A stretch of 34,520 bases of DNA from a virus. How positions within the stretch are numbered: the first letter of the stretch is position 1; every line of letters starts with the position of its first letter. Positions 1 to 34,520 of this stretch are shown here, piece by piece. The stretch is from IMG/VR virus record IMGVR_UViG_3300049847_000077, positions 1 to 34,520 of that record; one strand, written 5' to 3'. The notes beneath the pieces are model-generated. The model had not been told where the DNA came from. It did no database searches and saw only the letters and a program-made list of their open reading frames with translations. A program made the translations under genes and the position numbers.

Positions 1-1
1 G

Positions 2-217
2 GTCTATGGCAATGCGCAGGTCTATGGCAATGCGCAGGTCTATGGCAATGCGCAGGTCTATGGCAATGCGCGTGTCTCTGGCGATGCGCAGGTCTATGGC
101 AATGCGCGGGTCTATGGCAATGCGCGGGTCTATGGCAATGCGCAGGTCTATGGCAATGCGCGGGTCTATGGCAATGCGCGTGTCTCTGGCGATGCGCGGG
201 TCTCTGGCAATGCTTTG
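2..217 (+). repeat. 18-bp coding tandem repeat, left part (12 units)
   Basis: Twelve consecutive 18-bp units. The common form is GTCTATGGCAATGCGCGG, varying mostly at the last codon (CGG, CAG, CGT) and between TAT..AAT and TCT..GAT forms. Units are nearly identical at the DNA level, including synonymous positions, which points to recent expansion or ongoing recombination. Confidence 0.95.
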
Positions 218-427
218 GCAACAAAACAAACATATTTCTTGCTGCTTGAATACTCTGTAACTATTACGGATAACCATTTGCGTGCCGGGTGCCAGCAACA
301 CACGTTTGAAGAATGGAGAAATTTCACGCTAGCTGATATTGAAGATATGGACGGTAAACGTGCTACTGAGTTTTATCCGCATCTAATAGCAATCATGAAC
401 TCAATCAATGCGGCGAGAGGTGTGTAA
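2..427 (+). CDS. Hexapeptide-repeat (VYGNAR) phage protein, 3' part, start off the window
   Basis: Open from the first full codon at position 2: 12 six-residue units ([18 protein letters not shown] types) to about 217, then a unique tail of about 69 residues containing TITDNHLRAGCQQHTFEEW. Tails of this kind, with a GC-containing strand and a helical end, are usual in this phage repeat family. An ATG at 215 in the same frame lies inside the last unit and is unlikely to be the true start; the start is at 34125. The stop TAA (425-427) shares its last A with the next ATG. The true number of repeats is not known because the assembly breaks inside them. Confidence 0.85.
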   Translation, partial: VYGNAQVYGNAQVYGNAQVYGNARVSGDAQVYGNARVYGNARVYGNAQVYGNARVYGNARVSGDARVSGNALATKQTYFLLLEYSVTITDNHLRAGCQQHTFEEWRNFTLADIEDMDGKRATEFYPHLIAIMNSINAARGV

Positions 428-681
428 TGAAATACATCAAACGACTGTTTATCAAGCTGATGCTGTTAAACGCACTCCGTCAACTGGCCTACATGCTGGC
501 GCGTAAACAGCGCTATGGAATGCACATGAGCATAGGAGAACGCGCATGGTTAAACCGCGATATTTATCAACAGGATCTGACAATAACTGGCTATAAAGTT
601 TGGCTGGCTGATCTGGATGACAACGAAAAGGAAACACTAAGCAGTCGATGTGTTAGTCCGTTGAAACGATTAGGGGAATGA
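427..681 (+). CDS. Small phage protein of unknown function, 84 aa
   Basis: The ATG overlaps the preceding stop by one base (TAATG), with GAGAGG upstream. The N-terminus is basic and hydrophobic (residues about 1-26, including KLMLLNALRQLAYML), possibly an amphipathic or membrane-associated helix. The rest is polar and has no motif I recognise. The gene sits directly before the ERF gene in a tight + strand operon, so it is probably co-expressed with recombination functions. No function assigned. Confidence 0.7.
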   Translation: MKYIKRLFIKLMLLNALRQLAYMLARKQRYGMHMSIGERAWLNRDIYQQDLTITGYKVWLADLDDNEKETLSSRCVSPLKRLGE

Positions 682-682
682 A

Positions 683-1294
683 ATGAGTGTATACAAAGCA
701 ATTGCAGATGTTAGCGCTGCGTTAGCTGGTCAAGGTATCGGCAAGAATAAACGCAACGCTGCGCAAGGTTACAGCTTTCGCGGTATTGATGATGTGCTAC
801 AAAGCTTGTCTAGGTTATTGCCAACATGTGGCCTTGTGATTATCCCTCGCGTTGTTTCTTGCACCCGGTCGCGCGAAGTAAATGCAAAAGGTACTGTACT
901 GTTTTACGTTTCGGCTGATGTTGAGTTTGATCTGGTATCAGTGGTAGACGGAAGCAAGCATACGGCGCGGTTCTCTGGTGAGGCGATGGATAGCGGCGAC
1001 AAGGCGACAAACAAGGCCATGAGCGCGGCTTATAAGTACATGGCGCTGCAAACCTTCTGCATTCCAGTTGAAGGCGTTGCAATCGATACGGAATCAGAAA
1101 CGCATGAGGTTGTGCAATTGCCGACTATCACAGGTAAGGCATGGGCATCCGCATTAAATGCCGTGGTAACTGGACAGCGTACAAAAGCGCAATTACTGGA
1201 AAAATTCAGCATCACTGCAGAACAAGATCAAGAATTGGAATCAGCACTTGATCAATACGATCCATCGTCATTGGGAGAAGCCAACAATGAATAA
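683..1294 (+). CDS. erf: ERF-family single-strand annealing protein
   Basis: 203 residues. The N-terminal two thirds show the ERF pattern: YSFRGIDDVLQSLSRLLPTCGL near residues 29-50, a beta-rich middle, then GEAMDSGDKATNKAMSAAYKYMALQTFCIP at about 98-127, which is the typical conserved core. ERF proteins bind single-stranded DNA and anneal complementary strands, often to circularise or recombine phage DNA. ATG 683 has AGGGGA five bases upstream and follows the previous stop by one base. The C-terminal tail is variable and acidic. The next gene starts inside its last codons, so the two are translationally coupled. Family assignment is strong; its role in this phage is inferred. Confidence 0.88.
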   Translation: MSVYKAIADVSAALAGQGIGKNKRNAAQGYSFRGIDDVLQSLSRLLPTCGLVIIPRVVSCTRSREVNAKGTVLFYVSADVEFDLVSVVDGSKHTARFSGEAMDSGDKATNKAMSAAYKYMALQTFCIPVEGVAIDTESETHEVVQLPTITGKAWASALNAVVTGQRTKAQLLEKFSITAEQDQELESALDQYDPSSLGEANNE

Positions 1295-1784
1295 TCTATC
1301 ACTGTACGAAATTGCGGCAGACTATCGCAACGAGATTGAGCGGCTTGCAGATGAACCAGACGCACAAAAGGCCGCTGATATTTTGGTATGTATCAAAGGG
1401 TCATTGCAAGACAAAGCGCAGAACGTCGCACTTTTTATCCGCTCGCTGGCTGTTTCCGAGGCCGCTATTCAACTGGAGATTGACCGGCTTAACGAGCTTA
1501 AAGTATCGGTAGAAAAACGCCATGCAGCGCTTTTAAAGTACCTTGAGGCTAACTTGCTGTCGGCTGGTATCACTGAGGTTAAAAGCCCGATTATATCTAT
1601 TACGTTTCAGAATAACCCGCCATCGGTTGACGTGCTGTGTGAATCTGAATTACCTGATGAATACTGGGTAACTCCGCCACAACCAGAAAAGCGCGTCGAT
1701 AAGCGTAAACTGTTGGCCGATCTGAAAAACGGCGAAATACCTGGCGCGTGCCTGAAAACGTCGAAACGGATGGTGATTAAATGA
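1287..1784 (+). CDS. Gp157-like phage protein
   Basis: 165 residues from ATG 1287, which overlaps the ERF stop (ATGAATAA) and has GGGAGAAG upstream. The sequence has the usual shape of the siphovirus Gp157 family: a long helical N-terminal half, then SAGITEVKSPIISITFQNNPPSV (about residues 95-117) and a C-terminal VDKRKLLADLKNGEIPGACL. Family members usually sit beside ERF or RecT genes, as here. They are often linked with recombination or phage resistance, but the biochemical role is not settled. The neighbour downstream starts with an ATGA overlap. Confidence 0.82.
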   Translation: MNNLSLYEIAADYRNEIERLADEPDAQKAADILVCIKGSLQDKAQNVALFIRSLAVSEAAIQLEIDRLNELKVSVEKRHAALLKYLEANLLSAGITEVKSPIISITFQNNPPSVDVLCESELPDEYWVTPPQPEKRVDKRKLLADLKNGEIPGACLKTSKRMVIK

Positions 1785-1972
1785 GCGACTGTTGCGACGA
1801 TACAGACCGCATGGAAGAAGCGCTAGACGAAGCGCGCAGGCGTAATGCAGCCGCTAAGGTTGCGATGATGGCAAAAGGTCGGCCCGGTGAGTGTAAGCGC
1901 TGTGGTGAGTATTTTGTTAGGCTGGTCGGCGGTGCGTGTGGCCGCTGTCGTGATAAGTTTAATTTACCGTAG
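1781..1972 (+). CDS. Small C4 zinc-finger protein (TraR/DksA-like layout)
   Basis: 63 residues. An acidic helical N-terminus (MEEALDEARRRNAAAK) leads to four cysteines in the pattern C-x2-C at 38/41 and C-x2-C at 53/56 (CKRCGEYFVRLVGGACGRC). This resembles the short phage TraR/DksA-type C4 zinc fingers, which can bind RNA polymerase, but it lacks the diagnostic residues needed to be sure. A free-standing zinc-finger adaptor is the alternative. It starts in an ATGA overlap with the Gp157-like gene, so it is in the same operon. Confidence 0.7.
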   Translation: MSDCCDDTDRMEEALDEARRRNAAAKVAMMAKGRPGECKRCGEYFVRLVGGACGRCRDKFNLP

Positions 1973-1982
1973 GGGAATGATG

Positions 1983-2282
1983 ATGGGCATAACTTCTAGA
2001 TATATCAGAGAAAATGGTTTTTTTAATATTAGCGCTAATAACTTAGCAGATGAAATTGAAGCGCTCGAAAAAGAAGTTGATGACCTGCGGGAAGATTCAG
2101 AAAGATTAGATTGGCTTGAGTCTGAGGCTCTAAATTCAATGAGTGGTGTTTCGGCTAAGTTCATGGGAAAACAAGATGCTAGGCCTCTAAAACCTGGGTA
2201 TAGAATTTATAGATACCACAAAGTATACAATGCAGCTCCCACGCTTAGGGCTGCAATTGATGAAGCAATGAATGAAGGATAG
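1983..2282 (+). CDS. Phage protein with coiled coil, unknown function, 99 aa
   Basis: The start is chosen at ATG 1983 because AGGGGA (1971-1976) lies six bases upstream; the frame is open further up but without a good start. Residues about 20-45 (LADEIEALEKEVDDLREDSE) form a clear coiled coil, followed by RLDWLE. The C-terminus ends in TLRAAIDEAMNEG. This RLDWLE ... LRxAIDxAM pattern is widespread in short phage accessory proteins of unknown role. Codons look AT-richer than in the neighbouring ERF and Gp157 genes, which suggests a different origin. Confidence 0.65.
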   Translation: MGITSRYIRENGFFNISANNLADEIEALEKEVDDLREDSERLDWLESEALNSMSGVSAKFMGKQDARPLKPGYRIYRYHKVYNAAPTLRAAIDEAMNEG

Positions 2283-2288
2283 TGTGTA

Positions 2289-2735
2289 ATGAACCTACTC
2301 TACCAACCAGAAAACCCTCAAGCTATCCTGGCACGGTGCAAAATCAAACCGTGGAGCTATGACGATTCACCAGCACACAAAGACCGTAAGACAGCTATCC
2401 GTGATAGCAAAACATCGTTTGATGCGTTTATGGAAGATCACAGAGGTGCAACGCATCACGAAAAGGCTATGTATCTGAAGCTTAAATCCCTGCCCGATGA
2501 ACCTTTTGATTTATCACAAGCTGCAAAAGTCTTAGTGTTCGTTGATGATAAAACAGAGTCTACCCGAGCGGCGGATAATCGTATGCAGTCACTACGCAAC
2601 AAAGGCTTGTTGAAGGCTACGCAATGCCGTAAGCCGATCATGTTCGCTAAAACTCAACTTGCGCTAGATTTCATGGCTAAGATGAAACCGATTATGGAGA
2701 ATTGGGAAAAATGCAAACACAAGAAAACACGGTGA
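2289..2735 (+). CDS. Phage protein of unknown function, possible winged helix, 148 aa
   Basis: ATG 2289 is preceded by AAGGATAGTGTGTA. The basic N-terminal half has no known motif. Residues about 70-118 (SLPDEPFDLSQAAKVLVFVD and NRMQSLRNKGLLKATQCRKP) look like a helix-turn-helix or winged-helix segment, where an RMQSLRNKGLL helix would lead into the wing. The C-terminus is lysine-rich. This could be a small DNA-binding accessory protein, but the evidence is secondary-structure intuition only. It overlaps the next small gene by 25 bases. Confidence 0.6.
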   Translation: MNLLYQPENPQAILARCKIKPWSYDDSPAHKDRKTAIRDSKTSFDAFMEDHRGATHHEKAMYLKLKSLPDEPFDLSQAAKVLVFVDDKTESTRAADNRMQSLRNKGLLKATQCRKPIMFAKTQLALDFMAKMKPIMENWEKCKHKKTR

Positions 2736-2869
2736 GAATACCGACACAGCCTACAGAAAAATGCATCAATGAGATGCGTGCCGCGCTGGTTCAGACTGGC
2801 GCAATGGAATTGCGTCATTCGTGCGAAAAGATCTACCAAGCGATAATCAACCACGGCGCAATCAAATAA
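2711..2869 (+). CDS. Small phage protein, 52 aa
   Basis: Open frame of 52 codons starting inside the end of the previous gene, ATG 2711 with GGGAAAA upstream, stop TAA at 2867-2869. The sequence begins MQTQENTVRIPTQPTEKCI and continues as a predicted helix (MRAALVQTGAMELRHSCEKI). No family recognised. Its position flush in the operon and its coupling to the upstream gene support it as real. Confidence 0.5.
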   Translation: MQTQENTVRIPTQPTEKCINEMRAALVQTGAMELRHSCEKIYQAIINHGAIK

Positions 2870-2873
2870 CTGT

Positions 2874-2900
2874 TTGCGATTGTGCAATGTGTGATATATT
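2874..2900 (+). promoter_or_regulatory. Possible + strand promoter
   Basis: TTGCGA (2874-2879) and TATATT (2895-2900) are separated by 15 bases, shorter than the ideal 17. The 61-base gap before ATG 2931 is the only real break in the + strand block, which favours an internal promoter here. Weak match. Confidence 0.3.
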
Positions 2901-2930
2901 GTGTTTTGGCAAATTAAACGAGGTTAATAA

Positions 2931-3452
2931 ATGAACTACACAAACGAACAATTGGACGAAGCGCGGCGGGTAGGTATTGCGGCGATTGATGCGCATTTGG
3001 CGAAGCTGAAGGCTGTTGAGCCTAATACTTGGCCGCAAGTTGGGGATAGGTACTACTTCATAAACTCAAGCGGTGAAGATGGTCCGGCTACATGGCAAAA
3101 CGACAGCGTCGACAAATGCCGTTTATCAATTGGCAACGTCTACCGCCCAGAACACCGCGCCTACGCCGAACGCCACGTCGAAGCGAGGAAGGTGCAGGCT
3201 GAGTTGCGGAGAATGCCGGGGGTTTGTGCGCCGCCTGATGGTACAGAGGTTCGTTATTCTATCGATGAAGAATCATCCGGCTTTACGGTAGGGGAATCTA
3301 AGGTACGGTTTTGTTGGATGATTGGAGTTTGTGGAGTTTGGTTTATGACTAGATCAGCTGCGCAAAATGCCATCGACACCATCACCCCGCGCCGCCTCGC
3401 TATTTTCCGCGACGACTATTTGCAGGTGCCGATTGATGGGGTGCAACCATGA
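2931..3452 (+). CDS. Phage protein of unknown function, 173 aa
   Basis: ATG 2931 follows CGAGG at good spacing. The N-terminal region is helical (MNYTNEQLDEARRVGIAAID), then come several aromatic strands (WPQVGDRYYFINSSGEDGPA) and a central segment rich in E and R. Cysteines occur at scattered positions without a zinc-finger pattern. I do not recognise the family. The gene starts a sub-block of four overlapping genes (2931-4235) that probably shares the promoter candidate just upstream. Confidence 0.65.
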   Translation: MNYTNEQLDEARRVGIAAIDAHLAKLKAVEPNTWPQVGDRYYFINSSGEDGPATWQNDSVDKCRLSIGNVYRPEHRAYAERHVEARKVQAELRRMPGVCAPPDGTEVRYSIDEESSGFTVGESKVRFCWMIGVCGVWFMTRSAAQNAIDTITPRRLAIFRDDYLQVPIDGVQP

Positions 3453-3838
3453 CCAACATCGACAAAGAGCGGGCGGAGTTTGAGAAAATTGCCAGGGGTA
3501 TAGGGCATACAGACCTTAAAAAAAGACAGGATGATGGTACGTACTACAATTTTTATTTGCAATGCGCTTATGAAGGATGGCAAGCCAGCGCCGCCCGTTC
3601 AGCGGAAGAGATTGCAGAGCTTGAGGCGGAGGTGGTGCGGTTAAAATCTACACTGTCAAATATGGTTCAAATTTTTGAGAATTGCGAAGTAATTGCTGGC
3701 GTTTGCATGTGTGGTGAAGATATGTCTAGGCATTCTAGCAACGATCATATTCCTTGCGATATGGGGCAATATTACGCTGGACAGTATGTAGCTGAGGCTA
3801 AAAAGCTAACAATCGAAGCAATGAAAGGCGGTGCGTGA
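3449..3838 (+). CDS. Phage accessory protein with coiled coil, 129 aa
   Basis: Starts in an ATGA overlap with the preceding gene, with GGGGTGCAACC upstream. Layout: residues 1-50 with the phrase YEGWQASAARS, then a coiled coil of about 20 residues (EEIAELEAEVVRLKSTLSNM), then a Cys/His-containing segment (CEVIAGVCMCGEDMSRHSS). Proteins with an EGWQAR-like motif followed by a coiled coil are common phage accessory proteins of unknown function. The CMCGE ... C spacing could bind a metal, but this is uncertain. Confidence 0.65.
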   Translation: MTNIDKERAEFEKIARGIGHTDLKKRQDDGTYYNFYLQCAYEGWQASAARSAEEIAELEAEVVRLKSTLSNMVQIFENCEVIAGVCMCGEDMSRHSSNDHIPCDMGQYYAGQYVAEAKKLTIEAMKGGA

Positions 3839-3978
3839 TGAGAACTACAATACTCGACCGCATAGCGTTCCTGACGCTGCTTGTTACTGTTGGTGTAGGT
3901 TCGGTGCTTATCGCTATCGGCGGTGTTATTGGCGTTGTGGTGATGGGCGTTTGTGATTTATTTGCGAAGGATAAATAA
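3838..3978 (+). CDS. Small membrane protein, 46 aa
   Basis: The ATG overlaps the previous stop by one base (TGATG) and the TAA (3976-3978) overlaps the next ATG by one base, so the frame is tightly packed. MRTTILDRIAFLTLL is followed by a glycine/valine-rich hydrophobic stretch covering most of residues 9-38 and a charged end LFAKDK. One transmembrane helix is expected, or a helical hairpin. Function unknown. Confidence 0.6.
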   Translation: MRTTILDRIAFLTLLVTVGVGSVLIAIGGVIGVVVMGVCDLFAKDK

Positions 3979-4235
3979 TGAAATGGTATGTTGAAGTTTT
4001 TATAGGTGAAATTTTGCAGGTAATCGCTTCTGCTGTTTTTCTCGCATTGGATAAATACGAGTTGGCCGCGCTGTTTTGGCTTATGTTTCTAGTAAGCTAT
4101 GCACACAGAAACATCAACGAAAAGCTAAAAGATTTGTCGCTGAAACATGGCATTCAATGCCGGAATGATGCTTCGATAGCACGTTTATCAGCATTGCAAG
4201 ACTCTAATGCAGCAGGCAATTCAACCGCTGAGTAA
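3978..4235 (+). CDS. Small membrane protein, 85 aa, last gene of the + block
   Basis: ATG 3978 follows AAGGATAAATA. Residues about 7-42 are hydrophobic (GEILQVIASAVFLALDKYEL and a second stretch AALFWLMFLVSYA), predicting one or two membrane helices, then a polar tail. The last 82 bases are antisense to the end of the o-spanin gene on the other strand. Both reading frames look genuine, so this is a tail-to-tail overlap of two operons. Function unknown. Confidence 0.6.
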   Translation: MKWYVEVFIGEILQVIASAVFLALDKYELAALFWLMFLVSYAHRNINEKLKDLSLKHGIQCRNDASIARLSALQDSNAAGNSTAE

Positions 4236-4438
4236 TTGACCAGTTCGCCAACGGTTGAGCCAGTAAACGCTGGTTTAATCGTTGGTGCCACCAGTAACGG
4301 TGATATTTGGCATTGAGCTGGCGCTGGTATTGGCTCATTGGCGCAAGATGCCAAGCATATCATCAGTGAGGCGAGTATCAGCAAGCGGTTTGTTGTCTGG
4401 CTTTTGCATGATGATAATGTTTTGCTTGGTGCTTTCAT
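4154..4438 (-). CDS. O-spanin lipoprotein (Rz1-like)
   Basis: 94 residues, starting inside the i-spanin frame and extending past its end, as in overlapping Rz/Rz1 pairs. A basic start is followed by a hydrophobic stretch and the lipobox LASC with Cys at residue 32, so a lipid-anchored outer-membrane protein is predicted. The mature part begins with prolines (NEPIPAPA) as in Rz1 proteins. It ends with GELVNYSAVELPAALESCNA, a type of C-terminus seen in P2 LysC-like o-spanins. ATG 4438 has GAGG nine bases upstream. Together with the i-spanin it would fuse inner and outer membranes at lysis. Confidence 0.8.
   Translation of the reverse strand: MKAPSKTLSSCKSQTTNRLLILASLMICLASCANEPIPAPAQCQISPLLVAPTIKPAFTGSTVGELVNYSAVELPAALESCNADKRAIEASFRH
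4248..4285 (+). terminator. Nested inverted repeat after the + strand block
   Basis: CCAACG (4248-4253) pairs with CGTTGG (4280-4285), enclosing CCAG (4260-4263) and CTGG (4270-4273), the latter followed by TTTAAT. It lies 12 bases after the last + strand stop and inside the o-spanin gene. The stems are short and the T run is weak, so termination is only a possibility. Confidence 0.3.
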
Positions 4439-4715
4439 GTTTTACCGCCTCTATTTTTGTTTGCTCTTCTACCCGTTTAGCTTGAGCTGAGTTAGCCGAT
4501 TCTAACTGTAGCTTTTCCATTTCTAACGCAGAGCGCAATTGTTTTGATTCTGTCTCTAGCGTTCCAATTTTCTGATTCGCAGTGTCTCTTTCCGCTTCCA
4601 GTGCTGTAACTTGAATCTTCCACGCTGCTACGCTGGCTACAAGGATTAGGGCAACTAGGGCATAAATGCCAAACTTCCGAACAAGCGGGTTTGTTAGTAG
4701 GCTCGCCCATATCAT
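4335..4715 (-). CDS. I-spanin (Rz-like)
   Basis: 126 residues from ATG 4715, chosen because it forms an ATGA overlap with the endolysin stop. A single membrane helix near residues 14-32 (KFGIYALVALILVASVAAW) is followed by a long periplasmic coiled coil (VTALEAERDTANQKIGTLET), the classic Rz layout. It would anchor in the inner membrane and reach across the periplasm to the lipoprotein partner encoded by the overlapping frame. A longer open frame upstream of 4715 is shadow inside the endolysin gene. Confidence 0.82.
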   Translation of the reverse strand: MIWASLLTNPLVRKFGIYALVALILVASVAAWKIQVTALEAERDTANQKIGTLETESKQLRSALEMEKLQLESANSAQAKRVEEQTKIEAVKHESTKQNIIIMQKPDNKPLADTRLTDDMLGILRQ

Positions 4716-5128
4716 GGCTGCTTTCCAGCTTGCAAGTCGGCCAGTGATAGCCCGTTGGTGTATTGGCAATGCGCCATCTCTTGGAATGTTTTCCAGCGAC
4801 CTGCCCATTCAAGACCGACTGATTCTGCTATCTCGCCGCATTTCTTAAACAATGCAGGATCATTCCAATTGGGCTTGCCGTTTACCAGTGGCACGAAGTC
4901 GAAAGCGCATTTGTAGTTGTGGAATGATTGACCGCCTTTGGCGTTGGTTACTTTATTACCTGGCGTTGATCGGCCTTGAGCGTAGAGCGCGTTTTGTGAT
5001 TCGTTGTCGCGGTAGGTACTGGTGATCAGGATCTCAATCCCCATAGCTTTACAGACGTCTATAAACGCTTGGCACATTTTCGCTGTTTTAGGATTTAGGT
5101 CTTCAATCTTGCGGCTGTTTATCATCAT
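4712..5128 (-). CDS. Endolysin, M15-family L-alanyl-D-glutamate peptidase
   Basis: 138 residues. The M15/VanY-type zinc ligands are visible: SFHNYKCAFDF gives His70 and Asp77, and EMAHCQY gives His120. LITSTYRDNESQNALYAQG (about 34-52) is the usual upstream core of this family, which includes the T5 endolysin and CwlK. It would cut the L-Ala-D-Glu bond in peptidoglycan stem peptides. There is no signal peptide, so export depends on a holin; two membrane proteins precede it. ATG 5128 or the adjacent ATG 5125 may be used; AGGGG spacing slightly favours 5125. Confidence 0.88.
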   Translation of the reverse strand: MMINSRKIEDLNPKTAKMCQAFIDVCKAMGIEILITSTYRDNESQNALYAQGRSTPGNKVTNAKGGQSFHNYKCAFDFVPLVNGKPNWNDPALFKKCGEIAESVGLEWAGRWKTFQEMAHCQYTNGLSLADLQAGKQP

Positions 5129-5421
5129 TTACCCCTGTGCTGTTGTGGCGGTGTCCATCCTGATTTAATTCGCCTGTCTGCGATTGCCCAGACTACTGCA
5201 AACAATCCCAACAAGAATACGCCCATCGTGAAGAACTGTGCGAATGGCACGCTTGGCAGGCTCGACAAGATCCAACAAAACCCGCCAAGTGTGCAGAGTA
5301 TCCACGCCGTGCGCATTCCTAAACAGGCGTCCTTCATGGCCGATATGCGCTTTGATCCAGCCTCGAAACATGCCGCACCTAGTAGCGCGACTGTAATCAT
5401 TTGAATGACATTAGTTTCCAT
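5125..5421 (-). CDS. Small membrane protein, holin or holin-associated candidate
   Basis: 98 residues from ATG 5421; a GTG four codons upstream is an alternative. Three hydrophobic stretches are seen: about 5-20, 36-55 (MRTAWILCTLGGFCWILSSL) and 66-85 (FFTMGVFLLGLFAVVWAIA), followed by a charged tail RRIKSGWTPPQQHRGK. Size, topology and position directly before the endolysin (4-base overlap) fit a class I-type holin or an antiholin. Which of the two adjacent membrane proteins forms the lethal hole cannot be told from sequence. Confidence 0.6.
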   Translation of the reverse strand: METNVIQMITVALLGAACFEAGSKRISAMKDACLGMRTAWILCTLGGFCWILSSLPSVPFAQFFTMGVFLLGLFAVVWAIADRRIKSGWTPPQQHRGK

Positions 5422-5743
5422 CTTTGCCACCACGGAGATTTATAAATCGTTTGATCAGCGCTTCAGGGTCGCTTAGGGCGTTGCTTGCCCATTTTGTGAT
5501 TGGTATACATCCGATAGCAGAAAGCAGCCCTAACATGCCGTAATATCCCGGCTTCAGCGTAATAAAAGCAGCTACTGCTGATACGCTGGCATAGACAAAA
5601 ACCAGCATGAAGGCAAGCAATCCTATTCGGCCATACCACGGCATAGGCGGCAATCCAGCCATAGCCCAGAGAGCCCCAGCAAGGCCACAAATCATGGATA
5701 TCAATTCAGGCCTACTTAGTTTTTCTGCTGTTTCAATACCCAT
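5411..5743 (-). CDS. Small membrane protein, probable holin
   Basis: 110 residues. ATG 5743 is chosen because AAAGGA lies just upstream; an in-frame TTG at 5758 is less likely. Three hydrophobic segments occur at about 16-33 (ISMICGLAGALWAMAGL), 43-66 and 71-88, with a basic C-terminus (RFINLRGGKDGN). This is the usual form of Gram-negative phage holins. It is the first gene of the lysis cassette and overlaps the next membrane gene. Confidence 0.62.
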   Translation of the reverse strand: MGIETAEKLSRPELISMICGLAGALWAMAGLPPMPWYGRIGLLAFMLVFVYASVSAVAAFITLKPGYYGMLGLLSAIGCIPITKWASNALSDPEALIKRFINLRGGKDGN

Positions 5744-5766
5744 TTCTGTCCTTTTCAATACTTGTA

Positions 5767-7797
5767 TTACTCAGTAATATATATGTTAACTTCTTGTATT
5801 GATATAGTAACTCCAGCAATAGGTACCCGTATTTGTGGCCTAACTGATGCTCCAACAGATGCTGATGATGCAATTATTTGTGTAAATTTTGTATACGTAG
5901 TTGTCAGAGTAATTGACTGCTCTGCTGCAATTGTAGTTACAAAGGCTCCAGATGAATCATATAGGTTAACTGCCATATATGCTGTTTGCGTCCCAGACGA
6001 TACCTTTGCAACAATGGTAAATATTTTGTAATTTGCTCCACTGCCTGGTATCCCAGTAAATGCAAATGTTTCATTTCCACTTGTTACCCTCCGTACAGCA
6101 AAACCTGTCTTTGATGTTGAATCAATAACATCAACAAGGTTAGCCGATCTATTTGCCGGATCTTGCAAGTACCTATTTGATTTATTTGAATTCCTCATCC
6201 CCTCTGCTGCATATGTTGCTATCGGATAATTACCTATTACTGTATTACCATTAATTAGCGCATCAAACTGGTATGATGACATAACTATTGCAGCAGTATT
6301 TCCAGATCCCGGAACAAATACATTATTTAGTATTAGTTCTGATGTTTTACTTAATGTTCCACCTTCAATATACAATTGACCAGTGTACCCTCCTGTTAAC
6401 GTTTGATTGTTTACAAAATTTCTTTCATAAACAGTTTCACTGTCCATTCCGATTAATCGATCAGGACGACCATTGTTTGTACTTCTGTTATTTCTTACTG
6501 TCTGTCCAATCCCTGATACAAGTGGAGACGTAAACGTTTGATTTGAGTAATTAACCCCATAATCATCGGAAATAGAACCCCAATACGTTGCAACATTCGT
6601 ATAAATAGCCGCACCGAGTTCACTGCACTGAATACCGCTTTTTGTATTGCTGTAACAATAATTATTGTGAACACTAGAATTTACACATGCATCCATTTCT
6701 ATTCCGTGCTGAAAATGATGATGACACCAATTGCCATAAACATTCATGTTTTCAGACATTGCTATGGTAACGCCTACATCTGAATAAGAATATCCAACAT
6801 CATTGTTATAAATATTTCCTTTACGGCAATAAAGCTGGGTTCGTATTCCAGAATAACCGCCATAAACTCGATTGTTGTAAACATCGAATATGCGCGTCCT
6901 TTCCATTCGAACTGCATCTCCACAATTACTGGTTGCATTTGTTATTGTGCTGTTTCTGATAACAATGTCATGGGCAAAGTAAGACGAATTAAAGTTATCA
7001 ATGTTTCCTGTCCGTATTAGGTGCCCTTTTGAGTTTTTAATTTTGCATCCATCAATAACCATTGAACCAATTGAACACCAGATCATATTATAAAACCCTG
7101 CTGTGGCTGTTTGATTTGAAGCATTTCCATCCACAGTAATCCCAAGTAATTGTAATTTATAATCGCTTAAGCTCTCGATTAATCCAACTCCGGTTCCTGC
7201 TGAATTTGTTTTGTGATACAGAGTTCCAGATCCAGATATTATTACATCCCTGGTCACACTTAATTTTGAAGAAACGTATGTTTTACCTGCCAAAAGAACA
7301 ACTTCAGGGAAATTTGATATTGCAAATTGCAATGCGGCTGTATCGTCTGTAGTTCCATCCCCAACAGCACCAAAATCTTCAGGAGTTACACGTTCTCGCA
7401 GTTTGGATAGCACATTACGCAATACCGCAGAAGCTCCCAATTGAATGAATCCGACAATCGATGATCCGGTAGAACTTATTATTTTTGTAATAAAACCCTG
7501 AACCGTTGTAAATACAGACCCACTTGAACCATCATTTGCAATGATATAATTAGCATTCAATTGATCAAATCTAACTGCGTCCCCAGCGGATACTCCTGCT
7601 TGTAAGTTTATAATTCTATTATTACCCATTGGCAGAGAAGCGGCCATTGGAGTTTGGCCATCTGCTGCAATTGACGCTGTTAGCGCCGTACTCATGTCAC
7701 TAACTAGTGAATTAAACACGGTGCTATCAATGATAGTCCCAGCAACAACTGGTTGCCCGGCTGGAGGTGAATATGTTCCTGATCCGTTACGTGGCAT
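5767..7797 (-). CDS. Tailspike/tail fibre with right-handed beta-helix
   Basis: 676 residues. The N-terminus (MPRNGSGTYSPPAGQPVVAG) is the common virion-attachment start of podophage fibres. Near residues 137-157 comes VTPEDFGAVGDGTTDDTAAL, the signature that opens pectate-lyase-type beta-helices in tailspikes, followed by about 350 residues of N-rich parallel-helix repeats such as SMVIDGCKIKNSKGH and IYNNDVGYSYSDVG. The last 130 residues look like a beta-sandwich, possibly carbohydrate-binding. It probably binds, and may cleave, a surface polysaccharide; catalytic residues cannot be assigned. The DNA is clearly AT-richer than the flanking virion genes from about 5767 to 7300, suggesting an exchanged receptor-binding module. 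Confidence 0.85.
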   Translation of the reverse strand: MPRNGSGTYSPPAGQPVVAGTIIDSTVFNSLVSDMSTALTASIAADGQTPMAASLPMGNNRIINLQAGVSAGDAVRFDQLNANYIIANDGSSGSVFTTVQGFITKIISSTGSSIVGFIQLGASAVLRNVLSKLRERVTPEDFGAVGDGTTDDTAALQFAISNFPEVVLLAGKTYVSSKLSVTRDVIISGSGTLYHKTNSAGTGVGLIESLSDYKLQLLGITVDGNASNQTATAGFYNMIWCSIGSMVIDGCKIKNSKGHLIRTGNIDNFNSSYFAHDIVIRNSTITNATSNCGDAVRMERTRIFDVYNNRVYGGYSGIRTQLYCRKGNIYNNDVGYSYSDVGVTIAMSENMNVYGNWCHHHFQHGIEMDACVNSSVHNNYCYSNTKSGIQCSELGAAIYTNVATYWGSISDDYGVNYSNQTFTSPLVSGIGQTVRNNRSTNNGRPDRLIGMDSETVYERNFVNNQTLTGGYTGQLYIEGGTLSKTSELILNNVFVPGSGNTAAIVMSSYQFDALINGNTVIGNYPIATYAAEGMRNSNKSNRYLQDPANRSANLVDVIDSTSKTGFAVRRVTSGNETFAFTGIPGSGANYKIFTIVAKVSSGTQTAYMAVNLYDSSGAFVTTIAAEQSITLTTTYTKFTQIIASSASVGASVRPQIRVPIAGVTISIQEVNIYITE

Positions 7798-7799
7798 GT

Positions 7800-9794
7800 T
7801 TACTCCGTTGTGCTAGGTGATATTTGTTGAACAGACTGCGCTTGACCGGCGCGTTTTGTGAACTCTTCGATAGCTTTTGACAATGCACTATGATCTATAC
7901 CAGTTTCCTTCATTGCTTGCAATGCCATTTCTGGATTTTTCATAAGCTCAGGAAGGGCCGCCTGTAAATCAGCCGCTTTACCTGACCATAATTTATTATA
8001 AAAATCTAATGGTTTGCTAATTAAAGGAAAGTCAGTAGCCCATCCTGGTAATCCTGCTTGCCTTATCATGTTATTCGTCATTAGGTTTTTAGCAGTATCA
8101 GATCCGCTTGTTTGTGCCATCGCATTGATTGCATTGCGGTGTGATGCATCTTTTGCGATATTTTCAAACGTTGCTAACGCCTCAGGAGTTACTGAGTTCT
8201 CCATAGTAGCGCCGGTCCATCCTGTCGCATTTTTTGGAGTTAATGGATCTTGTAATGCTTTTGTATAGTTTTCATTAAACATCTTGGCTGGGTCTGCGTC
8301 TTTTTGAACGTATTCAGCCGAGCTTGGCGTGAGTTTCTTGTACAAATAATCTGCCACGTTCATCGTGTTAAGTTCTGGCATCATTTTTGTGTAGGCTGCG
8401 TTTGCATCGGCATAGCCTGGCAAATTTTTCGCCATCCACGCCTTAAGCGCATCTGCTACACCTAAAGCAGACTGGCGTAGCTCCCCAGTCGGAATGCCTC
8501 CACTCCCTGGCACACCACTACCAATATGCTCTTTCAGACCTTTGTCGATAGTTTGCAGCGTTTTACCTGTATATGTTGCGGGTTGTGATTCAACGGTTTT
8601 TACAATCGGATTTCCACTTGCATCTAACAGACCAGTTTTAACCTCTCCACCGGTAACCGCTGGAGTCATTTGCAATGATTCGCCCTTGTTTGAGGCTATC
8701 TTTTGAGCTTGTGATAGAGCTGGCTTCATAGCATCACGGCTCATTAGATCATTCAATACATCGTCGGCTTTAACTACTGCATTTTTTGGGCCTTCGTACA
8801 AGACTTTGGCTTTTTCTTGAATAGCTTGTTTTACCGCTGCTCGTTCCTCCGGCGTTTTTGCAATGCTCTTCAATTTATCTGCTAATAATTGACGTTGAGA
8901 TGCGCTGTATTCCGCCATGCCAGAATCTAACTTATTAACTATTGCTTTTTCTAAGCTAGTTATGCCGGAGTTATTCGCAACCTCTGCTGTTGACCGTTGA
9001 TATCCTTCAGTATTACCTGAATGTGGCACTTCTTTTTGTGACGATACCACTAGGTTATCATAAACGTCTTTAGCCTTGCTGCCTGCCGCTGTTTTTAGCA
9101 GATTACCTAAAATAACCTGTTTACCGCTTGCAGTTAGTGGATCTACAACAGCCGCTTTCACGGCTTTAACTGGTTTAGATACAGCGCCAACGGCTATATT
9201 GATTGGGTTAATTTTCTGGCCTACTTGTGCAGCTTTAGTGCCAACGGTTTGCACTACATTGCCTAGCTGCCCAATCTTTGAACCTTCGCCAGCATTAGCG
9301 GCTAATCCGCCTAGTTTAGTTACAGCAGGACCGCCCATTGTTAGTACAGTGGAAAGATCAAGCAATGCACCAGTAGGATCGTTTCCGACGGTGTTCAGTA
9401 TTTTCTGTCCTGAACCATATCTGTTTTCTGCAAATTGTTTAACAGCAGAAGCAGTTTTACGGGCTTTATCTTCACTGTTATCACTTACCTTGCCAGATAA
9501 TAGGTCATTCAAAGAAGTGCTTAACAATGATTCTGCTTTTTTACTTTTAAGACCTAAATAATCAGCTCCATGCTCTAATGCGCCAACAGTTGCATTGCCC
9601 ATCATGTCTAGAGTATCTACTGGATGGCGTACCATGTTATACAGTCCGCCCAATACTCCAACCGTAGATTTAGGCAGGTTTTTAAGCGCAGTAAGCGGAA
9701 CTTGCCCCGGAGTTAAATCAGGCTGAGTGGCATCAATAGTAATCGATGGCGTAACCTGTTCTTGTGGTGCCTGTATCGTGAATTTGACAGCCAT
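7800..9794 (-). CDS. Large internal virion/ejection protein candidate, 664 aa
   Basis: ATG 9794 has AGGGG upstream. The N-terminal region has hydrophobic, glycine-rich stretches (TVGVLGGLYNMV and LGGLAANAGEGSKIGQLGNV), and the C-terminal two thirds are long helices rich in A, K and Q. There is no enzymatic motif I can place. Large helical proteins between the tail-completion genes and the spike in podophages are usually internal proteins ejected with the DNA, and I infer that role here from position and composition. The C-terminus is QSVQQISPSTTE. Confidence 0.6.
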   Translation of the reverse strand: MAVKFTIQAPQEQVTPSITIDATQPDLTPGQVPLTALKNLPKSTVGVLGGLYNMVRHPVDTLDMMGNATVGALEHGADYLGLKSKKAESLLSTSLNDLLSGKVSDNSEDKARKTASAVKQFAENRYGSGQKILNTVGNDPTGALLDLSTVLTMGGPAVTKLGGLAANAGEGSKIGQLGNVVQTVGTKAAQVGQKINPINIAVGAVSKPVKAVKAAVVDPLTASGKQVILGNLLKTAAGSKAKDVYDNLVVSSQKEVPHSGNTEGYQRSTAEVANNSGITSLEKAIVNKLDSGMAEYSASQRQLLADKLKSIAKTPEERAAVKQAIQEKAKVLYEGPKNAVVKADDVLNDLMSRDAMKPALSQAQKIASNKGESLQMTPAVTGGEVKTGLLDASGNPIVKTVESQPATYTGKTLQTIDKGLKEHIGSGVPGSGGIPTGELRQSALGVADALKAWMAKNLPGYADANAAYTKMMPELNTMNVADYLYKKLTPSSAEYVQKDADPAKMFNENYTKALQDPLTPKNATGWTGATMENSVTPEALATFENIAKDASHRNAINAMAQTSGSDTAKNLMTNNMIRQAGLPGWATDFPLISKPLDFYNKLWSGKAADLQAALPELMKNPEMALQAMKETGIDHSALSKAIEEFTKRAGQAQSVQQISPSTTE

Positions 9795-9803
9795 GTTTAA
9801 CCC

Positions 9804-11525
9804 CTATTGTGTTTTTTTGCCGCCAACTTGTGACCATTTCCCATTTACTACCATCCACTTGCTACCATCATCACCTGTCGCCGTAGTGCCGTTTTTGTAG
9901 TTATTTGCAGGAGGTAATCCTGTTGTAACTACTGGTTGAGTAATCGCTGTTTCGGAAGCTGTTTTTTCTGGCTTGAACATTGGATTAGCGGTTGAGTATT
10001 TGTCTAGTTCATCCTCAAAACCAGAATCTAGCTGCCCATGTTTTCGCTCGTATTCACGCGCCATTTTAGCAACTTCAATAGACCGATCGTTCATCTTTTT
10101 GGTTCGGTCTAGTAACAGTTTACGGCCTTCAGGTGAATTGCTTAATGATACGGTTGTTTGTTCAAGGGCTTGTCTGTCGCCTTCGCTCATTGCGCCAGGG
10201 AGCAGATTTACGCCCCCTTGATTTTTAGCCTTCAAAAACATCTCAGTTGTAATTTGTTTAATTGCTTCTTCTTGAGGTAATCCAGCAACATCAATACCAA
10301 AAGTAGAGGCTAATGACTTAAGCTTGCTCATTGTCTGAGCGCCACTACCTGACGACAATCCAGACGTATCAAGCAATGTCGATAACCGATCAATGTTTGA
10401 TTTATTACTCAAAGCGGACCTATATTCATCACTGTAAGAGTTCGAAAGGCCAGCATAGTGCTTCGTTCTCTCAAGGCTATAAAGCTTTGATCCTTCGCTT
10501 TGAACTGGTATACCACCGCCGCTAGATTGCTGTGGTTGTGGTTGCTGACCATTACCGTATTTGTCCATCCATGCCGATACAGCTTGTTCACGTGATGATG
10601 GATCTTGTATGGTTAGCAGTTTTTTAAGTTGTTCTTGTGGAGTTCCTGCTACTTCTCCAAGTCTGCTTTGTTGTACTGGTTGAGGCGATCCACCACCAGC
10701 TCTATCTACCAGTGAAGATCTAAGAACTAAAGATGTAGATCCATCAATATTATTTACTGGAACGACTTCTTGTTTAGATTTAGCTCTTTCAATTGCGGTA
10801 GTTTCAGCGCCTTTAATACCCGCATTAGATTCTGAATACCCTGGAGCCGTAGTTATCCCACCAGTATTTACATTAAATACCTGACCTGAGTCAGTTTTTG
10901 GGTTATAGACCTGCGTTCCATCTGGCAATATATTTAGGTCGCCCTGTTTTGCTACAAACGTTGCATCATTCCGTGCTTTACCGGTTTCATATTGCCCAAT
11001 CTGCAATGGGTTTTGACCCTTGGCAGCCATATTTTTTTCTTCATCGGTCATGAGCGTATAATTTTTAATTATGTCGTTTGCCAGTGTCTCATTGCCATCT
11101 TGATACGCCGCCAACGCCTGAGCCATTGCTGAATTTTTACGGTTCTCAGCAGCAGATGGCGGAACTGCTCCATCAACTTGTGCGCTAGGTTGCGGTGCGC
11201 TTGTGCCTTGTCCTTGATTGACCGCTGAAGATCCGCCACCTAAACCAGCCATTTTATTAAACTGATCTGTTCGGTATTGCATCAACTTTCCGGCGATTTC
11301 GGTATTTTTCTTGTTGATGTCTTCTTGCATCTTGTTGCCAAAATAACCTTGCGCAACGTCACTCACTAAAGATAGAGGGCTTTTTGGGATAGCCCATCCG
11401 CCAACCATTTCAGTACCTTGTGATGGCTGCATAGCTCGCTGGCGTAACAGATCAGCAAACTGCTGTTTTCGTGCTAAATCTTGCTGCATTACTGATAAAT
11501 CAGGAGGAACGAATGATCCAGCCAT
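9804..11525 (-). CDS. Internal virion protein candidate, 573 aa
   Basis: A strong ribosome site AGGAGG precedes ATG 11525. The N-terminus (DLARKQQFADLLRQRAMQPS) is helical, followed by the phrase GGWAIPKSPLSLVSDVAQG, which I associate with structural proteins of BPP-1-like and related podophages. The middle is low-complexity, rich in Q, S, G and P; the C-terminal third is helical and ends in a short basic, beta-like tail. No catalytic motif is visible. It sits between the S74-domain protein and the larger internal protein, so a role in the ejected core is the best guess. Confidence 0.55.
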   Translation of the reverse strand: MAGSFVPPDLSVMQQDLARKQQFADLLRQRAMQPSQGTEMVGGWAIPKSPLSLVSDVAQGYFGNKMQEDINKKNTEIAGKLMQYRTDQFNKMAGLGGGSSAVNQGQGTSAPQPSAQVDGAVPPSAAENRKNSAMAQALAAYQDGNETLANDIIKNYTLMTDEEKNMAAKGQNPLQIGQYETGKARNDATFVAKQGDLNILPDGTQVYNPKTDSGQVFNVNTGGITTAPGYSESNAGIKGAETTAIERAKSKQEVVPVNNIDGSTSLVLRSSLVDRAGGGSPQPVQQSRLGEVAGTPQEQLKKLLTIQDPSSREQAVSAWMDKYGNGQQPQPQQSSGGGIPVQSEGSKLYSLERTKHYAGLSNSYSDEYRSALSNKSNIDRLSTLLDTSGLSSGSGAQTMSKLKSLASTFGIDVAGLPQEEAIKQITTEMFLKAKNQGGVNLLPGAMSEGDRQALEQTTVSLSNSPEGRKLLLDRTKKMNDRSIEVAKMAREYERKHGQLDSGFEDELDKYSTANPMFKPEKTASETAITQPVVTTGLPPANNYKNGTTATGDDGSKWMVVNGKWSQVGGKKTQ

Positions 11526-11526
11526 T

Positions 11527-12540
11527 TTATAAACCTCCTATTTTCGAGTAGTCTACAGCGTAATATCCGTTATCCTGCATGTGTACAGAATCAGGTATTT
11601 GTTCGATAAGCTCTTGAGCAATTACACCTAGATGGCGTTTATCTGTGTCTGATTCGGTTTTGTAGTTGAACAGATAAATATTAACACCATTGCTTAGTTC
11701 ACCGACTTTTTCAATGTTTTTCTTCAGTCGAATATCTGAAAACATCATGTACGCCATACCAGCATCTTTTATTCCGTTAATCATGTTGTTTTGCTGTCCT
11801 ACCTTGGCATTGTACAGTCCTTGGTTGTATTGAGCCTGACCTTGAGCGGCACCAAGGTAATCAGCCCCGCCAGTGGTTGCTTGCATTGGTGTATTCGTGA
11901 AGCTTGGCATTGACACTTGCGAGCCAGAACGGACAGCGTTTAACATGTTTAATGGCTGGTTTTGCAGTGCCGTCTTAAGCTGGAGCTGCTGATTTTGAGC
12001 ATTTTGACCAACGTTAATCCCATTCAAAGCGGCCTGCATACGAAGGTCATTTTCGCTTTGGCTTTGTTGGGTCATGGCATTATTGTATGCCTCAGAACCT
12101 TGCATAATCCCTTGATTAGCTAGTTGAGACTCAAGCGCTTTGCGTGATTGCTCCATTTGCGGCTGAAAGCGAGCCATTAAGGCATCTTGCCCAGTCTGTC
12201 CAGCATTCACCATTGATGCAGGTAGATTAGCTTCTGTTATGTTATTGCTCAGCGCAGAGTCAACATATCCAAGCCCACGACCTGCCAGGCTAGATAATCC
12301 CAAACTTGTTTGATTTTGCTGGTTTAATAATTGTTGTTGTGCTGGTGATAAATACTGCTTTGCAGTCCACCCCGCATCAGGATCAGTTCCTTCATGCGTA
12401 TAAGTTAGCCCACCATATGGCGTTTCTTGATTGACTCGATTGGCTTTAGTTGCATATCGTGCGGCATCTAAATTGCCAGCGGCTGTCTGTTGAGCTGCTG
12501 CTGCATAGTCTGGTGCCGCTGGCATTGATGGTGCGCACAT
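11527..12540 (-). CDS. Virion protein with C-terminal Peptidase S74-like (intramolecular chaperone) domain
   Basis: 337 residues. Residues 1-266 are A-, Q- and N-rich and helical, unlike a fibre shaft. From 267 on, FSDIRLKKNIEKVGELSNGV starts an S74 (endosialidase-type chaperone) domain; Ser268 and Lys273 have the S-x4-K spacing of the catalytic dyad, and HLGVIAQELIEQIPD is the second conserved block. The family trimerises and cleaves itself off fibre proteins. The domain here is about 71 residues, shorter than usual. SD AGGGG precedes ATG 12540. Most likely an internal or tail-associated protein. Confidence 0.72.
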   Translation of the reverse strand: MCAPSMPAAPDYAAAAQQTAAGNLDAARYATKANRVNQETPYGGLTYTHEGTDPDAGWTAKQYLSPAQQQLLNQQNQTSLGLSSLAGRGLGYVDSALSNNITEANLPASMVNAGQTGQDALMARFQPQMEQSRKALESQLANQGIMQGSEAYNNAMTQQSQSENDLRMQAALNGINVGQNAQNQQLQLKTALQNQPLNMLNAVRSGSQVSMPSFTNTPMQATTGGADYLGAAQGQAQYNQGLYNAKVGQQNNMINGIKDAGMAYMMFSDIRLKKNIEKVGELSNGVNIYLFNYKTESDTDKRHLGVIAQELIEQIPDSVHMQDNGYYAVDYSKIGGL

Positions 12541-12549
12541 ATTTAACCC

Positions 12550-13011
12550 CTAGAAATTATAAACCATTGCTTGCGCGGCATGTTTAAACCCCATCCGCTC
12601 CCACAATTTAGCTACCCGTAAATCTGTTACTGCTGAAACATGTAAGCGCTTAACGCCACGCTTACCAAGCTCTTCTATGCCGAATTGTACCAGTTTCTTA
12701 CCTACGCCATTGCGATGGTCTTTTAACATGAATAGCGCGTCTTCTTGCGCGATTAAATCGCCATTGTGCATATCGTTGGTGATGTAAACATTGCAGTAGC
12801 CAACAGCTTCACCGCCAAACCTGCAAACGATAGTTAAAAGCCATCCTCCAATTGATGCGCGTGAATACTCGGACAATCTAGGATTAAACGGAGACACGTT
12901 TATACCTGCTGCTTCCATGCGCTTGGTCATTTCCGCATAGTGAAGTTTATACAATGGCATCAAGTCATTTAATGATTCATCAAACCCTTCAAGTGAGAAT
13001 TGATAATCCAT
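12550..13011 (-). CDS. GNAT-family N-acetyltransferase
   Basis: 153 residues. The acetyl-CoA binding loop is visible as LKDHRNGVGKKLVQFGIEEL (R/Q-x-x-G-x-G/A pattern, about residues 95-114). It is preceded by a beta strand EDALFML and followed by RLHVSAVTDLRVAKLWERMGF, the typical last part of the fold. The substrate is unknown. The gene is inside the virion block, overlapping the gp10-like gene by one base (TAATG) with GGAGGGG upstream. GNAT genes recur at this place in BPP-1-like podophages, where the target has not been settled to my knowledge. Confidence 0.82.
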   Translation of the reverse strand: MDYQFSLEGFDESLNDLMPLYKLHYAEMTKRMEAAGINVSPFNPRLSEYSRASIGGWLLTIVCRFGGEAVGYCNVYITNDMHNGDLIAQEDALFMLKDHRNGVGKKLVQFGIEELGKRGVKRLHVSAVTDLRVAKLWERMGFKHAAQAMVYNF

Positions 13012-14570
13012 TAAATTACCCCTCCCTGCTCGATCAGATAATCAGTGGATGCCCATTGTATGCGGATGTTTTTACTTGACCCTAGAATGTGTGCTGAAAA
13101 GCAGTAACCAAGGCCGTATGATGTTTGCCAGTCGCGTTTAAGACTTAAACCTCCGCCCCAGAAAGCCGCGTCCCATGATGATGATGACCATGTTGCTGGC
13201 GGTGGATATGCTGGTGAAAAACTAGGCGTGCCAGTCGGAGATGAAACATCGAAGTCGGTATTGATGCCAAAAAGGAACGAAGGCACGCCATCGGTAGAAA
13301 TAATTGGGCGAACCATTTTTACCTGCTTAAGCTGCCCTCTGTTTCCAAAATAGCTAAACGACTGTTGAGCCTCAAAATTGATATTGTTACCATTGTCTGC
13401 GTAGGTATCCCACGCCTTGCATACTACGCCATCTGATCCAAAGTAAAGCGCATCACCGGATATTGTCCAACAGGCTGCATTCCATCCCGTGAATCTTGAC
13501 CATGCGCCTGAGATGGTATTCATCACAAGCTGATAAGATTGAGTCGATGAAATTGGCACGTTGATGATCAACATGTTCATCTGTGGATGTAGGATTGTTT
13601 CCCATCCGAACAGCGAACTATAAAGCCCTGAATACTCGCTTAATACGTGCTGAATCTTGTCGGTAATCATGTCGGCATTGTTGATGCTTGATGACATAAG
13701 CGACTTAGACAGAGGCGCTAAACCGTCCTGGCAAAGAATCGTAAGCTCACCACCCATTTTCATCATACAGCGGCGACCAATTGGCGAGTTAAAATCAAAC
13801 ACTCCAATCAGTGCCCATGTTGATGATGAAGCTGGATCTGTACCTTTGTATATCGCCACCTGCCCCTCGGATGACATAAATACAGCGTAATCATCCATAC
13901 CATAACCAGCATCAAGCGACCATGTGCCCATAGCCATTAAATAACCGCCATAGGTGAACAGGCTACCAAAATCAAGAGAAGCAGCCGCACCACCAACTGA
14001 TAGCGTTGGTAAATACCAAATTTTAGTGCTGTTTTTCTCGATAAACCATAAGCGGTTTTTGAAGGCATTTACGCTGATCAGGCTGGTCGTTGTTACTCCA
14101 GTAATAGCTGGAACTGATACGCCATCGATCGCAGTCCATGTTGTGCCATTAAATAGCTGCGGTTTATCTGAACCGTTCACCATGTAAAGGAAATTGCCGC
14201 CAGCCGTGCCAAAATTGCAGTGTTGATGCTTGCTCGATGTCTGCCCGGTTACTACAGCAGCACCAACAGCACCCGCTACGGTTACATCGTAAATATTTGA
14301 TCCAGCTGATGCGAATAGTTTAATGCCACCGCCTGGGGGTGAATAACTAGCTAGAGTGCTCACCGTTCCAGTTATACCTGTAGCCCAGTTGCTATATCCA
14401 TTGCGCACAATTACATCAAACGGAGTGCAGAAGAAATTATCCAGCTTCACCGCATCATCTGGCTTCATATCCGCGATTGGGTCGCGTGCGTTCCATCCAC
14501 CTACAGGAGCCGGAACTGATAGCGTTTGCGATGTTTGGCGGCGACTTAATCGCGTTTGAGGTGATCTCAT
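13011..14570 (-). CDS. Tail/DNA-stabilisation protein, P22 gp10-like, beta-propeller type
   Basis: 519 residues, rich in beta strands and aromatic residues with regular repeats such as NGSDKPQLFNGTTWTAIDGV and FKNRLWFIEKNSTKIWYLP, which suggest propeller blades. The opening APVGGWNARDPIADMKPDDA is typical of phage proteins that close the portal and form the tail hub (packaged-DNA stabilisation, gp10-like). Starts in an ATGA overlap with the adaptor-like gene upstream. The assignment rests on this N-terminal phrase, size and position; no full-length match was run. Confidence 0.68.
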   Translation of the reverse strand: MRSPQTRLSRRQTSQTLSVPAPVGGWNARDPIADMKPDDAVKLDNFFCTPFDVIVRNGYSNWATGITGTVSTLASYSPPGGGIKLFASAGSNIYDVTVAGAVGAAVVTGQTSSKHQHCNFGTAGGNFLYMVNGSDKPQLFNGTTWTAIDGVSVPAITGVTTTSLISVNAFKNRLWFIEKNSTKIWYLPTLSVGGAAASLDFGSLFTYGGYLMAMGTWSLDAGYGMDDYAVFMSSEGQVAIYKGTDPASSSTWALIGVFDFNSPIGRRCMMKMGGELTILCQDGLAPLSKSLMSSSINNADMITDKIQHVLSEYSGLYSSLFGWETILHPQMNMLIINVPISSTQSYQLVMNTISGAWSRFTGWNAACWTISGDALYFGSDGVVCKAWDTYADNGNNINFEAQQSFSYFGNRGQLKQVKMVRPIISTDGVPSFLFGINTDFDVSSPTGTPSFSPAYPPPATWSSSSWDAAFWGGGLSLKRDWQTSYGLGYCFSAHILGSSKNIRIQWASTDYLIEQGGVI

Positions 14571-15277
14571 ACAGGCCAGCTTCCAGCGGGTACGAATATA
14601 CCGGGGATTATTTCCTGTGGCGCGCCATCCATATACAGGATAGGCTTACCGCCATCATGGCTTATTGCATTGGTCACGCGGCGTTCATACTTGGCGTAGT
14701 CCTCCGCATAATCAAGCCCTTTGATCTGTTTCCAGCGCCAGATTGTGCCCAATATGATTAGCTGATCGTCTAACCGTGGAGTGTCTGCGTCATTAGTCCA
14801 AACGTCAGATGATGATGCTGTTGATGTGCTGATCCAGTTTTTAGTGATGTACTCAAACGCGCATGAATCACCAGCGGCAGGAGTAGGGTAAAAATTGATG
14901 CTATCATTGATAATTCGATAGGATGAAAACGGCCCATTAATTGCAATGGCCTTGGCTTCTTGCCAGTCTTGCAGAGAGCGAGGCCCATATACTGGCCTGC
15001 GTAGTGTTCTATCCCAGATTGTTTCGTTTACTACCCACTTGCAGCCCGGTGCAATCGTAGACATTGCGCCTTGTATCTGCGTTGCTACCGTGGTGAATAG
15101 CGCCTCAAGCTGCAATGCTTGCCATTGATAGCGGTCGGCAAGATCCTGCCCTTCTTCGTTGCTAATCTCTAGCAATTGCTGAATTTGTGGATCTTGCGAC
15201 GCAAAAGCAACGTTTGGCGATGTGATGCCGATACGGGTGCAAACACGCTGGATTATTTGCAAACATGTAAGCGCCAT
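14567..15277 (-). CDS. Head-tail adaptor-like protein, 236 aa
   Basis: Starts ALTCLQIIQRVCTRIGITSP, then SNEEGQDLADRYQWQALQ and a middle with WVVNETIWDRTLRRPVYGPR. This sequence of helix, QW-containing helix and IWDRTLRRPVYGPR-like segment is frequent in podophage proteins annotated as adaptor or tail-tube proteins that bind below the portal. Its location between capsid genes and the gp10-like gene agrees. ATG 15277 has AGGA ten bases upstream, slightly far. Function inferred from position and family resemblance. Confidence 0.62.
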   Translation of the reverse strand: MALTCLQIIQRVCTRIGITSPNVAFASQDPQIQQLLEISNEEGQDLADRYQWQALQLEALFTTVATQIQGAMSTIAPGCKWVVNETIWDRTLRRPVYGPRSLQDWQEAKAIAINGPFSSYRIINDSINFYPTPAAGDSCAFEYITKNWISTSTASSSDVWTNDADTPRLDDQLIILGTIWRWKQIKGLDYAEDYAKYERRVTNAISHDGGKPILYMDGAPQEIIPGIFVPAGSWPV

Positions 15278-15288
15278 ATCTGTTTATC

Positions 15289-15897
15289 CTATTCTTCTGT
15301 TTCTAATTGCTGTTGTTTTGGTCTACGCGGTTTTGAATATTCAAGCGCTTCAAGCCGTTTAGTAAGCGACTCAATTGATGCTTCTAACAGACGATTTTTT
15401 TCGTTTGCGTCAGCCAATTGCTTTACTACTGGCGACAAATCAGTTTTTGCTTGAATGTCACCGCGTGCCATATCGCGGATAACGCGGCCATCCATTCCAA
15501 TATCGCCCAGTGATGAATCTGGAGTTGCTGCTAAATCTTCTACCGTTGGGAACCGCGCCTTTAATTGCTCACGGCGTGATTTTAAAATGCGTTCCCATGT
15601 AACGATTGGTGTGCCATGCCGTGGAATCTCTGCACCATCACGGAATAATGCCAATCCGGCCTTAAACTCCTCCACCCAATTACGATCATATCGACCGCTT
15701 AAGCTTTCTTGCTTCTTGCGTGCAATGAAGTCGTCAGCTAAAAACTCCATTGGATCACCATGGTGACCATGTGGTGTAATGTAGATAAATGTTTCTACGT
15801 TTGGCACCTCATAACCTGCTTCGTCTGAAGCTGCACGATTAACGCCATTCTCGCGATTAGCAAAGAAGAAATACGGTACACGTTCCATTTGATTCAT
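15289..15897 (-). CDS. Virion-block protein with helix-hairpin-like motif and coiled coil, 202 aa
   Basis: The N-terminal part has FANRENGVNRAASDEAGYEV and YITPHGHHGDP, a pattern recurring in a phage family found beside capsid genes. Residues about 115-145 (RFPTVEDLAATPDSSLGDIG, then MDGRVIRDMAR) look like a helix-hairpin-helix element. The C-terminus is a coiled coil (LADANEKNRLLEASIESLTK) ending in a basic tail. The role is unknown; DNA or head association is a guess. ATG 15897 is preceded by GAGGGT. It is the first gene after the terminator at 15,955-15,987. Confidence 0.62.
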   Translation of the reverse strand: MNQMERVPYFFFANRENGVNRAASDEAGYEVPNVETFIYITPHGHHGDPMEFLADDFIARKKQESLSGRYDRNWVEEFKAGLALFRDGAEIPRHGTPIVTWERILKSRREQLKARFPTVEDLAATPDSSLGDIGMDGRVIRDMARGDIQAKTDLSPVVKQLADANEKNRLLEASIESLTKRLEALEYSKPRRPKQQQLETEE

Positions 15898-15913
15898 TTT
15901 TTACCCTCGGTTT

Positions 15914-15929
15914 AAAGCGGTAGCGCTTT
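15914..15929 (+). terminator. Small hairpin with T run facing the + direction
   Basis: AAAGCG (15914-15919), loop GTAG, CGCTTT (15924-15929), followed by further T residues and TAATATT. No + strand gene lies upstream; it could limit antisense transcription or simply be part of the leader of the following - strand gene. Confidence 0.3.
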
Positions 15930-15954
15930 TTAATATTATCGTCTAAATAACATT

Positions 15955-15987
15955 AAAAAGCACCCTCGCACGAATGCGAAGATGCTT
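15955..15987 (-). terminator. Rho-independent terminator after the decoration-like gene
   Basis: Read on the - strand: AAGCATCTTCGC (15987-15976), loop ATTCGT, GCGAGGGTGCTT (15969-15958), with all 12 positions paired including two G-U pairs, followed by further T residues to 15955. It lies between the decoration-like gene (ends 15996) and the next gene (starts 15897). It would separate the head genes from the tail genes or reduce read-through. Confidence 0.78.
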
Positions 15988-15995
15988 AAACTGCA

Positions 15996-16718
15996 TTAGG
16001 TAATTGCACCTTGCAGGGTAGGTCGGTCAATCTGTCCAACGATGAAGCCGGTATATGTAGCTGTTACGGAGCTAGAGCCCGATGCAGTTGCATTAGCCGA
16101 CATCGTCACGCTACGGTTATCGTAGTCAATTGACAGGATAGTACCAGACACACCAGTACCCGACAGAGTAAGCCCAGGTACATAACCATCAACGTTTGGA
16201 GCCCGGAAAACTGGCGATCCATTTTGAATAGTCACGGTCTTAACTACAGTCGTGGTTGAAGGTGCGATTGATACGGCGTTCAATACCTGACGGCCAGCCG
16301 AGTTGGCAGCAACGCTACCACCAGTTGTTACGTCAATACCGAACGTTGTGCCAGCAGCAACGGACGCAGTTGTTTTAATAACCGCATTACCTGAGCGCAT
16401 TACCCAGCCATACTGCACCGATGCAACCGATGCGACTGGATTGATAATAACGTAGATTGATCGGCCAGTATTGGCGGTATTAGCAGCAACCGCAGCCGTG
16501 TAGCCAGCAGAACCACCGAAGCCATTCAAGACAACCACTTGTCCCATTGTGAATGCGGTAGATGCAGGGAACTGCACATAAACGAACTCACCTAAGCCGA
16601 AATAGTTATCCACCGCAGTAACAGTAGTACCCAGAATGCCACGCTGAACAGTATCGACACTGTTTACGTAGCCTTGTTGGGCTTGCCCCATAATAGGGTT
16701 GATTTGAGAAAATGGCAT
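15996..16718 (-). CDS. Capsid decoration/head protein candidate, 240 aa
   Basis: Strong AGGAGG before ATG 16718, directly downstream of the major capsid gene. Mostly small residues A, G, S, T and V in alternating beta pattern, with the phrases FVYVQFPASTAFTMGQVVVL and TGRSIYVIINPVASVASVQYG, and an SGTGVSGTILSIDYD segment that resembles an immunoglobulin-like or jelly-roll strand set. Position and composition fit a head decoration or cement protein made in high amounts. It is followed by a strong terminator. Confidence 0.6.
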   Translation of the reverse strand: MPFSQINPIMGQAQQGYVNSVDTVQRGILGTTVTAVDNYFGLGEFVYVQFPASTAFTMGQVVVLNGFGGSAGYTAAVAANTANTGRSIYVIINPVASVASVQYGWVMRSGNAVIKTTASVAAGTTFGIDVTTGGSVAANSAGRQVLNAVSIAPSTTTVVKTVTIQNGSPVFRAPNVDGYVPGLTLSGTGVSGTILSIDYDNRSVTMSANATASGSSSVTATYTGFIVGQIDRPTLQGAIT

Positions 16719-16730
16719 GGTATAACCTCC

Positions 16731-17726
16731 TTAAGCCTTCATTACGCCCTGAAGAGAGCGGTTAGAGACGGCCAAATTACCCATCCAAACGATGGTTTTA
16801 ACCATTGCGTCTTGATTGGCTGATTCAACATCATCCAACAAAGTCATGTTTGCATCTTGATGAACGACCAGATCAATATAGTCTGTATTCAAGAAATAAG
16901 CATGAGCCGCTGGAATACCGCCAGACGAATCAAAGAACACGTCGGCATTTTTGTACTTCATAGATACCATACCGCCTGCGCCGTTTTCATCGCTGGTATA
17001 GCGTTTCAAGCTGGTTTGCGATTGTTCGTAGAAAGTGAAGTAATCATCACTCATAACGATCAAATCAGGGGTATCAGAACCGCGAGTCTGACGTATCCAC
17101 AAAGGCAGCATCAATGATTCAATAGTTGCAGCGCTTGGGGTAATTGCAGAGCCACCTTGTAACGGTGCAGCAGCGGATTGCACTACGTTTTGCCAGAAGG
17201 CATAGGTAGAGCTGTTAATGCCGCCAACAGTACCAGTACCAGTATCAGAAACAAGAGCTTGCAAGCCATTGATCTGATTGGAAGCGGTTCCGTCTGAGTA
17301 CAAGTCAGACGATAAGCCATTAGCCATTGAGTTTTGGGCGTTTTTAATCTTAGCTTTAACCAGATTGATGATGCGTGATGTACCTGTATTAGTACGCATC
17401 TCCAAGCCTGATACGGCCAGATTTACAGCAACTTGACGCCAAGGGAACTCAGCAGCAGACAGAACGTCTACAGCTCCGATGTTCAAAGGATCGTAGCCGC
17501 TGTAACGCTGATACGTGGTGTTATTAGCATACTCAAGAGGCTGAGCAATCGAAAGGCCGCCATCTTCCAAACGAATTTTGTCGTTTTTGGATAAGCGATT
17601 GAAAAGGGCATTGTGTTTGGTTACGTTGTCGGCAATCGTTTTGGAATGCTTACGGAAGGTCGTAGTGACCAACTCGGAGAACACGCCAAAATTACCTGCC
17701 GCATAACCTTGTCCTGGTGATGGCAT
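16731..17726 (-). CDS. Major capsid protein, HK97-fold type
   Basis: 331 residues, following the scaffold gene and with AGGAG upstream of ATG 17726. It contains NGLSSDLYSDGTASNQINGL and TRGSDTPDLIVMSDDYFTFY, which is typical of capsid proteins in BPP-1-like and related phages, plus the C-terminal WMGNLAVSNRSLQGVMKA. No N-terminal delta domain or protease gene is seen, in line with a separate scaffold. Fold assignment is by resemblance of these segments, length and gene order. Confidence 0.82.
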   Translation of the reverse strand: MPSPGQGYAAGNFGVFSELVTTTFRKHSKTIADNVTKHNALFNRLSKNDKIRLEDGGLSIAQPLEYANNTTYQRYSGYDPLNIGAVDVLSAAEFPWRQVAVNLAVSGLEMRTNTGTSRIINLVKAKIKNAQNSMANGLSSDLYSDGTASNQINGLQALVSDTGTGTVGGINSSTYAFWQNVVQSAAAPLQGGSAITPSAATIESLMLPLWIRQTRGSDTPDLIVMSDDYFTFYEQSQTSLKRYTSDENGAGGMVSMKYKNADVFFDSSGGIPAAHAYFLNTDYIDLVVHQDANMTLLDDVESANQDAMVKTIVWMGNLAVSNRSLQGVMKA

Positions 17727-17740
17727 AATTTAAGCTCCTG

Positions 17741-18685
17741 TTAGCGACCTAAGATGTTCTCTAAGGTTTCGCGGATTGTTTCGTCCACAGTACCTATGGG
17801 CGTTTTAGATGGCAAAGACGGGCGTGTTTTAATGTTCACGCTTCCCGCTTGTTTTGCCTTTTGTGCCTTCTTTGCTAACTCTTCACGCTGCTTCTGTTGC
17901 TGTTCAGCAATCACTAAAGCTCGCGTCTCAGGGTTTGCATAGACGGCTTGCTCATAGGCATCAGATAAATCCTTGGCTTGATTCGCTTGTAATAGCGCAC
18001 TCATATGCCCAGCAACTTTACCAAAATGACTATGGTTAGGATCTGCGGCGAATTTCTCGATTTCACTGTTGAGTGACGTCTCAAATTGCTGCTTTTCCCG
18101 GTTTGTAATACTTTGTATGAACTGTTCTTGCTCTTTTACCTTGTTCATCAAAAACTGGATATTCTGATCGACTTGCGGAGCTTCACCATTGGCAAACTGG
18201 CCCAAGTCGATACCATAATTCTGTGCTAATTGTGCGAAATACTGCGTTTTCTGTGTTGGGTCGCCATACCGCAAAATTCGATCAGCTTCCATTAGCCCGG
18301 CAATCGCTTTATCAGGCGTAATTCCAAGCTTATTGATCGTGTCTAAATGTGGCTTGATGGCCTCATGGATAGAATGACCAAAATTGGCCGCTTCCCGATA
18401 CTGTTCAATCCCTTTGTGGATGTCCGATTCCCGGCGCAAAACCTCTTGCTGTACTTCAGGTGGTAGCGTGTTGAACTTTTCAGCGGCGGCTTTCTTCCAT
18501 GTGTTTGGAGCTGCTAACGCTTGTGCTGTCTCTGGCGCTTGTTCTTCTTTTTCAGCTACTTCTGGTTCTGGTTTGTCGTCTGGTGTATCTTCGACTGATG
18601 ATTCAAGAATGCCTCGTATAGTGTCATCCATTGACTCTTCAGTTTCTTCAACTTCGGGGGTTGCCCCTTGGTCTAATTCATCCAT
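17741..18685 (-). CDS. Scaffolding protein
   Basis: 314 residues: an acidic, low-complexity N-terminus (PEVEETEESMDDTIRGILES), a helical middle (VQQEVLRRESDIHKGIEQYR, then KEQEQFIQSITNREKQQFET) and a basic lysine-rich end (AKKAQKAKQAGSVNIKTRPS) suited to bind the capsid protein. This acid-to-base helical layout directly upstream of the capsid gene is characteristic of phage scaffolds. ATG 18685 has AAAGG upstream. No protease motif is visible. Confidence 0.82.
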   Translation of the reverse strand: MDELDQGATPEVEETEESMDDTIRGILESSVEDTPDDKPEPEVAEKEEQAPETAQALAAPNTWKKAAAEKFNTLPPEVQQEVLRRESDIHKGIEQYREAANFGHSIHEAIKPHLDTINKLGITPDKAIAGLMEADRILRYGDPTQKTQYFAQLAQNYGIDLGQFANGEAPQVDQNIQFLMNKVKEQEQFIQSITNREKQQFETSLNSEIEKFAADPNHSHFGKVAGHMSALLQANQAKDLSDAYEQAVYANPETRALVIAEQQQKQREELAKKAQKAKQAGSVNIKTRPSLPSKTPIGTVDETIRETLENILGR

Positions 18686-18695
18686 TTTTATACCT

Positions 18696-18914
18696 TTAAA
18701 GGATTAATGCGTTTTGTAATTGCGTCGCCGCTTGTGCTGCCGTGTTACTGTTAGTCAAAGATACCCACCGACTGCGGCCAGCATAAGGCGCGGTGATACC
18801 TACCGCGTAGACCTCAGTGGTCACTGGTGCCACCACGTAGCGGGTAATTTTGATAATCTTCCCCGTATTGGCCGGGTCAATCTGAGCAATTAGCGTAGCT
18901 TCCGTGAATGCCAT
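18696..18914 (-). CDS. Small virion-block protein, 72 aa
   Basis: TTTAGGAG before ATG 18914. The 72 residues are mainly beta-like (KIIKITRYVVAPVTTEVYAV) with a helical end (NTAAQAATQLQNALIL). No known motif. Lies two bases after the zinc-ribbon gene and before the scaffold, so it belongs to the head gene operon. Confidence 0.6.
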   Translation of the reverse strand: MAFTEATLIAQIDPANTGKIIKITRYVVAPVTTEVYAVGITAPYAGRSRWVSLTNSNTAAQAATQLQNALIL

Positions 18915-18915
18915 A

Positions 18916-19314
18916 TCAAACTCCTAAATTATTACAGGCTGCAATAGCCTCTGATTTTTTACGTTCTGGCAATTCTTGCCACGCTTGAACCACTGCTTCT
19001 TCAATAAACTTGTCATCTTTTGCTTCAATTTCCGCTTTTACTTTCGCGGCTTCTTTTTTCTCTGACTCCATACCTTCCCACTCTCTGCAACCTGTACGCT
19101 TTAGATCCTCGCGCCGTTCTGCCCTTGATGTGATCCATTTACCAGAAGCCGGGGATTGGTACGCTGGAATGTCAACAATGCCAGCCGGTGACGTTAAAAT
19201 GATTTTGCGCGTTTTATTCCCACAACAATATGGCGTGTCCATGTAGTTAGCAATACGCGCTACATAGTCGTGTACTTTCCCGCACTTATCACAAACCGAC
19301 TCATAAACCGGCAT
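18916..19314 (-). CDS. Zinc-ribbon (FmdB-like) protein, 132 aa
   Basis: The start MPVYESVCDKCGKVHDYV with C-x2-C at 8/11 and a second cysteine pair at 29/30 (YCCGNKTRKI) is the FmdB/CxxC-type zinc ribbon. The remainder is a charged helical region (MESEKKEAAKVKAEIEAKDD). Similar proteins lie between portal and scaffold genes in related podophages; the function is unknown. It overlaps the end of the portal gene by 14 bases, with AGGGG before ATG 19314. Confidence 0.72.
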   Translation of the reverse strand: MPVYESVCDKCGKVHDYVARIANYMDTPYCCGNKTRKIILTSPAGIVDIPAYQSPASGKWITSRAERREDLKRTGCREWEGMESEKKEAAKVKAEIEAKDDKFIEEAVVQAWQELPERKKSEAIAACNNLGV

Positions 19315-21442
19315 TTATATCCCCTGCGCCAATTAACGCTACATCGATCTTGGTTTGATTATTCATCTTTGCAATCAACAGTTCGAAGTTTTGCTCCATC
19401 GTTCTCATACGCTCTTCGGAATCAATCCGCATTTGCTCCAGCGCTGCGTCCTGTTGCGATTGCATGTGGGCGCGTTGAGCCTCAAGCTGGTTCTGATGGT
19501 CGATTTGTTGCGCTTGAACCTGCTGTTTATGCGCTTCAACTTGTGCATCAAGTTGTGCCTGTTCTCTGGACATCATCATTTCACGTTGCGCTTGCTGGTC
19601 GGCTTGTTGCGCCTGCAATTGCGCTATTTGCATCTTTCCTGCGTTTGGATCTGGAGGAGGCGCAGGAGGTTTTGGCGCTTGCATCTTGTCGAATGCCTCT
19701 TCCACTGAAGTCCCAAGTTTTGCACGGCGTAATACTGCTAGGATAACCTCTTTCACGCCTTCAACAGGGATGGCTCCAGCTTGAACCGCTGGCCCTAATC
19801 CCTGAACCAACTGAGTAACAGCCGTAAGCGTTTCTCTCAATCCGGCCATATCGCTATCTTGTGACGCTGCTAATGTGCTGTCTGTTTCAATGCCGATTCG
19901 ATAGGTACGGGCAGAATCATCGCGCAGATTTTCTATCACCGCTTCCCATGTAACAGGAGGCGGCGGCAATTGTGGTTGTGGTGGAACTGGCTGGCCTTGC
20001 ATTTGTGCTGATTGCGCCTGCATCGCCCATTGCTGCATCATTTGCTGGTTTTGTGCGTCGATTTCTGCTTGATGCGGCAATTTAACAAGCGTCATCTTTT
20101 CCAATGTTTCAGGCTGGAACTTTTCAGCGATGATTTCTGCCTTAATCCGCATCAAATCACGGATATATCGCTGGACTTCAGCTTGCATCTTCTGGAGTCG
20201 CTGCGTTCCCCATTGTGTTTTAATCTTCTGAGCGCCAAACGTTTCAGCAGGATCTGAAGCGCTGCGCATGATGTCGCTAATGCCAGTTAGCTCGTAAATG
20301 ATCTGTTTTGTTTCATTGCGCTGTACCGTCAGCACTTGCAATACGTTAGCAGCCTGGTCGATTGGCATCATCCAGATTGCTTTATCCAAACCGCCACGCT
20401 CTAACAATTCAGTGACGTTTTGAGCAGGCAATAACCCATTGTCATCCTGTTTCATCAACTGCGACATTTCGGATAGTGTCGCATCATAAATTCCGCGTAC
20501 ACGTAATGCAGAAATAAGCTTATTGATCCGCAAACAGATACGGTTAAGCTCTTTAGCCTGTTGCTCATATTGTGAATACAGTGGCGCAGGGATTAGACTA
20601 TCATCGTTCTCAATGGCGTATAGTGGCCGTGGTATAGGAAAGAAGTCTTGTAGCCCCAGTGGATCTTCCTGCGACTTAAGAGGCTTTGGATACGATTGGC
20701 AGATGAAATGCACCATCTTCTCGTCTTTATCCCAAATCTCCCATACTTCAGCCGTTCGATAGTCGTCTTTGCAGTCGCTATTTGCTACGGCATCGTCATC
20801 AGCCAATTCCAATACAATTTCACTCGCGATTTCTTCACCAAACTTGTCTTTTAGATCGTCATAGTTCAGTTTGTGCTTAAACGCTATAGCGGTTACATCT
20901 GCCCATTTTTTTGCAGGGCTTAGAATGCGGAAGTCGTCCCATTGAATATGCTCGCAGACAACCTGCTCCCAGTCTATTTCCTCGTATGATTCAGACTCGT
21001 TCAGGTCGTTATCTAGTGAAGTATCTTCGTAACTGCCAATAGTGGTTAAAGATGGCACATAGCGAGCACGCGATACAGATCGGCCAGCCAATAACATACA
21101 CAAAACGTCTGACTTGATAACCTGGTCGAAGTCGTATGTCTCTTGTGTGAACTCCAAAGCGCGCTCTAGTACCTCTGCAACGCTTTTTCCTAGTTTATCT
21201 TCGTCACGATAGCGGCGTTTAACCTCAGGCTTAGGCAATGAGTTATAAACAGCCTGGCGTAGCGTTTCTGTATTGGGCCAAAGAATGTTAAATGAATTTT
21301 GAGTTGTTTCTTTAGGCGTATACAGCTTGTAAATCTTAGTCGCAGTTTCGCGCCAGCTCTTTTCGTGCTTTGACGCTAGAGCCAGTGCAAGCTTCCATTT
21401 CGATGCTATTTTTTGTGGAGATAAGTTTTCTTCTTGTTCCAC
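19301..21442 (-). CDS. Portal protein
   Basis: 713 residues from GTG 21442 (GGGG five bases upstream; no ATG fits). N-terminal ASKWKLALALASKHEKSWRE and SFNILWPNTETLRQAVYNSL, a middle with LNRICLRINKLISALRVRGI, ELTGISDIMRSASDPAETFG and QKIKTQWGTQRLQKMQAEVQ are typical of large podophage portals. The C-terminal 150 residues are a Q- and A-rich coiled coil (QLQAQQADQQAQREMMMSRE). It forms the dodecameric DNA channel at the head vertex and binds the terminase. Long C-terminal barrel-type extensions occur in P22-like portals; this one may be similar. Confidence 0.85.
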   Translation of the reverse strand: MEQEENLSPQKIASKWKLALALASKHEKSWRETATKIYKLYTPKETTQNSFNILWPNTETLRQAVYNSLPKPEVKRRYRDEDKLGKSVAEVLERALEFTQETYDFDQVIKSDVLCMLLAGRSVSRARYVPSLTTIGSYEDTSLDNDLNESESYEEIDWEQVVCEHIQWDDFRILSPAKKWADVTAIAFKHKLNYDDLKDKFGEEIASEIVLELADDDAVANSDCKDDYRTAEVWEIWDKDEKMVHFICQSYPKPLKSQEDPLGLQDFFPIPRPLYAIENDDSLIPAPLYSQYEQQAKELNRICLRINKLISALRVRGIYDATLSEMSQLMKQDDNGLLPAQNVTELLERGGLDKAIWMMPIDQAANVLQVLTVQRNETKQIIYELTGISDIMRSASDPAETFGAQKIKTQWGTQRLQKMQAEVQRYIRDLMRIKAEIIAEKFQPETLEKMTLVKLPHQAEIDAQNQQMMQQWAMQAQSAQMQGQPVPPQPQLPPPPVTWEAVIENLRDDSARTYRIGIETDSTLAASQDSDMAGLRETLTAVTQLVQGLGPAVQAGAIPVEGVKEVILAVLRRAKLGTSVEEAFDKMQAPKPPAPPPDPNAGKMQIAQLQAQQADQQAQREMMMSREQAQLDAQVEAHKQQVQAQQIDHQNQLEAQRAHMQSQQDAALEQMRIDSEERMRTMEQNFELLIAKMNNQTKIDVALIGAGDINAGL

Positions 21443-21444
21443 AA

Positions 21445-22224
21445 TTACCCCGGCATCATTTCGATTAAGAATGTTTCCATCACGATGTTGTCAGTACCTA
21501 CAGCTAACTGTGCAGTGACTTTTAGTGATTTATCTACCGATGTATCAACGGTGGTGAATACAGTGCCAGCAGCGCCGAATGAGCCTATTGATGATGATGC
21601 CATCGATACTTGAGAGCTTAAAGATCCACGGTTAGCAAATCCACGAACCAGATTGACTGCGCCATTGTTGGCCAATGATATAGCGCCACCGGCATAGCTC
21701 GATGCGTCTAAAAAGAATTTAACTGGTTTTGCATTGGCATTGGATGTTGCAGACATTCCGATGGTTACACGCACTTGCCCATTGCGACCAAGCGAACCGC
21801 CAGGCATTACTACGCCGAAAATTTGAATATCTGCTGCTGTTGTTTGTGCTACAGGTGTAGTGGTTCCAACTGAATTAGCCGTCACCGTTGAGATATATGG
21901 TGTAAATGTCGCTCCATCTGCAACGAAGTCATTTTTAAGTTGAATTGTTGTGGTTGATGCACCTACTCCGTAATGCCAACCAGCAGCGCGGCCACTAACC
22001 ATGCCTGTAGGTAAATAAACCCAGCAATTACCTGGATTAGCAGCTAAGGCAGTAGAGAACGTCAGCAGCCCACCGACTGCGACAGCGTCAGTAGTTCCGT
22101 TCAGTCCAACTAAAATGGCTGGAATTGATGATTGAGCTAAAACCTGAGGTATTTGAGTCGTACCAGAACGGGAGTACCAGACACCGTTATGATAAACATC
22201 GTTTGGATCTGTACCGAATGCCAT
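21445..22224 (-). CDS. Beta-rich virion-block protein of unknown function, 259 aa
   Basis: Sits between the large terminase and the portal, abutting the terminase stop (TAA then ATG 22224). It has a short N-terminal GVWYSRSGTTQIPQ, then alternating hydrophobic strands and small residues throughout: LLTFSTALAANPGNCWVYLP, then VRVTIGMSATSNANAKPVKF and a FLIEMMPG end. No coiled coil or enzyme motif. Composition resembles a head decoration or fibre tip. I do not recognise the family, although related phages do have a gene here. Confidence 0.6.
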   Translation of the reverse strand: MAFGTDPNDVYHNGVWYSRSGTTQIPQVLAQSSIPAILVGLNGTTDAVAVGGLLTFSTALAANPGNCWVYLPTGMVSGRAAGWHYGVGASTTTIQLKNDFVADGATFTPYISTVTANSVGTTTPVAQTTAADIQIFGVVMPGGSLGRNGQVRVTIGMSATSNANAKPVKFFLDASSYAGGAISLANNGAVNLVRGFANRGSLSSQVSMASSSIGSFGAAGTVFTTVDTSVDKSLKVTAQLAVGTDNIVMETFLIEMMPG

Positions 22225-23679
22225 TTAGTCGTCCCGTGTTCTGCGGTTCTTTTGCCGCTCTATCAGCGAAGATATTGACATCTGAGTCGGAAAGATTATC
22301 TTCTTTGGCTCTATAGTAGCATATTCCTCACGGTATGAAATAGCAAGCATTCGGAAACTATCCGCCGCGTGAGATGTAAAGTCATGCCGTGGGTTGTCTT
22401 TAAATATCTTCTTTTCATCATCCCATTCGCGCTGATACATCCGCAGCAGCTCTACTGCATCGCCTGCTCCTTCACGGTCAAAATATACCCTTGGCATCAT
22501 TGCTCGGACAGCTTGAATACCATCTTGAACCGATACTGACGGTACTATGTTCACATTAGACACGCCGAACGCTTTCCATGCTGTTTCTTGAATGCTACGG
22601 CCATTCGATGCAAGTGTCTTTGCTCTGGCATCATGCGGCATGTAAAACTTCCCGTACTTGTATGCTCGTCGATGCGATAACTCAGGCAGGTTTTCACCGT
22701 ATTCTATTTTTGCGTCTTTTCTAATCTTCCATTCGTCGTTCACAATCTTACGGCCAAATATCTGCTCGATGTAGTGCTGCATATCCTTGCCATTGGTGCC
22801 GTAGTATTCAAGAATGCGAACTTCTCCCGCGATAACCTGGAAAAACCATATACCCGTGTCGTCCGAGTAGCCCAAATCCCATGCGGTATGCACTGGGTAT
22901 TTTGGATCATGCGCGACAAAAGTAATACGGCCTTCTTTATCGACAGCGGTAAATTCCGATGCGTAGTAAGCACCGAGAATAGCAGCCTCAAACGAGCATT
23001 CGTATTCTTGCTGAAATAGCGCGGTTCCTTTGTCTTCGCCCCACTCTGCGATATAGGCCATTTTCTCAGTGTGCAGGCGGTCGAGTGATATCGATCCTGT
23101 GTCGTATGCAGTCAGTTTTTGGGTGAATATCTTTGGATCTGATAACCCAGCGTTATAGGTCTTGTATGCGTGGTTCTTGCCGCGTGGCGTTGTGATGTAG
23201 ATTTGCCAACCATTATTCTCGGCGAAGATTGGGCGAAGGTAGGCGCGTGCGGATGGGTTGGCTAAGGCCCACTCTGAGAAAACAACGCCAGCAGGAGGAG
23301 AGCCAACGAGAGAATTATAGTTATCGCTTCCAAGCACTTGCCATGTTGACCCGTTGATAAAACGAATCATCATCTCATTGTCTAGTGTGTTGGATCGTAT
23401 TGCGTGTGGGAATGCCTCATCTATGCGGCGCATCCCTGTATGCGGGTTTATTGCGTTCCAGATTGCCTTGCGTGCTTGCGCCGCCTCTGGGAGCATATGC
23501 CAGTATGTTCCGGGTCGCTCGAATGCTGCGCAAGCTGCCCGGTGTAGTGCTATCTCATCCTTACCGGATCTTCGATGCCATATTAGTTCAGCATGTTTAC
23601 CGCCACTTTCAAGATATGACCATGCCGCCATCTGATACGGGCGCGGCTTCCATCCATTAGGCAGGGTTATTGATGGCAT
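22225..23679 (-). CDS. terL: Terminase large subunit
   Basis: 484 residues. Walker A-type HRRSGKD at 35-41, Walker B AGVVFSEWAL near 130-139, coupling motif TTPRGK at 163-168. The C-terminal RNase H-like nuclease is marked by HTAWDLGYSDDTG (Asp268, Asp273/274) and a late segment FTSHAADSFRMLAISYRE that can supply the third acid. It packages DNA into the procapsid and cuts it. ATG 23679 follows the small-subunit stop directly, with CAGGAA upstream. Whether it makes cos or headful ends cannot be judged without family comparison. Confidence 0.92.
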   Translation of the reverse strand: MPSITLPNGWKPRPYQMAAWSYLESGGKHAELIWHRRSGKDEIALHRAACAAFERPGTYWHMLPEAAQARKAIWNAINPHTGMRRIDEAFPHAIRSNTLDNEMMIRFINGSTWQVLGSDNYNSLVGSPPAGVVFSEWALANPSARAYLRPIFAENNGWQIYITTPRGKNHAYKTYNAGLSDPKIFTQKLTAYDTGSISLDRLHTEKMAYIAEWGEDKGTALFQQEYECSFEAAILGAYYASEFTAVDKEGRITFVAHDPKYPVHTAWDLGYSDDTGIWFFQVIAGEVRILEYYGTNGKDMQHYIEQIFGRKIVNDEWKIRKDAKIEYGENLPELSHRRAYKYGKFYMPHDARAKTLASNGRSIQETAWKAFGVSNVNIVPSVSVQDGIQAVRAMMPRVYFDREGAGDAVELLRMYQREWDDEKKIFKDNPRHDFTSHAADSFRMLAISYREEYATIEPKKIIFPTQMSISSLIERQKNRRTRDD

Positions 23680-24084
23680 TTATTCCTGTTCGTCGCTGTA
23701 TCTAACAATGTTTACAACAAGTGGGCCACCATCAGCGCCAGCGTGCTGCATCTTGTCTCCGTATTTCTTTGCGTTCATCCGTGCAAGCTGCCATTTTATG
23801 TTATCTGCTTTTAGTCGTAGTCCTGCTACTGTTACTGCTGATTCTGATTGAGCTGCCTGTTCTGATACCACATCTAACTCTTCAAACTTCGCATCTGCTC
23901 GTGCTAAAGTCGCGCGCGTGTACTGCTCAACAAATTCTTCATACTTTGACAGCCAATTAAACACAGTCGTCATTGATGGCATATCCGAATCGCTGCACAC
24001 AGTGCGCAAGCTTACTCCATCTGCAAGTCTTTCGCATATCTTGCTTGCTATCTCTGGTGTGTATTCTGATTTACGGCCTGTCAT
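23680..24084 (-). CDS. terS: Terminase small subunit
   Basis: 134 residues from ATG 24084; an in-frame TTG two codons upstream has worse spacing to GAG. The N-terminal helix-turn-helix is clear: ERLADGVSLRTVCSDSDMPS and MTTVFNWLSKYEEF. It is followed by a long helix (TRATLARADAKFEELDVVSE) and RLKADNIKWQLARMNAKKYG, a typical end for this family. It recognises the packaging site and stimulates the large subunit, which is the next gene. Confidence 0.88.
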   Translation of the reverse strand: MTGRKSEYTPEIASKICERLADGVSLRTVCSDSDMPSMTTVFNWLSKYEEFVEQYTRATLARADAKFEELDVVSEQAAQSESAVTVAGLRLKADNIKWQLARMNAKKYGDKMQHAGADGGPLVVNIVRYSDEQE

Positions 24085-24086
24085 GA

Positions 24087-24437
24087 TCAACTCGCTATTT
24101 TATGTTCAACAATAAAATCTAACATATCTCTAGCATCTTTATCCCATTCAATATTTTCTGATGCGTGCCGTTCTGCTTCTTCTTGTGTAAACCATGCGTC
24201 TATGTACGTTTTTCCAAAAGCTGCGAGCTTCTCTTGGTATTCCTGAGTTTCAGTATCAACATAGTCAAATTCATTAGAAAACGCGTCGCACCCAGAACAA
24301 CTACCAAAATATCCATTTATCCATCTACTTACGCCATCGTAATTTACTAACGCACACCAGTCGCCCTGCATTGTCCCGAACTCAGAGTACGCTAAAATTT
24401 CGGCTCCTGCTGCCTCTAATGCTTCTCTATAACCCAT
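24087..24437 (-). CDS. Phage protein with CSGC motif, unknown function, 116 aa
   Basis: ATG 24437 is chosen because GGAG lies six bases upstream; an ATG four codons earlier (24449) has no good ribosome site. Contains SEFGTMQGDWCALVNYDGVS, then WINGYFGSCSGCDAFSNEFD and the end QEEAERHASENIEWDKDARD. I recall this phrase pattern (GSCSGCDAF) from uncharacterised phage and plasmid proteins. The cysteines (CSGC plus an earlier C) may bind metal. It lies just upstream of the small terminase gene with a 2-base gap. Confidence 0.68.
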   Translation of the reverse strand: MGYREALEAAGAEILAYSEFGTMQGDWCALVNYDGVSRWINGYFGSCSGCDAFSNEFDYVDTETQEYQEKLAAFGKTYIDAWFTQEEAERHASENIEWDKDARDMLDFIVEHKIAS

Positions 24438-24615
24438 TATATTCTCCATTATTTAAGTGGGTGCCGGTGCTGATCTCCTGCTTGTTATCTCTCCATAACT
24501 TGGCGGATTTATTCAGCCACCCCTCTAGCGCATCAGCCTGCGCATTACCCACACAGATGGCGGCTTTACCGGCCCGGTCTTTTTACTGCCGCAACTCGCA
24601 ACAGAAACCCGCCAT
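24427..24615 (-). pseudogene. Possible broken small gene with in-frame stop
   Basis: Reading from ATG 24615: MAGFCCELRQ, then TAA (24585-24583), then 51 open codons including GKAAICVGNAQADALEGWLN and KSAKLWRDNKQEI, ending TAG at 24427. The downstream part has the amino-acid composition of a real protein and the frame continues across the next gene's start. Either one nonsense change broke a protein of about 62 residues, or a GTG inside (VGNAQADALE) is the start, or the coding look is chance. No ribosome site supports any start. Confidence 0.3.
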
Positions 24616-24796
24616 GTGTGTAGATGCTAGTCACTTTTACTAGCAGGCCAGGCGCTGCACATTTGCTTGCCATCGCTGTCGTAACCTGTGATCGTATACA
24701 GGGGAAGGAGAAATAGCCATGCGCGGTATAACCGCCACGACACCGCCAAATAGCTGCATGTGCAATACATGCTACCCGGCGGAATGGATCTAAACT
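24450..24796. other. Gene-poor stretch with several inverted repeats, upstream of the terminase genes
   Basis: 347 bases without a convincing gene. Inverted repeats seen: CTAGT/ACTAG (24627-24643), CCTGT/ACAGG (24685-24702), GCGGT/ACCGC with a 3-base loop (24723-24735), and CCGCC/GGCGG (24743-24782) enclosing GCATGT/ACATGC (24756-24772). The - strand has a 47-codon frame (24627-24770, MYCTCSYLAVSWRLYRAWLF) with no good ribosome site, then a broken frame described separately; the + strand has a tiny frame with an excellent ribosome site. It could be a packaging site, a structured RNA, or a decayed gene. Confidence 0.45.
24719..24793 (+). CDS. Tiny Cys-containing frame (24 aa) with a strong ribosome site, opposite strand
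   Basis: GGGGAAGGAG lies eight bases before ATG 24719. The 24-residue frame ends SCMCNTCYPAEWI with three cysteines in a C-x-C-x2-C pattern. It is the only + strand candidate within 20 kb of - strand genes. The inverted repeats in the same DNA explain part of the sequence, so this may be chance. Confidence 0.2.
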   Translation: MRGITATTPPNSCMCNTCYPAEWI

Positions 24797-25012
24797 CTAA
24801 TGCCCAAATATTGATAAATCTGGCATTTCTGGCAAATCAAAACTAGCTCGCAATTGTTTGCGCATTTCTTCCAACGTCGGAACATTTTCAGGATGTGAAT
24901 CAACCAGTGATTTACACTCGTCTGCATCAATGCTCTTTTGCATATCATCCGCTATTTGCTGTAATCCTGCAATGTTTTGTTTGAGATTAGCCAAGGCTGC
25001 GCGTTTGTTCAT
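24797..25012 (-). CDS. Small helical protein, unknown function, 71 aa
   Basis: ATG 25012 is chosen because AGGATAGCTAAA precedes it; the frame is open nine codons further to an ATG without a ribosome site that overlaps the upstream gene. Nearly all helix: MNKRAALANLKQNIAGLQQI, a coiled-coil type start, then ECKSLVDSHPENVPTLEEMR and a short end PDLSIFGH. No family recognised. It is the last intact gene of the early block before the gene-poor stretch. Confidence 0.55.
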   Translation of the reverse strand: MNKRAALANLKQNIAGLQQIADDMQKSIDADECKSLVDSHPENVPTLEEMRKQLRASFDLPEMPDLSIFGH

Positions 25013-25022
25013 TTTAGCTATC

Positions 25023-25262
25023 CTACCTTTCGCATTCATAACAATCTAGGTTTTTGCTGTGCCTAATGTCTTGATACGATCCACCTTCTCTTTTATGCCC
25101 ACATGAAAGTATTGCAGTAGGAACAACTCTTGTAATCTTTTCTATTGTTTCAACCGTTCTGCTTCCGCCTTTTACATAGTCAACATGATTATTTTTAATA
25201 ACTTTTTCATATTGCTTCGTCACATATTCAACTCTGATAACCTTCGTTTTACTCCCCCTCAA
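25023..25262 (-). CDS. Small Cys/His protein, unusual start codon, about 79 aa
   Basis: The frame has no ATG. It may start at TTG 25262, overlapping the end of the upstream gene, or at GTG 25223 with AGAG eight bases upstream (66 residues). The N-terminal half is beta-like and basic (VDYVKGGSRTVETIEKITRV). The C-terminal half has SCGHKREGG and ends CYECER, giving a C-x-H and C-x2-C set that may bind zinc. Function unknown. The frame is tightly packed between neighbours, which supports it as real. Confidence 0.55.
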   Translation of the reverse strand: MRGSKTKVIRVEYVTKQYEKVIKNNHVDYVKGGSRTVETIEKITRVVPTAILSCGHKREGGSYQDIRHSKNLDCYECER

Positions 25263-25527
25263 CTGTCATGCTGTCGTATTCTTCTTCCAGTTCTTTGTGC
25301 TGATCGCCAACCATGCGCGTTAGCGCTTCGAATGCAGTTTCCATCAACAGCGGATAGTGCGGTAAATGTCGGTACTCAACTTGCACGCACTGCATAAAAT
25401 CACACCAATCTTCACCGCCCCACATGATTGATTCAATCGTAAATTCATCGTCGCCGTTGTGATCTGGGTTTACTTCGTAATCAATATCAAATCGTTTGCC
25501 TAGATAGTCGATTGTTGTGCTGTACAT
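25249..25527 (-). CDS. Small acidic phage protein, 92 aa
   Basis: AAGGGGAATAAA precedes ATG 25527, the same leader sequence as used by the gene upstream (25575-25781). A short beta start (MYSTTIDYLGKRFDIDYEVN), an acidic middle with IESIMWGGEDWCDFMQCVQV, and a helical acidic tail (HKELEEEYDSMTVEGE). No family recognised. It overlaps the following frame by 14 bases if that frame starts at TTG. Confidence 0.6.
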   Translation of the reverse strand: MYSTTIDYLGKRFDIDYEVNPDHNGDDEFTIESIMWGGEDWCDFMQCVQVEYRHLPHYPLLMETAFEALTRMVGDQHKELEEEYDSMTVEGE

Positions 25528-25545
25528 TTTATTCCCCTTCAGATT

Positions 25546-25565
25546 AGGCCCGATGCTTTGGGCCT
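25546..25565 (-). other. GC-rich hairpin between two small genes
   Basis: AGGCCC (25546-25551), 8-base loop, GGGCCT (25560-25565). No T run follows on the - strand, so it is not a standard terminator; it may protect mRNA or pause polymerase. Confidence 0.4.
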
Positions 25566-25574
25566 GTGTGTTGT

Positions 25575-25781
25575 TTAGATTAGATTGGACAAAACTGATG
25601 ATTCTAATGATGATTTAGCACCAACGCGGGTTAAATATGTGTTTTGGATGGCTGCAATTTTTGTTGCAATGGTTTGCATGTATGCGTTAATCAGGTCGTT
25701 TGTTAATTGGTCTGCTGTAACTCCGTCAGATTTCATTAGATCTGCAACCCATTTTGCTTTGCTTACCATTGATGCTTCCAT
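25575..25781 (-). CDS. Small helical phage protein, 68 aa
   Basis: ATG 25781 is chosen for AAGGGGAATAAAC just upstream; the frame is open 30 codons further but that part carries the promoter. Sequence: MEASMVSKAKWVADLMKSDG, VTADQLTNDLINAYMQTIAT, then a helix with KIAAIQNTYLTRVG. No motif recognised. It is the first gene behind a good promoter, so it may be strongly made. Confidence 0.58.
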   Translation of the reverse strand: MEASMVSKAKWVADLMKSDGVTADQLTNDLINAYMQTIATKIAAIQNTYLTRVGAKSSLESSVLSNLI

Positions 25782-25821
25782 GTTTATTCCCCTTGATTTG
25801 TGGTGCGTTGTCGATGAGTTG

Positions 25822-25850
25822 ATAATACACATGCGTTTGCTTTTGTGCAA
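25822..25850 (-). promoter_or_regulatory. Promoter for the 25781-24797 small-gene group
   Basis: On the - strand: TTGCAC (25850-25845), a 17-base spacer, TATTAT (25827-25822), followed by a 40-base leader to ATG 25781. The -10 box matches five of six consensus bases and the spacing is ideal. It sits in the only gap of this part of the early block and could also feed the terminase genes. Confidence 0.6.
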
Positions 25851-25860
25851 GTTTTTTTTG

Positions 25861-26172
25861 CTAAATCTCAATTATTTTTATGCCGTGCACCAATAACATC
25901 AACTTTCGCTTCATGATGTAGGCCGGTAATTTACGCGTCACTTCTGATTTAACATCCTCCACAACAGTTTCACCGCGCTCATCCGTGTAAACAAAATCGG
26001 CTATGTATGCCGTTGCTCGTTCTCCCTGCTGTTTCGGTATGACCTCGTACCGTACCTGCTCACGTAGGTTTGATATAACGCCAATCTTCTGCATCATTGC
26101 CAGGGTAACGCCTCGCCGCGCTTCTTTCTTGCTATCGTAGCCGTTTGTTTTGACGTTCTTAAACTTAGTCAT
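25861..26172 (-). CDS. DUF1064-type nuclease-like protein
   Basis: 103 residues with the family pattern almost complete: YDSKKEARRGVTLAMMQKIG, ISNLREQVRYEVIPKQ, then ERATAYIADFVYTDERGETV and VEDVKSEVTRKLPAYIMKRK. Asp59, Asp73 and Lys75 fit the acid ... (D/E)-x-K order of PD-(D/E)XK nucleases. DUF1064 proteins are common in phage replication/recombination modules and are thought to process DNA junctions or ends; activity of this one is inference. Starts eight bases inside the end of the upstream gene. Confidence 0.8.
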   Translation of the reverse strand: MTKFKNVKTNGYDSKKEARRGVTLAMMQKIGVISNLREQVRYEVIPKQQGERATAYIADFVYTDERGETVVEDVKSEVTRKLPAYIMKRKLMLLVHGIKIIEI

Positions 26173-26527
26173 TTAGCGCATCCACTTCAACAGCAATCTG
26201 AACGTCACGAGTAGCCTTAATCCATTCATCATGCGCGACAATGCCAGACATTATCCATGCAGCTTCTATCATGTCGTGAGCTGCTTCTATCGACTCTTCT
26301 GCTACCGATCCAGAGTCTACTTCTTCCAGCAATGCGCGTACTGGATCAGATGTTAGGTTGTATCCGGTGCGTTTTGCGACTAGCGCGGCAATTGTTGCGA
26401 ATGCCATCAAAGCGCATCCGTCCTGATCTATGATAGTGCCGCGATTTTTCAGCGTTAGAATGGCTTGTCGTGGAGATGCGAACATCGCCATCCGTGAGAA
26501 TAGCGGCATTATTTTTAATTTACCCAT
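26165..26527 (-). CDS. Phage protein of unknown function, 120 aa
   Basis: AGGAG lies before ATG 26527. The N-terminus is basic and hydrophobic (KIMPLFSRMAMFASPRQAIL). Then comes a hydrophobic helix (ALMAFATIAALVAKRTGYNL), an acidic helical region (LEEVDSGSVAEESIEAAHDM) and VEVDALND at the end. I do not recognise it. It starts inside the last codons of the HTH gene upstream and overlaps the DUF1064 gene downstream, so all three are coupled. Confidence 0.6.
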   Translation of the reverse strand: MGKLKIMPLFSRMAMFASPRQAILTLKNRGTIIDQDGCALMAFATIAALVAKRTGYNLTSDPVRALLEEVDSGSVAEESIEAAHDMIEAAWIMSGIVAHDEWIKATRDVQIAVEVDALND

Positions 26528-26682
26528 CTATAACTCCTGTACGTAATTACATCACGAATAGTCGATGCACCTACCCCGTATTTTTTAGCCAGTGACTCGT
26601 AACCTCTGCCTCTGATGTAAGCCAAATGCGCGGATCTAATCTCACGCACTTGGCTATCAGTCAGCGATCTACGGCGGGTCAT
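26515..26682 (-). CDS. Small helix-turn-helix protein, 55 aa
   Basis: The ATG (26682-26680) shares its first base with the stop of the helicase-methyltransferase gene (TAATG). MTRRRSLTDSQVREIRSAHL leads to YESLAKKYGVGASTIRDVI, a clear helix-turn-helix of the resolvase/transposase-tail type, ending TYRSYRWVN. Such 50-60-residue proteins occur in many phages and probably bind DNA; no partner enzyme domain is fused. It overlaps the following gene by 13 bases. Confidence 0.72.
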   Translation of the reverse strand: MTRRRSLTDSQVREIRSAHLAYIRGRGYESLAKKYGVGASTIRDVITYRSYRWVN

Positions 26683-28877
26683 TATGAGAATAAATCCATA
26701 GTGCCAATCTTTGCAGATTCGATGTTTTTAATTGCCTGCTCGTAATAGCTTGGTTTTAGCTCGCTCCCGATGAATCTTCGGCCCATTTTGATAGCTGTGT
26801 AACCTTCACTACCAACACCAGTAAAAGGGCTGAATACTAAATCATCTGGCGCGCTCCAAAGGTTCATCGCGCGTTCGATAACATCTAACTGTAAAGGGCA
26901 GATATGCTTTACATCATCATCTTCGCGTGCTTCTTTAAAATTCAGAGTGCGGCTTTGGTTGATGTCAAACCATACCGGGCTTGCGTATTGCTGCCACAAA
27001 TCAACTGGGAACTCATCTGGTGTGTGGCTGATTGGTTTTGTGTTGTCTCCTGGTTTACGCATAATCACAAGGTAGTCAGCTAAACCTTGGCGACTCATGC
27101 TTGAATCTTTCTTGATCGTCTTGTGTAATAGTCCGAGTGCCTTTGTGCGCTGCATGGCTGTCACTGGATCTTTCCATATACATACCTCTGAATGATAGAT
27201 CCAGCCTTTCTCAACAAACAAGCGGATCAGTTCGCCTCGGAAGTCGCGGATACCAATAAAACCATCATTTACTTTAGACGTTGGCAAATTCATGCAATGC
27301 ACGGCCATTAGTCGCCCCGGCATAGTGATGCGGTATAGCTCATCAACTAAGTAACCAAAGTGCTGATAAAACTCGCCATGCCCTTTGCTGTTGCCCATGT
27401 CTCGGTCGCTGTTTGAATAGGTGAATAGCGATGCAAAAGGAGGGCTGTAAATCGTAAACCCGATTGAGTCTGATTCAATCTCACGCGCCAAATCAATACA
27501 ATCTGCATTATGGATTGTGAAGCCGTCACCTTCGTACACTTGGCGCACATACTCAGTCTTTTCTTCTGACAATCCAAAAATTTCCTTTTTCATTGACTCG
27601 CTCATGTATTTCACCATTTCTTCGCCCATTGTTTTGTTTTGCGATTCTTTGCGCTTGATGTTCTCAACCACTGCACCCTCTGACTCAGCGCTGATAACGT
27701 GAACATGCACTTGTTTTGTCTGTCCGAACCGATAAAACCGGCGGATGGCTTGGTAATACTGCTCCCATGAGTCAGAAATCCCAACGAATGCAGTATGGTT
27801 GCAGTGCTGCCAATTCATACCGAACCCTGCTATTGACGGCTTGGTGATAAGTACTCGCAGTTCACCATTCGTAAACGCGGCGATCTTTTGTTCTTTCTGG
27901 TCGATTGAATCAGATCCTTGAACGTCTGCGCTTCCTGGGATTGATTTGCATAGCTTTTCGCTTTCTTCATTGCGATGGCACCAGATAACCCACTGCTTGT
28001 CACTGGCGTTCACAATTTCTGCACACTTAGCCACTCGATCATCAATTGACTCTTTGCGTGCTTGGTTGCGCTCTAATAAACCTGTAGCGATGTCGGCGAA
28101 TAGGCCAATCGTTGATTTAGACTCAACCACATGATCGTGCATGATTAAATCTGGTAATTCATAACGCGAACCATCAAAGCCCAAGTCTGCTGGACTGCGA
28201 ATAACAACAGACCAAGTTGATAGCCATTCCCAAAACTTTGCTTTGCCGTGGCCTTTTAAAATCCAAGTCCCGGTATCTCCTGCATCATTAATGAAATACA
28301 TGGCAAGCATCTCAGCCATCGTCATCAATCCAAGCAATTCAGCCTGGTTCCCAAGTTCCATGAAGTCGTTAGGGCTTGGCGTTGCGGTGCATGACAGGCG
28401 GTAAGGCACGTTTTTACACGCATCAATAATTGCGTTGCGCGTCTTGCCGTCTCGGTTTTTAATAATTGACGATTCATCCAGCACAATTCCGTGGAATTCG
28501 TCAAAATCAAACCGATCTAGCATTTCGTAATTGGTGATGGTTATTCCTGGAACTACTCCATATTGATCGCGGCAATAGTTGATTGTGATTCCGAACTTCG
28601 CTCCTTCATTTACGGTTTGATGTGCAACACATAATGGAGCCAGAATCAGCACGTTTCCGCCTGTTTCTTTCACAACCTCATCCGCCCAACTTGTCTGCAT
28701 CAATGTCTTACCTAAACCAGTATCGGCAAAAATAGCAGCACGGCCACGTTTAACCGCCCACTTCACAATGGCGCGTTGAAAATCAAACAGGTTTTTATTC
28801 AAACTATCCGCATCAACATCATGACCAGATATGATTGGATTAACCTTCTTTAACTCTAAAAACTCGTTGTAATCCAT
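26682..28877 (-). CDS. SNF2-type helicase fused to DNA methyltransferase
   Basis: 731 residues. Residues about 1-430 are an SF2/SNF2 motor: Walker A ADTGLGKT at 51-58, DESS box (LDESSIIKN) at 133-141, TATPS motif III at 164-168, and motif VI QAIRRFYRFGQ at 376-386. From about 445 an amino-methyltransferase follows: SPPF (motif IV) at 478-481 and SPFTGVGSEGYTAI (motif I, FxGxG) at 683-696, in the order IV ... I of beta-class enzymes. SPPF suggests N4-cytosine or N6-adenine methylation. No nuclease motif is visible. ATG 28877 lies behind an attenuator-like element. The fusion could modify phage DNA while translocating; anti-restriction is an inference. Confidence 0.85.
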   Translation of the reverse strand: MDYNEFLELKKVNPIISGHDVDADSLNKNLFDFQRAIVKWAVKRGRAAIFADTGLGKTLMQTSWADEVVKETGGNVLILAPLCVAHQTVNEGAKFGITINYCRDQYGVVPGITITNYEMLDRFDFDEFHGIVLDESSIIKNRDGKTRNAIIDACKNVPYRLSCTATPSPNDFMELGNQAELLGLMTMAEMLAMYFINDAGDTGTWILKGHGKAKFWEWLSTWSVVIRSPADLGFDGSRYELPDLIMHDHVVESKSTIGLFADIATGLLERNQARKESIDDRVAKCAEIVNASDKQWVIWCHRNEESEKLCKSIPGSADVQGSDSIDQKEQKIAAFTNGELRVLITKPSIAGFGMNWQHCNHTAFVGISDSWEQYYQAIRRFYRFGQTKQVHVHVISAESEGAVVENIKRKESQNKTMGEEMVKYMSESMKKEIFGLSEEKTEYVRQVYEGDGFTIHNADCIDLAREIESDSIGFTIYSPPFASLFTYSNSDRDMGNSKGHGEFYQHFGYLVDELYRITMPGRLMAVHCMNLPTSKVNDGFIGIRDFRGELIRLFVEKGWIYHSEVCIWKDPVTAMQRTKALGLLHKTIKKDSSMSRQGLADYLVIMRKPGDNTKPISHTPDEFPVDLWQQYASPVWFDINQSRTLNFKEAREDDDVKHICPLQLDVIERAMNLWSAPDDLVFSPFTGVGSEGYTAIKMGRRFIGSELKPSYYEQAIKNIESAKIGTMDLFS

Positions 28878-28890
28878 TTTCTCAATCCAA

Positions 28891-28994
28891 TAAAAAAGGG
28901 TTTGCGCTGTTCTCTCATCTTTCGATGTTGGCAGACCGGAACGAGTACCGGCAGAGGACAGCGCAAACCCTACTCGTTTTTAAATGTCTGCCAA
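28891..28994 (-). ncRNA. Attenuator-like or pseudoknot leader element B
   Basis: On the - strand in order: TTGGCAGAC (28994-28986) and AACGAGT (28978-28972); stem arm AGGGTTTGCGCTGT (28971-28958); loop holding ACTCGTT (28946-28940) and GTCTGCCAA (28936-28928), exact complements of the two upstream segments, plus a hairpin CATC-GAAA-GATG with a GNRA loop (28926-28915); arm ACAGCGCAAACCCT (28910-28897) pairing perfectly over 14 bp; then further T residues to 28892 (TTTTTTATT including the last arm base). The stem plus T run resembles an intrinsic terminator with a 47-base loop; the upstream segment would form a competing 16-bp pairing or a pseudoknot. It lies 15 bases before the helicase-methyltransferase start. 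Confidence 0.55.
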
Positions 28995-29015
28995 GACAAT
29001 CCGAACTATAAACAT

Positions 29016-29219
29016 CTATTTGCTAATGTGCAAGTATTCCTGCCGTTTTTTTACAGTTTCATTCACTGCTTGCTCAAACGTTGAACAGTCGCGCTCTACT
29101 ATCCCTTGCCATTTCTCGTATCTGAATTTACTTAGGCTACACGGTGCCCATCCAGCACGGCGCATGTCTGGACTTGATCCGCGTAGATTCCAGTGTTCGC
29201 ACTCCAAACATTTAGCCAA
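29016..29219 (-). CDS. Small Cys-rich (zinc-binding) phage protein, TTG start
   Basis: 67 residues. The start is TTG 29219, with GGGAG nine bases upstream; no ATG fits and the opening (L/M)AKCLECEHWNLRGS is the usual start of this small phage family. Cysteines at 4 and 7 plus two later ones (WAPCSLSKF, RDCSTFE) form a likely C4 zinc site. It starts inside the end of the YbcO-like gene and is followed by leader element B. Function unknown. Confidence 0.68.
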   Translation of the reverse strand: MAKCLECEHWNLRGSSPDMRRAGWAPCSLSKFRYEKWQGIVERDCSTFEQAVNETVKKRQEYLHISK

Positions 29220-29514
29220 TTTTAATCACTCCCATCTCGATCAGTTTTCGCCAGGTCCGCACCATTGCGCGACGCATATACCATTGTTTGCTTAGGCTGT
29301 AATGCTCGTCATAAACGCGATTGTCTACCACATTGTGGCATGAACTACAGGCAAACGCCGCGCTAATATCATCAGCCTTCTGCCCCATGCCGTGCGATTC
29401 ATCCGGCAGGTGCGCCAGTACGGTTGTAGCAGGATCGTAGTTGCAAACGTAGGCTATGTTGAATGTGCAGTCTTGGCCGCGTGCTGCTTCACGTATTTTT
29501 TTTGATTTGATCAT
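29212..29514 (-). CDS. YbcO-like (DUF1364) putative nuclease
   Basis: 100 residues with the DUF1364 pattern: KIREAARGQDCTFNIAYVCN, VLAHLPDESHGMGQKADDIS, then AFACSSCHNVVDNRV. The metal ligands of this HNH-like fold would be the paired cysteines (C16, C24; CSSC near 76-79), with His in the AHL segment. E. coli YbcO is a structurally characterised member from a prophage recombination module. Starts in an ATGA overlap with the gene upstream. Confidence 0.82.
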   Translation of the reverse strand: MIKSKKIREAARGQDCTFNIAYVCNYDPATTVLAHLPDESHGMGQKADDISAAFACSSCHNVVDNRVYDEHYSLSKQWYMRRAMVRTWRKLIEMGVIKIG

Positions 29515-29696
29515 TTCTTTACCTGCTCAAAATGGATTTCATGATATATGCAATTCAGCGCTGCCCTTACTGGGATTGTGCATTGGTTCGTATTATTAAA
29601 AGAACAATCTATGCAATGTAAGCTACTTGGCAAACCTTTATCACTAACAACCTTTAACCTTCCAAGCTCTGGCGCTTCTTTGAATGTGATTATCAT
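29511..29696 (-). CDS. Small Cys-rich phage protein, 61 aa
   Basis: AAGGAGACAAG before ATG 29696. The 61 residues start MIITFKEAPELGRLKVVSDK and contain HCIDCSFNNTNQCTIPVRAA, then LNCIYHEIHFEQVKK. The four cysteines (C-x2-C, C, C) suggest a zinc finger. Similar short proteins precede YbcO or NinX genes in other phages. Function unknown. Confidence 0.65.
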   Translation of the reverse strand: MIITFKEAPELGRLKVVSDKGLPSSLHCIDCSFNNTNQCTIPVRAALNCIYHEIHFEQVKK

Positions 29697-29779
29697 CTTG
29701 TCTCCTTAAACACATATCCAAACAAAAACACAACAACCCCAACAACCATTCCGCATATAAAAATAGCCAATTCATACAT
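29693..29779 (-). CDS. Micro-protein with one membrane helix, 28 aa
   Basis: Open frame of 28 codons filling the gap between two genes, ATG 29779 and stop overlapping the next ATG. Sequence MYELAIFICGMVVGVVVFLF followed by GYVFKETR: a single hydrophobic helix with a charged C-terminus. The ribosome site is weak (GGTTAATT), so coupling to the upstream stop is needed. Its exact fit into the gap supports it. Confidence 0.45.
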   Translation of the reverse strand: MYELAIFICGMVVGVVVFLFGYVFKETR

Positions 29780-29781
29780 AA

Positions 29782-30090
29782 TTAACCTATCGCTTTCTTG
29801 ATTGCGGCGCGTGCTTCTGCCAATCCTTTGACTTTCTCTGATGGAGTCGGCCCCAATTTATCAACCATTGTTTGCAGCGCTTCTAGTAGGTCTGGCGCTG
29901 CTGATATAAGTTGTGCGTTTGCCTCGTTTTCTTCGTCAAACTCAACGCACCATCTAGGCATATTGCAGATTTCTTGATATACGCAATCTTCGTCAGGCTC
30001 TTCGGTATGAATTTCTGACGTATAGACCATTTTTTTACCGCCATAACTTGGGCCAGCCTGTATCCACGGCCCTGCTGTATATTTACTCAT
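29782..30090 (-). CDS. Phage accessory protein (TAGPW ... AAPDLLEAL type), 102 aa
   Basis: ATG 30090 is chosen because GGGGA lies just upstream; ATG 30102 overlaps the upstream stop region without a ribosome site. MSKYTAGPWIQAGPSYGGKK and ENEANAQLISAAPDLLEALQ are the two hallmarks of a very common phage protein family of unknown function. The C-terminus is helical and basic (EARAAIKKAIG). The middle has an acidic insert EEPDEDCVYQEICNMP with cysteines. Confidence 0.75.
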   Translation of the reverse strand: MSKYTAGPWIQAGPSYGGKKMVYTSEIHTEEPDEDCVYQEICNMPRWCVEFDEENEANAQLISAAPDLLEALQTMVDKLGPTPSEKVKGLAEARAAIKKAIG

Positions 30091-30091
30091 C

Positions 30092-30583
30092 TCATTCCCC
30101 ATTCTGCGCTATCCACGCGCGGTAAAGTTGCATTAGTTCTGCAAACCTTCTTGCGGCATCATCATTTGTATCTAACTCTTTCCTGCTTTCAATAAAACAT
30201 GTTTGTAAAATAACTTGTTTTGCTTCATTTTCTGGATCGCTTTTAAGATCTCCATCTGTTCGTGTAACTACGTAATACTCATCAACAAATCTCTGAAAGT
30301 CTTTGTTTTTGCATACCCCAATGGCCGATCTACATAAAGGCCCATTCATGTAAAATGGATAGCTTTGTTTCTGATCTTTTGTTATCGCTTGTTCATCCTC
30401 AACATCTACGGTTTTAATAACCATCGCCAGAATCTGCCCTGCTTGTTTCCCTTTGCGCTCTGTTAGTAGCTTAAAATTGGCTAAATCATCGCCGTCTGGT
30501 AGCCATAGTGTGATTGTTGCGCCACCGCTGCTTGTGTCTGACCATCGTTGTAGCTGTACTTCGCCTGAATAAATAGTTTTCAT
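30092..30583 (-). CDS. Phage replication-module protein of unknown function, 163 aa
   Basis: Starts in an ATGA overlap with the DnaB-like gene. MKTIYSGEVQLQRWSDTSSG and GGATITLWLPDGDDLANFKL, then LLTERKGKQAGQILAMVIKT suggest a beta barrel or strand-rich N-terminal half. The second half (YVVTRTDGDLKSDPENEAKQ and DAARRFAELMQLYRAWI) is helical. It is placed between the helicase and small accessory genes; a role in replication is plausible but not shown by any motif. Confidence 0.62.
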   Translation of the reverse strand: MKTIYSGEVQLQRWSDTSSGGATITLWLPDGDDLANFKLLTERKGKQAGQILAMVIKTVDVEDEQAITKDQKQSYPFYMNGPLCRSAIGVCKNKDFQRFVDEYYVVTRTDGDLKSDPENEAKQVILQTCFIESRKELDTNDDAARRFAELMQLYRAWIAQNGE

Positions 30584-31914
30584 GATAATTTCTTCCTCGC
30601 TGGCTTTGTTTCACTTCCAGACATTGGCCGGTCATCTGGTATCGGCGCATCGATGAACTTGGCGTATTCACCAAGCCACCCGCATTGGATCGTCTCACGT
30701 GGCCCCATGCGGTTTTTAGCAATGATGATTTCTGTCTCTGTCTGGTTTAATCGGTCGTCGTAATAGCCTGGGCGGTGAATCAACAAAACCATGTCGGCAT
30801 CTTCTTCAACGCTCCCACTGTCTTTCAGGTCGTGAAGTTGTGGCCGTCTACCCTCTTGCGCTGTATTTCGATTCAGTTGGTGCAATAACACGATAGGTAT
30901 TTGCAGCTCTTTTGCCAGCGACTTAAGCGCCTTTGTGATGTCTCCATACCCTTCAGTCCTGCGCTCCTTGTTGTGCTTGATGTGTGATAGCTGGTCAATC
31001 ACTAACAGCCTTAACCCGTGCCTTGCTTTGTGCTGCTTTGCTTTTGCGCGGATTTGCTGAACCGTAACGCTGCTTTGATCGTCGATATGGATCTTAGATT
31101 GATATAACTTGCCTAAACCTAAATTCATCCGGTCATATTCGAGTTCATACATTGGCTTGCCGTGTACTAAGTTCATCAATGGCACGCAAGCAATATTTGA
31201 TAAAATACGCAGCCCTATTTGCTCTTCGCTCATCTCAAGGCTGTTGATTAAAACTGGTATGCCATCGCGTTCGTTAGCAGTGCCCATCTGAATAGCAAAA
31301 CTTGTTTTACCCATCGAACTGCGGCCAGCAACAATAATTAGATCACCTGGCTGCATTCCTTGGGTCGCTCGGTCTACTGGTTCAATTCCAGTAGATAGCC
31401 CTGATATTCTATCGTCACCCGTTTTCATCTTCTCCATCATCACTTCAATGGCGTCAACCATAACGTCTTTTATGTGTCTAGCCTCTCGGTCTACCGCGTG
31501 AGATGAAAGGTTTAAAAGTATGTTTTGGCATTTGTCTAGCTTTTCCTCAACAGAAAGCCCGTCATCGGTTTTTGATAGCTCACCAATGGCAACACTCACG
31601 GCTTTGATGTTGCGCAGCGTAGCGGCTGTTTTTATGGCCTTGGCGTGGCTTTTAACCGTGGCCTTTGACAGTGGCGCAACCATTGCCCAGTTAACAACCT
31701 CTGACAATGGTATTGAAAGCGTGTTGTAAATTAGAAGCGCATCAGCGTGGCGACCATCTTCAAGCGTTTTGCAAATGAAAGACCAAACCGACTTGTTTTC
31801 TGCATACCAGAAGTCATCAGCGCTTAAGCCTTCAACGTCGTCTACTGAAAGTTTGTGGTTGTTTAGAAATGCGCCGATAACCGATATTTCTAGTTTTAAC
31901 TGTTTTTCATCCAT
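30580..31914 (-). CDS. dnaB: Replicative DNA helicase, DnaB-like
   Basis: 444 residues. N-terminal helical domain (ISVIGAFLNNHKLSVDDVEG), then the RecA-like motor: Walker A AGRSSMGKT at 196-204, NSLEMS near 224-229, Walker B LLVID at 303-307, LHQLNR at 344-349, SGSVEEDADMVLLIHRPGYY at 366-385 and KNRMGP at 400-405, which holds the usual arginine-finger region. It unwinds DNA ahead of the phage fork, loaded by the product of the gene just upstream. That gene overlaps its start by eight bases. Confidence 0.9.
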   Translation of the reverse strand: MDEKQLKLEISVIGAFLNNHKLSVDDVEGLSADDFWYAENKSVWSFICKTLEDGRHADALLIYNTLSIPLSEVVNWAMVAPLSKATVKSHAKAIKTAATLRNIKAVSVAIGELSKTDDGLSVEEKLDKCQNILLNLSSHAVDREARHIKDVMVDAIEVMMEKMKTGDDRISGLSTGIEPVDRATQGMQPGDLIIVAGRSSMGKTSFAIQMGTANERDGIPVLINSLEMSEEQIGLRILSNIACVPLMNLVHGKPMYELEYDRMNLGLGKLYQSKIHIDDQSSVTVQQIRAKAKQHKARHGLRLLVIDQLSHIKHNKERRTEGYGDITKALKSLAKELQIPIVLLHQLNRNTAQEGRRPQLHDLKDSGSVEEDADMVLLIHRPGYYDDRLNQTETEIIIAKNRMGPRETIQCGWLGEYAKFIDAPIPDDRPMSGSETKPARKKLS

Positions 31915-32635
31915 TTAGGATCTCCATTTGAATCATTATCCCTGCGTCTGTCAGATACCACTCTTTGGTTGTGTGGTTGATCCTGTAAACGTCTAACCAT
32001 CCTGGATTATCAATGTAGTTCCTAAACGTTTGTAGCCAGTCCCTTTGTTTCTTGCTTGCTGCTATTGCTCGTCGTTTAAAACTTAGCCATGCAATGACTA
32101 TGAACTCTTCTGGTATTCCTGCTGTTTTTGCTTTGGTGTATACGCTGTCATCCTCTGGTACTCCACCGCCTGAATCTATCCATTCTGTGATGGTTTGTTC
32201 TTGTTTTTTGGTTTTGACTTGCTTTGGCTTTTCATCTGTTTGCGCTATATGTTGTTTTGTATTCTTTGTAGTAGTCTCTGTTCTTATATACATTTCCCCA
32301 TTTTGAGGTGATGTACATTCCCCCAATTTGGGGTAATCGATACGGTAATAAAGCGTTCTAGTGAACTTGTCTTTACTTAGGTTTTCAGCAACTAAAAAAC
32401 CTTTGTCGCGTAGTGATTTCAATGTTCTTTCTACGGTATTAACACTGAAAAACGGAAATTGCTCCTGCCATTGATCTAGCGTGTTAAACACCCATACAAA
32501 ACCGTTTATCTCGTTCTTACTAACTGTTAGCCAGTAATGAACCTGTTGCAACACAATCGCCTCATTTACCCCTATAGCCACGGCCAGCGATGGCTGAAAC
32601 ATTAACGGGCTCTCGTTGATTAACATGCGGCTCAT
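31907..32635 (-). CDS. Replication initiator/helicase loader, O-like
   Basis: 242 residues. The N-terminal domain MFQPSLAVAIGVNEAIVLQQ, then VHYWLTVSKNEING, and NTVERTLKSLRDKGFLVAEN make a winged-helix DNA-binding unit typical of phage initiators. The C-terminal part (RDWLQTFRNYIDNPGWLDVY) is the helicase-binding part expected beside a DnaB gene. The linker contains YPKLGECTSPQNGEMY, encoded by iteron-like DNA repeats, as in lambda O where the origin lies inside the gene. The start overlaps the preceding gene (ATG inside its last codons). Confidence 0.78.
   Translation of the reverse strand: MSRMLINESPLMFQPSLAVAIGVNEAIVLQQVHYWLTVSKNEINGFVWVFNTLDQWQEQFPFFSVNTVERTLKSLRDKGFLVAENLSKDKFTRTLYYRIDYPKLGECTSPQNGEMYIRTETTTKNTKQHIAQTDEKPKQVKTKKQEQTITEWIDSGGGVPEDDSVYTKAKTAGIPEEFIVIAWLSFKRRAIAASKKQRDWLQTFRNYIDNPGWLDVYRINHTTKEWYLTDAGIMIQMEILNG
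32289..32337. repeat. Two iteron-like repeats inside the initiator gene, candidate replication origin
   Basis: Two 24-bp direct repeats (32289-32312 and 32314-32337) with 20 of 24 bases identical, at a 25-bp period. The second holds the perfect inverted repeat CCCCAATTTGGGG (32321-32333), the first an imperfect version. The period is not a multiple of three, so the copies are read in different protein frames and cannot be kept by protein selection alone. AT-rich DNA (about 32245-32290) lies beside them, as in lambda-type origins. Confidence 0.6.
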
Positions 32636-32859
32636 AATATTACCCCGCGTTTCAGCCAGCCTAGTTCAATAGCGTGCTCAACCTCACTTACAACAACATG
32701 CGTGCCTAGTGATGAGTAACGAGCTAATTCGTTATAAGTAGTTTCTTCACATTCACCATTAGCATTGGTAAGCGCACCAATTACTAACAAAATTAGCTTT
32801 GTATTTGATGGCAATCCACTTTCTAAAACCTTGGCTTCATATGTTCTGTTGTCGCTCAT
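32632..32859 (-). CDS. Small winged-helix/HTH candidate, 75 aa
   Basis: ATG 32859 is chosen for GGGAG eight bases upstream and for its ATGA overlap with the preceding gene. The sequence includes KLILLVIGALTNANGECEET, then ELARYSSLGTHVVVSEVEHA and IELGWLKRGVIL, which looks like a winged helix whose recognition helix is STHxVVSEVEHAIEL-like. It overlaps the start of the O-like gene by four bases. It could be a small regulator or accessory to the initiator. Confidence 0.6.
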   Translation of the reverse strand: MSDNRTYEAKVLESGLPSNTKLILLVIGALTNANGECEETTYNELARYSSLGTHVVVSEVEHAIELGWLKRGVIL

Positions 32860-32984
32860 ATACCGCACTCCCGTGCAATACGTTTGATAGCTGCTTCGTA
32901 TTGTTCTGGTGTTGAACCTGGATTTTTAGCGATCCATTCGTTTTTAAGTCTTTTGTACTCAAGATAAACTTTAAGTATTGCCAT
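32856..32984 (-). CDS. Small phage protein, 42 aa
   Basis: ATG 32984 is chosen for TTGGAG eight bases upstream; the open frame further up is only the leader element. Sequence AILKVYLEYKRLKNEWIAKN then PGSTPEQYEAAIKRIARECGI: helical throughout. First gene after leader element A and coupled to the winged-helix gene by ATGA. Function unknown. Confidence 0.6.
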   Translation of the reverse strand: MAILKVYLEYKRLKNEWIAKNPGSTPEQYEAAIKRIARECGI

Positions 32985-32999
32985 GTGAAAACTCCAAAT

Positions 33000-33104
33000 A
33001 AAAAAGCCACTTAGTTGATCGGAGGGATACCCGTTATGTGTACGCAAGAGTTGACACAAAACGAGACCGATCATCTAAGTGGCCTGTTTAGTCTCTTATG
33101 CGTA
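33000..33104 (-). ncRNA. Attenuator-like or pseudoknot leader element A
   Basis: On the - strand: upstream segment TACGCATAAGAG (33104-33093); stem arm GCCACTTAGATGATCGG (33083-33067); loop of 44 bases containing CTCTTGCGTA (33050-33041), which pairs with the upstream segment over 10 bp with a 2-base bulge; arm CCGATCAACTAAGTGGC (33022-33006) pairing at 16 of 17 positions; then TTTTTTATTTGGAG leading into ATG 32984. Shares with element B the order anti-segment, arm, complementary loop, arm, T run, ribosome site, although the sequences are unrelated. Confidence 0.55.
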
Positions 33105-33122
33105 AGTTGCCCATCCCGTCCC

Positions 33123-33136
33123 CACGGGTGATGCGA
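33123..33136 (-). other. Short GC hairpin in the leader of the replication genes
   Basis: CCCGT, loop GGGG, ACGGG on the - strand (33136-33123), upstream of leader element A. No T run follows. It may be part of the same structured leader. Confidence 0.35.
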
Positions 33137-33161
33137 GCAAGTTAAATATTAGCGTAAAAAG

Positions 33162-33779
33162 TTACAGAATTCCACCCCATTGTTCAGCCATTGCGTTTGC
33201 AATTCCTTGAAACGTGCGTGACCGTTCTTTCCATCGATCTTCACTGGGTGCTAGTTTGTTTTGTCCGCTGTCGGTTTGATTTCCCCATCGCGGTTTGCCA
33301 TCAACAAAACGCGGCTCAACAAATCCAGTTGATTTTAGTGTCAGCAAGTTTTTTAGCCATAAGCATGTTTTCTTGCTGGCATCTTCACCAAAGTTATACG
33401 GCTGAATAACTTGATTTGGCTTGCGAATCTGCGAGCTAATGCAACTAACAGGATTTTCAATTGCAATGCGGTGTATAGGCGCAGCCATCAATCTGCGGAC
33501 AAAATCTAGCGCTTCTTCTGTTAGCTCTGCGCGGGGTCGTCCATCAACCATCGCGCCGCGCGTATTCCAATGCAGCCCTGACACGCTAAGATACGTACAT
33601 GGCGGGTGCGCAATCATTAAATCCCACTGCTGATCCAGTAAATCGAAAACGTCACCCTGGTAGTGGTACGGGCTATCATCTTCACTTGGCAATAGATCAC
33701 ATGACAAAACATCATGACCACGCTGCATAAATGCGTTGCGAACTCTGCCACTGTATTCGCAAGCAACTAATACCCTCAT
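33162..33779 (-). CDS. Cytosine-C5 DNA methyltransferase-like protein
   Basis: 205 residues. MRVLVACEYSGRVRNAFMQR supplies a motif I-like SAM-binding loop, AHPPCTYLSVSG has the PC dipeptide of C5 motif IV at 60-61, and IAIENPVSC (105-113) resembles the ENV motif VI. The later SKKTCLWLKNLL and RTFQGIANAMAEQW are conserved in this small phage family. A full target-recognition domain is missing, so activity and specificity are uncertain. It starts in an ATGA overlap with the Cro-like gene, so it is made early. A role in protecting phage DNA from restriction is an inference. Confidence 0.75.
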   Translation of the reverse strand: MRVLVACEYSGRVRNAFMQRGHDVLSCDLLPSEDDSPYHYQGDVFDLLDQQWDLMIAHPPCTYLSVSGLHWNTRGAMVDGRPRAELTEEALDFVRRLMAAPIHRIAIENPVSCISSQIRKPNQVIQPYNFGEDASKKTCLWLKNLLTLKSTGFVEPRFVDGKPRWGNQTDSGQNKLAPSEDRWKERSRTFQGIANAMAEQWGGIL

Positions 33780-33976
33780 AGCACGCCACCTGCTTTGAAC
33801 AATTTGCGAAAGCGCAGGCACAAATACAAATTTGCATATTTTGGAATGCCTTTACGCCGCCAGTGCGATACATCCGATTCACCGCAATCAAGGATTTCTG
33901 CGACCTTGCGTGTACCTCCAAGCAGGTCGATCTTACGGCTGGCGTCTGTTTGTGTAATGAGTGCGTCTGATTTCAT
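33776..33976 (-). CDS. Cro-like transcriptional regulator
   Basis: 66 residues from ATG 33976, chosen because CGAGGA lies eight bases upstream; the upstream open frame covers the promoter. ITQTDASRKIDLLGGTRKVA, then EILDCGESDVSHWRRKGIPK contains the helix-turn-helix expected for Cro-type phage proteins (GGTRKVAEIL - DCGESDVSHW). The end FKAGGVL is short. It probably binds the TTTGC palindromes in the adjacent control region and adjusts both divergent promoters. No CI-type partner is present in the window. Confidence 0.75.
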   Translation of the reverse strand: MKSDALITQTDASRKIDLLGGTRKVAEILDCGESDVSHWRRKGIPKYANLYLCLRFRKLFKAGGVL

Positions 33977-34003
33977 GTAGTGTTCCTCGGTTAAGATTCT
34001 CAC

Positions 34004-34032
34004 AGTGTATTTTGTTTTACAGCAAACTGCAA
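34004..34032 (-). promoter_or_regulatory. Promoter candidate for the - strand early block
   Basis: On the - strand: TTGCAG (34032-34027), 17-base spacer, TACACT (34009-34004), about 27 bases before ATG 33976. Match to consensus is moderate, but spacing and position before the Cro-like gene fit. Confidence 0.45.
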
Positions 34033-34040
34033 GCATTGTT

Positions 34041-34052
34041 TATTTGCAAATA
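34041..34052. promoter_or_regulatory. Operator candidate, perfect 12-bp palindrome TATTTGCAAATA
   Basis: A perfect palindrome between the two divergent promoter candidates. A second, overlapping palindrome CAAATATTTG lies at 34047-34056. Related partial sites are AGTTTGCATAAA (34067-34078, next to the + promoter -10) and, on the - strand, AGTTTGCTGTAA (34026-34015, inside the - promoter). Likely targets of the Cro-like protein. Confidence 0.5.
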
Positions 34053-34056
34053 TTTG

Positions 34057-34085
34057 TTGACTTGTGAGTTTGCATAAATTAAAGT
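34057..34085 (+). promoter_or_regulatory. Promoter for the + strand block
   Basis: TTGACT (34057-34062), exact 17-base spacer, TAAAGT (34080-34085), about 39 bases before ATG 34125. The -35 box matches five of six consensus bases. The palindromic operator candidates lie immediately upstream. Confidence 0.6.
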
Positions 34086-34124
34086 TGCCGAACTGAAACA
34101 AAACACGAAACGAAGGGGATTTAA

Positions 34125-34520
34125 ATGAGTGAAGAAAACAAGAAGTACAAGTTAGTTGAATCTGACATTGCTGGGTTATTCCGCGTTGTTGCGCTTGTGT
34201 CGTTTGGAGTTGTTAGCGCTGGAGAACAAGGCGGGTATGTTGAGTCGGAAAGCAATTTATCTATCTCTGGCGATGCGTGGGTCTCTGGCGATGCGCAGGT
34301 CTATGGCAATGCGCGGGTCTATGGCAATGCGCGGGTCTATGGCAATGCGCGGGTCTATGGCAATGCGCAGGTCTATGGCAATGCGCAGGTCTATGGCAAT
34401 GCGCGTGTCTCTGGCGATGCGCGGGTCTATGGCAATGCGCAGGTCTATGGCAATGCGCAGGTCTATGGCAATGCGCAGGTCTATGGCAATGCGCGGGTCT
34501 ATGGCAATGCGCTGGTCTAT
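34125..34520 (+). CDS. Hexapeptide-repeat (VYGNAR) phage protein, 5' part, runs off the window end
   Basis: First gene of the + strand block, 132 codons to the window end with no stop. ATG 34125 is preceded by AAGGGG at the usual distance. Residues 1-45 form a non-repetitive head including [14 protein letters not shown]. From 34263 there are 14 six-residue units of the type VYGNAR or VSGDAR plus a partial one. This head plus (V-[YS]-G-[ND]-A-x)n layout is known from many phage and prophage proteins and predicts a left-handed parallel beta-helix related to bacterial transferase hexapeptide folds. Function is unknown. The gene continues at the window start (positions 2-427) if the ends are joined through their shared GGTCTAT. 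It is divergent from the Cro-like gene and reads from the promoter in the control region. Confidence 0.85.
34263..34520 (+). repeat. 18-bp coding tandem repeat, right part (14 units plus 6 bases)
   Basis: The same 18-bp unit as at the window start, 14 full units followed by GTCTAT. The first unit differs most (ISGDAW). The last bases GGTCTAT are identical to the first seven bases of the window, so the two arrays are one array cut by assembly. Confidence 0.95.

Follow-up and report, generated by a model that had tools for sequence, protein, structure and literature searches.

A phage leader RNA family with two pseudoknots and a terminator-like stem

A helicase-methyltransferase gene (26682–28877, minus strand, as are all window positions below) in the 34,520 nucleotides of phage DNA from IMG/VR analyzed here (hereafter, the window) is preceded by a long inverted repeat. 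The question is whether this repeat belongs to a functional RNA and, if so, what that RNA controls. A preliminary description read the locus as an attenuator or pseudoknot setting the expression of the fusion enzyme, and most of its observations hold. The perfect 14-bp inverted repeat with a 47-base loop is present (28958–28971 with 28897–28910) and in fact extends over 19 positions with one mismatch (28953–28971 with 28897–28915); it is followed by the T run (28892–28897), and the start codon is indeed nearby, at 14 rather than 15 bases from this run. The loop contains an exact 9-bp complement of an upstream segment (TTGGCAGAC/GTCTGCCAA), a second exact complement that spans 8 rather than 7 bp (AACGAGTA/TACTCGTT), and the GNRA hairpin CATC-GAAA-GATG. 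The 16-bp competing helix proposed from these complements involves real pairing but resolves into two conserved pseudoknots, PK2 (6 bp) and PK1 (~6–8 bp). Two hairpins, P1 and P4, and a promoter-like sequence just upstream, TTGCAC-17-TATAGT, had been overlooked.

The element and its relatives

In the 5'–3' direction, this element (element B) and its relatives start with a sigma70-type promoter (predicted in element B at 29005–29033, with TTGCAC at 29028–29033, a 17-nt spacer and TATAGT at 29005–29010) and the P1 hairpin with a UUGNNN hexaloop (28985–28998; a 4-bp UGUC/GACA stem and the loop UUGGCA, 28989–28994, which is the 5' strand of PK2). These are followed by a linker that provides the 5' strand of PK1 (AACGAGUA, 28971–28978, forming 8 bp with the P4 loop and located immediately 5' of P3), the 5' arm of the 19-bp terminator stem P3 (28953–28971; 18 bp and one mismatch in element B), and the P4 hairpin (CCGG-UACUCGUU-CCGG, 28936–28951), the loop of which (UACUCGUU, 28940–28947) is the 3' strand of PK1. 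The second half consists of the NNNCAA strand of PK2 (UGCCAA, 28928–28933, complementary to the P1 hexaloop), the P5 hairpin (CAUC-GAAA-GAUG, 28916–28927), the P3 3' arm (28897–28915), the U run (28892–28897, its first U closing P3), and a ribosome-binding site and start codon (GGAUUGAG and the helicase-methyltransferase start at 28875–28877, together 28875–28888). The stem of element B has a score of 43, and in 100 rounds of dinucleotide shuffling of the whole window, no stem scoring at least 33 with a crossing complement of at least 7 bases arises; the folding z is −3.4 with the pseudoknots left out of the folding. A small ORF with CxxC motifs (29016–29210) overlaps the predicted promoter of element B with its 3' end. 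Such an ORF is likewise found upstream of many class I loci (e.g., L092 and L074), and its stop codon TAG, by eye, often lies within the −10 hexamer TATAGT in the relatives.

Element B is real and belongs to a large RNA family. A scan of IMG/VR with the pattern TTGGCAG...CTGCCAAC...TTTTTT identifies at least 119 stretches, and clear homologues are the majority of the matches listed. A second scan, constrained by nothing but the 5' arm of P3 and the beginning of P4, with the U run and the strands of both pseudoknots left free, identifies 108 stretches, and a third one, built only on the double swap UUGGUC/GACCAA that was first noted in a single relative (L007), identifies 54 loci, 50 of which are confirmed by a covariance model. 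This model, built from 32 members, includes neither PK2 nor PK1 among its base pairs, so that the support for the pseudoknots described below is not built in by way of the structure; it assigns 88 bits to element B and 51–107 bits to most other members, and the E-values of the family loci range from about 1e-10 to 1e-25. Altogether, the pattern scans yield well over 150 family loci, chance raw pattern matches (e.g., L109, L077 and L082) being left out; these are loci rather than independent lineages, and many are near-identical.

The carrier phages are known from metagenomes only, and their terminase genes are diverse: some are about 28–44% identical to that of the window in the pieces that match, and others do not match it. 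Nucleotide searches of isolated phages (with the window element and four members) and of plasmids (with the window element) return only chance pieces, and the architecture is absent from five isolates that have related helicase or terminase genes. Among bacteria and archaea, scanned with a pattern at one genome per species, 69 matches are obtained, all of which score at chance level with the model, so that no link to a host or prophage emerges. The family is new to Rfam 15: at the curated (gathering) score, there are zero matches for the window and 16 relatives, and permissive E-values add only chance matches (E up to 5). No published description of this RNA was found in the openly available literature. 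A phage with a helicase-methyltransferase 78% identical to that of the window (L002) carries this element as well, with other letters in the stem, and in the close helicase relatives L003–L006 the element is absent at the helicase gene. Two helicase-methyltransferase loci contain other crossing repeats 5' of a U run (TGTGTCAGGATCAT.. at L010 2842–2903 and TTACCGCGTCCG.. at L044 3816) that the class I model does not match.

Covariation of the helices and pseudoknots

Related phages had been suggested as the place to look for changes that break the pairing of the two arms, and the opposite is found. In an alignment of 79 members (A2; P1, P3, P4, P5 and PK2 counted together), 95.0% of the cells contain standard pairs, and 33 of the 41 pairs are altered on both sides with pairing kept, a number reached in none of 500 shuffles; the covariation score is 0.565, compared to 0.170 for shuffled and 0.10 or less for slid alignments. 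In a separate set (A6), 26 of 34 pairs show two-sided compensatory change. The arms of P1 co-vary across the 79 members of A2, with pairing that is solid up to the predicted transcript start and decays upstream of it. Two-sided compensatory changes affect 17 of the 20 pairs of P3 and all four pairs of P4, which is 100% paired; in P5, four of the five pairs co-vary, and the stem is conserved, whereas the loop differs between members. Seven junction residues are invariant (U57, G58, U78, C79, C86, G116 and A117), and a mismatch in the middle of P3, mostly A·C, is retained in 65 of the 78 distinct rows. This mismatch (A2 columns 47 and 127; A·C in 52 of the 79 rows) divides the lower part of P3 from the upper part.

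PK2 is 99.8% paired in the 79 members, with the loop identities UUGGCA (41 paired rows), UUGGCG (19), UUGACG (11), UUGGAG (5), UUGGCC and UUGGUC; UUGGAC/GUCCAA was found later, so that the co-variation extends across at least seven identities. For PK1, 47 distinct linker/loop pairs show a mean of 6.3 contiguous bp, compared to 4.0 (maximum 4.5) in 500 re-dealings of the loops. In almost every class I member, the end of PK1 abuts the start of P3, with zero linker. Thus, the sequence comparisons strongly support an RNA structure that includes the helices and both pseudoknots. The co-varying kissing loops also provide ready-made mutants for testing function. In one element (L308 948–1057), PK2 is mismatched, the 5' half being of the UUGGCA type and the 3' half of the UUGACG type; this element looks recombinant and represents a natural test case.

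The strand order PK2-P3-P4-PK2'-P5-P3' resembles the P1a-P2a-hairpin-P1b-hairpin-P2b order of the HDV-like or theta ribozymes found in phages, which are characterized by a J4/2 junction that begins with the catalytic cytosine (PMC10879173). This candidate was rejected: there is no J4/2, P5 (columns 86–116) abutting the P3 3' arm (column 117) in 79 of 79 rows, and, unlike in the ribozymes, the 5' strand lies in a hairpin loop and the RNA ends in a U run.

Predicted control of transcription

A −10-like hexamer most often ends 10–11 nt 5' of the P1 loop (51 of 76 members), so that transcripts are predicted to begin at the 5' arm of P1, in element B at about 28997–28998. At the other end, a U run directly follows P3: among 89 members picked without requiring one, all 89 have at least five U and 88 have at least six. 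The element thus has the sequence features of an intrinsic terminator, a G+C-containing stem with a U run at once after it, and P3 is predicted to cause termination; in class I, the start codon normally lies 10–15 nt 3' of the U run. The genes behind the element encode DUF1376 and Lin1244_N-type proteins, which are probably replication proteins, HNH and NUMOD4-HNH nucleases, ParB-like proteins (identified by eye), small unknown ORFs, and the helicase-methyltransferase. Given this diversity, the RNA is not tied to the fusion enzyme, so that the role originally proposed, although the element does precede that gene, is too narrow. The genes share no common pathway and hence give no hint of a ligand; judging from gene content, the controlled units are probably early genes.

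In plasmid pIP501, RNAIII causes premature termination of repR, and pT181-type attenuators display alternating a-b-a'-b' pairing, as does the family leader. An attenuator controlled by a phage antisense RNA in the manner of pIP501 would follow a similar logic, with a terminator 5' of what is often a replication gene. However, promoter-like sites with at least nine matches occur on the antisense strand of 6 of 122 loci, compared to 24 of 122 in shuffles; on the sense strand, where strong matches are frequent upstream, they occur in 54 of 122. With antisense sites not enriched in this simple consensus test, many downstream genes unrelated to replication, and two intramolecular pseudoknots in the leader, antisense control is disfavored and appears highly improbable.

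Function and direction of control are inferred here from the architecture: the leader very probably switches transcription of the downstream genes. Under the preferred reading, with a probability of about 0.6, the element is a 5' leader made from its own sigma70-type promoter that works as a conditional intrinsic terminator (attenuator), and premature termination, as suggested at the outset, appears to be the best reading of element B. RNA synthesis would start at P1, and the P1 hexaloop would pair with the strand that separates P4 from P5 (PK2) as this strand emerges; the linker would pair with the P4 loop (PK1), and a compact double pseudoknot would precede the P3 3' arm. Because PK1 directly precedes the P3 5' arm, with no linker, only the upper half of P3 could form in this fold, the lower half next to the U run staying open and the polymerase reading through. 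When PK1 is absent or displaced, P3 would zip fully, and transcription would stop at the U run, just 5' of the ribosome-binding site.

In the geometry of H-type pseudoknots, PK1 should be incompatible with a fully zipped P3 and compatible with its upper ten pairs; the partner of PK1 sits in P4, atop a 19-bp stem about 50 Å long. On the strength of the 0-nt connector, PK1 is expected to be mutually exclusive with the lower part of P3. The competition with the stem that had been postulated for the whole pairing would accordingly involve PK1, which, for steric reasons, does not seem able to coexist with the complete terminator stem, and not PK2. Since the lower part of P3 beside the U run makes the terminator, PK1 would represent the antiterminating state, formed first and then challenged by the P3 3' arm. 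The mean energies are about −28 kcal/mol for P3 (−12 for its lower half) and about −7 kcal/mol each for PK1 and PK2; P3 wins at equilibrium, so that the choice between the two states would have to be set by folding kinetics or by a factor bound in trans.

In c4 antisense RNA (RF01695), a phage leader RNA, paired loop sequences steer termination; the family leader differs in that the complements reside in the same RNA, and it has no Rfam match. Another phage RNA leader concerned with termination is the put RNA of HK022, which is located at an early promoter and is not known to have a terminator of its own. A pseudoknotted leader could similarly act on RNA polymerase, conferring resistance to its own and later terminators: like putL, which sits just 3' of its promoter (PMC9378689), the leader starts at a promoter, and the seven invariant junction residues could form a contact surface. 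However, put consists of two stem-loops, about 70 nt in total, and acts via the zinc-binding domain of the polymerase β' subunit (PMC9378689). The family leader, with its two pseudoknots and terminator, has a different fold, which excludes membership in put, and it shows no Rfam similarity, so that an action on the polymerase is unlikely. By analogy, the family probably works most like terminator-coupled riboswitches or attenuators, in which a conserved fold of the 5' leader forms at the expense of an intrinsic terminator stem 5' of the ribosome-binding site; in the crcB and pfl motifs, the terminators overlap the conserved fold (PMC2864571). The phage leader differs from these systems in that its terminator stem belongs to the conserved fold and co-varies throughout, the downstream genes share no pathway, and the family is found in phages and has no known ligand; membership in a named family is not claimed.

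Multiple elements and class II leaders

In some of the phages, there are two or three elements, each of which has its own, different kissing sequence. The 41.7-kb contig G020 contains three class I elements (L362, G020:20000–28200) with the PK2 loops UUGGCA, UUGGCG and UUGGCC (i.e., GCA, GCG and GCC), located 5' of the genes for an HNH nuclease, a NUMOD4-HNH nuclease and a 740-aa protein; L434, L454 and L432 each have two class I elements, the loops being all different. The only contig observed with two same-loop elements is L149, where near-identical inverted elements (11166–11278, plus strand, and 12409–12521, minus strand) lie close to the contig end and may be an assembly artefact. In this small sample, the differences within genomes hint that cross-pairing has to be avoided. 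They would also fit a small-RNA gene, the product of which, a stable RNA of ~110 nt, would act in trans, e.g., by loop pairing, with the downstream gene transcribed by read-through. The combination of a promoter, a compact RNA and a terminator is in line with such a gene, and the UUGR start of the hexaloop agrees with the YUNR U-turn motif; the class I position, 10–15 nt 5' of the start codons of many unrelated genes, makes it improbable.

The window itself contains two elements, B at 28.9 kb and A at 33.0 kb. Element A (33000–33151), probably the “leader element A” of the preliminary description, has the same architecture as B and a folding z of −4.35; the class I model matches it only weakly (14 bits). 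The element comprises a −10-like TAATAT (33146–33151), the P1 region (33107–33140), PK2 (ACCCGU, 33124–33129, with ACGGGU, 33029–33034), PK1 (UACGCA, 33099–33104, with UGCGUA, 33041–33046), P3 (33067–33085 with 33004–33022), and a U run (33000–33005), followed by the ATG (32982–32984) of a 42-aa ORF that, by eye, resembles the ORF behind the class I element in L172. About 7–8 nt separate PK1 from P3.

The arrangement of B and A resembles that of at least ten class I loci in which a second element, denoted class II, lies 3.2–4.9 kb downstream on the same strand. Class II leaders retain P1, PK2, P3, P4 and the U run, with a longer and strongly variable pairing (UGUGUCAGGC, UGUGCGGGCA, UGUAUCCGGC and others). 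Given that they have no clear PK1 and that PK1 of element A is spaced from P3, the switch via PK1 may be confined to class I. Most of the class II leaders precede a conserved non-coding RNA rather than an ORF, which favors transcriptional over translational control. A leader that controls translation or mRNA stability, with the 5' hairpin and the fold protecting the mRNA or the fold hiding the ribosome-binding site, would be in agreement with the location of P1 at the predicted 5' end and with the adjacent U run, GGA-like site and AUG. However, no conserved helix includes the ribosome-binding site, the terminator stem and U run are conserved, and class II leaders are often followed by a non-coding RNA, so that this alternative seems rather implausible. 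With regard to the conditional terminator that is preferred here, the leader may, given the closeness of the start codon, also affect translation.

A more tentative extension, which is possible but far from assured, is that these RNAs form a new superfamily of phage promoter-leaders, in which a double pseudoknot around a terminator stem switches early units, the two or more copies present in many phages, diverged in their kissing sequences so as not to cross-pair, serve as orthogonal switches, and one of these controls a further structured RNA. If so, environmental phages of a common group would time their early genes not by an N-, Q- or put-type system but by an RNA device new to the literature, single genomes with differing loops would provide a natural set of orthogonal RNA switches, and the family RNA would show where promoters lie in phages never brought into culture.

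The conserved non-coding region, of ~255 nt (GACCGTACTGGTCGCGTTAG...CTATTGC), begins about 5–25 nt after most class II leaders, e.g., at L159 2603–2862 (minus strand), L162 9417–9676 (plus), L338 9189–9448 (minus) and L351 9938–10237 (plus), among others. It has no Rfam match, and RNAalifold predicts 56 pairs, 22 of them with compensatory changes; judging from this alignment, the region looks like an undescribed structured phage RNA.

Follow-up and report, generated by a model that had tools for sequence, protein, structure and literature searches.

Phage early genes are mostly thought to be controlled by repressors and protein antiterminators, and a common RNA switch would add a layer to this control. 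Several described RNAs invite comparison. The c4 antisense RNA of phages P1 and P7 shares its coding strand with its target and has variable but matching loops. In the rep mRNA of IncI/IncB plasmids, a hairpin loop of the UUGGC type (UUGGCG) pairs with a distal GCCAA to form a pseudoknot that switches on the replication gene, while the put RNA of phage HK022 is an early-leader RNA that promotes readthrough, modifies the polymerase and lacks its own terminator. The leader of the pT181 repC gene lies between the promoter and the gene for the replication initiator, and adopts either a permissive fold or an intrinsic terminator, with the ribosome site at the terminator (PMC5435934). A pseudoknotted fold also competes with an overlapping terminator in the fluoride (crcB) and ZTP (pfl) riboswitches, and the c4 RNA is listed as a family (RF01695) in the same source (PMC2864571).

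Two Leader Elements among Phage Early Genes

The window analyzed here, 34,520 bases long, spans an entire IMG/VR virus record. An identical 18-bp tandem repeat occurs at both ends of the record (1-213 and 34264-34520), and the phage genome is therefore probably circular or permuted, and cut within an ORF of GNARVYG-type repeats. The early genes are on the minus strand, in the order CII-like protein, a 219-aa protein without a Pfam match, element B, a 42-aa ORF, an HTH_36-like protein, the replication protein, a DnaB-type helicase, small genes including YbcO, element A and a 731-aa helicase-methylase. A cluster of palindromic CCCCATTTTGAGG / CCCCCAATTTGGGG sequences within the replication gene (32287-32342) is a candidate origin of replication, comparable to that in lambda O.

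Elements A and B (Table 1) are the sole strong long-loop terminators in the window, and the T-runs of both lead into GGA(G) and an ATG. The terminator loop is 37 nt in A (about 47 nt when the inner CTCT/AGAG pairs are taken as unpaired) and 44 nt in B. Whole-element folds have z = -5.0 (A) and z = -5.3 (B), and none of 200 shuffles was equally stable in either case. A sequence-only reading had placed two long-loop terminators on this strand, each running into a ribosome site with its segments in the order a-b-a'-b', and both are real and lie where it located them. The anti-segments a and a' that it proposed exist and are richer than it claimed, with two nested long-range helices plus small hairpins.

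Table 1. Positions of the features of elements A and B in the window (b and b', 5' and 3' arms of the terminator; s1/s1' and s2/s2', long-range pairing partners).
Feature	Position	Strand	Description	Basis
Element A, whole	28881-29033	-
A promoter	29005..29033	-	-35 TTGCAC 29028-29033, 17 nt, -10 TATAGT 29005-29010
A hairpin 1	28985..28998	-	TGTC[TTGGCA]GACA; loop s1 = 28989-28994; expected location of the RNA 5' end	helix 1 covariation
A s2	28971..28978	-	AACGAGTA; partner is the hairpin-2 loop	partners match in 23 distinct members
A terminator 5' arm b	28953..28971	-	pairs with b' (18/19 pairs)
A hairpin 2	28935..28952	-	GCCGG[TACTCGTT]CCGGT; loop s2' = 28940-28947
A s1'	28928..28933	-	TGCCAA; partner is the hairpin-1 loop	100% paired, 37 sequences
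A hairpin 3	28916..28927	-	CATC-GAAA-GATG	covariation alignment
A terminator 3' arm b' and T-run	28889..28915	-	b' 28897-28915; T-run TTTTTTATT 28889-28897
A ribosome-site region	28881..28890	-	TTGGATTGAG, immediately 3' of T-run; ATG at 28877	sequence
Gene behind A	26682..28877	-	SNF2-type helicase + N6/N4 DNA methylase, 731 aa	Pfam
Element B, whole	32992-33151	-
B weak -10-like box	33146..33151	-	TAATAT, 16 nt before the hairpin-1 pairing segment	score 5.9, shuffled mean 4.9
B hairpin 1	33112..33133	-	CATC[ACCCGTGGGGACGG]GATG; s1 = ACCCGT 33124-33129	layout test
B s2	33093..33103	-	ACGCATAAGAG, complementary to CTCTTGCGT, 2-nt bulge	layout test
B terminator 5' arm b	33067..33085	-	pairs with b' (18/19 pairs; arm limits approximate)
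B hairpin 2	33037..33058	-	TGTGT[CAACTCTTGCGT]ACACA; s2' = 33042-33050	layout test
B s1'	33029..33034	-	ACGGGT, complementary to ACCCGT	layout test
B terminator 3' arm b' and T-run	32997..33022	-	b' 33004-33022; T-run TTTTTTATT 32997-33005
B ribosome site	32992..32998	-	TTTGGAG; ATG 32984 of the 42-aa ORF heading the replication gene group	sequence

A Leader RNA Family in Other Viruses

Searching with the window helicase gave 71 viral loci, one of which, L002, carries a clearly related leader before the same gene. A sequence pattern taken from the common TTGGCAG ... TCTGCCAACA segments and a second pattern recovered dozens of contigs with the same leader, and a covariance model (R1) built from 16 sequences matched 43 contigs including the window, with one strong copy in each. 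The independent route through relatives of the replication protein yielded 11 further contigs with strong R1 matches; a twelfth, L451, is identical to L248, which was already counted. Judged by the covariance models, family A comprises about 54 viral contigs (some near-identical to each other), one bacterial MAG and one GenBank phage record. Element A scores 87–89 bits against R1 and R2 (E about 1e-19), as part of the training set. The GenBank record (MW202520.1, L707) carries an unannotated element at 3869-3988 (47.4 bits), before a DUF1376-type gene. A search of 768 genomes (one order and one class) gave a single match, and L577 is a family-A element in a genome of the order searched around a Comamonadaceae MAG.

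The window has no match in Rfam 15 at the gathering score, nor any up to E 5 over 28850-33200, and 22 related loci have none except for a tRNA elsewhere in L583. Family A is an RNA family absent from Rfam 15. No relatives were obtained via the DnaB-type helicase, a BLASTn search of named phages with A and B yielded chance pieces only, the L111 and L163 elements matched nothing in phages, and B and the L111 element matched nothing in plasmids. A pattern scan of bacterial genome contigs returned chance matches only, none of them with a model match, and no convincing case was seen in eight named phages picked by terminase or helicase similarity.

The genes behind the family-A leaders are early and mostly replication genes. 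Their products are primosomal proteins of the DUF1376 type, replication proteins (O-like and others), an HNH nuclease, small proteins of unknown function and the helicase-methylase. The T-run, the ribosome site and an ATG come directly after the terminator, and there is a gene behind nearly every member. A family of small proteins (65–80 aa, ending ..YLTLDQF..WNxGV) is encoded behind many elements (L111, L202, L245, L247, L250), and the three of these tested had no PHROG match. In L572, two nearly identical inverted copies of the element (13200-13276, plus strand; 14415-14491, minus strand) lie near the contig end and flank two ORFs, one of them antirepressor-like, which may represent an inverted duplication or an assembly artefact.

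An alignment of 37 distinct sequences (A4) supports six helices, namely hairpins 1, 2 and 3, the terminator, and the two long-range pairings, PK1 (hairpin-1 loop with s1') and PK2 (s2 with the hairpin-2 loop). Paired cells make up 94.6% of the alignment, compared with 74.5% when shuffled, both sides have changed in 35 of 43 pairs (score 0.560 vs. 0.172), and the signal is lost when partners are slid by one column. Such two-sided changes were found in 16 of the 19 terminator pairs, 3 of the 6 in PK1 and all 4 in PK2. Covariation in PK1 and PK2 is not a fitting artefact, because both were absent from the nested model used for aligning. Among 23 distinct members, the match between s2 and the hairpin-2 loop scored 12.6, against 7.5 +/- 0.5 when partners were swapped, and the s2 partners vary freely yet always match (GGGTA/TACCC, CGAGTA/TACTCG, GGACA/TGTCC, AGGC/GCCT and others). 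TTGG/CCAA, the G before hairpin 2 and the TC after it are nearly invariant, and conserved unpaired residues are few. In 27 of 37 sequences the terminator stem retains a mismatch at its middle (A4 columns 42/122), which perhaps tunes stem strength.

Most of 31 leaders have a sigma70 -10 box whose end lies 10–11 nt before the hairpin-1 loop (10 nt in A), and the mean promoter score is 10.1, compared with 4.9 for shuffled sequence. Given this fixed spacing, the RNA should begin in the 5' strand of hairpin 1. No promoter was found on the antisense strand (best score 8.0 vs. 8.3 +/- 1.7 shuffled).

These results bear on several points of the sequence-only reading. It knew of no described phage RNA family with this layout, and that is borne out by Rfam 15. 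It had proposed a match to a known family, or pairing that is not conserved, as evidence against its view; for A there is no such match and the pairing is strongly conserved. It assigned both elements to one early operon, but A is not simply an inner part of an operon, having its own promoter locked to the RNA start.

Element B and the Wider Layout

The layout consists of the hairpin-1 loop pairing with s1', s2 pairing with the hairpin-2 loop, the terminator, the T-run and the ribosome site. Element A has a layout score of 43, matched by 0.05% of dinucleotide shuffles of flank and loop with the stem fixed. Element B scores 39–40, is outside RNA family A, has a weak promoter and has no homologues that we could find; no R1 match was seen up to E 5, and a match to R2 (16.1 bits, E 0.067) was not accepted. 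A and B have no significant sequence likeness, neither model recovers B, and B probably shares the layout of A, in support of the proposal of one design in different sequences. The regulator that A and B were suggested to share is unsupported, because they have no common recognition sequence and it is pairing, not sequence, that is kept within the family.

From its sequence, B is a probable member of the layout class, and its layout and position would be compatible with an attenuator. It may instead be an ordinary long-loop terminator in which the a/a' matches arose by chance, an account that we rate as the lesser but a substantial possibility. The R2 match would suit this, as it covers the stem only, as would a prefix fold that is not unusually stable (z = -1.05) and the presence of a few comparable scores in each 3.5 Mb of shuffled sequence. 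With the stem fixed, however, only 0.3% of shuffles score as well as B, and B sits before the replication gene group; relatives (L404, L405, L410, L413, L417, L425, L455 and L074) have the layout at this place, where strong terminators are otherwise uncommon.

A layout-only descriptor picked out at least five other contigs (L074, L205, L587, L631 and L694) that have the layout but are unrelated in sequence. A scan of 6.4 Mb gave 21 distinct layouts (family A included) at a score of 44 or more, against none in reversed sequence, and loci selected by the terminator-to-ribosome-site pattern alone gave 8 against 0 at a score of 38 or more; these counts favour the A-type shape because the descriptor was tuned on A-type elements. 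Rather than being peculiar to this phage, the layout is widespread, which differs from the sequence-only reading. An early generic test, limited to the longest a:a' helix, gave a suggestive result, and the duplex energy of the whole flank failed to tell real from control sequences, which the two-helix layout test could.

Further candidates were noted. The layout is present with unrelated sequence in two public phage records, Chlorobiaceae phage CV-1-33 (L698, 3888-3973; judged by eye), directly before its DUF1376 gene, and ctTUS972 (L704, 5242-5328). Upstream of a Bro-N type antirepressor-like gene in L583 there is a simpler variant, where the loop of hairpin GGAAG[GGTGAGAG]CTTCC matches ACTCTCACC within the loop of a short-armed terminator. 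Phage terminators before ribosome sites in L044 (3754-3819), L051 (8017-8082) and L070 (5112-5173), with 9–12 bp between the upstream flank and the terminator loop, are perhaps simpler relatives.

A Proposed Attenuation Mechanism

Segment s2 lies at the base of the 19-pair terminator stem and its partner, the hairpin-2 loop, at the top. Since 19 pairs span about 50 angstroms and the hairpin-2 link is far shorter, the s2 pairing is expected to be incompatible with the full terminator, and this geometry suggests that the terminator and the long-range pairings of A are mutually exclusive. Both the terminator and the s2:s2' pairing are conserved. The conserved partners s1/s1' and s2/s2' leave b unpaired, except for one shared base at its end. 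When A is folded as a prefix without b', nested s1:s1' and s2:s2' helices form with b looped out (-28.7 kcal/mol; z = -2.9), and when b' is included the terminator wins (-42 kcal/mol). L205 and L074 behave in the same way, with the antiterminator in the prefix and the terminator at full length, while the prefix folds of L111 and L623 lack the whole antiterminator, the program being unable to score pseudoknots.

We favour, and regard as reasonably probable, a transcription attenuator that is locked to its promoter, and in which a pseudoknotted antiterminator loops out the 5' arm of the terminator instead of pairing with it. Each element would make up the whole 5' leader of an early transcript of the phage. 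RNA polymerase would start within the 5' strand of hairpin 1, and as the RNA emerges, s1 (in the hairpin-1 loop) and s2 would pair with s1' and s2' (in the hairpin-2 loop), closing a pseudoknotted or nested antiterminator that leaves b in a loop. The prefix energy minima point to this folding order, with b' synthesized only after the antiterminator has closed. If the antiterminator stays intact, b and b' could not zip before the polymerase clears the T-run, and the downstream gene would be transcribed; if it is blocked or opened, the very stable b:b' stem would form and transcription would stop. The family-A leader probably switches phage replication genes on and off, in line with the RNA-level control of early genes that the sequence-only reading had envisaged.

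Alternative Triggers and Products

What sets the switch may be RNA. That the matching loops vary freely and that few unpaired residues are conserved both count against a ligand, and RNA-RNA control, perhaps exerted by the terminated leader itself, becomes an attractive possibility. One version of the attenuator names this trigger: the terminated leader of about 105 nt, which exposes s1, s2, s1' and s2', would pair in trans with new leaders and block their antiterminator, so that early replication genes are turned off as copies accumulate. Such feedback would resemble the copy control of plasmids or the c4 immunity of phages, except that a single strand within one leader would encode it. Partners that vary but always match are what is expected of specificity loops, there is no antisense promoter to supply another RNA, the downstream genes are replication initiators, and the UUGG-type loop agrees with the U-turn (YUNR) pattern seen in antisense control loops. 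Pairing in cis, however, accounts for the covariation on its own, and the nearly fixed TTGG/CCAA leaves little specificity at s1, so that we put this version forward tentatively, as possible but on balance unlikely. We are more doubtful still of its extension to a widespread class of phage leader RNAs, in which a topological pseudoknot antiterminator that traps the 5' arm would combine with feedback in trans to give plasmid-like copy control encoded on a single strand.

A similarly low probability is assigned to a switch in which a phage or host protein, or a small molecule, binds and stabilises the pseudoknotted fold. The nearly invariant positions of family A speak for it, but the same layout in the sequence-unrelated L074, L205, L587, L631 and L694 argues against a common pocket, conserved unpaired residues are few, and A and B are without a common recognition sequence. 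A plain terminator that yields a stable structured small RNA, with the RNA of about 105 nt as the product and downstream readthrough incidental, is improbable: a strong stem, its own promoter and a compact conserved fold would be suitable for such an RNA, but a ribosome site adjoining the T-run and a gene behind nearly every member would be needless for a free-standing one, and the paired partners would preclude the terminator. Repeats and a toxin gene are absent, which led us to reject a type III toxin-antitoxin RNA, and c4 and the known riboswitches were likewise rejected, as there is no Rfam match.

Returning to the favoured attenuator, an antiterminator that loops out the terminator arm rather than pairing with it would be an unusual way to block terminator formation, and freely varying loops that always match would give natural sets of orthogonal RNA parts.

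Comparison with Known Systems

No papers on phage pseudoknot attenuators were found in the open-access literature, which is weak evidence of novelty. The HK022 put RNA, compared here by description, is likewise a phage early-leader RNA, but the present elements contain a terminator. The fluoride and ZTP riboswitches differ in that a conserved ligand pocket is absent here, the loop sequences vary freely and there is no Rfam match. The c4 RNA resembles the present elements in being a phage RNA encoded on the same strand with variable, matching loops; its covariance model (RF01695) has no match in the window or related loci, and here a single leader of about 105 nt, with an intrinsic terminator at its end, holds all partners. 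The UUGGC-type hairpin loop and its distal GCCAA partner are also like those of the IncI/IncB rep mRNA, as judged by description, but control there is translational and under an antisense RNA, whereas here the pairing overlaps a terminator. The pT181 attenuator shares a leader before a replication gene, a choice between two folds and a ribosome site at the terminator. It differs in that its antiterminator pairs with the 5' arm of the terminator, which is looped out here, and in that its signal is an antisense RNA from the opposite strand, where no promoter is seen in the present leaders.
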